Counted from the first letter of the stretch, positions 1 through 64,000 are shown. The stretch is DNA of 64,000 nt from Haloglomus litoreum (GCF_029338515.1 NZ_CP119988.1:3906001-3970000); one strand, 5' to 3'. Program-made: numbers and translations. Notes: generated by a model not told the origin, from the sequence alone.

Positions 1-170
1 CGACGACGGCCATGAGGACGCGGAGGCCCGGTCCGGGGTCGAACGGGCGCGAGTGGACCGCTGCGGGGGCGTTCTCCTGGCGAGGACCGCGACGGGACAC
101 GCTCGCCGGTAGGTGCGGGAGCGACAAGACGATTGCCGTGGGCGGAGAGGGGTCGCCGTGGCCGTGGCCG

Positions 171-1814
171 CTATCCGTCCGGGTGGATGTCGGTGACGGT
201 GCCGACGCCCTTCGACTGGCCCTCGCGGAAGACGAACCGCTGGCCCTCCTCGATGAGGTAGGGACGGAACTTGAACCGCAGCCGTGCGCGGCCCGTATCG
301 CCCGGCAGGAGCTGGCCGCCCTCGGGGAAGATGGCGGCCGCCTCGCTCACCGTCTCCAGGTGGACGACGGGTTCGTACCCCTCATCGATGCGGGTCGGGT
401 GGTTCAGCACCATCACCTCGGCCTCGAACTCGCGGACCGGTTCCGGCTCCGCATCACGCGGCAGGAGCACCATCCCGCGCTCCACGTCGGCCTCGCGGAC
501 GTTCTTGAGCGCGATACCGACGATGCGGCCCGCCCGCGCCTCGTCGACGCGGTGGTAGTGCATCTCGATGGACCGGACCTCGACCTCGCGGAAGGAACCG
601 TCCTGCATCGGCCCGAGCAGGAGCTCGTCGCCGGCCGACACCGTGCCCGAGCGGATGGTGCCCGAGGCGACCGCACCGACGCCCTTGACGTTGTAGCTCC
701 GGTCGACGTACATCTGGAAGGTGTCGGCGGCCGTGCCGCTCTCGGTCTTCGGGAGCCGGTGGAACAGCTCGTCGAGCACCTGCAACCCCTCCATCGTCAC
801 GGCGCTCGTCGTGACGACCGGGACGACCGTCTCCGAGATCTCCTCGATGGCGGCCTCGACACCGTGCCGGGCCACCGACAGCGGCGTCCGGTCGGCCCCC
901 CGGAGGAGCCGCTCGACCTCGCGCTCGACCTCGGCGAGGCGCTCCTCGCTCACCATGTCGGCCTTCGTGATGGCGACGATGGTCGGGAGTTCGGTCGCGA
1001 GCAGGATGCCGAGGTGTTCGCGGGTGGTCTTGGTGGGGCCGTCGTCGGCCGCGACGACGAGCAGGCCGTAGTCGAGTTTCTGCCCGACCAGCCCGCGGAT
1101 GGTGGTGCGGAGCCACGGCTCGTGGCCCACCGTGTCGACGAAGCTGACGAGGCGGTCGGCCTCCTCGACGACGCCGGCGCGGTCGGACTTGCGGTGCGGG
1201 TTGTCCATCCGGACGGGGCCGTCCTCGTCGTCGAAGCCGTAGACGCCGTACGACAGGTCGGCGGAGAGCCCGCGCTCCATCTCGTGGGGCTGGACGTCGA
1301 GGAACGAACGGGTGCCGCCCTCGCCGTCGTCCGGTTCGCCGGTGACCAGCGAGCCGACCAGCGTCGACTTCCCGTGGTCGACGTGGCCCGCGGTGCCGAC
1401 GACGATGTGCTCGTCGTCGGTGTCGAGCACCGCACCCTCCCGGACCGTGGCGACGCCGACGATGCCGCGCTCGCCCTCGCCACCGGGTTCGGCCCCCTCC
1501 GGGCCGACACCCCACGTCTGCACGTCGTCGATGTGGGCGCCGGCCTCCTCGGCCAGCAGCGAGAGGACGTCCATCGACTCGGAGAAGGCGTCGGGGGAGA
1601 TGCCCGCGATGCCGCCGTCGTCCGTGACGCCGACGACGTAGGTGGCCTCCCCGTCGCCGGAGAGGACACGGTGGCGCAGCTGCGCCGCGAGGGATTCGAG
1701 ACGGCCGTCCGACAGGTGGACGGCCCGGGTGAGCCGTTCCTTGAACTCGACGCTGCCGCCCTCCTCCTCCCCGTGCTCGATGGCACGGTCGAGGAGGGCC
1801 CGGTCGGCTGGCAT
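171..1814 (-). CDS. GTPBP1-family translational GTPase
   Basis: A 547-residue protein of the EF-Tu/GTPBP1-like group of ribosome-associated GTPases. After a roughly 135-residue N-terminal extension come G1 (GHVDHGKST, about 143-151), G3 (DTVGHE, about 227-232) and G4 (TKAD, about 283-286), then EF-Tu-like beta-barrel domains II and III. The family hydrolyses GTP on or near ribosomes, and eukaryotic GTPBP1/2 act in mRNA surveillance or ribosome rescue. The archaeal role is not established. The ATG at 1814 is preferred because a TATA-like CTTTTG lies about 30 bp upstream, as for a leaderless transcript. It is not in an obvious operon. The GTPase assignment is certain; the cellular role is inferred from the family. 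Confidence 0.9.
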   Translation of the reverse strand: MPADRALLDRAIEHGEEEGGSVEFKERLTRAVHLSDGRLESLAAQLRHRVLSGDGEATYVVGVTDDGGIAGISPDAFSESMDVLSLLAEEAGAHIDDVQTWGVGPEGAEPGGEGERGIVGVATVREGAVLDTDDEHIVVGTAGHVDHGKSTLVGSLVTGEPDDGEGGTRSFLDVQPHEMERGLSADLSYGVYGFDDEDGPVRMDNPHRKSDRAGVVEEADRLVSFVDTVGHEPWLRTTIRGLVGQKLDYGLLVVAADDGPTKTTREHLGILLATELPTIVAITKADMVSEERLAEVEREVERLLRGADRTPLSVARHGVEAAIEEISETVVPVVTTSAVTMEGLQVLDELFHRLPKTESGTAADTFQMYVDRSYNVKGVGAVASGTIRSGTVSAGDELLLGPMQDGSFREVEVRSIEMHYHRVDEARAGRIVGIALKNVREADVERGMVLLPRDAEPEPVREFEAEVMVLNHPTRIDEGYEPVVHLETVSEAAAIFPEGGQLLPGDTGRARLRFKFRPYLIEEGQRFVFREGQSKGVGTVTDIHPDG

Positions 1815-1913
1815 ACGGGAACGCGTAACAGCCGGCCGGGCAAAAGGCTTCCCGACGCCGTGTGCCGAGCTAGCGAGCCTTGCTCGGAGTCGGCCGGCGA
1901 GCCGCGTCCGTCG

Positions 1914-2294
1914 TCAGGGCCAGACCAGCCCGCGAAGGCTGTCCAGCGTCTCGGGCGAGGCGAAGGGCGTCTCGTCGTGGACCATCGGCCGCAGCGCGAC
2001 CAGCCCGTCGAGCCGGTCCTCCAGCCCGGCGCGGTCCGTGGTGTCGTAGCCGGTGACGGTCCACGGCGGCCAGACGGTCAGTAGCTCGAATCGGCTCCCC
2101 GACCACCGGGTGTACACGTCGGCGGCGCCGTCCTGTGCGACGAGCGCCAGCTCGCCGTCGGTCGCGCGCATCGTCTCGACGTGGTCCGCGAGGTCGGCAT
2201 CGTCGCCGTCCGTGACCGCCTGGAAGACGTTGCGGACCGGCTGCTGGTCGGAGTGGGTCAGCAGGATGTCCCGAACGTCCGTCTCGTCACTCAT
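1914..2294 (-). CDS. Small acidic hypothetical protein
   Basis: A 126-residue soluble protein beginning MSDETDVRDIL. The reading frame can be extended to 2417, but that extension is Arg-rich and unlike the acidic body, so I place the start at the ATG at 2294. No signal peptide, membrane segment or known motif is visible. The middle and C-terminus contain hydrophobic and Trp/Tyr-containing strands (for example YTRWSGSRFELLTVWPPW), which suggests a small globular alpha/beta fold. It reads divergently from the nuclease lipoprotein gene that starts at 2462. I do not recognise a family; it is probably a haloarchaeal conserved hypothetical. Confidence 0.7.
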   Translation of the reverse strand: MSDETDVRDILLTHSDQQPVRNVFQAVTDGDDADLADHVETMRATDGELALVAQDGAADVYTRWSGSRFELLTVWPPWTVTGYDTTDRAGLEDRLDGLVALRPMVHDETPFASPETLDSLRGLVWP

Positions 2295-2461
2295 CGAGCG
2301 TGCGTACGTGTGGCACTCACATAGTCTCCGGGGTCGGCCGGCGGTCGAACCGCGGGCGGGCGCCGCGTCGGTGACCCGGTCACGGGGACCGTGGCCCGCG
2401 CGGCGGGACCACCCCAACGACGGGCCGTCACCGCTTTGCCGTGCGCCCCCGAGAGGCGGGT

Positions 2462-3412
2462 ATGCAACGGTCCCGCCTCGTGGCGGTTCTGCTCGCGACG
2501 CTCCTGCTGACCGCGGGCTGTACGGCCTCTCAGCCGGCGGCGCCGCCGGGTGACGGCGGCGCGGCCGACGGTCAGTCCGGTGGGGCGTCGCTTTACGGCG
2601 CCGAGACGACCGGCAGCGTCACCGTCACCGTCACGCGGGTCGTCGACGGCGACACGCTGGAGGTCCAGTACGACAACGGCACCGCCGACACCGTCCGCCT
2701 GCTCGGGGTCGACACGCCCGAGGTCCACACCGACAACTCGCCCGACGAGTTCGAGGGCGTCCCCGAGACCGAGGCCGGCCGCTCCTGTCTCGGGCGCTGG
2801 GGCGAGCGGGCCAGCAGCTACGCGAAGGAGACGCTGACCGGCGAGGAGGTCACACTCTACTTCGACGAGAAGGAGGGGCGACGGGGCTACTACGGCCGCC
2901 TCCTCTCGTACGTCGTCCACGACGGGTCGAACTTCAACTACGGCCTCGTCTCCGGTGGCTACGCCCGTGTGTACGACTCGCAGTTCACCGCCCGTGAGGC
3001 GTTCTACGACGCCGAATCGACCGCACAGGGCGACGGGACGGGACTCTGGGAGTGTGCCACCGAGTCGCCGCCGACCGGCACCGCGACGGCGACCGCCGAC
3101 GGCGGCATCCACGCCGACGCCGAGGGCAACGACAACGAGAACCTGAACGACGAGTACGTCACCCTGGAGAACACGGGCGACACCGATCTCTCCCTGGCGG
3201 GCTGGACGGTCAGCGACGAGGCCGGGAAGACCTACACCTTCGGCGACGTGACGCTGGCGCCCGGCGAGCGGGTGACGCTCCACACCGGGAGCGGGACCGA
3301 CGGCGACGGCGACCTCTACTGGGGTCGCGAGGGGGCCGTCTGGAACAACGGCGGTGACACGGTGACCGTGCGGGACGATTCCGGCGCGGTCGTCGCCGAG
3401 CGGTCGTACTGA
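2462..3412 (+). CDS. Secreted thermonuclease-like lipoprotein with lamin-tail domain
   Basis: A 316-residue predicted lipoprotein. The signal peptide ends in the lipobox LLTAGC, with Cys at about residue 20, so the mature protein should be anchored outside the membrane. A staphylococcal-nuclease (TNase) domain spans about 52-200, with the typical VVDGDTL strand and RLLGVDTPE turn; Arg79 fits the catalytic arginine and RLLSYV carries another. A lamin-tail domain (LTD) follows at about 214-316 (WTVSDEAGKTYTF, LAPGERVTLH). The TNase-LTD pairing is known in secreted prokaryotic nucleases, where LTD is thought to position the enzyme at the surface. Likely role: degradation of environmental DNA or RNA for nutrients. 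The ATG at 2462 is chosen because it directly precedes the signal peptide. Confidence 0.88.
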   Translation: MQRSRLVAVLLATLLLTAGCTASQPAAPPGDGGAADGQSGGASLYGAETTGSVTVTVTRVVDGDTLEVQYDNGTADTVRLLGVDTPEVHTDNSPDEFEGVPETEAGRSCLGRWGERASSYAKETLTGEEVTLYFDEKEGRRGYYGRLLSYVVHDGSNFNYGLVSGGYARVYDSQFTAREAFYDAESTAQGDGTGLWECATESPPTGTATATADGGIHADAEGNDNENLNDEYVTLENTGDTDLSLAGWTVSDEAGKTYTFGDVTLAPGERVTLHTGSGTDGDGDLYWGREGAVWNNGGDTVTVRDDSGAVVAERSY

Positions 3413-3521
3413 CCCACGCAGCCGCCGGTCCACCGTCCGGGAGGATGGGGTCGGACCGTGGGACATTGCCGGGGATTTTTCCACCACCGGATCGTCCGGC
3501 GGAAACAGGAACGGGGTCACG

Positions 3522-4142
3522 ATGGACTACGAACTGCCGCCTGCGATGCTGGAGGGTGGTGTCGGAGCGGGAACGAGCGTGCTGCTGGCGGGGCCACCGG
3601 GGTCGGGCAAGCGCGAGCTGCTCTGGGAGGTGCTCACCACCGGTCGGAAGGGCGGCTCCGTGCTCGTGACGATGACCGACCCGGTCGACGAACTCGGGTT
3701 CACCTTCGAGCGCGTCGACCCGGACGAGCCCGAGGTCCACGCCGTCGACGCGAGCGGGCGCCTCGACCCCGATGCCGTCGACGGGCTCTCGGAGCCCCAC
3801 CGGCGCGTCGAGGTGGTCGACGGCCCCGCCGACTTCACCGGCATCGGGATGGCGCTGGCCAGCCGACTCGACGAGCTGGACCCGCCGAACCCGAACCGCC
3901 GGGTCGGCGTCGACGGCGTGGCGCCGCTGCTCGACGCCGTCGACTGGGAGTCCGTCTACAAGTTCCTCCGGCGGATGAGCGACCGTGCTCGGGCCGACGA
4001 CTGGCTGTTCGTCGCCACGCTCGACACCGACGCCGTCGGACAGGTCGACTACAACCTGGTCGAGCAGGCGTTCGACACCGTGCTGGAGACCAGCCCCGCC
4101 GACGGGGGCGACGCCGTCCGGCCCGCGGACGAGGCCGAGTGA
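3522..4142 (+). CDS. RecA/KaiC-superfamily-like protein (DUF7504/HTR-like)
   Basis: A 206-residue cytoplasmic protein with a RecA-like core. A P-loop (AGPPGSGKREL, about 22-32) is followed by beta-strands and helices typical of KaiC-like ATPases. Walker A is incomplete: the Ser/Thr normally after the Lys is Arg, so ATP hydrolysis is doubtful. Haloarchaea carry many such 'HTR-like' proteins, often near signal-transduction or motility genes, but none has a firm biochemical role. A second, more degenerate relative is encoded at 54249-54875. The gene stands just upstream of hisS in the same direction, with about 110 bp between them. The family assignment is moderately sure; the function is unknown. 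Confidence 0.7.
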   Translation: MDYELPPAMLEGGVGAGTSVLLAGPPGSGKRELLWEVLTTGRKGGSVLVTMTDPVDELGFTFERVDPDEPEVHAVDASGRLDPDAVDGLSEPHRRVEVVDGPADFTGIGMALASRLDELDPPNPNRRVGVDGVAPLLDAVDWESVYKFLRRMSDRARADDWLFVATLDTDAVGQVDYNLVEQAFDTVLETSPADGGDAVRPADEAE

Positions 4143-4251
4143 CACGAGGGGAGCGCGACGACCGACCAACCCCGGGACGCCGGGGGGCGCCGTTCCCCGC
4201 CGCGCCGCGCCGACCGTAACCTTTCAACCCGCCCCCGGCGAACCGCGGGGC

Positions 4252-5547
4252 ATGTACGAGCGCCTGAAGGGCTTTCGCGACTTCTTCCCCCCGGAGATGG
4301 CCGCCCGGCGCGCCGTCGTCGACACCGTCGAGGACGTCGCCCGGCGGTACGGCTTCCGCGAGATCGACACGCCCCGGCTCGAGCGGGCCGAGATGTGGGC
4401 GGACAAGTCCGGCGACGACATCGTCGACGAGCTGTACGCCTTCGAGGACAAGGGCGGGCGCCACGTCACGCTCACGCCCGAACTCACGCCCACCGTGGCG
4501 CGGATGGTCGTCGACAAGGGACAGGAACTGAGCAAGCCCATCAAGTGGGTCTCCACGCGGCCGTTCTGGCGGTACGAGGCGGTCCAGCAGGGCCGCTTCC
4601 GCGAGTTCCACCAGACCAACGTCGACATCTTCGGGACCGACGAGCCGACCGCCGACGCCGAGGTGCTGGCGTTCGCGGCCGACGCGCTGACCGAACTCGG
4701 GCTGACCGGCGAGGACTTCGAGTTCCGGGTCTCGCACCGCGACATCCTCGGCAACCTGCTGGAGTCGTTCGAGCCCGAGGTCGACAGGCGCGTGGCCATC
4801 CGCGCCGTGGACAAGCGCGAGAAGGTCGATTACGACGAGTACCTCGACCTCCTCGCGGAAGCGGGGATGGAGCGGGCCGACGCCGAGTCGTTCGACGCCC
4901 TCCTCGCCGACGACGACCTCGACGCCATCGTCGAGGCCGGCAACGAGGACGTGGGCGCCGCAGTCGGGAACCTGCGTGCCGTACTCTCCGCGGCCGAGGA
5001 CTTCGGCGTCCGCGAGTACTGCGACGTGTCGCTCGCGACCGCACGCGGACTGGACTACTACACCGGCGTCGTGTTCGAGTGCTTCGACTCCACCGGCGAG
5101 GTCTCGCGCTCGGTCTTCGGCGGCGGCCGCTACGACGACCTCATCGAGGAGTTCGGCGGCCAGCCCACGCCCGCCGTCGGCGTCGCGCCCGGCCACGCCA
5201 CCCTCCACCTCCTCTGCCAGCGCGCCGGCGTCTACCCGGACGAGGCCGTCTCGACCGACTACTACGTCCTGTCGGTGGGGGAGACGCGACCCGAGGCGCT
5301 CCGCGTAGCCCGTGACCTCCGCGAGCGCGGCCACGTCGTCGAGACCGACCTCAACGACCGCGGCTTCGGCTCGCAGCTCTCGTACGCCGATTCCATCAAC
5401 GCCGAGACCGTCGTCGTGGTCGGCGAGCGCGACCTCGAGGACGGCAACGTGACGGTGAAGGACATGGCCAGCGGCGACGAGACGACCGCGCCGTTCGAGA
5501 GCTTCCCCGGTGACGCCGAGCGGCCGACGTACGACGATTTCGCTTGA
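4252..5547 (+). CDS. hisS: Histidyl-tRNA synthetase
   Basis: A 431-residue class II aminoacyl-tRNA synthetase that charges tRNA-His with histidine in the cytoplasm. Visible signatures are the N-terminal LKGFRDFFPPE, motif 2 (RPFWRYEAVQQGRFREFHQ), the histidine-binding loop GLDYYTG and motif 3 (SVFGGGRYDDL), followed by an alpha/beta anticodon-binding domain from about residue 335. Length and domain order are normal. The ATG at 4252 is chosen over longer in-frame extensions because MYERLKGFRDFF aligns with the family N-terminus. An AT-rich stretch follows the stop codon and may end transcription. Confidence 0.97.
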   Translation: MYERLKGFRDFFPPEMAARRAVVDTVEDVARRYGFREIDTPRLERAEMWADKSGDDIVDELYAFEDKGGRHVTLTPELTPTVARMVVDKGQELSKPIKWVSTRPFWRYEAVQQGRFREFHQTNVDIFGTDEPTADAEVLAFAADALTELGLTGEDFEFRVSHRDILGNLLESFEPEVDRRVAIRAVDKREKVDYDEYLDLLAEAGMERADAESFDALLADDDLDAIVEAGNEDVGAAVGNLRAVLSAAEDFGVREYCDVSLATARGLDYYTGVVFECFDSTGEVSRSVFGGGRYDDLIEEFGGQPTPAVGVAPGHATLHLLCQRAGVYPDEAVSTDYYVLSVGETRPEALRVARDLRERGHVVETDLNDRGFGSQLSYADSINAETVVVVGERDLEDGNVTVKDMASGDETTAPFESFPGDAERPTYDDFA

Positions 5548-5635
5548 ATTCTGCAGATTTTCAACCTATTTCATACCTTGTAAAGTGGCCTCTATAATTA
5601 CAAGTGAATTTGATTATTTTCCCACTACAGCCCCC
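5548..5635 (+). terminator. AT-rich segment after hisS, likely terminator
   Basis: Directly after the hisS stop the sequence turns AT-rich, with several short T runs (gattttcaacc, cctatttcata, tgattattttccc). This contrasts sharply with the surrounding high G+C. Archaeal transcription terminates at oligo-T tracts, so these fit as the hisS terminator. No stable hairpin is evident. Confidence 0.4.
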
Positions 5636-6228
5636 AGGAACCTGTAGAAAGCCCCCGGGCGCTCGACCGGTTGCGACTCGCTGCGGTCCTCGCCTCGCTC
5701 GCTTCGCTCGCTCGGCTGTGGTCCTTGCGTCGTCTCACCGGGTCGACCGCCCGGCCCCTTTCAGTCCCGCCCGACATGACTTGTTGAGGCTCGCGGCGCC
5801 CCTGCCCTTCCCCAGGTCGCGCGGGCCTCGCGGTGCTCGGCCACGCGCTCCCGGCCAGATGGTGGTTGCTCGGCCGGCTGGTTCCGAGGTTAGGAAGCGC
5901 GCTCGCGCCATCCGGCGGAGGCCGCGAACGTCAGTGAGCGTGCCGGAGCCCAATCGGCGCGAGCGCGGGGAGGTGTGGGGACGCTAGCGCTCCGGTGGAA
6001 CCACCACGCGCGAACGCTCGGTGCCGCAAGCAACAGGGCGGGACTGAAAGGGGCCGTCCGCTCGACCGCTCCCGGGCGACGCAAGCACCGCAGGGAGCGA
6101 ACGCAGTGAGCGACCGAGGAGCGCAGCGAGCCCCGGAGCGTCGAGCGGACGGGGCCTTTCTACTCGGTTCAGTCATCGCTGTCGGTCTCGTCGTGTGGGC
6201 CAGCGGGAACCTCGCACAACCACGCCAC
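5636..6228. repeat. Gene-free intergenic repeat element with 20-bp inverted repeats
   Basis: This stretch between the convergent hisS and a glycosyltransferase gene has no convincing gene. A perfect 20-bp inverted repeat, ggcccctttcagtcccgccc at 5753-5772 and its complement at 6036-6055, bounds about 263 bp. A second inverted pair, gtccgctcgac at 6056-6066 and 6140-6150, lies to the right. Low-complexity 'gctcgcttcgctcgctcg' and 'gcgaacgcagtgagcg' blocks are typical of haloarchaeal intergenic repeats. All six frames lack acidic haloarchaeal codon bias. It could be a MITE-like remnant or a structured transcript. Confidence 0.6.
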
Positions 6229-7347
6229 TCAGCCGACCAGGCCCTCGAACAGCGCCTCGTACTGCACCGCGACCTGCGACCAGTCGTACGCCAGCGCCCG
6301 CTCACGAGCCCGCGCACCCATCGCCTCCAGCGCCCCGGAGTCCCGCGCGAGGTCGTCCAGCGTCCGCGCCAGCGCGTCGGGCGAGGGCTCGACCACCCGC
6401 CCGACAGTGTCGTCGACCACATCGGTCGCCGCACGGGGGGAGGCCACCACGAGTGTCCCCGAGGCGAGTGCCTCCAGCACCGTGAGCGGCATCCCCTCGT
6501 ACGCCGACGGGAGGACGAACAGGTCACTGGCGGCGTAGCGCGCCGGGAGGTCGGCGTCGGGGACGTAGCCGAGGAACTCGACACGGTCGCCGACGCCCGC
6601 CCGGCGGACGCGTTGCTCAAGGTCCTCGCGCAGGGGCCCGTCGCCGCCGACCGTGAGCCGCCAGTCGCCGTTCGATGCCGCCACGGCGTCCACGAGACGA
6701 CCGGGCCGCTTCTGCTCGACGAGTCGCCCCTGGAAGTGGACGCGGATGGGGCCCCCGTCGTCCGACGCGCCGGCGTCGGGGTGGAACCGCCCCGTGTCGA
6801 CGCCGTTCGGAATCGGGACGAGCCGACCGTCCGCGGCGGGGTTCGGGCCCCGGAGGCGGCCGATCCGCGCGATGTCGTCGCGGACGTTCCCGGAGATGGC
6901 GACCACGCGGTCGGCACGGCGGGCGATGCGGCGCTCCAGTGCCGCGTACGCCAGCGCCTGTGGCTTGCCGAGGACGCCGCGAACGCCCGCGCGGGCGAGC
7001 CAGCCGTGCCAGACCAGGTGGAAGACCATCGCCGTCGGCACGTCGAAGTCGACGCCGCGGAAGGCGCTCTCGTCGGTCAGGAGGAGCACGTCGCAGGCCT
7101 CGGCGTCGACGCGGGCGGCGCGGGCGAGCCCGAGCTCCGTGACCGGGTTCAGCTTCAGCCCCCGTGGGGAGGGGTAGGTCCGCACGTCGAGATCGTCGAT
7201 GCCGTCGCGGCGGTCGCGCGGCTCGTCGGTGAAGACGGTCACGTCGTGGCCGCGCCGCGCGAGCGCCCGGGCGAGGTGTTCGGTGTGGCGCTCGCCGCCG
7301 CCGGGTTCCGGCCGGGCGAAGTAGGCCTGCAGGACGCCGACGTGCAT
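6229..7347 (-). CDS. Family 4 glycosyltransferase
   Basis: A 372-residue GT-B-fold retaining glycosyltransferase (GT4 / group 1). The N-terminal acceptor domain begins MHVGVLQAYF with the Gly-rich GGGERHTEHLAR. The C-terminal nucleotide-sugar domain has FQGRLVEQKRP, the VGGDGPL strand, LGYVPDADLP and the EX7E motif in YEGMPLTVLEALASG. It probably adds a sugar from an NDP-sugar to a lipid-linked or surface glycan; donor and acceptor cannot be read from sequence. The ATG at 7347 removes an out-of-character Arg/Thr-rich extension. A second glycosyltransferase lies 28 bp upstream on the same strand, so the two are likely co-transcribed. Confidence 0.9.
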   Translation of the reverse strand: MHVGVLQAYFARPEPGGGERHTEHLARALARRGHDVTVFTDEPRDRRDGIDDLDVRTYPSPRGLKLNPVTELGLARAARVDAEACDVLLLTDESAFRGVDFDVPTAMVFHLVWHGWLARAGVRGVLGKPQALAYAALERRIARRADRVVAISGNVRDDIARIGRLRGPNPAADGRLVPIPNGVDTGRFHPDAGASDDGGPIRVHFQGRLVEQKRPGRLVDAVAASNGDWRLTVGGDGPLREDLEQRVRRAGVGDRVEFLGYVPDADLPARYAASDLFVLPSAYEGMPLTVLEALASGTLVVASPRAATDVVDDTVGRVVEPSPDALARTLDDLARDSGALEAMGARARERALAYDWSQVAVQYEALFEGLVG

Positions 7348-7375
7348 CAGCGACCACCCGGGGGAGCGCCGGCCA

Positions 7376-8593
7376 TCAGAAGCGGGCCTGGAAGTCGGCG
7401 TGGTGGCCGGCGACCAGTCCGCGGAGGCGGTTCTCGAACGTCTCCCGGGAGAACTCCTCGACCGCCGCCCGCGCGTCGCCGTCGGCGAGGCCGTCGCGCT
7501 CGAAGCGCGCGATGGCGGTCCGGATGCCCGCCGGGGTGCCGTCGTGGGTGTAGCCGTTCTCGCCCTCCTCGACGTGCATCCCGGGGAAGCCGGTCTCGTT
7601 GACGAGACAGGCCTTGTCCGAGGCGTTGGCCTCCACCGGGACGATGCCGAAGTCCTCCTTGTGGCCGTTGAAGACGACGGCCCGACAGTTCGACAGCAGG
7701 GCGCGCTTCTGGGCCTCGCTGACGTAGCCGTGGTACTCGACGTTCGGGAGGCGCTCGACCCGCTCGCGGACATACCCGGCCACGTCGCCCTCGGGCCCGG
7801 CCAGCAGGAGGCGCCGGTCCGTGTCGGCGAAGGCCTCGACGACGGCCTCGACACCCTTCTCGTCGTCCAGGCGGCCGAGGTGGAGGTAGTAGTCCCCGGC
7901 CGGCCGGGGCGAGCGGTCGGGGTCGGCGGCCACCCGGGTCGCCGTCGTCCCGCCGTCCGTCCGGTACCGTTCGAGGGGAACCGGCGGATAGAGCACCTCC
8001 GCCTCGCGGTCGTAGTACTTCCAGAGCCGCCGCGCGATGACGGGGCTGTTGGCGAGGTAGTGGTCGACGCGGCGGTCGACCGCGGCGTCGCGGGTCCGGA
8101 GGTGGCGCAGGAGCGGCCGGCCCACGGTCCCGAGCAGCGAGCCCTTGCGCTCGTGGTAGAGGTCGTAGAACCAGCGCGGCGGCGAGTGACAGTAGTTGAT
8201 GTGGAGGACGTCGTCCGGGGTGACGACGGCCCGGGGCGTCGCCCCGGAGGTGACGAGCACGTCGATGTCACCGTAGTCGCGCCAGTCGACGTCCTCCCAG
8301 ATGCCGTACTCGAAGACGCGGTCGACCCGTGCCTGCGCGCGCCGGAGCGGGGTCAGCGAGAGGTCGTCCAGCACGTCGTGGAACGGGATATCCGACGGGC
8401 CGGCGGTATCGGTCGGCGGGTCGACGGTGTAGATACGGTCGGCGTCCAGGGTCTCCGCGATGGCGCCGGCGACCCGGACGGCGCCGCCGACGCCACGGAC
8501 CCGCCAGTGCGCGATGGCGACGTTCAGGTCGGCGATCTCGACCGACGGCCTGTCGGGAACGCGCTCCGGACCGCCGGTCGTCTCCTCGCTCAC
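7376..8593 (-). CDS. Family 4 glycosyltransferase (WbaZ-like)
   Basis: A 405-residue GT-B glycosyltransferase. The N-terminal half contains IAHWRVRGVGGAVRVA and the HINYCHSPPRWFYDLY segment seen in WbaZ/mannosyltransferase-type GT4 enzymes. The C-terminal half has LGRLDDEKGVEAVVEAF, YHGYVSE and the EX7E motif EDFGIVPVEA. The start codon is GTG at 8593; no better in-frame ATG exists nearby. An AT-rich CCCATAAAAAAGGG element on this strand just upstream could be part of the promoter. It is the first gene of a probable two-gene operon with the GT at 6229-7347. Role: glycan assembly at the membrane, substrates unknown. Confidence 0.87.
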   Translation of the reverse strand: MSEETTGGPERVPDRPSVEIADLNVAIAHWRVRGVGGAVRVAGAIAETLDADRIYTVDPPTDTAGPSDIPFHDVLDDLSLTPLRRAQARVDRVFEYGIWEDVDWRDYGDIDVLVTSGATPRAVVTPDDVLHINYCHSPPRWFYDLYHERKGSLLGTVGRPLLRHLRTRDAAVDRRVDHYLANSPVIARRLWKYYDREAEVLYPPVPLERYRTDGGTTATRVAADPDRSPRPAGDYYLHLGRLDDEKGVEAVVEAFADTDRRLLLAGPEGDVAGYVRERVERLPNVEYHGYVSEAQKRALLSNCRAVVFNGHKEDFGIVPVEANASDKACLVNETGFPGMHVEEGENGYTHDGTPAGIRTAIARFERDGLADGDARAAVEEFSRETFENRLRGLVAGHHADFQARF

Positions 8594-8689
8594 TGCCCTT
8601 TTTTATGGGAATCGCGTGGAAAACCCTTGTGGCACGGCGCGGCCGTGTTCGGCGGTCTCACACCCTCGCGGCCCCGTCCGCTAGAGGAT

Positions 8690-8800
8690 GACAATCCCTT
8701 ATATTCGTTAGTCGAACCTAGTGCGGCCCAACTCCTTAGACGATATTACCATTATAATTCATAAGGGTTTTATCCACGCTCCAGCGACAGTGGGGCAGAG
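8690..8800 (+). promoter_or_regulatory. Promoter region of the isocitrate-lyase gene
   Basis: An AT-rich island lies upstream of the ATG at 8829. A TATA-like ggttttatcc at about 8768-8777 would place the transcript start near 8800. Further up, the 7-bp pair cccttat (8695-8701) and ataaggg (8761-8767) forms an inverted repeat around taatatcg-like AT-rich sequence, a plausible operator for carbon-source control. Confidence 0.45.
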
Positions 8801-8828
8801 CACGGGCATTCGCCCGCTCAGACAACCA

Positions 8829-9893
8829 ATGGCACACGACAACGACGGCAAGGACGAGGTCGCGAGCCGCGTCCAGAACACGGAATCGATCGTTCGTGAC
8901 GTTGACAACAAGGCAGCCCGCGAGCTGCGACAGAAGTTCGAGGAGCAGGACTTCACCTTCGCTCCCGGTCTCTACCACGCCCTCGACGCGCGCCTGGCCG
9001 AGATGGCCGGGCTCGACGCCGCCTACATGTCGGGCTACTCGACGGTCCTGGGCCAGTTCGGCTTCCCGGACCTCGAGATGGTCACGATGACCGAGATGGT
9101 CGAGAACGCCAAGCGCATCGTCGAGGCCACGAACCTGCCGGTCGTCGCCGACTGTGACACCGGCTACGGTGGCATCCACAACGTCCGCCGCGCCGTCCGC
9201 GAGTACGAGAAGGCCGGCGTCGCCGCCGTCCACATCGAGGACCAGACGACGCCGAAGCGCTGTGGCCACATCGCCGGCAAGCAGATCGTCCCGCGCGAGG
9301 AGGCGAAGGCGCGCTTCTCCGCCGCCGTCGACGCGAAGCAGGACGAGGACACCATCATCATCGCCCGCACCGACGCGTACGGCTCCGCCAACGGTGACTG
9401 GGAGGAGCACCTCGAGCGCGGCCGGATGTACGCCGACGCCGGCGTCGACCTGGTCTGGCCCGAGATGCCCGACCCGTCCCGCGAGGACGCCGTCGAGTAC
9501 GCCGAGACCATCCACGAGACCCACCCGGACCTGAAGCTGGCGTTCAACTACTCCAGCTCGTTCGCGTGGTCCGAGGAGGAGGACCCGCTCACGTTCCAGG
9601 AGCTGGGTGACCTGGGCTACCAGTACATCTTCATCACCCTCTACGCCCTGCACAGCGGTGCGCACGCGGTCTACGAGGACATGAAGAACATCGCGGAGAA
9701 CGACGAGGAGGCCCAGTTCGACCTCGAGGGCCGCTACCTCGGCCACGAGACCGAGAGCCACCACGAGCTCTCGTTCGTCTCGCGGTTCCAGGACATCGAG
9801 GCACAGTTCGACCCCGAGGCCAAGAAGCGGATGGAGGAGTCCGCCGGCTTCACCGAGGAGGAGTCGGACCCGCTCACCTCGAACGACGACTGA
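8829..9893 (+). CDS. aceA: Isocitrate lyase / PEP-mutase superfamily enzyme
   Basis: A 354-residue enzyme of the isocitrate lyase/PEP mutase superfamily, most like the short haloarchaeal isocitrate lyase of the glyoxylate cycle (isocitrate to glyoxylate plus succinate). Visible are the metal-binding ADCDTGYGG (Asp108, Asp110), HIEDQ (137-138) and the catalytic loop [10 protein letters not shown] with Cys145. That loop is intermediate: KRCGH is common in methylisocitrate lyases, while the following AGK recalls the GGK of isocitrate lyase. Methylisocitrate lyase (2-methylcitrate cycle) is therefore the alternative. No malate synthase gene lies in the window. The C-terminal 60 residues are very acidic, as expected for a halophile. 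The start at 8829 is preferred because the upstream in-frame extension contains the promoter. Confidence 0.8.
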
Positions 9894-9945
9894 TTCCGTC
9901 GTAACCCGCGGTATCTCCCGTTTCTTTCCTTCGTTCGCCGGTAGC
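9894..9945 (+). terminator. T-rich tract after the isocitrate-lyase gene
   Basis: The pyrimidine run cccgtttctttccttcgttc at about 9918-9937 follows the stop codon by about 25 bp and fits an archaeal oligo-T type terminator. There is no hairpin. Confidence 0.3.
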
Positions 9946-10031
9946 TTCGAGCTTCGCCGTCTGGTGGCGGCATCCACCACGGACAACCCTCGAAGCCGCG
10001 TACCTCGCCCTCGCGACCGGACACCGGACCT

Positions 10032-11483
10032 ATGGCCCGCCCGGCCGTCGCCACCACCATGTTCGACCAGCAGACCGACGCCGGCCCGCTCGTCCGGGCG
10101 CTGGCGGGCCGGGCGTTCGCCGACCCGTTCCCGTGGCGGTTCCTCACCCGCGTCGCCGAGATCCCGGACCGGCTCGGCGGCTCGCGGGGCGAACGCCGCG
10201 CCGCCGACCTCGCACGCGAGGCGCTCCCCGGGACCCCGACCCTCCAGTCGTTCCCCATCGAGCGCTGGACGCGGGGGCGGGCCGACCTCACGGTCGCCGT
10301 CGACCGCCCGGACGGATCCGTCGAGCGGTCGTTCGAGGCCGTGGCGCTCCCGTACTCGCCCAGCGGCACCGTCGAGGCGCCGCTCGTCGACGCGGGCCAC
10401 GGGACCGAGCGCGAGATACGGGACGCGTCGCTCGACGGAGCCATCGCGGTCGCGCGGACGGACAGCCCGGAAACCGAACGGTTCGTCCACCGGATGGAGA
10501 CGTACGGCCACGCGGTCGAGGCCGGGGCGGAGGCGTTCCTGTTCGTCAACCACGTCCCCGGCCAGCTGCCGCCGACCGGCTCGCTCCGGTTCGGGAGCGA
10601 CGCTTCCGTCCCCGGCGTCGGCGTCTCCCGCGAGACGGGCGGCTGGCTGACCGACTACGCCGCCGGCGGCGACGGCGCCGGGGCCATCGCCCGCCTCGAC
10701 GTCGAGGCGACCACGGAGCGGGCCGAGAGCCGGAACGTCGTCACCCACCTCGGCCCGGACACGGACGAGCGTGTCGTGCTCGTCGCGCACCTCGATGCCC
10801 ACGACATCGCGGAGGGCGCGCTCGACAACGGAGCGGGGCTGACGGTGGCCGTGACGGCCGCCCGGCTGCTCGCGACGGTCGACGCCGACCCGGACGCGCC
10901 CGATCCGGGGCTGGAACGCGGCGTCACCGTCGCGGCGGTCGGCTGCGAGGAGACGGGACTGCTGGGGAGCGAGGCGCTCGCGGAACGGCTCGACGCCGAG
11001 CTCGACGGCGGCCTCGATGCCGTCCACGCGGTCTGCAACGTCGACGGCGCCGGCCGCGCCCGGGACCTCCGGGCGTACACGCACGGCTCGGACGCCGTCG
11101 AGCGGCTTGCGGGGGCTGTCACCGGCGACGCCGGCGTCCCGCTGCACCTCGAACGGACGCCCCACCCCTACAGCGACCACTGGCCGTTCCTCCGGGCAGG
11201 CGTCCCGGCGCTGCAGTTGCACAGCCGGCCGCCGACGGGCAGCGAGGGCCCGGGCGGCGGGCCGCGCGGCCGCGGCTACACCCACACTCGCGCCGACACG
11301 CGGGACAAGGTCGACCGGCGGGACCTCCGGACGCACGCCGTGTGGACGGCGCTGGTGGTGCGTGAACTGACCCGCCGAGACCTGCCGTGCCGCGACCCGG
11401 CCGAGGTGGCGGTCGAGCTGCGGGACGCCGGCGCGGAACCGGGGATGCGCGCGGCCGGCGTCTGGCCCGACGGCTGGGACTGA
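10032..11483 (+). CDS. M28-family aminopeptidase with PA-like insert
   Basis: A 483-residue M28 zinc peptidase. A PA-type lid region at about 115-215 precedes the catalytic domain. Zinc and catalytic elements are VAHLDAHD (His253, Asp255), DNGAG (Asp265), GCEETGLLGSE (Glu306/307), CNVDGAG (Asp338), YSDHWPF and a late YTHTRADTRDKVD histidine. The complete set predicts an active di-zinc exopeptidase removing N-terminal amino acids. No signal peptide is visible, so it is probably cytoplasmic, unlike many secreted M28 enzymes. A shorter start at Met10 (10059) is possible. It converges on truA with an 11-bp gap. Confidence 0.88.
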   Translation: MARPAVATTMFDQQTDAGPLVRALAGRAFADPFPWRFLTRVAEIPDRLGGSRGERRAADLAREALPGTPTLQSFPIERWTRGRADLTVAVDRPDGSVERSFEAVALPYSPSGTVEAPLVDAGHGTEREIRDASLDGAIAVARTDSPETERFVHRMETYGHAVEAGAEAFLFVNHVPGQLPPTGSLRFGSDASVPGVGVSRETGGWLTDYAAGGDGAGAIARLDVEATTERAESRNVVTHLGPDTDERVVLVAHLDAHDIAEGALDNGAGLTVAVTAARLLATVDADPDAPDPGLERGVTVAAVGCEETGLLGSEALAERLDAELDGGLDAVHAVCNVDGAGRARDLRAYTHGSDAVERLAGAVTGDAGVPLHLERTPHPYSDHWPFLRAGVPALQLHSRPPTGSEGPGGGPRGRGYTHTRADTRDKVDRRDLRTHAVWTALVVRELTRRDLPCRDPAEVAVELRDAGAEPGMRAAGVWPDGWD

Positions 11484-11494
11484 GCGGGGTCGGT

Positions 11495-12382
11495 TCAGGG
11501 GTCCCGCGAGGCGCCACGCCGCAACTGCTCGGCGACCCGCGCGCCCGTCGTCCGCTCGACCCGCCGGCGCTCGAAGACGGTCCACGCGGTCGCCGCCGCG
11601 CGCTGATCCACGGTGAAGTCGAGCCCCGGGTAGTCGACGTCGACCAGCACCAGCGGCTCCGGCGGGGCCGCCGCCACACCGTCGGGGCCCGGCAGCGGCT
11701 CGTCGCCGAGGACGCGCTCGACGAAGGCGAGGTCGCGCTCCCCGCTCCCGACCGCCGCCAGCAGCGACGCGAGGCGGCGGACGCACTCGCGGGGGAAGCC
11801 GTCGGCACGCGCCCGCAACAGGAGATACGCCCCGTCGCGCTCGGCCGACAGCGAGAGGTCACGCCGGGTTCCCTCGCCGCGCGGGTCGGCGCTCAGGTTG
11901 TGCAGGTCGACCGCGCCCGAGAGCCGTGCGCACGCCCGGCTGACGGCGTCCTCGTCGGCCTCGGGCGCGTGGAGGTGGTACTCGTAGCGACGCTCGCGGG
12001 CGTCGTGGGTCGCGTGGAAGCCGGGCGGCGCCTCGGCGCTGGCCCAGACGCGCACGTCCGCCGGGAGTTCGCCGCAGAACGCGCGGGGCGTCAGCCAGTC
12101 GGGCGCGTCGAGGGCGACGGTCTGGGCGACCGCCGAGACGCCCCGGTCCGTGCGGCCGGCGGCGGCCCACCCGGGCGGCGTCTCGCGGCTGTCGCCTTCG
12201 GCGCCGGGGTCGCCATCGAGGACGTCGAGCCGACACAGCGCGTCCAGCAGCGCGTCCTCGACGGTATCGCCGTGTGGCTGGCGCTGGAAGCCGCGGTAGC
12301 CGGTCCCGTCGTAGGCCACCCTGAACGCGCGGCGGCTCCGGCCGGGCGCCTCGGCGTCACCGTCGAGGTCGTCCCCGCTCAC
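11495..12382 (-). CDS. truA: tRNA pseudouridine(38-40) synthase TruA
   Basis: A 295-residue pseudouridine synthase that isomerises U38-U40 in the anticodon arm of tRNAs. The N-terminus has the TruA signature FRVAYDGTGYRGFQRQP. The catalytic Asp79 is in AAGRTDRGVSA, and the second-half conserved RRYEYHL is present. The start is GTG at 12382, overlapping the upstream gene's stop (GTGA), which indicates translational coupling with the SHOCT-like membrane protein. Length is normal for archaea. Confidence 0.94.
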   Translation of the reverse strand: MSGDDLDGDAEAPGRSRRAFRVAYDGTGYRGFQRQPHGDTVEDALLDALCRLDVLDGDPGAEGDSRETPPGWAAAGRTDRGVSAVAQTVALDAPDWLTPRAFCGELPADVRVWASAEAPPGFHATHDARERRYEYHLHAPEADEDAVSRACARLSGAVDLHNLSADPRGEGTRRDLSLSAERDGAYLLLRARADGFPRECVRRLASLLAAVGSGERDLAFVERVLGDEPLPGPDGVAAAPPEPLVLVDVDYPGLDFTVDQRAAATAWTVFERRRVERTTGARVAEQLRRGASRDP

Positions 12383-12867
12383 GTCTCCTCTGCCTCCGGG
12401 GTCGTCTCGCCGCGCTCGGGGGCGGTGGCCCCGCCGCGGTCCACGTCCCGGCGCCCCCTCGCCGCGGCGTCCTCGACCGTCTCGGTCTCCAGCAGCCGTT
12501 CGAGCCGCCGCTCGAACTCGAGTTCGTCGATCTCGCCGCTGGCGTAGCGGTCGCGGAGGCGGTCGAGTGCGGCCTGCTGTTCGTCGACCGGGTCGTCGTC
12601 GCGGACCATCGTGACGAGCGGCTCCTGCAGGAACGCGGCCAGCGGAACGAGCAGCAGGTAGCCCACCGCCGCGACGAGGGTCGTCAGGCCCGTCCCGAGT
12701 ATCGCCGAGATGACGACGGCCGCCGTCACGGTGACCGCGACGGTCGGCAGGAACGCCTCCGCGAGCTGTTCGCGGGGCTCCGGGGACCGGTCCCTGTCGT
12801 CCACTGCGTCCCCCGCGCCGACCGTGTGATCGGTGGGGTCGGGCGCGTGGTCCGTCCGGTCGACCAT
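12379..12867 (-). CDS. SHOCT-like two-TM membrane protein
   Basis: A 162-residue protein with an acidic N-terminus, two adjacent hydrophobic segments (about residues 38-85) and a C-terminal short amphipathic SHOCT-type helix pair (LDRLRDRYASGEIDELEFE at about 108-126). SHOCT motifs occur at the ends of many prokaryotic membrane proteins and are thought to mediate oligomerisation. The function is unknown. The stop overlaps the truA start by 3 bases. The ATG at 12867 is chosen because the upstream extension lies over the divergent nucleotidyltransferase promoter and lacks acidic bias. Confidence 0.8.
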   Translation of the reverse strand: MVDRTDHAPDPTDHTVGAGDAVDDRDRSPEPREQLAEAFLPTVAVTVTAAVVISAILGTGLTTLVAAVGYLLLVPLAAFLQEPLVTMVRDDDPVDEQQAALDRLRDRYASGEIDELEFERRLERLLETETVEDAAARGRRDVDRGGATAPERGETTPEAEET

Positions 12868-12942
12868 ACCGGTCCGTTCGTCCCCGTGGGCAAAAACCCG
12901 TGGCTGGAAAGCGTTTTCCGGCCCCGCCGTCTCCGTCGGCGC

Positions 12943-13743
12943 GTGCAGGCCGTCCTCCCCGCCGCCGGCCGCGGGACGCGGATGGGGCCGCTCACGGGCT
13001 GGCGCCCGAAGCCGTTGGTCCCTGTCGCGGGCCGGCCGCTGCTCGCGCACGCGCTCGATGCCGTCCGGCCCGTGGTCGAGGGGGCGGTCGTCGTGGTCGG
13101 CCACCGCGGCGAGCGGGTCCGCGAACGGTTCGGCCACGAGTACGAGGGCCTCCCGCTGACCTACGTCGAGCAGCCCGCACAGCGCGGCCTGGCCGACGCG
13201 CTGGCGTGTGCCGAGCGCGCCGTCGACGGCCCGTTCGTCCACCTGAACGCCGACAACGTCTTCGGCCACGGGGCAGGCCCGACGAACGTCCGCCGGCTGG
13301 TCGCACGCCGGGCGGCGACGGACGCCGACGCCGTCCTCCTCGTGGAGCGCGTCTCCCGCGAGGCCGCGCGTCGCGTGGGCGTCGTGACGACCGACGACGA
13401 CGGACGGGTTCGCGACGTGGTCGAGAAGCCCGATTCCCTTCCGCCGGACACGTCCGGCGACGTTCGCCCTGCGGGCTCACCGCCCGCTCGCCTCGTGCAG
13501 ACCGGTTGCTTCGCGTTCACGCCCGCCATATTCGAGGCGTGTCGTGCAGTGGGGGCGGGTGAGACGGGAGAGGTGGAGCTCTCCGACGCCATCGCGCGCC
13601 TCGCCCGCGAGGGACGCGTCGAGACCGTCCGGTTGCGCGGCTGGCGCCGGAACGTCAACACGCCGCGCGACCGCGCGGCCGTCGAGGCGCGGCTGTCGGG
13701 CGAGCGCGTCCGACGGGCGTCGAGCGACCGCCTCGGCCGCTGA
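12943..13743 (+). CDS. Sugar-phosphate nucleotidyltransferase
   Basis: A 266-residue GT-A-fold nucleotidyltransferase that activates a sugar-1-phosphate with NTP to make an NDP-sugar. The N-terminal signature LPAAGRGTRMGPLTG followed by RPKPLVPVAGRPL is the classic GXGTRXXPXTXXXPKPL loop. HLNADNVFG supplies the metal-binding Asp, and VVEKPDS and the late WRRNVNTPRD also fit the family. The probable class is glucose-1-phosphate uridylyl- or thymidylyltransferase, feeding glycosyltransferases such as those at 6.2-8.6 kb; substrate choice cannot be read. The start is GTG at 12943, directly before the catalytic loop. It is read divergently from the SHOCT gene. Confidence 0.87.
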   Translation: MQAVLPAAGRGTRMGPLTGWRPKPLVPVAGRPLLAHALDAVRPVVEGAVVVVGHRGERVRERFGHEYEGLPLTYVEQPAQRGLADALACAERAVDGPFVHLNADNVFGHGAGPTNVRRLVARRAATDADAVLLVERVSREAARRVGVVTTDDDGRVRDVVEKPDSLPPDTSGDVRPAGSPPARLVQTGCFAFTPAIFEACRAVGAGETGEVELSDAIARLAREGRVETVRLRGWRRNVNTPRDRAAVEARLSGERVRRASSDRLGR

Positions 13744-13809
13744 AATCGCACGACTCCGGCGGGAGAGGGTGGCCGCGGGATTCAATACTCGTCGCTCCCT
13801 TCCGGGGGT

Positions 13810-14568
13810 ATGGACCCCGCGGTGCTCCGGGACGACATGGTCGACAGCCTCGAACACGAGGCCAAGCGGTGCGTCCGCTCGGAGGCCGTCAGCGTCGCGA
13901 TGCGGGAGGTGCCCCGCGAGGCGTTCGTCGAGGAGGAGCGCGGCGCCTACGCCGACCGGTCGTTCGAGCGCCACGGAACCCGTGTGCTGTCGCCGTCGAC
14001 GGCCGCGCGACTGGTGGAGGCGCTCGCGCCGGAGCCGGGAGACGAGGTGCTGGTCGTCGGCGCCGGCGTCGGCTACACGGCCGCGGTCTGTGCGGAACTG
14101 GCGGGCGCCCGCCGCGTCCACGCCGTCGACATCGACCGGCGGCTGGTGTACGAGGCCCGCTCGAACCTGGCGGCGGCGGGGTACGGCGAGGTGCTGGTCG
14201 ACTGCCGCGACGGCGCCGAGGGGCTCCCCGAGTACGCCCCCTACGACCGCGTGCTGGTTGAGGCGGCGGCCATCGAGCCCCCGCGGCGACTGCTGCGCCA
14301 GCTCGCGCCCGACGGCCGGCTGGTGCTCCCGGTCGGCGGCGGCGAGCAGACGCTCACGGTCGTCTCACCCGCCGACGCCCCGGGCGGCTACGAGACGCTC
14401 GACCGGCTGGGCACGACGGCGTTCGCGCCGATGCTGGTCGAGGGCGAGCAGGCCACGACCGTCGAGCGCAACCGGATGGTCCGCGAGGACCGCGAGCACG
14501 CCCAGCGCGCCGCCGAGCGGCGGAAGGGCTGGGAGCAGGAGTGGATCGACTGGGACCGCGAACTGTAG
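13810..14568 (+). CDS. pcm: Protein-L-isoaspartate O-methyltransferase-like protein
   Basis: A 252-residue SAM-dependent methyltransferase of the PCMT family, which starts repair of isoaspartyl damage in proteins. N-terminal VPREAFVEEE, the conserved TRVLSPSTAARLVEAL in the place of the family's 'S.P..VA.M.E.L', SAM motif I (VLVVGAGVGYTAAV) and post-I Asp (AVDIDRRLV) are visible. PYDRVLVEAAAIEPP replaces the usual PYDAI.V.AA...IP, and LVLPVG is typical. The C-terminal 40 residues are extended and charged. Haloarchaea often have two pcm-like genes and this could be either copy. Confidence 0.85.
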   Translation: MDPAVLRDDMVDSLEHEAKRCVRSEAVSVAMREVPREAFVEEERGAYADRSFERHGTRVLSPSTAARLVEALAPEPGDEVLVVGAGVGYTAAVCAELAGARRVHAVDIDRRLVYEARSNLAAAGYGEVLVDCRDGAEGLPEYAPYDRVLVEAAAIEPPRRLLRQLAPDGRLVLPVGGGEQTLTVVSPADAPGGYETLDRLGTTAFAPMLVEGEQATTVERNRMVREDREHAQRAAERRKGWEQEWIDWDREL

Positions 14569-14608
14569 CCGAACGGGGAACCCGGGCCGAGAGGAACGTG
14601 ATCGCGCC

Positions 14609-16381
14609 TCAGTCGTCGGCGGGCAGCGACTGACCCTTGCCGTCCGTCGGCGCCGGGCTGGACCCCATGTCGTCCTCCTCGGCGTAGGGGTACCAGGTCA
14701 TCTTCGTGTTGTGCATGTAGGGGTCCTCGTAGGAGGTCTCCTCGGGCTCACCCATCTCCTGCAGCTCCTCCTCGGAGTGGGCCGCGATGAAGTCACGGAA
14801 GGACTGGCCCTCCTCACGGCGCTCCTCGTAGTCGGCGAGCAGGTTCCGGATGTAGCCCGGCACCTCGTCGGCGGCGACGCGCATCTCGACCCAGTCCGCG
14901 AAGTGCGGGTCCTCGCCGAGGCCGCCGCCGAGGCCGATGTCGAACGCCTCGACCGGCTCGCCGTCCTTGCGTGTCTTCATCCCACGCAGGGAGATATCCG
15001 CGATCTGGGGCTGGGCACAGGATGCGGTGCAGCCCGACAGGTGGACGTGGAAGTCCTCCACGCCCTCCGGAACGTCGACGTTGTCGCGCATCCAGCGCGC
15101 GTACCGGACCATGCGGTTCTTCGTCTCGGTGATGGAGAGCGAGCAGAACTCCGTGCCCGTGCAGGCGAGCGAGCCGCGCATGAACGGATGCGGGTCGGGC
15201 GAGTAGTCCTCCAGCAGCGGCTCGTCGAGGAACGCCTCCAGCTTCTCGTCGGGGACGTCCGTGACGATGACGTTCTGGCGCTGGGTCAGACGCACCTCGC
15301 CGCTCCCGTACTCGTCGGCCAGGTCGGCCAGTTCCAGCACGTCGTCGGCGCCCATCCGGCCGGTCAGGACCGAGAGGCCGACGTAGTTCCTCCCGTCGGG
15401 CTGGTCGAAGACGCCGACGTGGTCGCCATGCTCGCCGTCGCCGGCGTTGTAGGTGTACTGGTCGCGCAGGTCCTCGCCCGCCGTCGGGAGCTCGTAGTCC
15501 ATGTACTCGTCCTGCAGGACCTGACGGAACTTCTCCGGCCCCCACTCGTCCATGAGGAACTTGATGCGGGCGTTGAAGCGGTCCTCGCGGTCGCCGTGGT
15601 CGCGGAACAGCGCGGAGATGCCGGCCGAGACCTTCGGGGCGTCCTCGGGCGTGCAGAACACGTCGATGTCGCGGGCGAAGCGGGGCTCCTTGCGCGAGAG
15701 GCCGCCGCCGACGCGGACGTTGAAGCCCGTGACCTCCTCGCCATCGAGTTCCTTCACCGCGGGCTCGAACGCGAGGTCGTTGATGTCGCCCTGGCCACAG
15801 CCCTCGTCACAGCCCGTGACGGAGACCTTCCACTTCCGGGGCATGTTCGAGTACGCCTCGTTGCCCTTGAACTCGTCGTGGAGCTGGCGCGCGACGGGCC
15901 AGGCGTCGACGTGCTCGTGCTCGTCCTTCCCGGCGACGGGGCAGCCGACGATGTTCCGCCAGGAGTCCCCACAGGCCTGGATGGTCGAGAGGCCGTTCGA
16001 CTCGAGCTTCTCGAAGATGGCCGGGATGTCCTCCAGCTTGATCCAGTGGAGCTGGATGCTCTGGCGGGTGGTCCAGTCGGCGTACGCGCCGCCGAACTCC
16101 GGGTTGTCGACGGGGCCGCGGGCGTACTCGTCGGTGATCTCGCCGACCACACGGAGCTGCCCCGGCTCGAGCACCCCGTTCGGGGTGCCGATGCGCATCA
16201 TGAAGTAGCTCTCCTGGCCCTTCCGCTGGTGGTACAGTCCCCACCATTTGAAGCGCTCGAACCACGCGTCCTGCTCCTCGTCGGGGATGGCGTCCCAGCC
16301 CTGTTCGGCGAACTCGAAGAGGTGGTCACGGATCTCGTTGCCGTAGATCTCGTCCTTCCACCCTTCGACCTTGCTCGGCAT
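14609..16381 (-). CDS. nirA: Ferredoxin-type siroheme nitrite/sulfite reductase
   Basis: A 590-residue siroheme/4Fe-4S reductase that reduces nitrite to ammonia, or sulfite to sulfide, in assimilation with six electrons. The two half-repeats are clear. In the C-terminal half the cluster ligands are ACTGTEFC (CX5C) and SGCTASCAQ (CX3C), followed by PQIADISLRG, closest to NirA-type enzymes. The pseudosymmetric first half carries SVTGCDEGCGQGDIND. Siroheme-binding Arg/Lys residues lie in RLTQRQNVIV. Nitrite reductase is favoured by CTGTEFC...ETK, but sulfite reductase cannot be excluded, and no nitrate reductase or transporter gene is nearby. The start at 16381 (MPSKVEGWKDEIY) is chosen over longer unsupported extensions. 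Confidence 0.85.
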   Translation of the reverse strand: MPSKVEGWKDEIYGNEIRDHLFEFAEQGWDAIPDEEQDAWFERFKWWGLYHQRKGQESYFMMRIGTPNGVLEPGQLRVVGEITDEYARGPVDNPEFGGAYADWTTRQSIQLHWIKLEDIPAIFEKLESNGLSTIQACGDSWRNIVGCPVAGKDEHEHVDAWPVARQLHDEFKGNEAYSNMPRKWKVSVTGCDEGCGQGDINDLAFEPAVKELDGEEVTGFNVRVGGGLSRKEPRFARDIDVFCTPEDAPKVSAGISALFRDHGDREDRFNARIKFLMDEWGPEKFRQVLQDEYMDYELPTAGEDLRDQYTYNAGDGEHGDHVGVFDQPDGRNYVGLSVLTGRMGADDVLELADLADEYGSGEVRLTQRQNVIVTDVPDEKLEAFLDEPLLEDYSPDPHPFMRGSLACTGTEFCSLSITETKNRMVRYARWMRDNVDVPEGVEDFHVHLSGCTASCAQPQIADISLRGMKTRKDGEPVEAFDIGLGGGLGEDPHFADWVEMRVAADEVPGYIRNLLADYEERREEGQSFRDFIAAHSEEELQEMGEPEETSYEDPYMHNTKMTWYPYAEEDDMGSSPAPTDGKGQSLPADD

Positions 16382-16582
16382 ACCCACCACGAACAGGCCC
16401 CCACGTATAGGCACGCCTCTCTCGCCAAGCGTCCCCGGTGCTTCCCGATACCGGATCATGTTGCCGACACGTTGTAGCAGGTGGTTCCGGGGTCCAGCCG
16501 CCATCCGGGAGTGGCGGGTGCCCGGTTCGTCCGCCGGCCGAACCGGTCCGTGGCGGGGGGCGCCGGACCGGTTGCGGACCGC

Positions 16583-16924
16583 TCACTCGTCCGGCGGGTG
16601 GGCGAGGCGGGTCCGCCTGTCGGGGACGTGGACGCTCTCGGTGTCGACGCTCCGGAAGGTCCCGGTGTCCGGGTCGACCCGGCCGACGGCCAGCCAGTCG
16701 GTGACGCCGCTCTCCCCGCAGGCGATGCACTGGCCGGCGATACGGGCGGCGACGTCCGGCGGGTCGACCCCGACCTCGACGAACCCCTCGGCGAGGAAGT
16801 CGGCCATCTCGCAGGTACAGAAGTCGGCCCGCGCGAGCCACCAGAGGTCGCTCACGTTCACCTCGCGGGAGTCGTTGACGCTGATCCACGCCCCGTCGTC
16901 GAGCTGGTGGATGCTGGTGACCAC
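16583..16924 (-). CDS. Hypothetical protein with CxC and CxxC cysteines
   Basis: A 113-residue protein, MVTSIHQLDDGAWISVND..., with a probable GTG start at 16924 because no ATG lies between the frame's shadow extension and the conserved-looking body. Two cysteine pairs, FCTCEM (about 36-39) and QCIACGESG (about 67-72), could bind a metal such as zinc or form a small iron-sulfur site. No membrane segment is present. The body is acidic and Trp-containing (DLWWLARADF). I do not recognise a named family. It lies upstream of the nitrite/sulfite reductase on the same strand with a 201-bp gap. Confidence 0.6.
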   Translation of the reverse strand: MVTSIHQLDDGAWISVNDSREVNVSDLWWLARADFCTCEMADFLAEGFVEVGVDPPDVAARIAGQCIACGESGVTDWLAVGRVDPDTGTFRSVDTESVHVPDRRTRLAHPPDE

Positions 16925-17151
16925 ACACCGAGAAAGACCCCGCCGCAGGTAACCGTGTCGTCCCCCGCGTGGCTCGCCCCGTGTCGTTCGATGCGGTGAC
17001 GGACCGACGGCCGGAGAATCGCAAGACTGCGGCCGGGTTCGTCGGAACGGTGCCGTCGCCGGTACCGGTAACACCATCCGATAGTGGGGAGTGGGGGACA
17101 GGCTTGTCCGTGCGCACGCCCTTATACAGGGAGCCGCTGTACGGAGGAGTG

Positions 17152-17235
17152 ATGACCGATCGCCAACCAAGCGATGTCGCGCCGGCCGCGGACGTGGCGC
17201 CGGAGCTGGTAGCGCCGGAGGGCAGTGATGAGTGA
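17152..17235 (+). CDS. Very small ORF with strong ribosome binding site
   Basis: A 27-residue frame starting MTDRQPSDVAP and ending EGSDE, acidic and Ala/Pro-rich. It is preceded by a near-perfect Shine-Dalgarno acggaggagtg (about 17141-17151), which is unusual in haloarchaea, and by a TATA-like cttatacagg at 17121-17130. Its end overlaps the next small gene by 8 bases, suggesting coupled translation. It may be a real micropeptide or a leader peptide. Confidence 0.5.
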   Translation: MTDRQPSDVAPAADVAPELVAPEGSDE

Positions 17236-17368
17236 GGAGGCCGCTACCGTGGACGAGGAAGAGATCGACACGAGCCACCTGGACGACGTCGAGGACGGCT
17301 GCGGCTGCGCAGAGGTCTGGGAGCACCTCTCCGAGGGGCGGGAAGCTGCGGCCGAGGCCGACGACTGA
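17228..17368 (+). CDS. Small acidic protein with CGC motif
   Basis: A 46-residue protein, MSEEAATVDEEEID..., containing DGCGCAEVWEHLSEGR near the C-terminus. Composition is extremely acidic, normal for a haloarchaeal cytosolic protein and unlike random frames here. The CGC pair could bind a metal or be redox active. The start overlaps the preceding 27-residue ORF by 8 bases, consistent with a bicistronic unit under one TATA box and Shine-Dalgarno. The function is unknown. The DUF7119-like gene follows 95 bp downstream. Confidence 0.65.
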   Translation: MSEEAATVDEEEIDTSHLDDVEDGCGCAEVWEHLSEGREAAAEADD

Positions 17369-17463
17369 GCCGCCGGTGTCGTCACGACGGGGCGGGTACC
17401 CGTTGTCACACCCGACGCACGCGGGCGGGAGGTTTTTGCATCGGTTCTTCCTACGGATTCACG

Positions 17464-18132
17464 ATGACAGGACGGGGACACGACGGGCAGGGACCGCCGG
17501 CCGACCGCGAGTCGCCGGTCGGTCAGCCCGTCATCCGTGGCGAACCCGAGGTCGCCGGTGACGAGGCGGTCGGGTTCGACCCCTCCGACCCCGAGAGTCT
17601 CGAACTCGCGGCGGACGTCGTCCGGCGGTTCTCGCAGAACACCGCCGGTGCCGAGGACAACGTCTTCATGCTCCGGGGGGCGGCCGCCTGTGCGGCGCTC
17701 GTCCGCGGCGAGGGCTCGTACAAGGCCGCCGCCGAGCGCGCCGGCGGCGAGGCCACGGTCGCCTTCATCCGCAAGTGGGCCCGCGTCCACGACCTGCCGC
17801 GCTCCGTCCGCCGGTACGTCGCGCTCGGGCGCATCGCCCCCACGGCCGCCAAACATATCGCCCGGGTCTCCGGCGAGGCCCGCTTCCTGCTCGCCTGGGC
17901 CACGCTCGACCACGACCTCACCGTCCGCGAGGTCCGGGCGGCGGCCTCGCGCATCAACGAGGGGATGAGCGTCGAGGCAGCGCTCGCCGAGGTCGGTGTC
18001 GAACTCGGGCAACTCACCGTGTCGCTCGAGCCCGACATCTACCGCGAACTCCGCCGCCGTGCCGCGCTGGACGATGTCGAACCCTCGGAGGTCGTCGAGG
18101 CCGCGCTGGTGGAGTACTTCGAGCGGCTGTAG
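17464..18132 (+). CDS. Conserved haloarchaeal protein (DUF7119-like), putative DNA-binding
   Basis: A 222-residue acidic protein. A flexible N-terminal 40 residues precedes helix-rich sequence (YKAAAERAGGEATVAFIRKWARVHDLPRS-type region at about 79-107) that resembles a ParB/SpoOJ-type helix-turn-helix. The C-terminal portion (TVSLEPDIYRELRRRAALDD, about 180-199) resembles a ribbon-helix-helix-like dimerisation strand-helix. No catalytic motif is visible. The composition fits a transcription or nucleoid factor, but that is inference. A 19-bp direct repeat spans its stop codon (18119-18137 and 18148-18166). Confidence 0.7.
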   Translation: MTGRGHDGQGPPADRESPVGQPVIRGEPEVAGDEAVGFDPSDPESLELAADVVRRFSQNTAGAEDNVFMLRGAAACAALVRGEGSYKAAAERAGGEATVAFIRKWARVHDLPRSVRRYVALGRIAPTAAKHIARVSGEARFLLAWATLDHDLTVREVRAAASRINEGMSVEAALAEVGVELGQLTVSLEPDIYRELRRRAALDDVEPSEVVEAALVEYFERL

Positions 18133-18166
18133 CCGCGTTGAACGACGTCGAGCGGCTGTAGCCGCG
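18119..18166. repeat. 19-bp direct repeat over a stop codon
   Basis: tcgagcggctgtagccgcg occurs at 18119-18137 and again at 18148-18166. The first copy contains the stop codon of the upstream gene. Each copy holds the palindrome cggctgtagccg. It looks like a local tandem duplication of 29 bp. Confidence 0.8.
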
Positions 18167-18230
18167 ACGAGTGACACGGACCGCACCTGACCGAAACCGT
18201 TACACACGGCTCGACACAATCCCGGTTCGA

Positions 18231-18342
18231 GGGCCGATAGCTCAGTCCGGCAGAGCGTCTGGCTTTTAACGTGACGTGCCCGTTCGACCGGGGACTCGCG
18301 GAAGAGACCAGACGGTCGGGGGTTCAAATCCCTCTCGGCCCG
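18231..18342 (+). tRNA. tRNA-Lys (UUU) with a 38-nt intron
   Basis: The acceptor stem GGGCCGA/TCGGCCC, D stem GCTC/GAGC, anticodon stem TCTGG/CCAGA and T arm GGGGG-TTCAAAT-CCCTC fold cleanly. Anticodon TTT is at 18265-18267. A 38-nt intron at 18269-18306 interrupts position 37/38. The precursor forms a textbook archaeal bulge-helix-bulge: outer helix UCUGG/CCAGA, 4-bp central helix CUUU/GAAG, 3-nt bulges UAA and AGA with cuts UA^A and AG^A, and inner helix CGUGA/UCGCG. The splicing endonuclease should remove it. CCA is not encoded. Confidence 0.93.
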
Positions 18343-18473
18343 TACAACGAATCGCCGAGCGACAGCGAGGCGGTGAGTGAACCGGCAGAGAAGGATTTGA
18401 ACCAGGGAGGTCGCGCGCAGCGAACGCAGTGAGCGAGCACGTCCGACCGTGGTTCAAATCCCTCTCGGCCCGT
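18321..18473. repeat. Direct repeat of the tRNA-Lys 3' end (att-like)
   Basis: The 23-nt T-arm and acceptor end of tRNA-Lys, beginning ggttcaaatccctctcggcc, at 18321-18343 is repeated exactly at 18451-18473. The 107 bp between them carry gaaggatttgaacca and the haloarchaeal repeat gcgaacgcagtgagcgag. Such 3'-tRNA duplications are the usual footprint of integration into a tRNA gene (attL/attR). Here only a remnant remains; no integrase is present. Confidence 0.8.
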
Positions 18474-18502
18474 GATTCTGCGACGAGCAGGTTCCGACCA
18501 CC

Positions 18503-19183
18503 TCAGACTCCGCTCGTGCCACCACCCGCCCGCACCGCCGGCCGTCGCCGCCGCTCCTCCCAGGCCAGCAGGGCCAGCTCGCCGACCGTCTTGAACACGA
18601 CGAGCAGCACCAGCAGCACCAGCGGCGTTCCGACGAACGCGAGCGCGACCGCACCGAGGACGATGGTGAGATGGAGTGCGACGACGCGGGCGTACGGCGG
18701 GAGGAACTCGCGGTCGGGCGTGGTCCGGCGGTAGCCGCCGTCGGCGAGGTAGCCGGCGAGGAACGGGCCGAGGTGGGCCCCGAGCAATCCGAGCGCACCG
18801 ACGGCCACGACCGACGGACTCGGCACCCCGAGGCCGTCGAACGGGAGTTCCTCCACGGCACCCGCGACGAGGACGACGACGAACACGCCGTGGACGACCC
18901 AGAAGATGCCGTAGTGGAGGACGAAGAACCCCGCGTCCGAGTGGCCGGGCGTCTCGCCCGCCCGGAGCGCGGCCAGCGCCGGTCGAAGCGGCCGGTCGAC
19001 GCCGGCGAGGCCGATACGGGGGACCGTCAGGAGGCCGACCACGCCGGATTCGAGCCAGTAGACGACGAGCAGGGCGGCGAGGCTCCAGCCCCAGTAGCGC
19101 ACGCCGGCGAGGGGAACGAGGTTGCCGACCAGGACCGCCAGCGCGCCGGCTCCGACGGTCCAGCCGGTCGGGCGACGTGTCAT
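18503..19183 (-). CDS. Polytopic membrane protein (DUF6498-like)
   Basis: A 226-residue integral membrane protein with about five to six hydrophobic segments: two near the N-terminus (GALAVLVGNLVPLAGV, LAALLVVYWLESG), then FFVLHYGIFWVVHGVFVVVLV, VGALGLLGAHLGPFL, LTIVLGAVALAF and VLLVLLVVFKTVGELAL. The WGW..AALL.VYWLES and FFVLHYGIFW segments match the DUF6498 family. No function is known for it. It is downstream of the surface-protein cluster on the same strand, but its start is separated by only 43 bp from the stop of the gene at 19227, so co-transcription is possible. Confidence 0.78.
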   Translation of the reverse strand: MTRRPTGWTVGAGALAVLVGNLVPLAGVRYWGWSLAALLVVYWLESGVVGLLTVPRIGLAGVDRPLRPALAALRAGETPGHSDAGFFVLHYGIFWVVHGVFVVVLVAGAVEELPFDGLGVPSPSVVAVGALGLLGAHLGPFLAGYLADGGYRRTTPDREFLPPYARVVALHLTIVLGAVALAFVGTPLVLLVLLVVFKTVGELALLAWEERRRRPAVRAGGGTSGV

Positions 19184-19226
19184 GGCCGAGAGAAGCGAAC
19201 CGCGACGATAACCGTTTACCCGGGGG

Positions 19227-20315
19227 TCAGCCCCGCGTCGGGAGGTAGGCCAGCGCCACGACCATCACGGCGCCGAGCCCCGAGAGGATGGAGACGCCCC
19301 AGAGGCCGTTGACGCGCTCCTCGAAGTAGTCCTGCCTGGCGACCTGGTTCTGGTAGCTGCCGACATCGGGGGTGATGACGACGGTGCTGGGGTTGGGGAA
19401 GTGGACCGTGTGAAGCCGGCCACCCAGCGTGACGTTGGCGCCCTCGGTCAGCTCGGTCTTCGTGGTCCGGGGGCCGGTCCACTCGAGGCGCACGCGCTCG
19501 CTGGTGATGTTGGCGATGGTCGTCTCGTTGGCCGGGGCCGAGAGGTCCTCGCCGGCCCGGAAGGTGAGCGTATCACCCTCGTCGAACGTCGTCGACGCCG
19601 GCTCGGGGAGGTACTCGTCGAGCGGCTGCGTGGTGCCGTTGCGGTACCGGACGAACTGGCCGTCCTCGCCACTGTACACCTGGTTCTCGACCTCGGGGTC
19701 GTTCTGGAGACGCTCGGTCACGTTGAACCGCTGGACCGCCTGGAACTCGTCGACCGACGTGCCGTTGGGGATGACGACCTCGTAGTTGTCCCCCCAGACC
19801 AGCGTCGCGGAGGTGTTGCCGATCCCGGTGACCGTCGCGGTGGTGTTCTCGTACGGCAGCGTGTCGCCGACGGAGAACGTGGTGGTCTGGTTGCCGGCGT
19901 CGTCCTCCAGCGCGAAGGTCCCGTCCGTGATGTTGGCGGTCTGCTCGCTCCCGTTGAAGCGGATGGGGTCGCCGTCCTCGATGGTGGCCGAGAACGCACC
20001 CTCCTTGCCGGTCCACGAGGAGTTGGTCGGCGAGAGCGCCGTCCCGTTGGCCAGCTCCGCGCTGTACTGGAACGACTCGTTCGTCTCCGAGAGCTGACCG
20101 GCGAGCGTCGTAGCGCTGCCTTCCCCGCCCGAACTCGTCTCGGAGATGTTCGAGACGGTGTACGTCTGGCCCTCGACCGTCATGGAATCGCCCACTGCGA
20201 GTTCCTCGCCATCCAGGTCGATGGTGGGCTGCTGTGCCACCGCGATGACCGAGTAGGCACTCGCCCCCATGACGACGAAGAAGACGAGGTAGATCGCCGC
20301 GACTCGTCGTTGCAT
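19227..20315 (-). CDS. Surface protein anchored at both ends, beta-repeat modules
   Basis: A 362-residue protein with an N-terminal uncleaved or signal helix (IYLVFFVVMGASAYSVIAV, about 8-26), a long extracellular Thr/Ser/Asn-rich region and a C-terminal membrane helix (LSGLGAVMVVALAYLP) ending in TRG. The exterior seems to contain about three related beta modules, each with a GD(S/T)(M/L) strand followed by a (V/A).NI or VTGI strand (LAVGDSMTVEGQTYTV, FSVGDTLPYENTTATV, FDEGDTLTFRAG). Many N-X-S/T sequons predict heavy N-glycosylation. There is no PGF-CTERM motif. The function is unknown; it lies next to four PGF-CTERM paralogues and could share their surface role. Confidence 0.75.
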   Translation of the reverse strand: MQRRVAAIYLVFFVVMGASAYSVIAVAQQPTIDLDGEELAVGDSMTVEGQTYTVSNISETSSGGEGSATTLAGQLSETNESFQYSAELANGTALSPTNSSWTGKEGAFSATIEDGDPIRFNGSEQTANITDGTFALEDDAGNQTTTFSVGDTLPYENTTATVTGIGNTSATLVWGDNYEVVIPNGTSVDEFQAVQRFNVTERLQNDPEVENQVYSGEDGQFVRYRNGTTQPLDEYLPEPASTTFDEGDTLTFRAGEDLSAPANETTIANITSERVRLEWTGPRTTKTELTEGANVTLGGRLHTVHFPNPSTVVITPDVGSYQNQVARQDYFEERVNGLWGVSILSGLGAVMVVALAYLPTRG

Positions 20316-20434
20316 ACGTGGGCGGTTACCGCGGCCGCAAATAGGCGTTGTCTTTCACGGGCGCCCGCGCCGGCCCCTCCCGGATGCCCGCGAGCGTGCC
20401 CGTCCGGCCGCGCAGCCGGCTCCGTCGGCCGGAT

Positions 20435-21556
20435 TCAGTCGCGCCGGAGCGCGAGCAGCGCCGCCGCCAGCAGTCCGGCGAGCGCGGCCGCCGCGCCGAA
20501 TCCCGGCCCCGCACCGACCGTCGGGGTCGCCGGCGCGCCACCGGGGTTCCCGCCACCGACTGCGGTCGCCGTCCCCGTGGCCGCCGACCCGCCGGTGTCC
20601 TGCCCGCCGGCCTGTCCACCGTCGTCCGAGCCACCGCCAGCGTTCGTCGCCGTGGCCTCGGCGGTGGCTGTCGCCGTCGCGGTCGCTGCCGCCTCGACCG
20701 TCGCGGTGGCCGTCGGCTCCGCGGTCGCCGTCGGCGTCGCCGCTGGAGTCGCCGTCGCGGTCGCTGCCGCCTCGGCCGTCGCGGTGGCCGTCGACTCCGG
20801 GGTCGCCGTCGCCGTCGGCTCCGCGGTCGCCGTCGCTGTTGCCGTCGCCTCGCTACTGTCGCTGGAACCCGACTCGGACGGCGGCGGCCCCAGTTTCTCG
20901 CGGGCCTCCTGCTCGCTCCCGCACTCGCAGACGTAGTAGTAGTGCGAGTCCAGCGTCACCTCGAACTGGTTGCCGTTGTAGCCGGTGCCGTTGAGGAAGC
21001 CGTTGATCTGGTACCAGCCCGGCTCCGTCGGCTGCGTGTAGCACTCGTTCTGGACGGCGACGACCTCGTCGACGTCGTTGATGGCGATGGGCTCGCCGGC
21101 GAGGTCACCCTGGTCGAAGAAGTCGATGACGATCTCGTGTTCGTTGAACTGCGAGTTCTCGCGGGCCGCCAGCAGCGACTCGTCGGTCTTCGTCCCCTCG
21201 TCGTCGTTCTCGCGGTCGACGCCGAACGCCGCCGTGTTCTCCGTCGAACACTGCGAGAAGTCGACGTCCTCGTTCCCGATGATGAGGAACCCGGCCGCCT
21301 CGTACCCCTTCGGCGACGGTGTCCCCTCGAACGTCCCGTCGAGCGCGGCGAGATGCTGGATGCTCCCGTTCGCCCGGTTCTGGTCACCGGGGTAGTGGTC
21401 GATCTCGTTCGGCAGGAACACCGTGTAGTCGCCGTTCGTCCCGTGGTTCGTCCCGCTTCCGGAACCGGTCGCCCCGGCACCACCCGCCACGACGAGAACC
21501 GCAACCACCACAGTTGCCACCATCAACGCACCACTTCCTTCGTATCTGCCCACCAT
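20435..21556 (-). CDS. PGF-CTERM surface protein, paralogue 1 of 4
   Basis: A 373-residue secreted protein: Sec signal (about 1-30), a globular core of about 190 residues, a Thr/Ala/Pro stalk (TATATATAEPTATATPES and so on, about 235-320) and a C-terminal PGF-CTERM signal (VGAGPGFG, hydrophobic helix, RRD). The core has invariant cysteines at 103 (FSQCSTENTAAFG), 172 (ECY) and 210/212 (VCEC), plus EPGWYQI, NGTGYNGN and SHYYYVCEC. PGF-CTERM proteins are cut by archaeosortase A and linked to lipid. This copy and paralogue 2 share a short form without the GGAETGKEDGD-type insert. The function is unknown. A TATA-like TTTAGTA sits about 35 bp upstream of the ATG. Confidence 0.85.
   Translation of the reverse strand: MVGRYEGSGALMVATVVVAVLVVAGGAGATGSGSGTNHGTNGDYTVFLPNEIDHYPGDQNRANGSIQHLAALDGTFEGTPSPKGYEAAGFLIIGNEDVDFSQCSTENTAAFGVDRENDDEGTKTDESLLAARENSQFNEHEIVIDFFDQGDLAGEPIAINDVDEVVAVQNECYTQPTEPGWYQINGFLNGTGYNGNQFEVTLDSHYYYVCECGSEQEAREKLGPPPSESGSSDSSEATATATATAEPTATATPESTATATAEAAATATATPAATPTATAEPTATATVEAAATATATATAEATATNAGGGSDDGGQAGGQDTGGSAATGTATAVGGGNPGGAPATPTVGAGPGFGAAAALAGLLAAALLALRRD
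20650..20860. repeat. Low-complexity repeat coding a Thr-Ala stalk
   Basis: Degenerate gtcgcggtggccgtcg-type repeats encode the stalk of paralogue 1. A longer unit beginning gccgtcgcggtcgctgccgc recurs 84 bp apart, at about 20669 and 20753, pointing to internal duplication. The other three paralogues have similar stalk repeats around 21900-22080, 23330-23480 and 24720-24900. Confidence 0.7.
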
Positions 21557-21659
21557 TCGGAGTCTTGTCGCCCGGAACGGATGGAACTACTAAACGCTTC
21601 GTACATCCGGAGACGGAAGGAGCAGCCGTCCGACGGCGGTTCGTGCGTCCGCTCGGGGG

Positions 21660-22787
21660 TCAGTCGCGCCGGAGTGCGAGCAGCGCGACCGCCAGCACGC
21701 CACCCAGCGCCGCCACCAGTCCGAAGCCCGGCCCCGCACCGGCCGTCGGCGTCCCCGGGCCGTCCGCCTGCTGGGCGGTCTGCTGCTGGGTCTGCTGTCC
21801 GCCACCGCCGGTGTTCGCGTCCGCACCGGCCGTGGCCGTCACCGTGGCCGTCTGGCCGGCCGCGCCACCGCCGGCACCGCCGCCACCGCCCGCGCTCGCA
21901 CCGCCGTCGGTCGACGTGTCCGTCGTCGTGGCGGTCGGCGTCGCCGTGGCAGTCGGCGTCGTCGTGGCCGTGGCCGTCGGTTCGGGCGTCGCCGTGGCCG
22001 TCGCCGTCGACGAACCACTGCTATCACCGGTGGACTCGGTCGCCGTCGGCTCCGGGGTCGCCGTCGGCGTCGCCGTCGAGGAGCCGTCGTCGGGGTCCTC
22101 GCCGGACCCCTCGTCGGACGGCGGCGGGCCCAGCTTCTCGCGGGCCTCCTGCTCGCTGCTACACTCGCAGATGTAGAAGTAGTGCGACCGGACGGTGCCC
22201 TGGTCGTCGGTGTCGATGTAGTTCCCGTTGTAGCCCGTGCCGTTGATGCGGGCGTTGATCTGGTACCAGCCCGGCTCGTCGGGCATCCCGTAGCAGCCGG
22301 TCTGGGCCGCCACGACCTGGTCCTCGTCCTGCAGGGAGACCGGCTCCCCGGCGAGCGAGTCCCCGCCGTAGAAGTCAACGTAGATGGAGTGCTCGTTGAA
22401 CGCGGAGTTCTCCCGGTGCGAGAGCAGCCCCTCGTCGGTCTTGGTCCCGGGGGAGTCGTCGTCCCGGTCGATGCCGAACGCCTTCGTGTTCTCCGTCGAG
22501 CACGTGCCGAAGAGGACGTCCTGACTGTAGATGGTCAGGGTGTCCATCCGCTCGAAGCCGTCCGGCGAGGAGGTCTCCTCGAACAGGCCGTTGGCCGCGG
22601 CGTAGTGCCGGATGTCCGCGCTATCCGCTCCCGGCTGGTGGCTCTGGTCGTTGGGCAGCCCCACCGTGTAGTTCAGTCCGATGCCGTTGTCGTGCGGTGT
22701 CGATGAAGCCCCACCCGCAGCGGCTCCACCCGCCACCACCACCGCCGCGAGCGAGAGCGCCGCGACGACGAGCGCCGATGTTCGCAT
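21660..22787 (-). CDS. PGF-CTERM surface protein, paralogue 2 of 4
   Basis: A 375-residue relative of the gene at 20435. The start is set at the ATG at 22787 (MRTSALVV) rather than the upstream in-frame ATG because it gives a normal signal peptide. The core keeps NYTVGLP, TCSTENTKAFGIDRD, GCYGMPDEPGWYQI, NGTGYNGN and SHYFYICECSSEQEAREKLG. The stalk is TATATATPEPTATATT-like, then Gly-rich and Gln-rich (QQTQQQTAQQ) before AGAGPGFG and RRD. The promoter box TATTTATG lies at 22835-22843, giving a short leader. Relative to paralogue 1 it replaces the second half-strand before SHYF with a DDQGTVR insertion. The function is unknown. Confidence 0.85.
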   Translation of the reverse strand: MRTSALVVAALSLAAVVVAGGAAAGGASSTPHDNGIGLNYTVGLPNDQSHQPGADSADIRHYAAANGLFEETSSPDGFERMDTLTIYSQDVLFGTCSTENTKAFGIDRDDDSPGTKTDEGLLSHRENSAFNEHSIYVDFYGGDSLAGEPVSLQDEDQVVAAQTGCYGMPDEPGWYQINARINGTGYNGNYIDTDDQGTVRSHYFYICECSSEQEAREKLGPPPSDEGSGEDPDDGSSTATPTATPEPTATESTGDSSGSSTATATATPEPTATATTTPTATATPTATTTDTSTDGGASAGGGGGAGGGAAGQTATVTATAGADANTGGGGQQTQQQTAQQADGPGTPTAGAGPGFGLVAALGGVLAVALLALRRD

Positions 22788-22832
22788 GCAGGGAACCAAG
22801 TACTTGAAATGCAAAAATTCTGTGTTATGTCG

Positions 22833-22850
22833 AGCATAAATACCGTGTTA
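22833..22850 (-). promoter_or_regulatory. TATA-box promoter of PGF-CTERM paralogue 2
   Basis: On the minus strand GGTATTTATGCTCG lies about 50 bp upstream of the ATG at 22787, in an AT-rich island of about 100 bp. It matches the boxes before paralogues 3 and 4 (TATTTAT or ATAAATA cores). Confidence 0.55.
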
Positions 22851-23006
22851 TAGCACTTCATGCAGAAAAGCTCGAGTTTGTCGAGAGAGGGCATAAACGA
22901 ACCTGCATGAGACGCCCGTGGGACGGTCCGAGCGGGACCCCGTGGTCGGCCCGACGACGGTGCCGTCGCCGCGCGGAGCGAAGACCGCGAGAGCTCCAGC
23001 AGTCAC

Positions 23007-24278
23007 TCAGTCACGCCGCAACGCGAGCAGCGCCGCCGCCGCGAGACCGCCCAGCGCCGCCACCAGCCCGAAGCCGGGACCGGCGCCCGCGGTCGGCGTC
23101 ATCGGGCCCGAACCCGCCTGAGCCTGCTGGGCACCGCCCGCACCCGCGCCGCCACCACTACCGCCGCTGCCGCCACCACCGCTACCGCCACCGCCGCTGC
23201 CGCCACCACCACCACCGCCACCGGCACTCGCGCCGGCCGTGGCGCTCACGGTCGCGGTCCCGCCGGCCGCACCGGCGCCACCACCGCCACCGCCGCCGGC
23301 ACTCGCGCCGTCGTCACCGGAGGCATCGGTCGCCGTCGGGGTCCCGGTGGCCGTCGCCGTCGGGGTCGCGGTGGCCGTCGCGGTGGCCGTCGCCGTCGGG
23401 GTCGACTCACCGCCACCGTCACCACCACCGCCACCGGCCGTGGCCGTCTGCTCGGGGGTCGCCGTCGCCGTCGCCGTCGTGGTGTTGCCGCTACCGCCCT
23501 CGTACGGGTTCTCCTGGCCCGGCGGGGCGCCGAGCTGGTTGTACGCCTCCTTCTCGGTCTGGCACTCGCAGATGTAGAAGTAGTGCGAGGTCAGCGACAC
23601 CTCGACCTCGTTGCCGTTGAACGCCGTCCCGTTGACGAAGCCGGAGATCTGGTACCAGCCCGGGTCCGTCGGCATCCCGTAGCAGGGCCCGCCGCCGGAC
23701 TTGTACCCCTGGTGGGCGACGATCTGGTCGTCCGGATACATCTCCGCGTTCCCGTCGCCGTCCTCCTTGCCGGTCTCGGCACCGCCCTTGTCGTTGGGAC
23801 TGGGCGAGGCCAGCTCGTCACCCTCGTAGAAGTACACCTCGATGGAGTGGTCGTTGAAGGCGTTCTTCTCCATGTACCGGAGCAGGTCGATGTCGACCTT
23901 CGTGCCGGGGTCGTCGCTGTTCCGGTCGATGCCGAACGCCGCCGTGTTCGACGTCGAACACTGGGAGAAGTCGATGTCCGGGTTGTCGATCTTCAGGTAC
24001 TTCAGCTGCTCGACGCCCTTGGAGGCGCCCGCCTCGTCGAACAGCTCCTGGGTACCCGCGGCGTAGTGGTTGATGCTCCCGTTGTTCGGTCCGCCGGGGT
24101 TCTTCGACCGCGGGTAGTGGTCCGTCGCGAACGGGAGGTTCACCGTGTAGTTCCCGTTCTCCGCGCCGTGGCCCGCATCGGCCGTGGAGGGCGCAGCACC
24201 GGCACCACCGGTCACCCCCACCACCACCGCGATGACCGCGACCGCGCCGAGGATGGCCGCCGTACGCTGTCGTGACAT
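23007..24278 (-). CDS. PGF-CTERM surface protein, paralogue 3 of 4
   Basis: A 423-residue protein of the same family. The signal peptide MSRQRTAAILGAVAVIAVVV is followed by GAENGNYTVNLPFATDHYP, FSQCSTSNTAAFGIDRN, PCYGMPTDPGWYQISGF, NGTAFNGN and SHYFYICECQTEKEAYNQLG. It carries an about 25-residue insert (DKGGAETGKEDGDGNAEMY) absent from paralogues 1 and 2 but present in 4. The stalk is TATATATPEQ-type and then very Gly-rich (GGGGSGGGGSGG), before AGAGPGFGLVAALGG and RRD. Three sequons (NYT, NGS, NGT) are conserved with paralogue 4. The function is unknown. The long poly-Gly spacer is the most extended of the four and is probably the most variable part. Confidence 0.85.
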   Translation of the reverse strand: MSRQRTAAILGAVAVIAVVVGVTGGAGAAPSTADAGHGAENGNYTVNLPFATDHYPRSKNPGGPNNGSINHYAAGTQELFDEAGASKGVEQLKYLKIDNPDIDFSQCSTSNTAAFGIDRNSDDPGTKVDIDLLRYMEKNAFNDHSIEVYFYEGDELASPSPNDKGGAETGKEDGDGNAEMYPDDQIVAHQGYKSGGGPCYGMPTDPGWYQISGFVNGTAFNGNEVEVSLTSHYFYICECQTEKEAYNQLGAPPGQENPYEGGSGNTTTATATATPEQTATAGGGGGDGGGESTPTATATATATATPTATATGTPTATDASGDDGASAGGGGGGGAGAAGGTATVSATAGASAGGGGGGGGSGGGGSGGGGSGGSGGGAGAGGAQQAQAGSGPMTPTAGAGPGFGLVAALGGLAAAALLALRRD

Positions 24279-24300
24279 GTGTTCCCCACCTCCGACTGGG

Positions 24301-24342
24301 ACACCCTAATCTCGTCGCAGGGAGTACACGGGTATTTATCCA
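24301..24342 (-). promoter_or_regulatory. Promoter of PGF-CTERM paralogue 3
   Basis: The minus-strand box GATAAATACC (24331-24340) lies about 55 bp before the ATG. The flanking plus-strand sequence (ccctaatctcgtcgcaggga) is conserved upstream of paralogue 4, so promoter and leader were duplicated with the gene. Confidence 0.6.
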
Positions 24343-24427
24343 TTTTGCATTCACTGAACGGATGGTTAATAAGGCAGGTCGACAGACCCGGGCAATCGGG
24401 CGTCAGCGTGCCGTATGGTGATTCGGT

Positions 24428-25690
24428 TCAGTCGCGCCGGAGTGCGAGCAGCGCCGCCGCCGCGAGACCGCCCAGCGCCGCCACCAGCCCGAAGCCAGGG
24501 CCGGAGCCCGCGGTCGGCGTCATCGGGCCGGCGCCCTGCTGGTCGGCCTGCTGTGAGTCCCCGTCAGCGCCCGCACCGCCGGAGTCACCACCGCCGCCGG
24601 CGCTCGCACCGGCCGTGGCACTCACGCTCGCGGTCCCGCCGCCCGCACCCGCACCACCGCCGGCACCGCCACCCGCACCGGCGGAATCGCCGCCATCATC
24701 GCCACCGCCACCAGCCGTCTCGGTCGCGGTTGGCGTGGGGGTCGGGGTCGCCGTCGGCGTGGCTGTCGGCGTCTGGGTGGCCGTCGGTGTGGACGCGCCG
24801 CTCCCGCTGGCCGTCGATGTGGACGCGCCGCTCCCGCCGCCACCAGAGTCCGGGGTGGCCGTCGGAGTCGCGGTCGACGAGGCGTTGCCGGACGAGGAAC
24901 CGTCGTCGGCGTACGGGTTCTCCTGGCCCGGCGGGGCACCGAGCTGGTCGTACGCCTCGCGCTCCGACTGGCACTCACAGATGTAGAAGTAGTGCGACGG
25001 GATGGTCACGTCGGCGTAGTTCCCGTTGAACCCGGTGCCGTTGATGAAGCCGGAGATCTGGTACCAGCCCGGCTCCTCGGGCATCCCGTAACAGGGCCCG
25101 CCGCCGGACTTGTACCCCTGGTGGGCGACGATCTCGTCGTCCGGGTACACCTCGGGGTCCTTGTCGCCGTCCTCCTTGCCGGTCTCCTTGCCCCCCTTGT
25201 CCTGTCGGCTCGACGCCGCGAAGTCGTCGTCGTCGTAGAACTGGACGACGATGCTGTGGGCCTCGAACCGGGAGTTCTTGCGGTAGCTCAACAGCGAGAC
25301 GTCCGTCTCCGTCCCGGAGGCATCGTTGTCACGGTCGATGCCGAACGCCGCCGTGTTCGACGTCGAACACTCCGAGAAGTCGATGTCCTGGTTCGAGATG
25401 ATGATGTAGTCCACCTCCTCGAGTCCCTCGGGAACGTCCTTCTTCTCGAACAGCTCCGGTGTCGCCGCGGCGAAGTGGTTGATGCTCCCGTTGTTCGGTC
25501 CGCCGGGGTTCTTCCCCCGGGGGTAGTGGTCCGTCGCGAACGGGAGGCTCACCGTGTAGTTCCCGTTCTCCGCACCGTGGCGAAGTTCCGACGGCGAGGA
25601 CGCCGAGGCCCCCACCCCGCCGGCTATCGCGCTGACGGTGAGGAGCAGCACCATCGCTCCGACGCTCACGACAGTCGTAGATTCTGTCAT
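24428..25690 (-). CDS. PGF-CTERM surface protein, paralogue 4 of 4
   Basis: A 420-residue protein closest to paralogue 3. The start is the ATG at 25690 (MTESTTVVSV); a GTG at 25702 in frame is less likely. After the signal come NGNYTVSLPFATDHYPRGKN, FSECSTSNTAAFGIDRD, the DKGGKETGKEDGDKD insert, PCYGMPEEPGWYQISGF, NGTGFNGN and SHYFYICECQSEREAYDQLG. The stalk is TATQTPTATPTATPTPTPTA-like, with Gly/Asp-rich segments, then GSGPGFGLVAALGG and RRD. The same four cysteines are present. The gene is probably transcribed alone from its own TATA box, like the other three. The function is unknown. Confidence 0.85.
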   Translation of the reverse strand: MTESTTVVSVGAMVLLLTVSAIAGGVGASASSPSELRHGAENGNYTVSLPFATDHYPRGKNPGGPNNGSINHFAAATPELFEKKDVPEGLEEVDYIIISNQDIDFSECSTSNTAAFGIDRDNDASGTETDVSLLSYRKNSRFEAHSIVVQFYDDDDFAASSRQDKGGKETGKEDGDKDPEVYPDDEIVAHQGYKSGGGPCYGMPEEPGWYQISGFINGTGFNGNYADVTIPSHYFYICECQSEREAYDQLGAPPGQENPYADDGSSSGNASSTATPTATPDSGGGGSGASTSTASGSGASTPTATQTPTATPTATPTPTPTATETAGGGGDDGGDSAGAGGGAGGGAGAGGGTASVSATAGASAGGGGDSGGAGADGDSQQADQQGAGPMTPTAGSGPGFGLVAALGGLAAAALLALRRD

Positions 25691-25710
25691 GTACGCCGGC
25701 ACGGGTGGGA

Positions 25711-25752
25711 GTTCCCCCTAATCCCTCTGCTGGGAGTACCTGGTTATTTATG
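25711..25752 (-). promoter_or_regulatory. Promoter of PGF-CTERM paralogue 4
   Basis: TATA core ATAAATAACC on the minus strand (about 25742-25751), about 55 bp before the ATG. The flank ccctaatccctctgctggga aligns with the corresponding region upstream of paralogue 3. Confidence 0.6.
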
Positions 25753-26176
25753 TCAGTCACCTCTTCTAGACGGTGTATTTTTATTAACTGTTCAGATAGG
25801 GATCGAGCGACGGTCACTGACCATTCTGTCAACTAACAATGCATTCAGGATGAGCCGGGGGCGACCCTCGAGGGCTTCCGGGGGACCGGCCTCGGGCCCG
25901 GAACCACCCCTCCAGCCCGGACCAGGGAGCCGGAAAACCCGAGGAGGGGACCGGGAAGGACTGTATAGAGTGGGGAGGATTTATGTGTGCGTATTCCACA
26001 CACCGAGTGACGCTTGCATGGACAGCGGACCAGGGGACGTGAACAGACCAGTGAGCGGACGCGCTAGCGCCCGACCACCCGAACCAGCAGCGGACGGGCA
26101 GAGTGGTATCCCGGCGCATACGACTATTAAACGGCCGGGTGTGCCCAGCGAAACGGCTTACCGGAGACAGTAAACA
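25753..26176. other. Divergent intergenic region before livJ
   Basis: This stretch has no convincing gene. It holds T-rich tracts (gtatttttattaac), a possible TATA ggatttatgtgtg near 25979, a short GTGTG/CACAC inverted repeat (25986-26002) and, nearest livJ, actattaaacgg at about 26121-26132, about 50 bp before the ATG, which is the best livJ TATA box. A 62-codon frame beginning near 25984 looks non-coding. Confidence 0.5.
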
Positions 26177-27667
26177 ATGACAGACAGCATGGCAGAGGAA
26201 TCAGGAGACGCGGGCGGCGGTCGCGACCGCCGCTCGTTCCTCAAGTACGCGGGGGCCGGTGGGGCCGCCGCGGTCGCAGCGGGTTGCAAGACACGAGACA
26301 ATCCCGGCGGTGGCGGCGGCTTCGAGAGCCCCGCCGGCAACGCCACCAGCACCGGGAGCGGCACGCCGGCACCACAGCCGCTCGCCGGCGAGAGTATCAA
26401 CATCGGGTGCCTGGCGCCCCAGCCCGAGAGCTTCCCCGTCGGCCAGTCGATGTGGAACTCGATGCAGCTGGCCGTCGAGGACATCAACCAGAACGGCGTG
26501 CCCGGCATCGGCGGCCGCGGCATCCTCGGCGCGAAGCTGAACGCCAAATCGGGTAACACCGAGGCCTCGCCGGGGACGGGGCTCAACGAGTTCAACCGCC
26601 TCGTCCAGGCCGAGGGCTGCAAGACCACGTTCGGGACCTTCCTCACGCAGGTCACGCTGCAGTGCTTCAACGCGATGAAGGCGACCCAGACGGTCCACAT
26701 CACCACGGCGGCGGCCGGACCGAAACCGGGTCGCATCGTCCACGAGCGCTACGACGAGTTCAAGTGGCACTTCCGTGCCGGCCCGATCAACTCCTTCGAC
26801 CTCGCACGCGCGGAACTCGAGTTCCTCAACCTCTACGCCGACAAACTCGGCTGGGACTCCGCGGCGGTCCTCATCGAGAACATCGCTCCCTTCGACCCGT
26901 TCGCGGAGCTGCTCGAACCGAACATCGGCGAGTTCTTCGACGACGTGCCGGTGTTCAAGCGCTCCTCGTCGGGGACGACGAACTGGACGCCGCTGTTCGA
27001 CGAGGTCGAGTCCTCGGGGGCCGACGTCAACCTCATCGCGCAGGCGCTGACGGGCACGGCCGCCGTGAAGCAGTGGGCCAACCAGAACCGGGACTTCGAG
27101 ATGGGCGGCATCAGCCTGCCCGCGCAGATCTACGAGTTCTGGGAGGAGGTCTCGGGCGCGTGCCAGTACATCTTCACGATGAACGCGGTCACGCCCCAGA
27201 CCACGAACACGCCCCGGACCCAGGACTTCATGAAGCGGTACCGCAAGAAGTTCGACACCTATCCGGTCTACTCCGGGCCCATCACCTTCGACGCGGTGAA
27301 GGCCTACGCCGTCGCGATGGCCCGCTACGTCCTCGACAACGACCTCGAGCGCATCCCCACCAACGAGGAGATGGTCGACGCACTCGAGACCTACAAGTTC
27401 GACCAGGGGACCATCCTGCCCGAGATCAAGTTCACCCCGCCCGAGGCCGACTACGCACACGAGCCGGCCTGGACCTCCATGAAGGAGACGGGCGTCCCGG
27501 TCTGGCAGCAGTGGCAGATCGACGAGGACATCGCCGAGGACTACGGGGTCATGCACTCGTTCGCCCCGGAGCAGAACAAGACCTCGCCGTACGCCTACCC
27601 CGACTGGATCGACTACCCCAGCGACCACCCCGCCAATACGGAGGGCCCCCCGGGCAAGGACGCCTGA
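26177..27667 (+). CDS. livJ: Branched-chain amino-acid-type ABC transporter binding lipoprotein
   Basis: A 496-residue periplasmic-binding-protein-type lipoprotein. The Tat signal has RDRRSFLKYAGAGGAAAVAAGC, giving twin arginines and a lipobox Cys, as in most haloarchaeal solute receptors. After a Gly/Pro/Ser linker the type I fold begins at INIGCLAPQ, with the LivJ-like QLAVEDINQNG and ITFDAVKAYAVAM segments. It should capture substrate outside the cell and deliver it to the LivHM permease. Substrate could be a branched-chain amino acid, urea or another small amide or aromatic compound; the pocket cannot be read here. First gene of a five-gene operon. Confidence 0.88.
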   Translation: MTDSMAEESGDAGGGRDRRSFLKYAGAGGAAAVAAGCKTRDNPGGGGGFESPAGNATSTGSGTPAPQPLAGESINIGCLAPQPESFPVGQSMWNSMQLAVEDINQNGVPGIGGRGILGAKLNAKSGNTEASPGTGLNEFNRLVQAEGCKTTFGTFLTQVTLQCFNAMKATQTVHITTAAAGPKPGRIVHERYDEFKWHFRAGPINSFDLARAELEFLNLYADKLGWDSAAVLIENIAPFDPFAELLEPNIGEFFDDVPVFKRSSSGTTNWTPLFDEVESSGADVNLIAQALTGTAAVKQWANQNRDFEMGGISLPAQIYEFWEEVSGACQYIFTMNAVTPQTTNTPRTQDFMKRYRKKFDTYPVYSGPITFDAVKAYAVAMARYVLDNDLERIPTNEEMVDALETYKFDQGTILPEIKFTPPEADYAHEPAWTSMKETGVPVWQQWQIDEDIAEDYGVMHSFAPEQNKTSPYAYPDWIDYPSDHPANTEGPPGKDA

Positions 27668-27728
27668 GGCGAGTCACCAGAACGCATCTCAACCACACAC
27701 GAAGGAAACCAACCACACTACACAAACC

Positions 27729-28610
27729 ATGGTCAGTCTCGGAAACGTCATCATCAACGCCATCTCGATCAGTTCCCTCTACGCGATCATCGCGATCGGG
27801 TTCACGCTGATCTTCGGTGTTGGTGGCGTCCTGAACTTCTCGCACGGCGCGCTAATCACCATCGGGGCGGAGGCCTCGTGGCTCATCTCCGGAGGCAGCT
27901 CCCCGCTGGAGCTGGGGCTCAACCCGGCCGTGGGGCTCATCGGCGGCATGATAACTGCCGCACTCGTGAGCGGCGGCCTCTACCTCGGGGTCGTCCGGTT
28001 CGTCGAGGACGAGCCGGTCACGCTGCTCATCCTCACGTTCATCATCGGGTTCTTCATCCAGCACGCCTGCCGGGTGTTCCTCACCGGCACAGGGAACTTC
28101 TCCGTCGACCTCATCGTCGAGGGCAGCACGAACGTGGGTGGCATCGGGTTCCAGAACATCAGCGCGTTCATCTTCGTGCTGTCGATGCTGCTGGTCGTCC
28201 TGACGGGCGTGTTCGTCTCCCGGACGAAGACCGGGAAGGCGATCCTCGCGGTGTCGATGTCCGACAAGGGCGCGGCCATCGTCGGCATCGACTCGCGGAA
28301 GATCAACCTCATCACGTGGCTCCTGGCGGGTGCGTTCGCCGGCATCGCGGGCGTGCTCCTCACGATGAAGAACACCGGGACCTGGACGATGGGTACCCAG
28401 CCGCTCATCCTGGCGTTCTCCATCGTCATCCTGGGTGGTCTGGGCTCGATCAAGGGCTCCGTCGTTGGGGCCTACATCATCGGGTTCACCGAGACCATCA
28501 CCACCCAGTACATCGACTCCTCGTTGCAGGGGTTCTCCGCACTCGTCCTGCTGATCGTGTTCCTACTCGTCAAGCCCGAAGGCCTGTTCGGGCGGGAGGC
28601 TGCTGAATAA
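27729..28610 (+). CDS. livH: Branched-chain amino-acid ABC transporter permease LivH
   Basis: A 293-residue multi-spanning permease. The N-terminus has SLYAIIAIGFTLIFGVGGVLNFSHG, the LivH hallmark (IGF.LI.G...N..HG). Later helices include VTLLILTFIIGFFIQ and the cytoplasmic EAA-like loop ILGGLGSIKGSVVGAYIIG. Length is normal. The stop overlaps the livM start (TAATG), showing tight coupling. It forms the membrane channel with LivM. Confidence 0.93.
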   Translation: MVSLGNVIINAISISSLYAIIAIGFTLIFGVGGVLNFSHGALITIGAEASWLISGGSSPLELGLNPAVGLIGGMITAALVSGGLYLGVVRFVEDEPVTLLILTFIIGFFIQHACRVFLTGTGNFSVDLIVEGSTNVGGIGFQNISAFIFVLSMLLVVLTGVFVSRTKTGKAILAVSMSDKGAAIVGIDSRKINLITWLLAGAFAGIAGVLLTMKNTGTWTMGTQPLILAFSIVILGGLGSIKGSVVGAYIIGFTETITTQYIDSSLQGFSALVLLIVFLLVKPEGLFGREAAE

Positions 28611-29857
28611 TGTCGACCGAGAACGAATCCATCATCGGTAATTCGACCGGCGCCGAGCGTCGCCAGGCGGTGCTCGAGAAGCTCAACCCCATCACGATGC
28701 CCCTGCGGTACCAGATCGGGCTGCTGGGGCTCCTGCTGTTCGTGCTGCTCCCGACGACGCGCTACCCCGACCAGATGGGGGGGCCGACCACCCTCATCTT
28801 CCTCGCCATCTTCGGGATGTCGTGGGACGTCGTCTCGGGGTACACCGGACAGCTCTCGTTCGGGCACGCGTTCTTCATCGCGCTGGGCGGCTACACCAGT
28901 GCCATCCTCGACATCCAGCACGGCATCACGCCGGTCGTCGGGATCCCCGTCGGGATGATCGTGGCGGGCATCGGCGGCGTGCTGGTCGGGCTCCCCGCGC
29001 TCCGACTCCGCGGCCCGTACCTGTCGCTGGTGACGCTCATCGTCCCGATCATCCTGTCGAAGCTGTTCACGCTGTTCAACAACAGCTTCACCCCGCTCGG
29101 CATCCCCATCGCGCCCGACGGGCTCGGTGGCCGTAACGGCCCCGGCCTCCCGACACAGCTGTTCGGCATCGACGGCAGCGGCTCCGTCGTGGAGCTGGCC
29201 TCGGGCTACTCCGGCATCCAGCAGACCGCACTCGCGAACTACTACTTCGCACTCGGGCTGATGGTCGTGGTGCTGATGGTGTTGATCGGCGTCACCCGGT
29301 CCTCGGCCGGGTCGGTGTTCACCGCCATCCGCGAGGACGAGGACGCCGTCGCCGCCGCCGGACTGGACGGCTCGAAGTTCAAGCTGTTCGCGTTCGTCCT
29401 CTCGGCGCTCGTCGCCGGGCTCGGCGGCGCTATCTGGGTCCACACCATCAAGACCCCGACGCCCCTGGGCATCCTCGGTCAGGACGACATCCAGCAGAGC
29501 ATCAACCTCATCATCATCTCCATCCTCGGCGGGACCGGCACCATCGTCGGCCCCATCGTGGGGGCGGTGGTGTACGCGGCGACCGGCATCGTCATCGGGG
29601 TGATCGACCCCCTCATCGGCTTCGACCTGGCCAACCTGCGACCGCTGCCGCTGCTGGCGGCCGCGATGGCCGTCCTCGTGTTCGCGCCCGGTGGCATCCT
29701 CCGGGCGAGCATCCGGGGCGGCCGGATGGTGCTGGCCTCGGCCCGCGGCGAGGAGTACGAGGGTGAGTCGGTGGGCGGCGACGGTGACTCCGCCCTCGGA
29801 CAGATCATCGAGAAGTACCGCGCGGAACTGCGTGACATCATCGACGAGCGTCGATAA
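28610..29857 (+). CDS. livM: Branched-chain amino-acid ABC transporter permease LivM
   Basis: A 415-residue permease with the LivM signature GYTGQLSFGHAFFIALGGYTSA and a second half that includes SIREDEDAV-like AIREDEDAVAAAGLDGSKFKL and ISILGGTGTIVGPIVGA. About ten hydrophobic segments are visible. It has a 30-residue N-terminal and a 45-residue acidic C-terminal extension beyond the bacterial core. The start ATG overlaps the livH stop by one base; livG follows 2 bp after its stop. Confidence 0.93.
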   Translation: MSTENESIIGNSTGAERRQAVLEKLNPITMPLRYQIGLLGLLLFVLLPTTRYPDQMGGPTTLIFLAIFGMSWDVVSGYTGQLSFGHAFFIALGGYTSAILDIQHGITPVVGIPVGMIVAGIGGVLVGLPALRLRGPYLSLVTLIVPIILSKLFTLFNNSFTPLGIPIAPDGLGGRNGPGLPTQLFGIDGSGSVVELASGYSGIQQTALANYYFALGLMVVVLMVLIGVTRSSAGSVFTAIREDEDAVAAAGLDGSKFKLFAFVLSALVAGLGGAIWVHTIKTPTPLGILGQDDIQQSINLIIISILGGTGTIVGPIVGAVVYAATGIVIGVIDPLIGFDLANLRPLPLLAAAMAVLVFAPGGILRASIRGGRMVLASARGEEYEGESVGGDGDSALGQIIEKYRAELRDIIDERR

Positions 29858-29859
29858 CA

Positions 29860-30660
29860 ATGAGTACTGATCAACAGGAGAGCGGCGAGCGCCTGACGCC
29901 CGAACAGAGCGGGTTCGGCCCCCAGGACGGTGTCCTCGTCGCCAACGACCTGCGGAAGGAGTTCGGCGGACTGACGGCGGTCGACGACCTGTCGTTCGCC
30001 GTCCAGGAACAGGAGATCCTCGGCTTCATCGGCCCGAACGGCGCCGGGAAGTCGACCACGTTCAACTGCGTCACCGGCTTCTACGAGCCGACCGACGGCA
30101 CCGTCTGGTTCAAGGGCGAGGACGTCACCGGGCTGGACTCCCACGAGATGGTCCAGGCGGGGATGGCCCGCACCTTCCAGGACTTCGCCCCGCTCTCGGA
30201 CCGCACGGTGGTCCGGAACGTGGCGCTGTCGCTGGCGCCGGACAAGCTGTTCACGCTCGCGGGCGTGGGCGGCGAGACCACGCGGCTGGCCGAGGAGATC
30301 TGCCGCCGCGTCGGGCTGGGCGACCAGCTCGAGCAGACCCCCAGCGAACTCCCGCACGCCGGGATGCTGAAGCTGGAGCTCGCGAAGGCCATCGCGACGA
30401 ACCCCGACCTGATGCTGGTCGACGAGCCGTTCGCCGGCCTGTCCGGCCAGGAGGTCCAGGAGCTGACGGACGTGCTGCTCAGCCTCCGGGACAACGGCAT
30501 GACCCTCATCGTGGTCGACCACAACATGCGTGGCCTGCTCAACCTCATCGACCGCGCGTTCGTCATCCAGTTCGGCGCGAAGATCGCCGAGGGGTCGCCC
30601 GACGAGATCACTGACGACCCGAAAGTTCAAGAAGCGTACCTCGGTGGTGATGAGATATGA
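29860..30660 (+). CDS. livG: Branched-chain amino-acid ABC transporter ATPase LivG
   Basis: A 266-residue ABC ATPase. Walker A GPNGAGKST (about 57-65), Q-loop near ARTFQDF, Walker B NPDLMLVDEPFAGL and the H-loop VVDHN are present. The ABC signature position reads LPHAGMLKLELAKAIA instead of the usual LivG L.YGQQR..EIARAL, so the canonical Gly-Gln pair is altered; transport may depend on LivF's intact signature. Its last codons overlap livF by ATGA. It energises the LivHM permease from the cytoplasmic side. Confidence 0.92.
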   Translation: MSTDQQESGERLTPEQSGFGPQDGVLVANDLRKEFGGLTAVDDLSFAVQEQEILGFIGPNGAGKSTTFNCVTGFYEPTDGTVWFKGEDVTGLDSHEMVQAGMARTFQDFAPLSDRTVVRNVALSLAPDKLFTLAGVGGETTRLAEEICRRVGLGDQLEQTPSELPHAGMLKLELAKAIATNPDLMLVDEPFAGLSGQEVQELTDVLLSLRDNGMTLIVVDHNMRGLLNLIDRAFVIQFGAKIAEGSPDEITDDPKVQEAYLGGDEI

Positions 30661-31415
30661 GCAGCCAGTCCCGAGCGGGTGCCGGTGCGGGTGCTGCCGC
30701 CGGCGGCAGCACGGTACTCAAGGCCGAGAACGTCCAGGTCTCCTACGGCAAGGTGACCGCCCTGCGTGGCGTCGACCTGGAGCTGAACGAGGGTGAGCTG
30801 GTCTCCCTGATCGGCCCGAACGGTGCCGGGAAGACCACCTTCTGCGACACCATCAACGGCTTCCTCGGCTACGGCGGCAACGTGGAGTTCCGCGGGACGG
30901 AGGTCTCCAGCGTCCCACGCGACCAGCTGGTCGACCGCGGGATGATCTACTGCACGGAGGAGCGGGACCTCTTCGGCTTCATGGACGTCGAGGACAACCT
31001 CCGGCTCGGCGCCTACGCCATCGACGACGAGAGCTACGTCGAGCAGCAGCTGGAGTTCGTCTACGACCTCTTCCCGCGCCTGGAGGAGCGGACCGACCAG
31101 AACGCCCGCTCGATGTCCGGCGGCGAGCAGCAGATGCTCGCCATCGGCCGCGCGCTGATGGGCGACCCGGACCTCCTGGTGCTGGACGAGCCGACCATCG
31201 GCCTCGCGCCGGTCATCCTCGAGGACATCTCCCAGGCCATCGACCCCATCCAGGAGCAGGGCGTCTCCATCCTCCTGACCGAGCAGAACGTCACGTTCGC
31301 GCTCGACCACGCCGACCGGATGTACCTGCTGGAGAACGGTGAGGTCGTCAAGACCGGCACCCCCGAGGAGCTGCGCGGCGACGACTACATCCGCGAGACC
31401 TACCTCGGCGGGTAA
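30657..31415 (+). CDS. livF: Branched-chain amino-acid ABC transporter ATPase LivF
   Basis: A 252-residue ABC ATPase. A 20-residue Ala/Gly-rich N-terminal extension precedes the core. Walker A GPNGAGKTT, complete signature MSGGEQQMLAIGRAL, Walker B LLVLDEPTIGLAP and the H-loop TEQN are all intact; the LivF-type 'LLTEQN' ending replaces the usual switch His with Gln-Asn, as is typical of LivF. Last gene of the livJHMGF operon; no clear terminator follows. Confidence 0.93.
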   Translation: MSSQSRAGAGAGAAAGGSTVLKAENVQVSYGKVTALRGVDLELNEGELVSLIGPNGAGKTTFCDTINGFLGYGGNVEFRGTEVSSVPRDQLVDRGMIYCTEERDLFGFMDVEDNLRLGAYAIDDESYVEQQLEFVYDLFPRLEERTDQNARSMSGGEQQMLAIGRALMGDPDLLVLDEPTIGLAPVILEDISQAIDPIQEQGVSILLTEQNVTFALDHADRMYLLENGEVVKTGTPEELRGDDYIRETYLGG

Positions 31416-31650
31416 CTCGCCGGGGCGCCGTCCCCACCACTCCGACGCTCGTTCCCCACCACGTTCCACTGTTCCAAAATCCTTCGTCAATCCCCGACGT
31501 TCACCACCTATACATCATACTCGCCAGTGATATCCACCTCATCGACATTATTCGCGGGACTCGCGACCAGTACCACTCCCGATCCGTGATGCCGAGGAGT
31601 ACATAGCGCTCCGGAGTATCGCTTACGGGGTCCCCACCCCTCCCGTTCGT

Positions 31651-33009
31651 ATGGCGACCGACCGCGGGCCGGACGCGCTGGCCGCGTTCCGCCAGTTCCT
31701 CTCGCTGGAGCGTGACGTGCTCACCCTGTCGCTGGCGATGTTCGCGTTCAGCCTCGCCTTCCAGATGACCGGGCGGTACGTGCCCGAGTACCTGCGGACG
31801 CTGGGCGCCGGCGCGGCGGTCGTCGGGCTGTACGGGAGCGTCGGCAACCTGATCGGGGCGCTCTACCCCTACCCGGGTGGGGCGCTGTCGGACCGGATCG
31901 GCTCGCGGCTCGCGCTCACCCTGTTCGGCGTCGTCGCCACGCTCGGGTTCGGGCTGTGGGCGCTCGCACCCGCGCTCGGATTCGCGGTGAGCGGGCTCGT
32001 GGTTCCAGGGTGGGCCTGGGTGTTCGCCGGACTGTTCCTCGCACAGGCCTGGAAGTCGTTCGGGCTCGGCGCGACGTTCGCGGTCGTCCGACAGTCCGTG
32101 CCGGACGCGGAGCTGGCGGCGGGGTTCGCGGCGACGGAGACGTTCCGACGGGTCGGCTTCCTCGTCGGGCCGCTGCTGGCGGCCGCGCTGCTCGCACTCA
32201 CGCCCGGATTCGTCGCGGGCTTCCAGCGCGTCCTCGTCCTCGCGGTGGTGTTCGGCGCGGTCGCCACGGTCGCCCAGCACCTGCTGTACGACGCCGGCGA
32301 GGACACCGTCGGCGAGTCGTTCGCCGGCATCGGCGCCGTCGTCGACGACCTCCGATCGCTCCCGGACCCCCTCCGGCCCCTCCTGGTGGCCGACACGCTC
32401 GTCCGGTTCGCCAACGGGATGGTGTACGTCTTCTTCGTCATCGTCGTCACCGACTTCCTCGCGGTCGGGCTGCAACTCCCGGCGCTCACGCTGGCTGGAT
32501 TCACACTCGGCCCGGTCTCGCTCACCCCGGCCGCGTTCTTCGGCGTGCTCCTCGGGGCGGAGATGGTGGTCGCGCTGCTCAGCATGGTCCCCGTCTCGCG
32601 CCTGGCCGAGCGCGTCGGCCTCAAACCCGTCGTCGCGGTCGGCTTCGCGGTGTACGCCACCTTCCCGGCCATGCTCATCGCCGCGCCCGCCGACCAGCTC
32701 GTCCTCGTCGCGCTCTTCGCCTTCTCCGGCCTCCGGTTCGCGGGCCTCCCCGCGCACAAGGCGCTCATCGTCGGCCCGGCCGAGCGCGATGCCAGCGGCC
32801 GCGTCACGGGGTCGTACTACCTCGTCCGCAACACCGTGGTCATCCCGTCCGCGCTGCTGGGCGGCGTCATCTACGGTCTCGGCCGCGTGACCGTCGCCGG
32901 GACCGTGCTGTCCGGACCGACCGTCGCGTTCGGTCTCGCGACGGCTGTCGGCCTGCTCGGGACGGGCTACTTCCTCGTGGCCGGCGAGGAGTTCGCGGCG
33001 TACGCGTGA
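31651..33009 (+). CDS. Major facilitator superfamily transporter
   Basis: A 452-residue integral membrane protein with about twelve hydrophobic helices in two halves separated by a hydrophilic loop (about residues 215-240, EDTVGESFAGIGAVVDDLRS). The MFS loop 2-3 motif appears as GGALSDRIGSRLALTLFG (G..SDR.GSR). Typical MFS residues recur as RLAERVGLKP in the second half. This could be a sugar, drug or organic-acid transporter; substrate is not apparent. It stands alone, 235 bp after the liv operon. ATG at 31651. Confidence 0.85.
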   Translation: MATDRGPDALAAFRQFLSLERDVLTLSLAMFAFSLAFQMTGRYVPEYLRTLGAGAAVVGLYGSVGNLIGALYPYPGGALSDRIGSRLALTLFGVVATLGFGLWALAPALGFAVSGLVVPGWAWVFAGLFLAQAWKSFGLGATFAVVRQSVPDAELAAGFAATETFRRVGFLVGPLLAAALLALTPGFVAGFQRVLVLAVVFGAVATVAQHLLYDAGEDTVGESFAGIGAVVDDLRSLPDPLRPLLVADTLVRFANGMVYVFFVIVVTDFLAVGLQLPALTLAGFTLGPVSLTPAAFFGVLLGAEMVVALLSMVPVSRLAERVGLKPVVAVGFAVYATFPAMLIAAPADQLVLVALFAFSGLRFAGLPAHKALIVGPAERDASGRVTGSYYLVRNTVVIPSALLGGVIYGLGRVTVAGTVLSGPTVAFGLATAVGLLGTGYFLVAGEEFAAYA

Positions 33010-33050
33010 CGGAGCACCACCACTAAGCGCCGGCCACGCGGAGCGTCGGT

Positions 33051-34001
33051 GTGGCCGCCACCCCACTCGTTCTCGACGCCGGGGCCGTCCTCCTCGGAAT
33101 CGTCGCGCTCTGGCTCGGTGCGTCCCGGTTCGTCGCGGGGGCGAGCGACCTCGCGGCGCGCGTCGGCGTTCCGCCGCTCGTCGTCGGCCTCACGGTGGTC
33201 GCCATCGGCACCTCCGCACCGGAGTTCGCGGTCACCGTCGGTGCCGCGCTGGCCGGCCGGACCGACATCTCCGTCGCCAACGTCGTCGGCTCGAACGTCA
33301 TCAACCTCGGCATCGTCCTCGGTGGCGCCGCGGCGGTCCGGGCGATGCCGACGCCCGCCGCACTGGCCCGGCGCGACGGACCCGTGCTGGTGGGTGCGAC
33401 CCTGCTCGTGGCCGTGCTGGTCGCGGACCTCCAGCTCGGCCGCCTCGAGGGCGGCCTCCTCGCCGTTCTGCTCCTCGCGTACATCGGCCGGCTGGCCGTC
33501 CTGGGTATCGCACGGGGGCCGGACCTCGGCGTCGACACGCCGGTCCCCGAGCATCGGCCCGCCGTCGACGCCCTCTGGCTGCTGGGCGGCCTCGTCGCCA
33601 TCGTCGTCGGTGCGGAGTTGCTCGTCGACGGCGCCGTCGGTATCGCCGGGGCGGCCGGACTCTCGGACTGGCTCGTCGGGGAGACGGTCGTCGCACTAGG
33701 GACCTCGGCCCCGGAGATCGTCGCCAGCGTCGCCGCCATCCGACAGGGCCGACTCGACGTCTCGGCCGGCAACGTCTTCGGATCCTGCGTGGTCAACCTG
33801 CTCGGCGTGCTGGGCGTGGCCGCCACGGTCCGCCCACTGACGCTCGCGCCGGTCGCGGTCGAGGCCACGGTCTGGCTCTGTGTCGTCACCGGTCTCGCCG
33901 TCCTGCTGACCGTGACCCGCCGGACCCTCTCGCGGACCGAGGGGGCGCTGCTGCTGGCCGTCGGCGTCGTCGACTGGCTCGTGGTCGCGATCCTGGGGTG
34001 A
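33051..34001 (+). CDS. Sodium/calcium exchanger family (CaCA) antiporter
   Basis: A 316-residue membrane protein with two inverted alpha-repeats, each carrying the ion-binding signature: VAIGTSAPEFAVTV...VVGSNVINLGIVLG in the first half and VALGTSAPEIVASV...NVFGSCVVNLLGVLG in the second. These GTS-PE and GSN/GSC helices coordinate Na+ and Ca2+ in the NCX/YrbG fold. About ten helices are expected. The start is GTG at 33051. It probably exports Ca2+ in exchange for Na+ in this salt-loving cell. It lies 41 bp after the MFS gene. Confidence 0.9.
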   Translation: MAATPLVLDAGAVLLGIVALWLGASRFVAGASDLAARVGVPPLVVGLTVVAIGTSAPEFAVTVGAALAGRTDISVANVVGSNVINLGIVLGGAAAVRAMPTPAALARRDGPVLVGATLLVAVLVADLQLGRLEGGLLAVLLLAYIGRLAVLGIARGPDLGVDTPVPEHRPAVDALWLLGGLVAIVVGAELLVDGAVGIAGAAGLSDWLVGETVVALGTSAPEIVASVAAIRQGRLDVSAGNVFGSCVVNLLGVLGVAATVRPLTLAPVAVEATVWLCVVTGLAVLLTVTRRTLSRTEGALLLAVGVVDWLVVAILG

Positions 34002-34048
34002 GCCCACGTAGCAAGCTATTAGGGCATTATCGCAGAAGAGCGGGACGA

Positions 34049-34888
34049 ATGACGGAGCTAGTGACGTGGTCCGAGAGCGGGGGGGTCGGCAAGACGACCA
34101 CGGCCATCAACCTCGGCGCCGCGCTCGGGCGCCGGGGCGACGACGTACTGCTCGTGGATCTGGACCCCCAGCCCGCGAGTCTCACCGCCGCGGCCGGCCA
34201 CGCCGAGGCCAAGACCGCGGACGGGACGACCATCACGGACGTCCTCCTGGACGATGGGGACCTGCGCGAACTCCTCATCGAGGACGAGCCGTTCGACCTC
34301 GTCCCCGGCCACGAGTCGCTCGCCTCGCTGGAGAGCACGGCGCGCGCGCAGGGCATCTCCACCGCGGAGTTCCTGCTCCGGTCCTCGCTCGCCCCCGTCG
34401 CCGACGACTACGATCACGTCATCGTCGACCCGCCGGCGACGCTGAACCTGCTGGTCGACAACGCCCTCATTGCGACCGGCAACGTCCTCGTGCCGATGGA
34501 GATGACGCGCAAGGGCGAGCAGTCCATCGGCGGCGTCATCGACACGGTCACCGCGCTGGAGGCACAGCTCCAGCGCGCCCAGCCGGACTTCGCACTCGAT
34601 GTCATCGGGGTCCTCCCGAACAAGGTCGAGGGCTCCAGCCTCAACCAGCAGGTCCGCGAGACGCTCGAGGCCGAGACCGAGACCGTCCGGCTCCTCCCGG
34701 TGACGGTCCCGGACTACAACGTCCTCGCGAAGGCGTGGGACGAGGGGCTCGACGTCTTCCGGTACGCGGACGAGCACGGCCTCCGCGCCTACCAGGAGTC
34801 GCTCCTGGAGGCCTACGAGGACCTCGCGGCAATCGTCGCGGCGCACGGCGCGGACGAACGACAGGCGGTGGCGAACACAGACGACTGA
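34049..34888 (+). CDS. ParA-family ATPase
   Basis: A 279-residue ParA/MinD-like ATPase with the deviant Walker A SGGVGKTTTAINL (about 10-22), Walker A' VDLDPQPASLT and Walker B-like VIVDPPATLN. ParA proteins form ATP-dependent dimers on DNA and move plasmids, chromosomes or protein clusters. Here no parB or centromere-like repeats are visible. The ATG at 34049 is preferred over the upstream frame start because MTELVTWSESGGVGK is the usual N-terminus. The next gene starts 1 bp after its stop, so the pair is an operon. Confidence 0.9.
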   Translation: MTELVTWSESGGVGKTTTAINLGAALGRRGDDVLLVDLDPQPASLTAAAGHAEAKTADGTTITDVLLDDGDLRELLIEDEPFDLVPGHESLASLESTARAQGISTAEFLLRSSLAPVADDYDHVIVDPPATLNLLVDNALIATGNVLVPMEMTRKGEQSIGGVIDTVTALEAQLQRAQPDFALDVIGVLPNKVEGSSLNQQVRETLEAETETVRLLPVTVPDYNVLAKAWDEGLDVFRYADEHGLRAYQESLLEAYEDLAAIVAAHGADERQAVANTDD

Positions 34889-34889
34889 T

Positions 34890-35216
34890 ATGTCCAAGGA
34901 AGACCGCTACGCTCATCTCGGCGACGGCATCGAGGGGACGACCGACAGCGAGGAGGCCGACGAGACGACCGACGGCGTCCGGGTGACCATCCAGGACGGC
35001 GACGACGAGACCGTCCTGACGGTCGACCCCGACGTCGCGTCGGCCGCCGACGTCCGTGAGGCAGTCGAGAACGCCTCCAGCGGTCGGCGGACCAGCGTCA
35101 CGGCCAGCGACCCCGGCCGCCTCGCTCTCGAACTGGGCACGCTCGGCCCCCGGCTCGCGCTGAAGGGCGTCGAGTCGCTGTTCCAGACGAACCGGAGGGA
35201 CCGGCGCGAGCGATAG
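34890..35216 (+). CDS. Small acidic partner gene of ParA
   Basis: A 108-residue protein beginning MSKEDRYAHLGDGIEG, with an acidic N-terminal half and an Arg-rich C-terminus (FQTNRRDRRER). A beta-rich segment (VRVTIQDGDDETVLTV) is visible. Its start is 1 bp after the parA stop, so it is translationally coupled and likely works with it, in the place a ParB or adaptor would occupy. No HTH is obvious. I do not recognise the family. Confidence 0.68.
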   Translation: MSKEDRYAHLGDGIEGTTDSEEADETTDGVRVTIQDGDDETVLTVDPDVASAADVREAVENASSGRRTSVTASDPGRLALELGTLGPRLALKGVESLFQTNRRDRRER

Positions 35217-35325
35217 CCACCTGGCTTCGAGTATCCGCTGGACCACCCGGATAGCCATGGAACTCAGGGTGTGCTGGGGTTCCGACGACGGATGACGATT
35301 CTACCGTGGTAGGGTTACGAAGGAG

Positions 35326-35401
35326 AGCCATGGGCCGGATTTGAACCGGCGATATGCGGCTCTGCAGGCCGCCGCGTTCGGCCGGACTCTGCCACCATGG
35401 C
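35326..35401 (-). tRNA. tRNA-Cys (GCA)
   Basis: On the minus strand the acceptor stem GCCATGG pairs with CCATGGC, the anticodon stem GCGGC/GCCGC encloses loop CTGCAGA, giving anticodon GCA, and the T arm CCGG-TTCAAAT-CCGG fits. The D stem is weak (only two sure pairs). Discriminator base U follows; CCA is not encoded. In many haloarchaea this tRNA directly follows 5S rRNA; here an acyl-CoA dehydrogenase gene lies between them. Confidence 0.92.
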
Positions 35402-35550
35402 CCGCACCCGTTGCTAGTCCAACGGACGGCAAAAGCGTAGCGGTCCCGACGGGACCAAGCGGAATCGCGTATCCGCGACGGAGCGAGCGGGTTTCACAGG
35501 GCCGAGCAGAGCGAGGCCCGGCTTCGTTGGTGCAGAGTTTCTGAGTGAGT

Positions 35551-35592
35551 GGTTCCGCGCCTGTGCGCGGAACCCGAGCGAAAAACGGAGCG
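35551..35592 (-). terminator. Terminator after the acyl-CoA dehydrogenase gene
   Basis: Just beyond the stop (minus strand) is a TTTTT run (35581-35585), then a perfect 10-bp hairpin GGTTCCGCGC-ACAG-GCGCGGAACC (35551-35574). The T run alone suffices for archaeal termination. The hairpin is part of a haloarchaeal intergenic repeat block around 35480-35580. Confidence 0.5.
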
Positions 35593-36786
35593 TCAGTACG
35601 ACCGCGGCAGGCCGAGCGTGTGCTCGGCGACGTGGTTGCGCATCATCTCCGTGCTGCCGGGTGCGACCTTCCCCAGGCGCGAACCCTTCCACATCTCGAT
35701 GACGGCGTAGTCACGCGAGAAGCCGTTGCCGCCGTGGGTCTGGACCGCGACGTCCGTGGCGTCGTGGCCGACCTCCGTCGCGCGGAGTTTCGCCATGTTC
35801 GAGACCTCGGCGGTCTTCTTCGGGTCCGGCTCGTTGTCGACCATCCACGCGGCCTTGCGGAGCAGGAGCTGGGCGGCCTCGAGTTTCGTCCAGGAGTCGG
35901 CGATGGGATGCTGGATGGCCTGGTGGGCGCCGATGGGCTGGTCGAAGACCTCGCGCTCCTTCGCGTAGTCGATGGCGCGGTTGAGCGCGCACTTGCCCGT
36001 CCCGATAGCGCCCGCGGAGCCGAGCAGCCGCTCCGGGTTGACCGTGTCGAACAGCTGGTAGAGCCCCATCCCGGGCGTGCCGACGACGTCGTCCTCGTGG
36101 ACGCGGACGCCGTCGAACGAGAGCTCGAACTGCTTCTCCGGGGTGGGGATGCCGACATCGAGTTCCCGGAGTTCGAGGTTCGGGTCGTCCGGGTCGACGA
36201 GGAACAGGGTGATGCCCTGCATCTTCGCCGCGTCGTCCTTCGGCTCGGTCCGTGCGACCGTCAGCATCCGGTCGGCGTAGTCGACGCCCGAGATCCACTG
36301 CTTGGTCCCCTCGATGACGTACTCGTCGCCGTCCTTCTCGGCGAAGGTGGTCATGTTCGGCGCGTTGTGGCCCGCATCCGGCTCCGTGAGGGCCATCGCC
36401 CAGTTCGCCTCACCGTTGCAGATCTTCGGGAGCCACTCCTCCTTCTGTGCCTCGCTGCCGTTCTCGACGAGCGTGATGCCGCCGAAGCAGACGTTCACGA
36501 CGAACAGCATCTCCGCACCCATGCAGCCCTGCGTGCACAGCTCCTCGACGATGGCGCTCAGCTCCCAGAACCCCATCCCCTCGCCACCGTACTCCTGTGG
36601 GATGGCGGCACCGAGGAAGCCCGCATCGGCACAATCCTGCCAGAACTCTTCCGGTTTCTTGCCCTGCGAGACCTCGAACCAGTAGTCGTCGTCGTAGCCG
36701 GCAGCCACGTCGCGGGCCGTCTGGCGGATCATGTCCAGCTCGGCCGTCTCCTCGAACGCGGGCGGTGTGGACTGTGTGGTTGTCAC
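35593..36786 (-). CDS. Acyl-CoA dehydrogenase
   Basis: A 397-residue FAD flavoenzyme that oxidises acyl-CoA to 2-enoyl-CoA. The N-terminal helical domain (QEYGGEGMGFWELSAIVEE), the FAD-contacting MALTEPDAGHN and the C-terminal helix with QTHGGNGFSRDY are typical. At the usual MCAD catalytic position (YEGTSQI) this enzyme reads APGSTEM, without Glu, but a Glu occurs in NPERLL, the position used by isovaleryl- and long-chain-type enzymes. The start is GTG at 36786: a TATA box CTTTATAGA (36810-36818) lies 25-30 bp upstream, which fits a leaderless transcript. Substrate is probably a branched or long acyl-CoA. Confidence 0.88.
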   Translation of the reverse strand: MTTTQSTPPAFEETAELDMIRQTARDVAAGYDDDYWFEVSQGKKPEEFWQDCADAGFLGAAIPQEYGGEGMGFWELSAIVEELCTQGCMGAEMLFVVNVCFGGITLVENGSEAQKEEWLPKICNGEANWAMALTEPDAGHNAPNMTTFAEKDGDEYVIEGTKQWISGVDYADRMLTVARTEPKDDAAKMQGITLFLVDPDDPNLELRELDVGIPTPEKQFELSFDGVRVHEDDVVGTPGMGLYQLFDTVNPERLLGSAGAIGTGKCALNRAIDYAKEREVFDQPIGAHQAIQHPIADSWTKLEAAQLLLRKAAWMVDNEPDPKKTAEVSNMAKLRATEVGHDATDVAVQTHGGNGFSRDYAVIEMWKGSRLGKVAPGSTEMMRNHVAEHTLGLPRSY

Positions 36787-36805
36787 ATGCGCACGCAGGG
36801 CTGTG

Positions 36806-36820
36806 TGTTCTATAAAGTTT
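36806..36820 (-). promoter_or_regulatory. TATA promoter of the acyl-CoA dehydrogenase gene
   Basis: On the minus strand CGAAACTTTATAGAAC carries a TATA box centred near 36814, about 28 bp before the GTG start. Transcription would begin at or next to the start codon. Confidence 0.6.
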
Positions 36821-36917
36821 CGCAACTAACAACGGTGGTAGTGTTTCCCGAGGCAGCGGCTCGCTCGAATCGAGTGTCGCCACTCGTCGATCGGGTGGGG
36901 ACGTAGCAGCCGCGCAC

Positions 36918-36955
36918 CAAGGACAGAAAGGCGAGTGACGGAGTTGTCACTCGCC
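36918..36955 (-). terminator. rRNA operon terminator hairpin
   Basis: About 50 nt after the 5S gene the minus strand has GGCGAGTGAC-AACTCC-GTCACTCGCC, a perfect 10-bp stem (36930-36955), followed by TTTCTGTCCTT. A second perfect hairpin GCGAGCGGCC-GCTC-GGCCGCTCGC (36969-36992) lies between it and 5S. This fits the transcription end of the rRNA operon. Confidence 0.7.
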
Positions 36956-37007
36956 GTGTGATGAACACGCGAGCGGCCGAGCGGCCGCTCGCGGTGAGTA
37001 ATGAATG

Positions 37008-37129
37008 GCAGGCGGCGAATCGGTGTTCCCAGAGGCTCGCGCACTCCAGTACTGGCCGAAACGCTGGCGGGCTTAACTACCGTGTTCGGGATGGGTACGG
37101 GTGTGGCCCCGCCGCTGTGGCCGCCTTAA
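37008..37129 (-). rRNA. rrf: 5S ribosomal RNA
   Basis: Minus strand. It begins TTAAGGCGGCCACAGCGGCG, contains CCCGTACCCATCCCGAACAC and GTACTGGAGTGCGCGAGCC and ends in GCCGCCTGCC, pairing with the 5' GGCGGC of helix I. About 122 nt. The 5' end is flanked directly by a tRNA-like minihelix. The 3' end is placed by helix I and may be a few nt off. Confidence 0.95.
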
Positions 37130-37175
37130 CGCCGACCGACGGATTCGAACCGTCGCGATACCAGTGTCGGTGGCG
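37130..37175 (-). ncRNA. tRNA-like element before 5S (tRNase Z signal)
   Basis: The minus strand between 23S and 5S contains CGCCACC, then GACGG-TTCGAAT-CCGTC, a perfect T-arm mimic, then GGTCGGCG immediately before the 5S 5' end. CGCCACC pairs with GGTCGGCG with one bulge, giving an acceptor-plus-T-arm minihelix. In Haloferax the 5S 5' end is cut by tRNase Z at such a tRNA-like element. Confidence 0.8.
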
Positions 37176-37230
37176 AGATCGCGTATGCGTGTGATTTCCA
37201 GTTAGCGCCTGGACCCGTTCACGGAGTCCG
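37175..37230 (-). other. 3' half of the 23S processing stem
   Basis: gagatcgcg..gtgtgatttccag to ggagtccg is complementary to 40161-40216 (the 5' half). The near-perfect inverted repeat encloses the whole 23S gene and contains the bulge-helix-bulge sites at which archaeal splicing endonuclease excises pre-23S. Confidence 0.85.
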
Positions 37231-37236
37231 AAGGTA

Positions 37237-40149
<2,913 letters not shown>

Positions 40150-40160
40150 TGACTATAACT

Positions 40161-40216
40161 CGGACCCTGTGAACGGGTCCAGTGTGCGCCTGGAAATCAC
40201 ACGTACACGCGATCTC
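40161..40216 (-). other. 5' half of the 23S processing stem
   Basis: Reverse-complementary to 37175-37230, with shared arms ctggaaatcacac...cgcgatctc. Together they form the pre-23S BHB stem. Confidence 0.85.
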
Positions 40217-40346
40217 ATCTGCAGCGTTGCGGGTGGGCAACCTGCATCAACCCTTCCCACTCACGCTTGCACGGAGTGGTGCATCGGTCTGTTACGGGAA
40301 AGCGCAGGATGCCACTTGAGGGCATCGCTTTGCTTCCCCGCAAACA

Positions 40347-40418
40347 TGGACCCACTGGGATTCGAACCCAGGGCATCCTCCTTGCAAAGGAGGCACTCTA
40401 CCGCTGAGCTATGGGCCC
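40347..40418 (-). tRNA. tRNA-Ala (UGC) in the 16S-23S spacer
   Basis: Minus strand. Acceptor GGGCCCA/TGGGTCC, D arm AGCTCAGCGGTAGAGT, anticodon stem CTCCT/AGGAG with loop TTGCAAG giving anticodon TGC, T arm CTGGG-TTCGAAT-CCCAG, discriminator A. 72 nt, no intron. tRNA-Ala(UGC) in this spacer is usual for haloarchaea. Confidence 0.97.
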
Positions 40419-40420
40419 TT

Positions 40421-40472
40421 CGTTAGCCTTGACAGTTCTTAGGTGCTCGGTCGACCCTCGTCGAACGTCCGA
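40421..40472 (-). other. 3' half of the 16S processing stem
   Basis: cgttagccttgacagttc...gaacgtccga is complementary to 42025-42075. The pair brackets 16S and carries its BHB cleavage sites. Confidence 0.85.
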
Positions 40473-40514
40473 AGCGAAAGGTGGGCCCACCACAATGGGT
40501 GGGTCCCGGTCATT

Positions 40515-41986
<1,472 letters not shown>

Positions 41987-42024
41987 GTGCCTCGCGGATG
42001 CGAGGCGGGTTAGGCGGGATGCTA

Positions 42025-42075
42025 TCGGACGTTCGGTGACGATCGACCGAGTGTCACCGAACTGTCAAGGCTAAC
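42025..42075 (-). other. 5' half of the 16S processing stem
   Basis: Reverse-complementary to 40421-40472 (tcggacgttcggtgac...ctgtcaaggctaac). It forms the pre-16S BHB stem. Confidence 0.85.
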
Positions 42076-42151
42076 ATCAGATTCCATCTTGACGGCGGAC
42101 CGCAGGGGTGGAATCCTCATCTTCTTCGGACCTGAACGTTGTCCGGGATGG

Positions 42152-42159
42152 GTCATAAA
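42152..42159 (-). promoter_or_regulatory. rRNA promoter box P1 (nearest 16S)
   Basis: TTTATGAC on the minus strand in GGTGGGTTTATGACCC, the first of four spaced TATA-like boxes upstream of the rRNA operon. Confidence 0.5.
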
Positions 42160-42228
42160 CCCACCGAACCTCGTTCGGGCCCGGGACGCCCGTGAGGGCG
42201 CCCCGTTCACATCACCACCGAACGCCCG

Positions 42229-42247
42229 TTATCATATAAGGGCGTCG
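42229..42247 (-). promoter_or_regulatory. rRNA promoter box P2
   Basis: CTTATATGATAA preceded by CGACGCC on the minus strand. Shares the 12-mer CGACGCCCTTAT with P3. Confidence 0.65.
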
Positions 42248-42312
42248 ATGGCGTCCTGCCGCCCTGTGTCGATTCGGGCGGCAGGTGCGTACTTCAACCG
42301 AAACGCCCTGTG

Positions 42313-42328
42313 CCCCATAAGGGCGTCG
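42313..42328 (-). promoter_or_regulatory. rRNA promoter box P3
   Basis: CGACGCCCTTATGGGG on the minus strand, 81-82 bp upstream of P2 with the same flanking 12-mer. Confidence 0.6.
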
Positions 42329-42414
42329 GAACGTTCCGGCCGACCACGGGGACAGCCCCGGACTGAGTCCGGGGGGAGTGCCCCGCGGCGCTTCGCATTC
42401 CATTCGAGACCGGT

Positions 42415-42435
42415 GTTACACTTAACCCCGTCGGA
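42415..42435 (-). promoter_or_regulatory. rRNA promoter box P4
   Basis: CTCCGACGGGGTTAAGTGTAAC on the minus strand, with a CGACG flank and a weaker TTAAGT box. The rest of 42080-42674 holds spacer and a gattcca/tggaatc hairpin (42080-42115) but no gene. Confidence 0.45.
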
Positions 42436-42674
42436 GTGAACCCGCCGTGTGCCGGCGTTACACGGGACGTGCCGCCATGACACGCTGGCGCGCACCGCGA
42501 GGACATGCAGCACACATAGCTATCCATCATCCGACATTTGAGAGATATCGCGCGGCTGGAGGCCGGGCGGTCATCCCACGCTGGCACGCCGTCCCGCCGG
42601 ATGAGGGCCGCGCACCCGATGGTGCGGCCGCTAGCGGGTTAGCCCTTCGGGAGTCGGAGAGGAGAGCGGCGAGG

Positions 42675-42983
42675 TCAGATGGAGTCGAGGTGTTCGATGC
42701 CCTTCTTCGAGACGTTCGCCTCCGTGATCTCCGACGGCATCCAGCCGGGTTTGTCGTCGGGGGCCGTCTCCGTCCACGCCCAGCCGTCGTAGATGTGGAC
42801 CTTCTTCGTGCCCTTCTCGCGGAGCCGGAGTTCCACGTGCTCGGCCTGCTGTTCGCTCTTGGCTGGCTCGAGCCGTCGAGCCGCCTTCAGCGCGGCCTGC
42901 CGGGGGGTCCGCCCGGAGAACACGCTCGTCTCGTTGCCGATATCGTCCCGGAGTGCGAAGTTCCGCTTGTCGTCGTCGACCAT
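42675..42983 (-). CDS. MC1-family non-histone chromosomal protein
   Basis: A 102-residue DNA-binding protein of the methanogen chromosomal protein 1 (MC1) family, which bends DNA sharply and helps organise archaeal chromatin. It carries the family hallmarks: RNFALRDDIGNETSVFSG, TPRQAALKAARRL, LRLREKGTKKVHIYDGW, PGWMPSEI and the C-terminal KKGIEHLDSI. Length is close to the family norm. The ATG at 42983 is chosen because the upstream frame is not conserved-looking. It lies upstream of the rRNA operon on the same strand. Confidence 0.92.
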   Translation of the reverse strand: MVDDDKRNFALRDDIGNETSVFSGRTPRQAALKAARRLEPAKSEQQAEHVELRLREKGTKKVHIYDGWAWTETAPDDKPGWMPSEITEANVSKKGIEHLDSI

Positions 42984-43276
42984 GTTGTGTACCTCCGTGC
43001 GGGATGTCAACATCACCAAATATAAATATACCCCCCGAAACCCCGACTCGGCGGGCGGTTCTCCCCGAGATCCACCACCATCGTCCGGTACTCCCGTCAG
43101 CACCACCCCGATGACCTGCCACGACCCGGCCCTCACGCGTGCCCGTACGCGAAACTATAAACAGGCCGCCGGGCCGAACCCCGGACCGGGTACCGGAGAA
43201 CCCGCACCCGGCGCTCCGGGGACGGGGCACGGTACACTTATGTATGCCGTGTGGTGAACTTGGCACCACGCACTCG

Positions 43277-43474
43277 ATGGTTCGCAAGAAGAAGCTCTCT
43301 CCGAGTGGCGCGAAGGACGAGAACGGGGAGTACCACAACGTCCACGTCAATCTGCACGAGGACGAGCTCGCCGTGGCCGGCATGGATATCGGCGACGAGG
43401 TGTTCGTCCGCGTGCGCGACGGGAAGATCATCATCCAGAAGGCCGACCCCGACGAGGTCGAACACGAGTTCTGA
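43277..43474 (+). CDS. AbrB/SpoVT-like small protein
   Basis: A 65-residue protein. After basic MVRKKKLSPSG comes a beta-rich domain with VHVNLHEDELAVAGMDIGDEVFVRV and DGKIIIQKAD, matching the swapped-hairpin AbrB/SpoVT fold (here 'L..G...GD.V.V....G.I.I'). These are DNA-binding regulators or antitoxin domains, but no toxin partner gene is present. The ATG at 43277 follows the TATA-like cacttatgtat (about 43232-43242) by about 40 bp. pyrD begins 61 bp downstream. Confidence 0.75.
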   Translation: MVRKKKLSPSGAKDENGEYHNVHVNLHEDELAVAGMDIGDEVFVRVRDGKIIIQKADPDEVEHEF

Positions 43475-43535
43475 GGCGTCCCCGGACCGCGGTGGACCGC
43501 CGCGCTTATTCTCGCCGCACACCGCGGGTCGACCG

Positions 43536-44597
43536 ATGGGACCCTCGCTCTACGACATCGCGAAGCCGCTCCTCTTCTCGCTGGCACCCGAGACGGCCCA
43601 CGAACTCACCCTCCAGGCCCTCGCTGCGAGCCAGGCCACGCCCGTCGAGTCGCTGCTCCGGGAGCGTCTCACCGTCACGGACGACCGCCTCGCCGTCGAC
43701 GCGTTCGGGCAGTCGTTCCCCTCGCCGGTCGGCGTCGCCGCCGGCTTCGACAAGAACGCCCGCGTCGCGCCCGCGCTGGCCGCGCTGGGCTTCGGTCACG
43801 TCGAGGTCGGTGGCGTCACCGCCGAGCAACAGGACGGCAACCCCCGTCCCCGGATGTTCCGCCTCCCCGAGGACCGCGCCATCATCAACCGGATGGGATT
43901 CAACAACGACGGCGCCGACGCCGTCGGCCCGCGCGTCTCAGAGCACGCGGCCGCACTCGACATCCCCCTCGGGGTCAACATCGGCAAGTCCAAATCGGCA
44001 CCCCTGGACGACGCCGAGGACGACTACCGCTACACCTACGAGCGGGTCTCGGACGCGGACTTCTTCGTCGTCAACGTCTCCAGCCCCAACACGCCCGGGC
44101 TCCGCGAGCTCCAGGACCGTGACCGCCTCGCGAGCATCCTGGGGACGCTCCGGGACGCGGGCGCCGACCCGCTGCTCGTGAAGCTCTCCCCGGACCTGGG
44201 CGAGGGCGCCATCGAGGACGCCATCGGCGTCGTGAACGACCTCGACCTCGACGGGGTCGTCGCGACGAACACGACGACCCGCCGCCCGGCCTCGTTGCAC
44301 TCCCCGCACGCATCCGAGGACGGCGGCCTCTCGGGTGCCCCCCTGGAACGCCACGCCACGGAGACGGTCCGGTTCGTCGCTCGGCGCACGGACGTACCGG
44401 TCGTCGGCGTGGGTGGTGTCGCGTCGGCAGAGGGCGCCTACGCGAAGATTCGCGCGGGCGCACGCGTGGTGCAACTGTACACCGGCCTCGTCTACGAGGG
44501 CCCGACGCTGGCCCGCGACATCAACCGCGGCCTCCTCGACCTGCTGGAACGCGACGGTTTCGATTCGGTGTCCGACGCCGTCGGCGCGGACCTGTGA
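43536..44597 (+). CDS. pyrD: Dihydroorotate dehydrogenase (quinone type)
   Basis: A 353-residue FMN enzyme that oxidises dihydroorotate to orotate in pyrimidine synthesis. The N-terminal helical extension (about 1-45) and VGVAAGFDKNARV, EVGGVTAEQQDGNPRPRMFRL and NRMGFNNDGAD are the class 2, membrane-associated signatures that pass electrons to quinone. The catalytic loop VNVSSPNTPGLRELQ has Ser as base, as class 2 enzymes do. LSGAPLERHATE and VGVGGVASAEGAY are also typical. The ATG at 43536 fits the family N-terminus. Confidence 0.95.
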   Translation: MGPSLYDIAKPLLFSLAPETAHELTLQALAASQATPVESLLRERLTVTDDRLAVDAFGQSFPSPVGVAAGFDKNARVAPALAALGFGHVEVGGVTAEQQDGNPRPRMFRLPEDRAIINRMGFNNDGADAVGPRVSEHAAALDIPLGVNIGKSKSAPLDDAEDDYRYTYERVSDADFFVVNVSSPNTPGLRELQDRDRLASILGTLRDAGADPLLVKLSPDLGEGAIEDAIGVVNDLDLDGVVATNTTTRRPASLHSPHASEDGGLSGAPLERHATETVRFVARRTDVPVVGVGGVASAEGAYAKIRAGARVVQLYTGLVYEGPTLARDINRGLLDLLERDGFDSVSDAVGADL

Positions 44598-44676
44598 CCA
44601 CGCCACCGGCACGCGACAGTGACGGGCCGCCGCCAACCACACGTTACTTACTCCGGCCACGCTTCGACTCGACCGA

Positions 44677-45435
44677 ATGGACGACACCGTGCTGCTGACC
44701 GGCGCCGGGGGGTACGTCGGTGGCGCGATACTCGACGGGATCGGCGACGAGTACGACTGGCGCCTGCTGTACCACAACCCGCCGGCCGAGGAGCCGGACC
44801 ACCCCTACACCATCGGGGAGATCACCGAGCCGGAGGACGCGCAGGAGGCCTGCGAGGACGTCGACGCCGTCATCCACCTCGCCGGTGACCCCCGCCCCGA
44901 CGCCCCCTGGGACTCGGTCCTGGAGAACAACATCCACGGGACGAAGGTGATGTTCGACGCGGCGCTGGAGGCGGGTGCCGAGACGTTCGTCTACGCCTCC
45001 TCGAACCACGCCGTCGGGCACTTCGAGACCGAGCGCAAACCCGACCTCTACCGGACCGAGGACGACTTCCTGCTCGACGGCTCGGAGCTCCCGCGCCCGG
45101 GGAACTTCTACGGCGTCTCGAAGGCCGCGGGCGAGACGCTCGGCCGGTACTACCACGACGAACACGACATCTCCGTCTGCTGCATCCGCATCGGCAACCT
45201 CACCAAGGGCCACCCGCCCATCGACTACGAGCGGGGGCAGGCGATGTGGCTCTCCTACCGGGACTGCGCCCACATCCACGAGTGCGCCCTCGAAGCCGAC
45301 TACGACTACGAGATCGTCTACGGCATCTCGGACAACGACCGGAAGTACTACTCGCTGGAACGCGCGAAGGAGGTGCTTGGCTACGAGCCACAGGACAACT
45401 CCGCCGAGTGGGACGGCGACGAGAAGGTCGTATGA
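44677..45435 (+). CDS. azf: NAD-dependent sugar (glucose-6-phosphate) dehydrogenase, Azf-like
   Basis: A 252-residue extended short-chain dehydrogenase. The Rossmann loop TGAGGYVGGAIL, IHLAGDPRPDAPWDSVL and catalytic YGVSKAAGE (Tyr/Lys) are clear. Haloferax Azf, an NAD-dependent glucose-6-phosphate dehydrogenase of the oxidative pentose-phosphate route, has this same GDPRP..PWDSVL...NNI and ELPRPGNFYGVSK pattern. Uronate dehydrogenase is a close relative and remains possible. The C-terminus ends in acidic WDGDEKVV. Confidence 0.75.
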   Translation: MDDTVLLTGAGGYVGGAILDGIGDEYDWRLLYHNPPAEEPDHPYTIGEITEPEDAQEACEDVDAVIHLAGDPRPDAPWDSVLENNIHGTKVMFDAALEAGAETFVYASSNHAVGHFETERKPDLYRTEDDFLLDGSELPRPGNFYGVSKAAGETLGRYYHDEHDISVCCIRIGNLTKGHPPIDYERGQAMWLSYRDCAHIHECALEADYDYEIVYGISDNDRKYYSLERAKEVLGYEPQDNSAEWDGDEKVV

Positions 45436-45469
45436 GCGGATAAACGACCAACACCCCTAACAGGCAGAG

Positions 45470-45486
45470 AGGTTCCGCTTTTTGAA
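45470..45486 (+). terminator. T-run after the Azf-like gene
   Basis: ttccgctttttgaatcc carries a five-T run at 45479-45483, about 45 bp after the stop. It suits archaeal termination. Confidence 0.4.
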
Positions 45487-45638
45487 TCCAACCCCGAACC
45501 TTCGATATTTAACTCGCTATTCTCGGAGTTAAACGTGTTCCGTGGCGCGAGCGCGTCGCCCGCCAGTCCCCGGGACGCGCAGGTCCGGTGGCGAGGGCCC
45601 CACCACGCACTCGCGGCAGGTGGACCGCTGGAACTCGT

Positions 45639-46733
45639 TCAGGCGGCCGTCGGGCCCTCCTCGGCCTCGGTCGCCGTCGGGGGCGCGGTGTCCTCGTCGT
45701 CGCGCCGGGCGTCCCGGACCACCAGCGCGAGCGCGCCGAGGCCGAGCAGCGTCACGATGGCGGTCACCAGCCCGCCGACGATCGGGAGCCGGCCCGCGAG
45801 CGCGACCAGCACGACACCGACGGCCAGGGCCAGCCAGCGGTTGTCCACGTCGGCGGCGTCGGTCAGCCACTCGCCGACGGTGTAGCCGCCGTACACCAGC
45901 CCCACCCAGAGCGTGAACAGGAACAGGAACAGCCCGAGCAGGCTCAGGGGGATGCCGATGATGGTGAGCGCGACCAGCACGAGCGCGATGGGGGCGACGA
46001 GGACCATCAGCAGGCCGACACCACCCGCCGCCAGCGGCGACTCGACGGCCCGGTCGGCGATCCGGCGGGAGACAGCCGGGAAGACGAGCAGCAGGGCCGC
46101 ACCCAGCACGAGGTTGACGAGGACGCCGTAGACGCTCGCGACCCAGCCGGGCAGGAGCGCGTCGGCCGGCGACCCGATGCTGACGCCGCCGAGGTTGTCG
46201 TTCCGGACGACCGAGCCGCCGACGGCCGCCCCGTCGTTGCGGAACGACTCGGCGTCGTACTCGACACCGCCGTCGACGACCGCGGACCCGGCCAGGACGA
46301 CGGACTCGCCGGCCAGCGTCGCGTCACCGCGGACCGTGCCCGCGAGGACGACGGACCCACCGGCCGCCTGCAGGTCGCCACCGACCTCGCCGCTCGGCGT
46401 GACCTCGATGCTCCCCGCCGCAGCCTCGACATCGCCGACGACGGTGCCGGCGATGCGGACGCTCCCGGCGGCCGCCCCCACGTTGCCGGTCACCCGACCG
46501 CTCTCGGTGACCGTCACGTCGCCGGCGAACGCCTGGAGGTTCCCGTCGACCGTCCCCCGCACGACGACCGACCCGCCGAACGCCTCGAGCCCGGCGACGG
46601 TCTCGCCCTCCGCAACGACGACCGTCCCGCCGGCGCGGCTCTCGGCGGCCGCGGACCCCGGGACAACTGCCAGTACCACGAGGAGCGCCACCAGGAGGGC
46701 GACGCCCCGACCGAACACCGAGTGCTGTCTCAT
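45639..46733 (-). CDS. Bactofilin-like polymer-forming membrane protein
   Basis: A 364-residue protein with a signal peptide (VALLVALLVVLAVVPGSAAA), then a right-handed beta-helix region (about 30-165) of repeated GSVVVRGTVDGNL / GDVTVTESGRVTGNV / GSVRIAGTVVGDV units, and a C-terminal half with at least four membrane helices. The beta-helix repeats resemble bactofilin/polymer-forming cytoskeletal domains, but here exported and joined to membrane segments, as in the DUF8173-like haloarchaeal proteins. The function is unknown; a scaffold or envelope role is plausible. Confidence 0.8.
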   Translation of the reverse strand: MRQHSVFGRGVALLVALLVVLAVVPGSAAAESRAGGTVVVAEGETVAGLEAFGGSVVVRGTVDGNLQAFAGDVTVTESGRVTGNVGAAAGSVRIAGTVVGDVEAAAGSIEVTPSGEVGGDLQAAGGSVVLAGTVRGDATLAGESVVLAGSAVVDGGVEYDAESFRNDGAAVGGSVVRNDNLGGVSIGSPADALLPGWVASVYGVLVNLVLGAALLLVFPAVSRRIADRAVESPLAAGGVGLLMVLVAPIALVLVALTIIGIPLSLLGLFLFLFTLWVGLVYGGYTVGEWLTDAADVDNRWLALAVGVVLVALAGRLPIVGGLVTAIVTLLGLGALALVVRDARRDDEDTAPPTATEAEEGPTAA

Positions 46734-46880
46734 AGCGCCGAGGATACGCCGCCCGGACAGATAACCGGTCTACAGATTCTCGGCGGATGAGAGGGGGACG
46801 TCGACGCCACGACGAGGGTGCCGGGCCCCAGGACGGCGCTCGCTCGGACGATTTAACTCCGGGGCCGGCGACGGACGGGT

Positions 46881-47879
46881 ATGAGCGAACCCGGGGAGCC
46901 CGCGGCCGACGCGCCCGCCGCGTCCGAGCGCGGGCGGGAGGTCTGGATCGAGAAGTACCGCCCCCAGTCGCTGGACGACATCGTCGGCCAGGACACCATC
47001 GTCGAGCGGCTGAAGTCGTACATAAACCGGCAAGATTTGCCGCACCTTCTTTTTGCGGGGCCGGCGGGCGTGGGGAAGACCACCGCATCTGTCAGTATTG
47101 CGAGAGAAATCTACGGCGAGGACTGGCGCGAGAACTTCCTCGAGTTGAACGCCAGCGACGAGCGCGGCATCGACGTGGTCCGGGACCGCATCAAGAGCTT
47201 CGCGCGCGCGTCGTTCGGCGGCTACGACTACCGCGTCATCTTCCTCGACGAGGCCGACGCGCTCACCAGCGACGCCCAGGGCGCCCTGCGCCGGACGATG
47301 GAGCAGTTCTCCAACAACACGCGGTTCATCCTCTCGTGTAACTACTCCTCGCAGATCATCGACCCCATCCAGTCGCGGTGTGCCGTCTTCCGGTTCTCGC
47401 CGCTGGGTGACGACGCCGTGGAGGCCCAGATACGCCAGATCGCCGCGAACGAGGACATCGAGCTGACCGAGGACGGCCTAGACGCGCTCGTCTACGCCGC
47501 GGGCGGGGACATGCGCAAGGCCATCAACGGCCTCCAGGCGGCGGCCGTGATGGGCGAGGCCGTCGACGAGGAGGCGGTGTACGCCATCACCTCCACCGCA
47601 CGCCCCGAGGAGATCAACGGGATGGTCCAGCGCGCGCTCGACGGGGACTTCACCGCCGCGCGCTCCCAGCTGGACGATCTCCTCACGGAGTCGGGCATCG
47701 CGGGCGGGGACATCATCGACCAGCTCCACCGCTCGGTGTGGGAGTTCGACATCGACGACGAGGCCGCGGTCCGGCTGATGGACCGGGTCGGCGAGGCCGA
47801 CTACCGCATCACCGCGGGTGCCAACGAGCAGATCCAGCTCGAGGCGCTGCTCGCGTCGCTCGCGCTCGACGAGGAGTAG
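46881..47879 (+). CDS. rfcS: Replication factor C small subunit
   Basis: A 332-residue AAA+ clamp-loader subunit that opens and loads the PCNA clamp on DNA. Walker [10 protein letters not shown], Walker B FLDEADAL, sensor 1 [10 protein letters not shown] and the arginine-finger SRC motif are present, with the RFC collar domain after about residue 230. A short haloarchaeal acidic N-terminus precedes [20 protein letters not shown]-like gatttaact lies about 30 bp before the ATG. Confidence 0.96.
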
Positions 47880-47946
47880 CGAGCCGGGGGCGGCCGCTGG
47901 AGGGCCGACCACACGGAGAATCGGAATCAGCCCGGAGTCGCCCGGT

Positions 47947-48531
47947 TCAGGCCGGGAGGCTGGGGCCGGGCAGACTCGGAACGCCAGGGAGTTCAGGCAG
48001 GTCGTCACCGGGGAGACCGGGAGCTCCGGGCGGCAGGTCGTCACCCGGGAGGCCAGGGGTCTCGGGCGGCAGGTCGTCACCGGGAAGACCGGGGGCCTCG
48101 GGCGGCTCGATCGGCGGAGCGCCGTCCCCGGGCGTCTCGCAGGGGTTCTCGCGCGTATCGGGGCTGATCTCGCACTCGACGGCACCGCCCTGGCCCGCGG
48201 CCTCGGCGGAGCCCTCGACCGTCACGGTCTGGTCGGCGGCATCGACACCGCCGCCACCGCCGACCTCGACCGTCTCGCCGCCACCGCTGACGGCGACGGT
48301 ACCGTCCCCGCTACCCCCGTCCGGGCTGGCCGAGACCGTGGCGTCACCGAGCGCGCTCCCGGGACCGGCACCACTGCCGCCCTCGACGCTGACCTCGACA
48401 CCGTCGGTACCGGCGTCGACGACGATGTCGCCGCCGCCGTCCTGAGCAGCCACGGGACTCGCGAGGAGCCCGAGTGCCAGGAGAGCTGTCAACGTTACCG
48501 TCGCGGCCGTCCGTACACGGATTGGTGCCAT
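47947..48531 (-). CDS. Secreted repeat protein with proline-rich tail
   Basis: A 194-residue secreted protein. A Sec signal (about 1-29) precedes a Gly/Val/Asp-rich domain with short beta strands (DIVVDAGTDGVEVSVEGG, GTVAVSGGGETVEVGG). A short segment has two cysteines, CEISPDTRENPC. The C-terminus has three near-identical 12-residue repeats, (A/T)PGLPGDDLPP(E/G), ending in PSLPGPSLPA. No anchor is present. The function is unknown; the repeats suggest an extended polyproline tail. It reads opposite to the rfcS gene. Confidence 0.72.
   Translation of the reverse strand: MAPIRVRTAATVTLTALLALGLLASPVAAQDGGGDIVVDAGTDGVEVSVEGGSGAGPGSALGDATVSASPDGGSGDGTVAVSGGGETVEVGGGGGVDAADQTVTVEGSAEAAGQGGAVECEISPDTRENPCETPGDGAPPIEPPEAPGLPGDDLPPETPGLPGDDLPPGAPGLPGDDLPELPGVPSLPGPSLPA
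47990..48105. repeat. 36-bp coding repeats (LPGDDLPP)
   Basis: ggcaggtcgtcacc recurs at about 47997, 48033 and 48069, at an exact 36-bp period. Each copy codes one 12-residue unit of the proline-rich tail. Confidence 0.8.
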
Positions 48532-48721
48532 GTTACATACGGGGGCCGATGGTGATCGACCGTGTAGTTAGTGCCGGGACCCACCGGCGATTTAAATGAA
48601 CGGTCAGTACAGCGGGGGTTCACACGGGAGCCCGGGTGGCGTGCCCACGAACGCCCGCCTGGGGGGCCCGCTCGCCGCCGGTACCAATCGGTTTTTCCAC
48701 GCGTGCCGCACACCCTCTGCC

Positions 48722-50050
48722 ATGACCGACCTGTCGCTCCCGGCCGAACCGGAGGTCCCCGACATCGCCGCGGACGGCGTCTGGCTGACCTGCATCGACT
48801 GCGGCGAGACCCACGCGCCGTTCGAGGACATCATCTACACCTGCCCGGACTGTGGGGCGCTGCTGGAGGCCCGCTACGACTCGTATCCCGGCTTCGACGC
48901 GTTCGAGGGCCCGAAGTCGGTGTGGCGCTACAGCGCCGCGCTCCCCTTCTCGGAGGGGGTAACGCTGCCGGAGGGGGGCACGCCACTCCACCGCGTCCCG
49001 CGCCTGGAGGACGACCTCGGCGTGCGGAACCTCCGCATCAAGCACGAGGGGATGAACCCGACGGGGAGCTTCAAGGACCGCGGGATGACCGTCGGCGTGA
49101 AGGTCGCGGAGCGACTCGGCGTCGACCGCCTCGCGTGCGCGTCGACCGGCAACACCTCGGCCGCGCTCGCCGCGTACGGCGGGCGCGCGGGCCTGGAGAC
49201 GCTCGTCCTGCTGCCGGCCGGGAAGGTCGCCGCCGGGAAGATCGCACAGGCCGCGCTCCACGATGCGCGCATCCTGGAGGTCGAGGGGAACTTCGACGCG
49301 TGTCTCGACCGCGTCCAGGACCTCGCCGACCGCGGCGAGGCCTACCTCCTGAACTCGCTGAACCCCTTCAGACTCGAGGGCCAGAAGACCATCGGCCTCG
49401 AGATTCTCGAGGAGTTCCGCGACGACCACGGCCGCTTCCCCGACCGGGTCTGTCTGCCGGTCGGGAACGCCGGCAACACCGCGGCGCTGTACAAGTGCTT
49501 CCGCGAGCTGGTGCGGAGCGGCGCCCTCGCGCCCGGCGACGTGCCGAAACTGACCGGGGTGCAGGCCGAGGGCGCCGCGCCGATGGTCGAGGCCATCGAG
49601 GAGGGGCTCGAGGACACCCGGCGCTGGGAGGACGTCGAGACCATCGCGACGGCCATCCGCATCGGGAACCCGGTCAACGCGCCGAAGGCGCTACCGGGCA
49701 TCCGCGAGACGGGCGGCACCGCGGTCGCCGTGAGCGACGACGAGATCACGACGGCCCAGCGCGACCTCGCGCGCGAGGGGGTCGGCGTCGAGCCCGCATC
49801 GGCGGCGAGCGTCGCGGGCCTGCGGAAGCTCCGGCGGGAGGGCGAGGTCGACGCCGGCGAGGACGTGGTCTGCCTGACGACGGGCCACCTCCTGAAGGAC
49901 CCCGACGCCGCGGCGAAGGCGGGCGCCGACCCCGAACCCGTCCCGAACGACACGGACGACATCCTCGCGCACCTCGCCGGCGAGTCGGTCGCGGCCGGCG
50001 GGGCGGGCGAGGCGGGCGGTCCCCTCGCTCGGCTGAAGCGACTGTTCTGA
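48722..50050 (+). CDS. thrC: Threonine synthase
   Basis: A 442-residue PLP enzyme of the tryptophan-synthase-beta fold, converting phosphohomoserine to threonine. A zinc-ribbon-like CIDC...CPDC (Cys24, 27, 41, 44) opens the protein, as in archaeal-type threonine synthases. PLP Lys118 is in PTGSFKDRGM. STGNTSAALAAYG and PVGNAGNTAALYK bind PLP phosphate. The C-terminus is Gly/Ala-rich and ends ARLKRLF. The ATG at 48722 is preferred; the long frame before it is not coding-like. Confidence 0.95.
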   Translation: MTDLSLPAEPEVPDIAADGVWLTCIDCGETHAPFEDIIYTCPDCGALLEARYDSYPGFDAFEGPKSVWRYSAALPFSEGVTLPEGGTPLHRVPRLEDDLGVRNLRIKHEGMNPTGSFKDRGMTVGVKVAERLGVDRLACASTGNTSAALAAYGGRAGLETLVLLPAGKVAAGKIAQAALHDARILEVEGNFDACLDRVQDLADRGEAYLLNSLNPFRLEGQKTIGLEILEEFRDDHGRFPDRVCLPVGNAGNTAALYKCFRELVRSGALAPGDVPKLTGVQAEGAAPMVEAIEEGLEDTRRWEDVETIATAIRIGNPVNAPKALPGIRETGGTAVAVSDDEITTAQRDLAREGVGVEPASAASVAGLRKLRREGEVDAGEDVVCLTTGHLLKDPDAAAKAGADPEPVPNDTDDILAHLAGESVAAGGAGEAGGPLARLKRLF

Positions 50051-50171
50051 GTCACGGGCGGCAGTCCGTCGCGGGAAGGGGGCGCTCCACCCGAAACGGT
50101 GGCGTGCGGAGCGACGACGGGCGTCTGACGCTCCCCGTGGGTACTTGTAACAGGGCTGCCCGCGACCCCGC

Positions 50172-50558
50172 ATGGCCTCGACCGACACCGAGCCCGAGTC
50201 CGAGACGCAGTTCGTCCGGACCACGGGACTGGAGGAACAGCCAACCGACGAGCGCACGGCGTTGCGCGCCCGGGTCGCGGAACTGGAATCGGAGCTCGCG
50301 CGCAAGGAGGCCGTCCTCGCCGAGCGCAACGAGGAGATCGCCCGCCTCCGCCACCGACTGGACCAGCGCGAGCAGGCGCTCGCCGAGCGCGAGGCCGACC
50401 TCGAGGAGGCACGGGCGGAGCTCGAGAACGCGGAGGAGTGGGCAGAGTTCCTCGACCGCGAACTGCGCGCCCAGCGCGACCGCGTGGGCTCGCTGGAGGA
50501 GCGCGTCGAGTCCCTGGAGTCGCGCTCGCTCTGGGACCGGCTGACGGACCTGTTCTGA
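50172..50558 (+). CDS. Coiled-coil protein
   Basis: A 128-residue highly charged protein. From about residue 30 to 118 it is a continuous heptad-repeat coiled coil (LRARVAELESELARKEAVL, LRHRLDQREQALAEREADL). The C-terminus LWDRLTDLF is a short hydrophobic helix. No membrane segment or enzyme motif. Probably a structural or adaptor protein; unknown. Confidence 0.72.
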   Translation: MASTDTEPESETQFVRTTGLEEQPTDERTALRARVAELESELARKEAVLAERNEEIARLRHRLDQREQALAEREADLEEARAELENAEEWAEFLDRELRAQRDRVGSLEERVESLESRSLWDRLTDLF

Positions 50559-50574
50559 CCCCGTATCCGGTCCG

Positions 50575-51195
50575 CTACCGCTCCAGCCGTGCCTCGATGA
50601 ACACCCACGGCTCCGCCTCGTCGTCCTCGTCCAGACTGTCCGCCGCGCCCCACTCCCGTTCGACGCTGAAGCCGACCGTCCGGAGGTCCTCGCGGGTCGC
50701 CTCGGCGCCGGCCATCTCCCAGGCCATCCCGACGCCGCTGTCCAGCCAGTCCGGGTTCTCGCCGGTCCACGCCTCCCGGCCCTCGCAGACGAGGGCCCGG
50801 CCGCCCGGTCGGAGCACGCGGGCGAACTCCGCCAGCACCGCCGGGTGTTCGACCAGCGGGACGTGGATGAGCGACCAGTAGGCCACGACGGCGTCGAAGC
50901 TGTCGGCGGCGAACGGGAGTCGCGTCATGTCCCCCTGCGCGAGCGCCGCCCCGGGAACGTCGCCGGCAGCGATCTCCAGCTGCGCCCGGGAGACGTCCAG
51001 CCCGACGGCGGCCGTCGCCTCGTCGAGCCGCCCGAGGACCGGTGTTCCCGGCCCGCAGCCGGCATCGAGGACGCGGTCCGGGTCGGCCGAATCGAGGAGC
51101 GCATCGAGGGCCCGCACTCCCCCCGAGTCGCGCTGGGCACCGTAGGACGCCCCCAGTTCGTCGTACGAGCGACGGACCGCCTCCTTGTCGACCAT
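50575..51195 (-). CDS. SAM-dependent methyltransferase
   Basis: A 206-residue class I methyltransferase. Motif I VLDAGCGPGTPVL, LDVSRAQLEIA, the Q.D..LPF element (QGDMTRLPFAADSFDAVVAYW) and VLRPGGRALVCEG are typical of the UbiE/COQ5-like group. Substrate is unknown. The ATG at 51195 follows the upstream Arg/Pro-rich extension, which lacks haloarchaeal bias. Confidence 0.85.
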   Translation of the reverse strand: MVDKEAVRRSYDELGASYGAQRDSGGVRALDALLDSADPDRVLDAGCGPGTPVLGRLDEATAAVGLDVSRAQLEIAAGDVPGAALAQGDMTRLPFAADSFDAVVAYWSLIHVPLVEHPAVLAEFARVLRPGGRALVCEGREAWTGENPDWLDSGVGMAWEMAGAEATREDLRTVGFSVEREWGAADSLDEDDEAEPWVFIEARLER

Positions 51196-51361
51196 CACCC
51201 GGACCGGCTCGGGCCGACGGGATGGGTCTTCCGGAGCCGTGCGGGCTCGTCCCGTGACCTCGCGACTCGGAAATAAAATCCAAAACCCGAACACCCACAC
51301 GATATCTCAGTCGTTACCGTCCAGATTAAGATCCTTTTCCAGAATCAGACGGATAAATCCA

Positions 51362-51721
51362 CTACCGCTCCTCGGCATCCGGGATGAGCGGCTCGTCGTC
51401 GGCCGCCTCGTCGGGGGCGTCGTCCCCCGTATCCGGTCGGTCGACATCGTTCGCGGCGGGCTCGTCGGGTTCGTCGTCGGCCACACCCTCGTCCGGGTCC
51501 TTCACGGCCCGGCCGAGGACCTTCCCGGCGACCATCCCGGGCACGTCCATCGGCGTGGTGAGGTACTCCTCGATGACGACCATCAGCACGGCGATGCCGA
51601 GGAAGAGGAGCGCCTGGTTCGTCTTCCCGTCGAGGAGGAACTCGACGCCGAGGTAGGCCACGGGGATGGCGAACGCCAGCGTCAGCGCGAGACCGACGGT
51701 GCCGAGGATGCTCCGGGCCAT
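51362..51721 (-). CDS. Small two-TM membrane protein with acidic tail (DUF7533-like)
   Basis: A 119-residue protein. Two hydrophobic helices (about 5-27 and 37-52; ALLFLGIAVLMVVIEEYL) are followed by TTPMDVPGMVAGKVLG and a strongly acidic C-terminal tail of about 45 residues. The function is unknown. It is downstream of tmk on the same strand, with a 54-bp gap. Confidence 0.75.
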   Translation of the reverse strand: MARSILGTVGLALTLAFAIPVAYLGVEFLLDGKTNQALLFLGIAVLMVVIEEYLTTPMDVPGMVAGKVLGRAVKDPDEGVADDEPDEPAANDVDRPDTGDDAPDEAADDEPLIPDAEER

Positions 51722-51775
51722 ACGGGTGCGTGGGCAGCGGGGCCGTTTCGGGTTGTCGGTCCGACTGTCGCGTGG

Positions 51776-52381
51776 TCAGCCCTCCCGGTCGGCGAGAATC
51801 CGGTCGATGGCGTCCTCGGCGGCCGCGATGACGTCCTCCGGCGGCCGGGTGGCGTCGATGCGGACGAACCGACCGGGTTCGGCCTCGACGAGCTGCTCGT
51901 AGTTCGCCTGGACGGCAGCGAGGTGGCCGGCGGTCTCGAACTTGTCCGACGCGCCCGCGCGCTCGGCGCCGCTGCGCGGGTCGATGTCGAGGTAGAGGGT
52001 GGCGTCCGGCGGTCGGGTGAACGCCTCGTGGATGCCGCGGACGTACTCCATCGGCCGCTTCAGGTCGGTCGCTGCCTCCAGGGCGGCGCCCTGGTAGGCG
52101 TAGCGCGAGTCGACGTAGCGGTCCGAGACGACGACCCGTCCCTCGGCGAGCGCCGGCCGGACGACGTTCGCGAGGTGGTCGGCGTGGTCGGCGGTGTAGA
52201 GGAACAGCTCGGCGAGCGGGTCGGCCTCGTCGTCGCCGAGCGAGCGGCGGACGGCCTCGCCGTACCACGAGTCCGTCGGCTCGTGGGTGAAGACGGCGTC
52301 GGCCAGTGCGTCGTGGTCCCGGAGCGCCTCGTGGACCGTCGACTTCCCGGCCCCGTCGATCCCCTCCAGCGTGATGAGCAT
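51776..52381 (-). CDS. tmk: Thymidylate kinase
   Basis: A 201-residue kinase phosphorylating dTMP to dTDP. P-loop [11 protein letters not shown] (about 5-15), [24 protein letters not shown] with the DR motif and the LID-like [19 protein letters not shown] are visible. The ATG at 52381 directly precedes the P-loop strand; the upstream frame is not coding-like. Confidence 0.94.
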
Positions 52382-52491
52382 GGCCGACCGGTGGTCGGGG
52401 GTGGGCGAAAAGCCACCGCTCCGTCCACGGATAATCGCCCGGACATAGGTGCCACAATCCCCTTGTGCTGTCGTGCCCGACGGAACGGTAG

Positions 52492-53061
52492 ATGGCAGCG
52501 TCTTCGGACCGTGACGGCCTCGGGTGGCTCCGGGCCGTGCAGGGGTCCCAGGTGTCGGAGGTGCTCGCGAGGGGGGGAGACCCACTCGACGCCGCCGACC
52601 TCTACCGCATCCGGTCGGTCCTCCGCGGGGGCGTCCTCGGCGCGGCGGTCGCCGCCGACGCGCTGGCGGTCCTCCTGTTCACCGGCGAGGTACTCACGGG
52701 CCGTGTCGCGCTGGTCGCCGGCGGGATCTGCGTGGTGGCCTTCCTCGCCGGCTACGCAGTGCAGATACGGGCGATAGCGCGCTGTTACCGGACACTCCCG
52801 GGCGGCGTGGCGCCGGTCGCGGTCGCGACGGCCACCCTCCCCGCGGGCGTCGCGCTGGGGATCCTGTCGGCGCTGGCGGTCGTGGTCCCGTTCGGGGTCG
52901 TGCGGACGCTGCTGCTGCTGGGTGTGGGCGTCGGTGCGGCCGCGCTGACCACCTGCGTCGCGCTCGGCGTGGTCTGTCAGCGCGCGGCCGTCCGACAGAC
53001 CCGCCGCCCCAGTACGGGGCCGGCCAGCCCGAACGACTCGCCCTCGGCCGTGGACGACTGA
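52492..53061 (+). CDS. Four-TM membrane protein
   Basis: A 189-residue protein with about four membrane helices ([76 protein letters not shown]). The N-terminus is soluble (about 40 residues, with [11 protein letters not shown] before helix 1). No known family is recognised. It reads divergently from tmk with a 110-bp gap. Confidence 0.7.
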
Positions 53062-53146
53062 GCCCCGAATCCGCCACCGGTGGTCCGTCCGGGGGCCGGG
53101 TGCCGCTTCGCGTGCCTTTACGTCGCCCGCGGCCGTCCAGTCGGGC

Positions 53147-54136
53147 ATGAACGTGCTTGTCACCGGCGGCACCGGATTCGTCGGTCGGAACCTCACCCGT
53201 GAGCTCGCCGAGCGCGGCCACGACGTGACGGCGCTGGCCCGCACCCCCGGCGAGGTCGACCTCCACCCCGAGGTCGAGACGGTCGTCGGCGACGTGACCG
53301 CGTACGACTCCATCGAACCCGCGTTCGAGGGGCAGGACGCCGTCGTGAACCTGGTCGCGCTGTCGCCCCTGTTCAAGCCGAAGGGCGGCGACGAGCAGCA
53401 CATGACGGTCCATCTCGGCGGCACACGGAACTGCCTGCAGGCAGCCGAGGCCCACGGCGTGGACCGGTTCGTCCAGATGAGCGCGCTCGGCGCGGACCCG
53501 GACGGCCCGACCCACTACATCCGCGCGAAGGGGCAGGCCGAGGAGGCCGTGACGGACGCCGACGTCGACTGGACCATCTTCCGGCCCTCGGTCGTCTTCG
53601 GTGACGGCGACGAGTTCGTCGGCTTCACGAAGCTGCTCGCGCCCCCGTACTTCACGCCGCTCCCGGGCGGCGGGAAGACCCGCTTCCAGCCGATCTGGAT
53701 CGGCGACCTCGTCCGGATGCTGGCGATGGCCCTCGAGGGCGAGGTCCCCGAGGCGGAGGACGAGGACGACGACGGGCCGACCCCGGCCATCCGGCGGGTC
53801 GACGACGGGGCGGACGCGGGCGACGAGCCGAACCCGCACGTCGGGCGGACCTACGCCATCGGCGGTCCGGAGGTACTGACGCTCGCCGAGGTCGCCGAAC
53901 TGGCCCACGCCGCCGACAACAAGCCTGTCAGCGTGGTGAACGTGCCGATGGGGCTCGCGGGCATCGGCCTGAAGACGCTGGGGGCGCTCCCCGGCGCGCC
54001 GATGGGCGGCGACCAGTACCGCTCGCTGAAGTTCGACAACACCACCGCCGACAACGATGTCGGGGTCTTCGGCTACGACGAGGCCGACCTGCGGACGCTG
54101 GCCGACTACCTGGGCGTCGACCTCGACGCCATCTGA
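53147..54136 (+). CDS. NAD(P)-binding atypical SDR protein (NDUFA9-like)
   Basis: A 329-residue extended SDR with the GGTGFVG Rossmann motif at the N-terminus and VVGDVTAYDSIEPAFEGQDAVVNL next. The catalytic Tyr-X3-Lys appears as YIRAKGQAE, shifted like NDUFA9/complex I 39-kDa and NmrA-like proteins, which often bind NAD(P)H without classic dehydrogenase chemistry. An acidic loop (EAEDEDDDG, about 205-212) interrupts the core. The role is unclear; the relation to a quinone/redox complex is only by family. Confidence 0.8.
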   Translation: MNVLVTGGTGFVGRNLTRELAERGHDVTALARTPGEVDLHPEVETVVGDVTAYDSIEPAFEGQDAVVNLVALSPLFKPKGGDEQHMTVHLGGTRNCLQAAEAHGVDRFVQMSALGADPDGPTHYIRAKGQAEEAVTDADVDWTIFRPSVVFGDGDEFVGFTKLLAPPYFTPLPGGGKTRFQPIWIGDLVRMLAMALEGEVPEAEDEDDDGPTPAIRRVDDGADAGDEPNPHVGRTYAIGGPEVLTLAEVAELAHAADNKPVSVVNVPMGLAGIGLKTLGALPGAPMGGDQYRSLKFDNTTADNDVGVFGYDEADLRTLADYLGVDLDAI

Positions 54137-54248
54137 CGACACGAGGCGCCCGAACGGGCAGTCCGACGGCGAATCCTGGACAACACAAGCTATTTACCGC
54201 TCGTTCCGCCCCAATAATCCAAGCACAGGCTGGTGGGGGGAGACCGAC

Positions 54249-54875
54249 ATGTCACGTGACGATTCGACTCAACGTCATCCGCCGGACCCGGTAGCCTCGA
54301 CGCTCTCCGGGCTGGGTGACGCGTCACCGGTGCTCGTCATGGCCGCCGCCGGGGCGGGGAGCGTGGACGCTGTCTGCCGGTCGCTCCTCGCACCGACCGA
54401 CGGAACGGAGCAGGCCCTGGTCCTCTCGCTCACGGACGGGGTCGACGGCTGCCTGGAGCGGCTGGGCGACACCGCCGGACTGAGCACGGTCCACGTCATC
54501 ACCACCCGCCAGGGGCCGTCGGCGACGACCGTCACCGCGGGGGAGACGACGGAGATCGTGACCCGGCGGATCGACGACCCCTCCGACCTCCCGCGGCTCG
54601 GTATCGCCGCCAGCCGGACGGTCACCGGGGCCGACGGCGAAGGGCGGTTCCGGGTCTGTATCGACTCCCTGACCGCGATGCTCCAGTACGCGGACCGGGG
54701 CCGGGTCTACCGCTTCGTGCAGGTGCTCCAGGACCGGCTCGCCCAGGCCGACACGGTCGCACACTACCACATGAACCCCGCGGCCCACGACGAGCAGACG
54801 GTCGAGACGCTCCGACAACTGTTCGACGCCGTCGTCGAGGTGTCGGCGGACGGCAGCGTGGAACTGGTCGAGTGA
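54249..54875 (+). CDS. Degenerate RecA-like protein (DUF7504-like)
   Basis: A 208-residue relative of the gene at 3522-4142. The RecA-like fold pattern is present, but the P-loop position reads MAAAGAGSVDAV and has no Lys, so nucleotide hydrolysis is improbable. FRVCIDSLTAMLQYADR is the conserved central strand-helix. It lies 37 bp before a DUF5305-like gene in the same direction and so may be part of this surface-biogenesis block. The function is unknown. Confidence 0.68.
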   Translation: MSRDDSTQRHPPDPVASTLSGLGDASPVLVMAAAGAGSVDAVCRSLLAPTDGTEQALVLSLTDGVDGCLERLGDTAGLSTVHVITTRQGPSATTVTAGETTEIVTRRIDDPSDLPRLGIAASRTVTGADGEGRFRVCIDSLTAMLQYADRGRVYRFVQVLQDRLAQADTVAHYHMNPAAHDEQTVETLRQLFDAVVEVSADGSVELVE

Positions 54876-54911
54876 ACGGATGAGTCGCCGCCACCAGCGG
54901 AGGACCGGGTG

Positions 54912-55937
54912 ATGTCGCTCGACATCAGGGCGAAGTCGCTCGCCGCACGCCACGGCCTGGTGATCGCGGCCGTGCTGGTCCTCGTGGGGGCACTCGCGTT
55001 CGGCGGCGCCTTCCTGGTCTACACGAACCCCCCGACGGAGACGGTCACCGAACGCGTCGACCAGCAGCAGTTCGGGACGACCGCGGACACGAGTGCCGTC
55101 GTCACCGGGGAGAGCCCGCTGTACGAGCGTGGCGAGCGGCTCCGCGACCGCCCGGTCTACTTCATCAACGCGACCCCGCGGCTGACGCTCGTGACGAACA
55201 CGTCGGTCCCGCCGGACGCGTCGGCCGCGGTCACCCAGCGCCTGGTGCTAGAGCAGGAGGCGACGCGCGGCGGCGAGCCGTTCTGGGCGTCGCGTCAGGT
55301 GCTCTCGGCGACCGACCGACGGGTCGATGACGGCCGGCTCACCACCCGGACGGCGGTCAACATGTCGGCGGTCGTCGACCGCGTGGCCGAGAAGCGCGAG
55401 GCCATCGGCGGCATCGGGACCTTCACGACCCGGGTCCGGCTCACGACGACCTACGAGACGGAGACGTACAGCGGCGAACTGGAGACGACGGCACCCGTGG
55501 TCGTCACCCGCCGGGCCTACTGGCTGGACGGCTCGCTCGCCGCCAACCGGACGGAGTCACGGACCGTCCGCCGACAGGTCGAGGGGAGTCCCGACACCGG
55601 GACGGCCGCCGGCCTGGCCGGCGCCGGCCTGCTCGCCGTCCTGCTCGCCGGCGCCACCGGACTGGTCTACGTCCGTGACCCCGACCTCGACGCGATGGAG
55701 ACCGAACTGGCGCGCACCCGCTACGACGAGTGGATCTCCCGGGGGGAGATCCCGACGAAGGCCGAGAAGCAGTACATCCGCATCGACACCCTCGAGGACC
55801 TGGTCGACATCGCCATCGACTCCGGGAAGCGGGTCATCTACGACGAGGGGTACGACGCGTACGGCGTCGTCGACGCCGACATCGTCTACTACTACACGCC
55901 CGGCGAGAACGACTTCGCCGACTGGCTCGGCGTGTGA
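54912..55937 (+). CDS. DUF5305-like membrane protein
   Basis: A 341-residue protein with a membrane helix near the N-terminus (about 16-37, GLVIAAVLVLVGALAFGGAFLV) and a second near residue 235 (GLAGAGLLAVLLAGATGLVYV), enclosing an extracellular beta-rich domain of about 190 residues. The cytoplasmic C-terminus contains the DUF5305 pattern YDEWISRGEIPTK, then YEVDIAIDS-like DLVDIAIDSGKRVIYDE and VVDADIVYYY. This family is widespread in haloarchaea beside signal peptidases. A GTG at 54909 is an alternative start. The sipW-like gene follows after 103 bp. Confidence 0.8.
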   Translation: MSLDIRAKSLAARHGLVIAAVLVLVGALAFGGAFLVYTNPPTETVTERVDQQQFGTTADTSAVVTGESPLYERGERLRDRPVYFINATPRLTLVTNTSVPPDASAAVTQRLVLEQEATRGGEPFWASRQVLSATDRRVDDGRLTTRTAVNMSAVVDRVAEKREAIGGIGTFTTRVRLTTTYETETYSGELETTAPVVVTRRAYWLDGSLAANRTESRTVRRQVEGSPDTGTAAGLAGAGLLAVLLAGATGLVYVRDPDLDAMETELARTRYDEWISRGEIPTKAEKQYIRIDTLEDLVDIAIDSGKRVIYDEGYDAYGVVDADIVYYYTPGENDFADWLGV

Positions 55938-56040
55938 ACGTCGCGTCCTCCCCGGGCACCCACCTCAAGACGTATACCCCGCGCCCACGGAATCACGCGC
56001 GGATGCAGCGCTCGCCAGCGACCACGCCACCGGCACGCCG

Positions 56041-57168
56041 ATGACCCTCCGGGAGCGCGCCGCCGACGTCGGCACGGTCCTCGTGGTCGTGCTGGTCGTC
56101 GTGCTCCTGTTCGGACAGCTGCTGGGCCAGCCCGTCCTCCTGGGGTACGTCACGACGGGCAGCATGGAGCCCGCGCTCTCACCGGGCGACGGGTTCGTCG
56201 CGGTCCCCTCGGTCGTCGCGGGCGACCCCGCGCCGGGCGACGTGGTCGTGTTCCGCGCCGAGGAGGTCCAGGGCGGGGGCCTCACGACCCACCGGGTCGT
56301 CGACGAGACGCCCGAAGGGTACGTCACGAAGGGCGACGCCAACCCGTTCACCGACCAGGACGGCGGGGAACCGCCCGTGACCGAGGACCGTATCGTCGCA
56401 CACGCGTTCCAGTTCGGGGGGAGCGTCGTCGCCATCCCGTTCCTCGGTGACGCCGTCGGCGGCCTCCAGGCGCTGGTGGCGGTGCCGTTCTCGATATTCG
56501 GCGCCGGTAGCTCCGGGACCGTCCTCGTGTTCGCCGGCATCGCGCTGTTCGTCCTCGCGGGCGCGCTCGGGGAGGGCCGGCAGACCGACCGGTCGCGCGA
56601 CCGCGCGAACGTCCTGCGCGCGTGGACCGTCGTCCTGTTCGTCGCCGTCGTGCTCACGGGCGCGGCGACGGCGGGGATGGTGCTCCCGTCGGGCACGCAC
56701 GACGTCGAGTTCGCCGTCGCCGAGGACCCCGGCGAGGACCCGCAGGTCGCCCGTCCCGGCGGGACGGCGTCGCTCAGCTACGAGGTCCACAACGGCGGCG
56801 CCATGCCGGTGCTGGTGATGACCGACCCCCTGGCGTCCGGGACGACCACGGACCCGAACCGGGCGACACTGGGCTTCGACCAGCGCACCTCGGTCACCGT
56901 CCGGATGGACGCCCCCCGCCGGGAGGGGACCTACACCCGCCCGGTCCGGGAGTCGCGCTACCTGCTCGTCCTGCCACCCGGGCTGCTGGCCGCGCTCCAC
57001 CGGGTTGACCCGCTGCTCGCGCTGCTCGCGGTCGATACCGTCGTGGCCGGCTTCGTCGTCACGGGCGGCGTGGCGATATTCGGAACGGGCTACTTCCGGA
57101 TGCGCGCGACGCCGAACGTGCCGCTGTCGGTGCGGGCTCGGCGAAGGTGGCGGCAGTTCCGGCGGTAG
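56041..57168 (+). CDS. Archaeal signal peptidase I (SipW-type) with extracellular C-domain
   Basis: A 375-residue signal peptidase. The nucleophile Ser is in TTGSMEPALSPGD (Ser41), and the general-base His replacing bacterial Lys is in THRVVDE (His84). KGDANPFTDQDGG carries the acidic residues that help orient it, as in ER- and SipW-type enzymes. An N-terminal helix anchors it; further hydrophobic segments follow about 150-215 and near 330-350. An unusual extra beta-rich extracellular domain (about 220-320, HDVEFAVAEDPGEDPQVARP, LSYEVHNGGAMPVLVM) separates the last two helices. SipW enzymes process fibre subunits such as TasA, so this is the candidate processor for the secreted proteins at 57201 and 58715. 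Confidence 0.88.
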   Translation: MTLRERAADVGTVLVVVLVVVLLFGQLLGQPVLLGYVTTGSMEPALSPGDGFVAVPSVVAGDPAPGDVVVFRAEEVQGGGLTTHRVVDETPEGYVTKGDANPFTDQDGGEPPVTEDRIVAHAFQFGGSVVAIPFLGDAVGGLQALVAVPFSIFGAGSSGTVLVFAGIALFVLAGALGEGRQTDRSRDRANVLRAWTVVLFVAVVLTGAATAGMVLPSGTHDVEFAVAEDPGEDPQVARPGGTASLSYEVHNGGAMPVLVMTDPLASGTTTDPNRATLGFDQRTSVTVRMDAPRREGTYTRPVRESRYLLVLPPGLLAALHRVDPLLALLAVDTVVAGFVVTGGVAIFGTGYFRMRATPNVPLSVRARRRWRQFRR

Positions 57169-57200
57169 CCCCCGTTGCGGCGCTCCCACCGTCCGCCGCC

Positions 57201-58007
57201 TTACGCAGTCGCGGTCTTCGTCTCGCTGTCGGTATTCCCGTCGGCGTCGTAGCCGACGACATCCAGCGTGTACGTCTCGCCGGACTGGAGCTGGTAGTCG
57301 GGGTCGTCCGGCTGGATGGTGATCTTCTTGACGTCGTACTTCTTCCCGGAGGCGCTGTCCGTCCTGGTGGCCCGCGTCGTCCCGCTGCTGTCGGTGATCT
57401 CGTACTCCACGCGGTCCAGGTCCTTGTCGCCGTCCTTGTCTTGGACCTGAACCTTCCCGATGCCCCAGTCGTTGCTGTTGCCGTTCGCGTTGGCGCTGAA
57501 CTTCTTTACCTGTTTGACCTCCACGGCGGACTTGACGTTGCCCGCCTCCGCGGTCACCTCGCGAGTCGCCGTGAACGAGAACTCGGTCGGCGTGGTGCTC
57601 CGCGGCGCGCTGACCTGGATAGTGAACGGAACCGTCGTGTTGCCGACGGCGGCCTCGATGTCGACGGTCGCGGTATTGCCCTGCAGGACAGGGAACGTGA
57701 CGCTGCAGCCCGAGTCGTTCTGCGGGTCGTACAGCGTCCCGTCCGAGCAGGTGTTCAGCGAGACGGTGACGGTCGCGTCGTCATCGAGAGTGTTCGTGAT
57801 GTCGACCATCGGGTCCTGCTTGTTCTTCTGCACGGGGCCGCGGAGTTCGATTCCGACCAGCGCGTTCGCGTCGCTCGCCGTCTCGATGCTCACCCCCCGC
57901 CCTGCCGTCACGTTCGAGAAGCCCAGCGTCTCCGAGGTCGCCAGCAGGCCGCCGCCGGCCATGAGCCCCAGCGCCGCTCGGCGCGTGACCTGCTTCTTCC
58001 CGGGCAT
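57201..58007 (-). CDS. Secreted Tat protein, TasA/DUF1102-like
   Basis: A 268-residue secreted protein. The Tat-like signal has TRRAALGLMAGGGLLATSET (twin arginine, hydrophobic stretch). Directly after it comes FSNVTAGRGVSIETASDANALVGIE, which aligns with FSQVEAARTVDVTTTGDANG-type sequence in the protein encoded at 58715; both share 'F..V.A.R.V...T..DAN...GIE'. The rest is beta-rich with two cysteines (NTCSDGT, SGCSVTF) and no C-terminal anchor. The start is 2 bp after the stop of the regulator gene, so they form an operon. Possible fibre or matrix subunit; inferred. Confidence 0.72.
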   Translation of the reverse strand: MPGKKQVTRRAALGLMAGGGLLATSETLGFSNVTAGRGVSIETASDANALVGIELRGPVQKNKQDPMVDITNTLDDDATVTVSLNTCSDGTLYDPQNDSGCSVTFPVLQGNTATVDIEAAVGNTTVPFTIQVSAPRSTTPTEFSFTATREVTAEAGNVKSAVEVKQVKKFSANANGNSNDWGIGKVQVQDKDGDKDLDRVEYEITDSSGTTRATRTDSASGKKYDVKKITIQPDDPDYQLQSGETYTLDVVGYDADGNTDSETKTATA

Positions 58008-58009
58008 GG

Positions 58010-58570
58010 TCAGGGTGGCTCCTCCATCCCGCCGAGCCGGTACTTGCGGTTCTGGTACGTGTGGACGACCGCTGAGACCGCGAACAGGGCCAGCACCAGC
58101 GCGGCCCACCCCAGCGTCGGCACGGGGTCGGTCGGGACGACGTCCGTCCAGAGCCCCGCGAGGACGGCGAAGCCGAAGGTCGTCAGCCCGAGGTAGTAGA
58201 CGCCCCAGGGGACGGAGTCGCCGGGGACCACGTCCAGGTAGACGTCGAGCTGGTCGGCGCGCTCGGTCAGCTCCACCTCGCCGTCCTCGTAGATCACCAT
58301 CCCGGCGTCGTGCAGCGTCGGCAGATGGGTCTGCTGGAGCGAGGTGTAGACGCGCTTGCGCTCGGCGGACGTGAGTTCGGGGATCTCCTTCTCCAGTTCC
58401 CAGGCCGCGACCTGCTCGGCCAGGTCCGAGAGCGTCGCCGGCGTCTCCTCGTGCTTGCAGTAGTGGATGACGTAGCGACGGCGGTGGCTGCTCAGGAGGT
58501 CGAAGATCTCCCCCTCGTCCACCTGACCCACCACCTGGTCGGCTGTCGCGTCCTGGCTGGCCTGTGCCAT
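58010..58570 (-). CDS. Membrane-bound HTH regulator (DUF7344-like)
   Basis: A 186-residue protein. The N-terminal winged-helix domain has EIFDLLSSHRRRYVIHYC and LSDLAEQVAAWE, then RKRVYTSLQQTHLPTLHDAGM, the pattern of the DUF7344 family of haloarchaeal transcription regulators. Two membrane helices (YYLGLTTFGFAVLAGLWT, LGWAALVLALFAVSAVVH) follow near the C-terminus. Membrane-tethered HTHs may link envelope signals to transcription. It sits between two secreted-protein genes and is probably their regulator. Confidence 0.82.
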   Translation of the reverse strand: MAQASQDATADQVVGQVDEGEIFDLLSSHRRRYVIHYCKHEETPATLSDLAEQVAAWELEKEIPELTSAERKRVYTSLQQTHLPTLHDAGMVIYEDGEVELTERADQLDVYLDVVPGDSVPWGVYYLGLTTFGFAVLAGLWTDVVPTDPVPTLGWAALVLALFAVSAVVHTYQNRKYRLGGMEEPP

Positions 58571-58631
58571 CGATGACGTACTGTTCAGCCGTACCGGTTG
58601 GCAGTTGAAGAGTATTGCGGCACGCTTTGCT

Positions 58632-58690
58632 GGTTCAAGCCGGGCTTTCCCGGTTGTGAACGGGGTTTCAAGCCCAACAATACAAAGTGG
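58632..58690. promoter_or_regulatory. Putative operator in the divergent promoter region
   Basis: Between the regulator and the 58715 gene, ggttcaagcc (58632-58641) and ggtttcaagcc (58664-58674) form a direct repeat with about 32-bp spacing, three helical turns. A TATA-like caatacaaag lies right after it, about 32 bp before the ATG of the 58715 gene. Confidence 0.5.
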
Positions 58691-58714
58691 ATGTGGCATA
58701 GAGGTGGGGTCACG

Positions 58715-59281
58715 ATGGCAATGAATCGGCGGAACGTCCTGATCGGACTCGGTGCGGTGGCAGTGGGTGGTGGGGCCGCGTTCGGCTCCGGCGCGTTCAG
58801 TCAGGTGGAAGCGGCGCGGACAGTGGATGTCACGACGACGGGCGACGCTAACGGGTTTATCGGAATTGAGGGGGATAACGAGTACGTCAATAACGACGCT
58901 GATTCATCCAGTTCAGAACTGACAATCGATCTGGGGGCACCTGGTGACCAGGCGTTTAATCCGAACGCAGTAACGGAGCTCGACGGGGTAGTGACAATAA
59001 CCAATAATAATCAAGAAGGCGAGGCGGTCGACATCTCGCTCAGCACCGACGGTGGTTCTACGACGAGTAACAGCGTCACAGTGACACTCGACAGTGCGGA
59101 AGTCACGTTCACTGTCGATTCAGACCCCAGTACGTCCGGGGATCAGACTGGAACGATAGCCGATGGTTCGACGGCCGAGTTGGATGTCTCGGTGGACACG
59201 GGCGCTGGTAGCGGAGACGGGACCACGAGTGCGGACCTCACAATCGTCGCGGAAGACTCCTCACCCGAAGACGCTGCGTAA
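58715..59281 (+). CDS. Secreted Tat protein, DUF1102/TasA-like, low G+C
   Basis: A 188-residue secreted protein. The twin-arginine signal MNRRNVLIGLGAVAVGGGAA is followed by FGSGAFSQVEAARTVDVTT and GDANGFIGIEG, the pattern shared with the 57201 protein. The rest is beta-strand-rich and Ser/Thr/Asp-rich, with TITNNN and VTVTLDSAEVTFTVDSD; no cysteines. This gene's base composition is visibly less G+C-rich than its neighbours (many AAT, GAT, ACA codons), which hints at transfer. The start follows a strong GGTGGGGTCACG-type leader. Possible fibre subunit processed by the 56041 peptidase; inferred. Confidence 0.72.
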   Translation: MAMNRRNVLIGLGAVAVGGGAAFGSGAFSQVEAARTVDVTTTGDANGFIGIEGDNEYVNNDADSSSSELTIDLGAPGDQAFNPNAVTELDGVVTITNNNQEGEAVDISLSTDGGSTTSNSVTVTLDSAEVTFTVDSDPSTSGDQTGTIADGSTAELDVSVDTGAGSGDGTTSADLTIVAEDSSPEDAA

Positions 59282-59478
59282 CGAGAACGCTGAGCCTTAT
59301 TGCTGGACATCCTCAAAAGCTCGACTCGAGAGGGTCATTGGTCGCCTCAACAGTAAAGACTGGAACTATCCCCTCGTAGGGATCCACACGATTTCGTCCC
59401 CTCAAGCCCACCTTTCAGCCCTTCACGCTACTCAATACAAAGAGGCTAGCGCCCTACCCCGATTAGTGACCACGCACG

Positions 59479-61665
59479 ATGCGCACCCGCGCCCTCGCCG
59501 TCGTCGTCCTCGTCGCTGCGCTCGCAGTGCCGACGGCGGCGGTCGCGGTGGGCGAGCAGGAGGAGGTCGGCCCGGTCACCCTCGAATCCACCAGCCCGTA
59601 CGCCACGGTCGAGGACGGTGAGCTCCGGGTCGCGTTCGAGGACCTGAACGACCGGGCCACGACCACCACCCACGACGTCTTCCGGATCACCGCCGGCGCC
59701 GGCGAACCGGTCCGGGTGTGGGTGACCGTCGAGGCCGAGCCGGGGGTCACGGCGTACCGTGGCGACGACCCGAGCGCGACGCTCGGTGGGGAGTCCACGG
59801 CCGTCACCCTCTCGGACGGCGAGTCGCTGCCCGTCGGCTTCGAGATCGACACCTACGGCGCGAATCCCGACTCGGGGACCGTGACGGTCCACGCCGAACC
59901 CGTCGAGACCGAGACGGCGACCGAGGACGGGGGCGGGAGCGGTGGTGGCGGCAGCGGCGACGGAGCCGACGACTCGGACGACGACACGACCGCGACACCG
60001 GCCGGGCCGGCCCTGACCGTCGTCGACGCGGACCTCGACAGCGCGCGCAGCGTCGTCGGGGCGCCGGTCCGGGCGACCGCGACCGTCGAGAACAGGGGCG
60101 GCGAGGCGGGCACGACGACGGTCGCGCTGACCGTCGACGGCGAGCAGGTGGCCGAGCGTCGGGTCCGGGTGCCGGCGGGGGCGTCCCGCGAGGTAGCCTT
60201 CGAGCGGTCGTTCGACGCACCCGGCGAGTACGAGGTCGCCGTCGGCGGCGTCCCGGCCGGAACCGTGACGGTGAGCGAGCCGGGCGGCGTCGAGGTCGTC
60301 TTCGGTGACGGGACGACCGGCGGGAGGGTGACCGAGCGGTCCGGGCTCCCCGAGGTGAGCGGCGGGGAGACGCGGGCGGTCATCTCCGGCGGGGGCGGCG
60401 ACGGGCCCGCCGCGACGGTTCGGCCGGGCGAGCGGGTGAACCTCTCGGCCGCGGGCTCGGTCGTCGGGAGCACTGCTGGACTCGGCACCGACCGGGCGCT
60501 CCGAATCGTCGACGTGGCGGTCCCCCCCGAACGAGAGGGCGAGTCGGCGACGGTCCGGATGGGCGTCGACCGGGCGGCGTTCGAGGGGGGCGACCCCGCC
60601 GACGCCCGGCTCGCGCAGCTCGGCGACGACGGCTGGACCTTCCTGGAGACGCGGGTGGCCGACCGGACCGACGAGACCGTGGTGCTGGCGGCCCGGACCG
60701 ACGAGTTCGGTACCGTGGCCGCGTTCGCGTCGTCGGGCGTGACCTACGAGTGGACGCTCCCGGACGGGACGACCGTCGCGGGCGACCGGGTCCGGCCGAC
60801 GTTCGAGACGCCCGGTCGGTACGAGCTGTCGCTGGAGGTCACCGACGCGGCGGGGAACCGGGACCGGACCAGCCGGTCGGTGCTGGTGAACGACCGGCCG
60901 TCGGTCCGGATCGAGGCCCCGGGGAACTCGACGGCCGGTGAGCCGACGACACTCCGGGCCAACGTCACGAACGAGTTCGGCAACACGACCGTGACCTGGA
61001 CGTTCGGGGACGGGTCGACGGCGACCGGGCTGTCGGTCACACGGTCGTTCGCGTCGGGCGAGGTGGTCGAGGTGCAGGTGACCGACGAGTACGGGGCCAG
61101 CGCGCGCGCCGAGCGGACGATGGTCACCGGGAGCGGGCCGGGCGGGAGCCCGAGCCCGTCGTTCCTGCCGTACGTCACCCCGCTTGACGTTCCGGTGCCG
61201 GCGTTCGGCGGGCTCGTGGCGGTCGGCGTGGTCGCGGCGGCGTTCGTGTTCGTGCGGTCCGGGCTGTCGCTTCCGGGGCTGTTCGGCGGCCTGGCCGGCT
61301 ACGCACGGGCCCTGGCGCGGAGCGGCCCACGGATCACGGCGCTGTCGGGCGCCACGTGGGACCCCGAGGGCGGCTGGATCCGGATCGACGAGCTGCGGGT
61401 CGAGGCCGACGGGCTCCTCGAGACGGTCGAGATCGTCGTCACCGACGGCGACGGGGCGGAGATCGTGCGCAAGACCATCGAGACCGAGTCCGGCGAGGTC
61501 TACAGCGCGAGCCCCGAGCGGATCCGCATCCCCGGCGGCCTGGACGTCGACGGCGGAACGTTCGGCCTCCAGGTCCGGGCGGTCGACGCGCGCCAGCGGA
61601 CCGGCGTCCGGAACCGGAGCCAGAGCGACCTGCTGGAGGCCGAACCCTCCGGCGAGACCGTGTGA
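59479..61665 (+). CDS. Large surface protein with CARDB and PKD-like domains
   Basis: A 728-residue membrane-anchored surface protein. A Sec signal (about 1-24) is followed by a beta-rich domain to about 150, a Gly/Asp/Ser linker, a CARDB-like unit (about 178-265; LTVVDADLDSARSVVGAPV, GEYEVAVGG), then a region of unknown type to 415. PKD-like domains follow (EWTLPDGTTVAGDRVRPTFE; WTFGDGSTATGLS). One membrane helix (about 572-595, FGGLVAVGVVAAAFVFVRSG) leaves a cytoplasmic C-domain of about 130 residues (WDPEGGWIRIDELRV). Likely adhesion or matrix role; partner of the fibre-like proteins upstream is inferred from position. Confidence 0.8.
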   Translation: MRTRALAVVVLVAALAVPTAAVAVGEQEEVGPVTLESTSPYATVEDGELRVAFEDLNDRATTTTHDVFRITAGAGEPVRVWVTVEAEPGVTAYRGDDPSATLGGESTAVTLSDGESLPVGFEIDTYGANPDSGTVTVHAEPVETETATEDGGGSGGGGSGDGADDSDDDTTATPAGPALTVVDADLDSARSVVGAPVRATATVENRGGEAGTTTVALTVDGEQVAERRVRVPAGASREVAFERSFDAPGEYEVAVGGVPAGTVTVSEPGGVEVVFGDGTTGGRVTERSGLPEVSGGETRAVISGGGGDGPAATVRPGERVNLSAAGSVVGSTAGLGTDRALRIVDVAVPPEREGESATVRMGVDRAAFEGGDPADARLAQLGDDGWTFLETRVADRTDETVVLAARTDEFGTVAAFASSGVTYEWTLPDGTTVAGDRVRPTFETPGRYELSLEVTDAAGNRDRTSRSVLVNDRPSVRIEAPGNSTAGEPTTLRANVTNEFGNTTVTWTFGDGSTATGLSVTRSFASGEVVEVQVTDEYGASARAERTMVTGSGPGGSPSPSFLPYVTPLDVPVPAFGGLVAVGVVAAAFVFVRSGLSLPGLFGGLAGYARALARSGPRITALSGATWDPEGGWIRIDELRVEADGLLETVEIVVTDGDGAEIVRKTIETESGEVYSASPERIRIPGGLDVDGGTFGLQVRAVDARQRTGVRNRSQSDLLEAEPSGETV

Positions 61666-61749
61666 GCGGTCCCCGACCCCCGTAACGGACCCGTTTCGGC
61701 CGAAAACTTATCCTACGGCGGCGCCCGGCTGTGTGATAGTGACCGTCAG

Positions 61750-62925
61750 ATGAAACTCGCGATGATCGGCTTCGGTCAGGCGGGCGGGAAGGTACTCGAC
61801 CGGTTCCTCGAGTACGACCGCGAAGAGGGAAGCGAAATCGTCCGCGCCGCCGTGGCCGTCAACACCGCGAAGGCGGACCTCATGGGCCTGGACAACGTGC
61901 CCGAGGAGAACCGCGTCCTCATCGGGCAGGCGCGGGTGAAGGGCCACGGCGTCGGGGCCGACAACGAGCTCGGCGCCGAGGTCGCCGAGGAGGACATCGA
62001 CGAGATCCAGTCCGCCATCGACAACATCCCCGTCCACGAGGTCGACGCGTTCCTCATCATCGCGGGGCTCGGGGGCGGCACCGGCTCCGGCGGCGGCCCG
62101 GTGCTGGCGAAGCACCTCAAGCGCATCTACACCGAGCCGGTGTACGCGCTGGGTATCCTCCCCGGCTCGGACGAGGGTGGCATCTACACGCTGAACGCGG
62201 CGCGCTCGTTCCAGACGTTCGTCCGCGAGACGGACAACCTGCTCGTCTTCGACAACGACAACTGGCGCCAGTCGGGCGAGTCCATGGAGTCCGGCTACTC
62301 GGACATCAACCGCGAGATCGTCGAGCGGTTCGGCATCCTGTTCGGCGCCGGCGAGATCAAGGAGGGCGGCGAGGTGGGCGAGTCCGTCGTCGACTCCTCC
62401 GAGATCATCAACACGCTCGCCTGTGGCGGCGTCTCCACGGTGGGCTACGCCAGCGAGACGCTGGACCGCGACCGCAAGGGCGGCCTGCTCTCGAAGTTCA
62501 CCGGCAACGACGAGGAGGAGATCGACTCCACCTCGACCACGAACCGCATCACCTCGCTCGTCCGGAAGGCGACGCTCGGGCGGCTCACGCTGCCCTGCGA
62601 GGTGGGTGGGACCGAACGGGCACTGCTGGTCCTGGCGGGCCCGCCGAAGTACCTCAATCGGAAGGGGATAGAGCGCGGGCGGAAGTGGCTCGAAGACGAG
62701 ACCGGCTCGATGGAGGTCCGGGGCGGGGACTACCCCCGCTCGAAGGACGACAAGGTCCGCTCGGTCGTCCTCCTGTCGGGCGTGACGAACGTCCCGCGCA
62801 TCAAGGAGCTCCAGCAGGTCGCCGTCGAGGCCCAGGACAACATCGACGACCTCCGTGATGCCTCCGCCGAGAACCTCGACCGCCTCGTCCACGACGACGA
62901 CGAGGAGCTGGAGCCACTGTTCTAG
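61750..62925 (+). CDS. cetZ1: Tubulin-like protein CetZ1
   Basis: A 391-residue tubulin/FtsZ superfamily GTPase. The N-terminus MKLAMIGFGQAGGKV, the tubulin signature GLGGGTGSGGGPVLA and NTLACGGVSTVGYASE match CetZ1, needed in Haloferax for rod-cell formation and motility. KGHGVGADNELGAEVAEEDI is also diagnostic. The C-terminal acidic tail ends DDDEELEPLF. A TATA-like aacttatcc lies about 40 bp upstream. Followed by cofC, as in Haloferax. Confidence 0.95.
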   Translation: MKLAMIGFGQAGGKVLDRFLEYDREEGSEIVRAAVAVNTAKADLMGLDNVPEENRVLIGQARVKGHGVGADNELGAEVAEEDIDEIQSAIDNIPVHEVDAFLIIAGLGGGTGSGGGPVLAKHLKRIYTEPVYALGILPGSDEGGIYTLNAARSFQTFVRETDNLLVFDNDNWRQSGESMESGYSDINREIVERFGILFGAGEIKEGGEVGESVVDSSEIINTLACGGVSTVGYASETLDRDRKGGLLSKFTGNDEEEIDSTSTTNRITSLVRKATLGRLTLPCEVGGTERALLVLAGPPKYLNRKGIERGRKWLEDETGSMEVRGGDYPRSKDDKVRSVVLLSGVTNVPRIKELQQVAVEAQDNIDDLRDASAENLDRLVHDDDEELEPLF

Positions 62926-62958
62926 GACTAAGAGGGCCCGCCCCCTCACGTCGCCCAC

Positions 62959-63666
62959 GTGCCCGACGCCGATCCCCACGTCCTCGTCCCGTTCGACGCG
63001 CACCGGCCGAAGAGCCGGCTCGCCGACACCCTCGACGAGTCCGAGCGCCGCGCGTTCGCGACCACCATGCTCGAGGACGTGCTCGCCGCCCTCGACCGGG
63101 CCGGCCTCGAACGGACCGTCCTCTCGACCGCGCCGCTGGACGACGCCCCGGACCGCGACGTGCCCGTGATCGTCGACGACCGGCCGCTGACGACGGCGGT
63201 GAATGCCCGCCTCGCCGGCGACCTCGTCGGCGCGGCCGAACCGCCCGTCCCCGCCCACGAGCGCCCCGTCGCGGTCGTGATGGCGGACCTGCCGCTGGTG
63301 ACGCCCGGGGCGCTCGGGCGGCTGGTGGCCGCCGACGGCGACGGCCCTCGCCCGGACGTGACGATGGCGCCGGGGCTCGGCGGAGGGACGAACGCCCTCT
63401 GCGTTCGGGACCCCGCCTTCCGCGTGGACTACCACGGCGCCTCCTGTCACGACCACCGCGAGGGCGCCCGCGACCGGGGGCTCTCGGTCGCCACCGTCGA
63501 CTCGTTCCGGCTGGCGGTCGATGTCGACGAGCGGGCCGACCTCGTCGAGATACTGCTCCACGGCGAGGGGACCGGGACCCGGGCGTGGCTCCGGGCCGCC
63601 GGCTTCGAACTCGCGGCGGGGGAGGGACGCGTACGCGTCGCCCGACGGAGCGACGAGCGTGCCTGA
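62959..63666 (+). CDS. cofC: 2-phospho-L-lactate guanylyltransferase CofC
   Basis: A 235-residue nucleotidyltransferase of coenzyme F420 biosynthesis, coupling 2-phospholactate to GTP. The N-terminal LVPFDAHRPKSRLADTL is the usual 'KSRL' loop, VVMADLPLVTPGAL is the metal-binding strand, and APGLGGGTNALCV, with FRVDYHGASCHDHREGA, matches the CofC signature. The start is GTG at 62959. Neighbourhood with cetZ1 is conserved in haloarchaea. Confidence 0.92.
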   Translation: MPDADPHVLVPFDAHRPKSRLADTLDESERRAFATTMLEDVLAALDRAGLERTVLSTAPLDDAPDRDVPVIVDDRPLTTAVNARLAGDLVGAAEPPVPAHERPVAVVMADLPLVTPGALGRLVAADGDGPRPDVTMAPGLGGGTNALCVRDPAFRVDYHGASCHDHREGARDRGLSVATVDSFRLAVDVDERADLVEILLHGEGTGTRAWLRAAGFELAAGEGRVRVARRSDERA

Positions 63667-63911
63667 GTCGGTCGTGGCACCGGGCGTAGTACCACCCGGC
63701 ACCGGGACACAACGATTTTGACGCTTCCCATCCAACAGGACCTTGCGCGAGCGTGGTTCGCGCGGTGCATCGGGTAGTGGCGCGGGGACGGTTTCACAGG
63801 AGGGCACCCTGCTCCCCGGGCCACCCGGGCATCCCGTTCTGCGACGGCCGGTCGATACCGGATAGCGACGCTGTTCCCGTCCGGTTGCTACCGGGATGCG
63901 GGTGGAGGGAG

Positions 63912-64000
63912 ATGCAGAACGAGGAGACGCGGCTCGAACCGGTTCGGACCGCTTCCGTCGGTGTTCCCGCCGGGGACTCCACCACCGCATCGGACCGACC
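63912..64000 (+). CDS. Possible partial gene at the window end
   Basis: A frame from ATG 63912 (MQNEETRLEPVRTASVG...) stays open to the window edge. The ATG is preceded by gggtggaggga, a possible Shine-Dalgarno. Only 29 residues are visible; the acidic start is followed by Ser/Thr/Pro-rich sequence. No family can be named. Confidence 0.35.
   Translation, partial: MQNEETRLEPVRTASVGVPAGDSTTASDR

Follow-up and report, generated by a model that had tools for sequence, protein, structure and literature searches.

Four adjacent genes on the minus strand of the analysed window (the whole 64,000-nucleotide stretch of Haloglomus litoreum DNA) encode members of an undescribed domain family carried on a known anchoring scheme. 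This family, here called Cys-core, tracks one LivKHMGF-type ABC importer in the genomes that contain it, a setting that was not found described in the literature searched. Among the surface proteins of haloarchaea, many with PGF-CTERM have no known role. For one such family, the parent domain and a predicted fold are now available, together with the likely pattern of its disulfides and a specific ABC importer as partner. Should that link prove functional, it would reveal how an S-layer-bearing archaeal cell gathers solutes for its importers.

Four tandem genes with one architecture

The preliminary description assigned a single architecture to the four minus-strand neighbours, namely a signal peptide, a core, a stalk and a PGF-CTERM tail, and the ORFs and their translations bear this out. 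Gene 1 (20435-21556) encodes a protein of 373 residues with a signal peptide, the Cys-core (20870-21451), a Thr/Ala stalk and a PGF-CTERM sorting signal. Gene 2 (21660-22787, core at 22110-22694) is built in the same way; its ATG lies at 22787 in an ORF that opens with TTG at 22814. Gene 3 (23007-24278, 423 residues, core at 23511-24173) and gene 4 (24428-25690, core at 24920-25582, ATG at 25690 in an ORF that opens with GTG at 25702) represent an insert-bearing subfamily. The proteins thus range from 373 to about 423 residues, with cores of about 185 residues in genes 1 and 2 and about 212 in genes 3 and 4 (range about 185-215). The stalks are acidic, rich in Thr, Ala, Gly and Pro, and 119-142 residues long.

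Cores 2-4 are 52-59% identical to core 1. All four cysteines, in the motifs CST[ES]NT, CY and CEC, are present in each of the four cores, as had been proposed; in gene 1 they are C103, C172, C210 and C212. The proposed division into two subfamilies, genes 1+2 and genes 3+4, likewise stands: two inserts, one of about 17 and one of about 6 residues, set them apart, and genes 3 and 4 group together at 99% SH-aLRT in the core tree. Each core carries two or three N-glycosylation sequons. The other core motifs named in the preliminary description recur in genes 1-4, with NYTV as the exception, because gene 1 reads DYTV at this place and so lacks that sequon.

The sorting signal of gene 1 (TIGR04126, residues 346-373, 20438-20521 on the minus strand) exceeds both cut-offs, with 26.9 against 18.8 bits in Pfam and 31.3 against 24.5 bits in NCBIfam. 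The claim of a PGF-CTERM tail on all four proteins holds for the other three at the level of the visible motif. The sequence GPGFG...ALLALRRD, with its PGF motif, hydrophobic segment and basic end, is plain in genes 2-4, although their Pfam scores (15.7-16.7 bits) fall slightly below the cut-off, as do the NCBIfam scores of genes 2 and 4 (15.6 and 20.3). Two archaeosortase A genes (TIGR04125) score above the cut-off in the genome, which makes anchoring likely. In Haloferax volcanii, the C-terminal processing of ArtA substrates has been linked to lipid anchoring (PMC7157517). The products of genes 1-4 are therefore probably lipid-anchored at the cell surface, as judged from their tails and the two ArtA genes.

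Relatives, predicted fold and cysteine pairing

The preliminary description recognised no named domain in the core, and scans of Pfam, NCBIfam and PHROGs as well as PDB sequence searches returned none; a strong match to a characterised domain, which would have spoken against a new family, was looked for in this way and not found. The sharper model of the core detects 150 copies in 19 genomes, a recurrence well above what chance would give, and the view of a diversified, undescribed family of exported, cysteine-containing proteins is upheld. In the comparison set of 148 genomes of the same family, Cys-core occurs in Haloglomus and Halorarius, in some Natronomonas genomes and in a fourth genus, with up to 18 copies per genome. 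H. litoreum itself has 12, the four in the window and eight more. Outside these four genera, only weak, cysteine-free relatives were found. A weak first-round match (L032 in genome G071) turned out to be an unrelated oxidoreductase-like frame. A viral origin was also considered; viral contigs contained nothing related to the core, and the BFVD fold search gave no match at E<0.001. In the tree, H. halophilum supplies clear counterparts for the window copies in each subfamily, and the Natronomonas copies form a group of their own. This pattern indicates that tandem expansion occurred separately in the Haloglomus and Natronomonas lineages.

The parent of the family is a haloarchaeal Ig-like surface domain that is widespread, nearly cysteine-free and unnamed. 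Its alignment, termed A6 (e.g., L051, L031 and L147), matches the Cys-core profile in hhalign at 98.3% (E=1.2e-14, 102 columns), with the homology centred on GIDRG-D and GDEVV-NP-AG-Y. From this profile homology to cysteine-free relatives, Cys-core is a derived branch that has gained cysteines.

The gene 1 core segment was modelled by AlphaFold2 together with 31 relatives, yielding a beta-sandwich with a mean pLDDT of 87 and a pTM of 0.83. A second model, of another member (L049), reached a pLDDT of 69 and was left out of the fold search. The best PDB fold matches are the DEv-Ig adhesins ClfA, SdrG/SdrE, Als3/Als9 and ACE, together with TTHA1873, at E values of 3e-5 to 1e-3 and a TM of only about 0.45. 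The highest TMq, 0.46 at E 3e-5, stays below the value of 0.5 taken as the threshold for a fold-level match to MSCRAMM/Als DEv-Ig adhesins, and neither Pfam nor PDB sequence searches link the core to an adhesin domain. The core is thus predicted to be an Ig-like beta-sandwich, while membership in the DEv-Ig family is not supported.

The four cysteines were surveyed in 100 distinct cores. The first (C1, in CST-NT) and the second (C2, in CY) are kept in all 100, in contrast to the cysteine-free A6 domain. The C-terminal pair is CxC in 84 cores, CxxC in 13 and missing in 3; these three, from two separate parts of the tree, have each lost both cysteines while retaining C1 and C2, so the four are not conserved together as one site. 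Gains are paired as well: all ten Natronomonas cores with one extra loop cysteine also have a partner cysteine, and copies with a fifth cysteine just past the core carry a sixth 15-20 residues further on. The preliminary description had left the choice between metal binding and disulfides open. Because cysteines are gained and lost in pairs, two separate disulfides, C1-C2 and CxC/CxxC, are favoured over a single four-cysteine metal site. VKOR was considered as the disulfide former, but no VKOR gene was found in this genome; its absence is mild evidence against enzyme-assisted oxidation, and by that route alone.

Association with a LivK-type importer

A complete LivKHMGF-type importer (26177-31415, plus strand) lies directly upstream of the four Cys-core genes. 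It comprises a LivK-type substrate-binding protein (26177-27667; Peripla_BP_6, Tat signal, lipobox-like AGC), the LivH-type (27729-28610) and LivM-type (28610-29857) permeases, and the LivG-type (29860-30660) and LivF-type (30657-31415) ATPases. Profile matches of LivK include many HAAT-type binding proteins and GABA-B receptors. Naming its substrate from relatives was attempted, and no match was close enough.

The family tracks this importer across genomes, a link that goes beyond the preliminary description, as do the cysteine-free parent family and the eight further H. litoreum copies. The orthologue clade of the window LivK (E<1e-120) is found in 18 of the 148 family genomes, and all 18 contain Cys-core. 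The sole Cys-core genome without this LivK (G128) is an assembly of 72% completeness, and four Natronomonas genomes (G122, G123, G125 and G134) have neither. Adjacency was counted for all Cys-core loci against all Peripla_BP_6 genes in the 19 genomes, whose shared ancestry means that co-occurrence and adjacency counts are not independent. On this basis, 32 of 101 core loci (about 4 expected), holding 76 of the 150 copies, have a LivK-type gene no more than 8 kb away, and 17 of 101 (1.2 expected) have one within 1.5 kb. The proximity extends to 18 of the 22 multicopy loci at the 8 kb limit. H. litoreum has 11 LivK-type proteins, and both of its four-copy Cys-core clusters adjoin one.

The pairing recurs in all four genera with Cys-core, in at least six arrangements. 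Cores are divergent from LivK in Haloglomus, Halorarius and g21, and thus not in one transcript with it; in Natronomonas they lie on the same strand, upstream of LivK. Besides the window type, the arrangements include a tail-to-tail placement with a second, different liv operon, pairings with two other Haloglomus LivK paralogues and with one more Natronomonas LivK, and, in Natronomonas again, a single divergent copy placed after LivF. Most core-linked LivKs group in a clade (95% SH-aLRT) that excludes the other H. litoreum LivKs tested. Cores linked to LivK are scattered over several regions of the core tree, and a 99%-supported split separates some from others; long branches in this tree make finer placement unsure. 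Pure inheritance is disfavoured because there are at least six arrangements, mostly one LivK clade is involved, and linked cores fall across the supported split.

Two other genes are kept in place beside the cluster. One is a flanking DUF7119 gene. The other (19227-20315, minus strand) encodes an exported membrane protein of unknown function and was considered as a module partner; its family occurs in 113 of the 148 genomes, with or without Cys-core, so it probably does not belong to the module.

At least two genomic contexts are seen for the core, the importer being one of them. No LivK gene is near 69 of the 101 core loci. An HVO_0513_N/HTH_10 regulator is the direct neighbour at at least 10 of the 37 loci examined, and several solitary copies adjoin an aldo/keto reductase or an MFS transporter. 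Conversely, three Haloglomus genomes have close second copies of this LivK without a core nearby (G047:608529, G049:675110 and G050:C28). In H. litoreum, the solitary copy at 3535078 (L067) is followed directly by a polar-amino-acid ABC operon. This was considered as a second transporter link and dismissed, as no such operon accompanies the orthologues of this copy in two other Haloglomus genomes. Different systems may have recruited the cores as a general module for capture or contact.

Possible role and known systems

The preferred explanation, to which we give somewhat less than even confidence, is that genes 1-4 encode stalked, Ig-like surface accessory proteins that capture ligands for the neighbouring amino-acid/amide-type LivKHMGF (HAAT) importer. 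Archaeosortase A would anchor the four proteins at the surface, each presenting a single Ig-like beta-sandwich head, stiffened by the C1-C2 and CxC/CxxC disulfides, on a flexible stalk. We infer ligand binding, physical contact with LivK and hand-over: the heads, acting outside the S-layer or in the space beneath it, would bind the importer substrate, or a larger molecule carrying it, and pass the substrate to the lipoprotein LivK, raising its supply. Tandem, diverged copies would widen the ligand range. The shared ligand or contact role proposed in the preliminary description is consistent with an adhesin-type Ig-like fold, and the family has indeed diversified within its lineage. A broader proposal is doubtful: lipid-anchored, disulfide-stapled, Ig-like stalked proteins might serve as interchangeable co-receptors that supply one dedicated ABC importer of the HAAT type, whose substrate range would be set by the tandem paralogues; this would amount to a new kind of archaeal nutrient capture.

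The main rival, unlikely though to be taken seriously, is that the heads are adhesins that bind cells, surfaces or matrix polymers like MSCRAMM/Als proteins, the proximity of the importer reflecting shared regulation or habitat. Stalked, anchored, multicopy proteins with diverged heads are typical of adhesins, the top PDB folds are adhesins, and the majority of core loci have no neighbouring LivK. However, the low TM places the likeness at the level of the beta-sandwich, and the co-occurrence with one specific LivK clade would be left unexplained. Passive neighbourhood, by which core and importer became linked in an ancestor and were then passed on jointly, by descent or transfer, with no common function, would suit the restriction to four related genera and the flanking DUF7119 and 19227-20315 genes that are likewise kept in place. 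It is nevertheless improbable, since adjacency persists while orientation and side vary between genera, the pairings involve various core subfamilies and several distinct LivK paralogues, and the 19227-20315 family is retained in genomes without the core.

There is only a slight chance that the proteins are metal-binding or redox proteins in which CxC/CxxC and the other two cysteines form one metal or thiol-disulfide site. Both kinds of site typically contain C-D/E-C and C-x-x-C motifs, and the missing VKOR oxidase gene fits such a site, but the loss of both CxC cysteines in two lineages, the invariant C1 and C2 and the paired added cysteines point to separate disulfides. The HTH_10-type regulators beside some loci would suit a sensor or signalling role, in which the heads perceive molecules outside the cell and are either co-regulated with these regulators or feed them. 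Such a role is just as improbable, given that archaeosortase processing would leave no cytoplasmic part for signal transfer and that no regulator of this type lies beside the four window genes.

Compared with known systems, genes 1-4 share export, the Thr/Ala/Gly/Pro-rich stalk and the C-terminal GPGFG, hydrophobic stretch and Arg with PGF-CTERM/archaeosortase A substrates such as the S-layer glycoprotein (TIGR04126, PF18204), even if three of the four tails sit slightly below the curated cut-offs. They differ in a head unrelated in sequence to any named family, and S-layer glycoprotein models match them in the tail only. The HAAT family (LivKHMGF, Urt) offers a likeness in that the Cys-core genes adjoin and co-distribute with such an importer. 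Unlike HAAT binding proteins (LivK/UrtA), the core is a predicted beta-sandwich of about 190 residues with no Pfam match and without the Peripla_BP_6 fold, LivK being a separate gene; no PGF-anchored, Ig-like accessory protein for HAAT-type importers was found described in the literature searched. With the DEv-Ig adhesins (ClfA, SdrG, ACE and Als3) and Thermus TTHA1873, the proteins have in common an anchored stalk that ends in an Ig-like beta-sandwich of two sheets, at an identity of 7-15% and with no common sequence motif. The A6 family shares GIDRG-D--G--D and GDEVVVVY--V-NP--AG-Y-V, and its proteins, like those with Cys-core, are often single-domain with a stalk and PGF-CTERM. It differs in that its domain is devoid of cysteine and has neither the C-terminal CxC block nor the LGPPP end, and it is spread over many haloarchaeal genera, whereas Cys-core is limited to four genera of one family.

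Copies of the cysteine core and of LivK elsewhere

Outside the window, the cysteine core, the predicted Ig-like head domain with four cysteines, occurs as a tandem pair within a single protein at L175:9264-11000, which adjoins a LivK gene. Solitary genes for this core at L066, L069, L074, L080, L083, L188 and L191 lie next to an HVO_0513_N/HTH_10 regulator, and at several of these loci an aldo/keto reductase gene is also adjacent. Close second copies of the LivK gene of the window, which encodes a substrate-binding protein, are found in three Haloglomus genomes (G047:C1:608529, G049:C1:675110 and G050:C28:86494), with no cysteine core within 8 kb of them.

Cysteine-free relatives and archaeosortase

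The Ig-like surface domain of the cysteine-free relatives (alignment A6; L051, L031 and L145-L168) is common across haloarchaea. It is marked by the motifs GIDRGDD..G...D, LGGSYSL and NPQSSGG, has no model in Pfam or NCBIfam, and is present in two copies in some proteins; PGF-CTERM is frequent on the proteins that carry it. The genome of the window has two adjacent archaeosortase A genes (G000:C1:1146429-1148430).

Neighbouring protein and RNA genes

The gene at 19227-20315, next to the four-gene cluster, encodes an exported membrane protein with a signal and a C-terminal TM segment, in which no domain was found; its family is present in 113 of the 148 genomes compared from the same taxonomic family. 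An Rfam match on the plus strand at 18231-18342, missed by ARAGORN, represents a tRNA of 112 bases that probably contains an intron. The minus-strand rRNA operon (37007-41986) comprises 16S (40515-41986), tRNA-Ala, 23S (37238-40152) and 5S, is accompanied by a tRNA-Cys at 35326-35401, and accounts for the GC dip at 36-42 kb.
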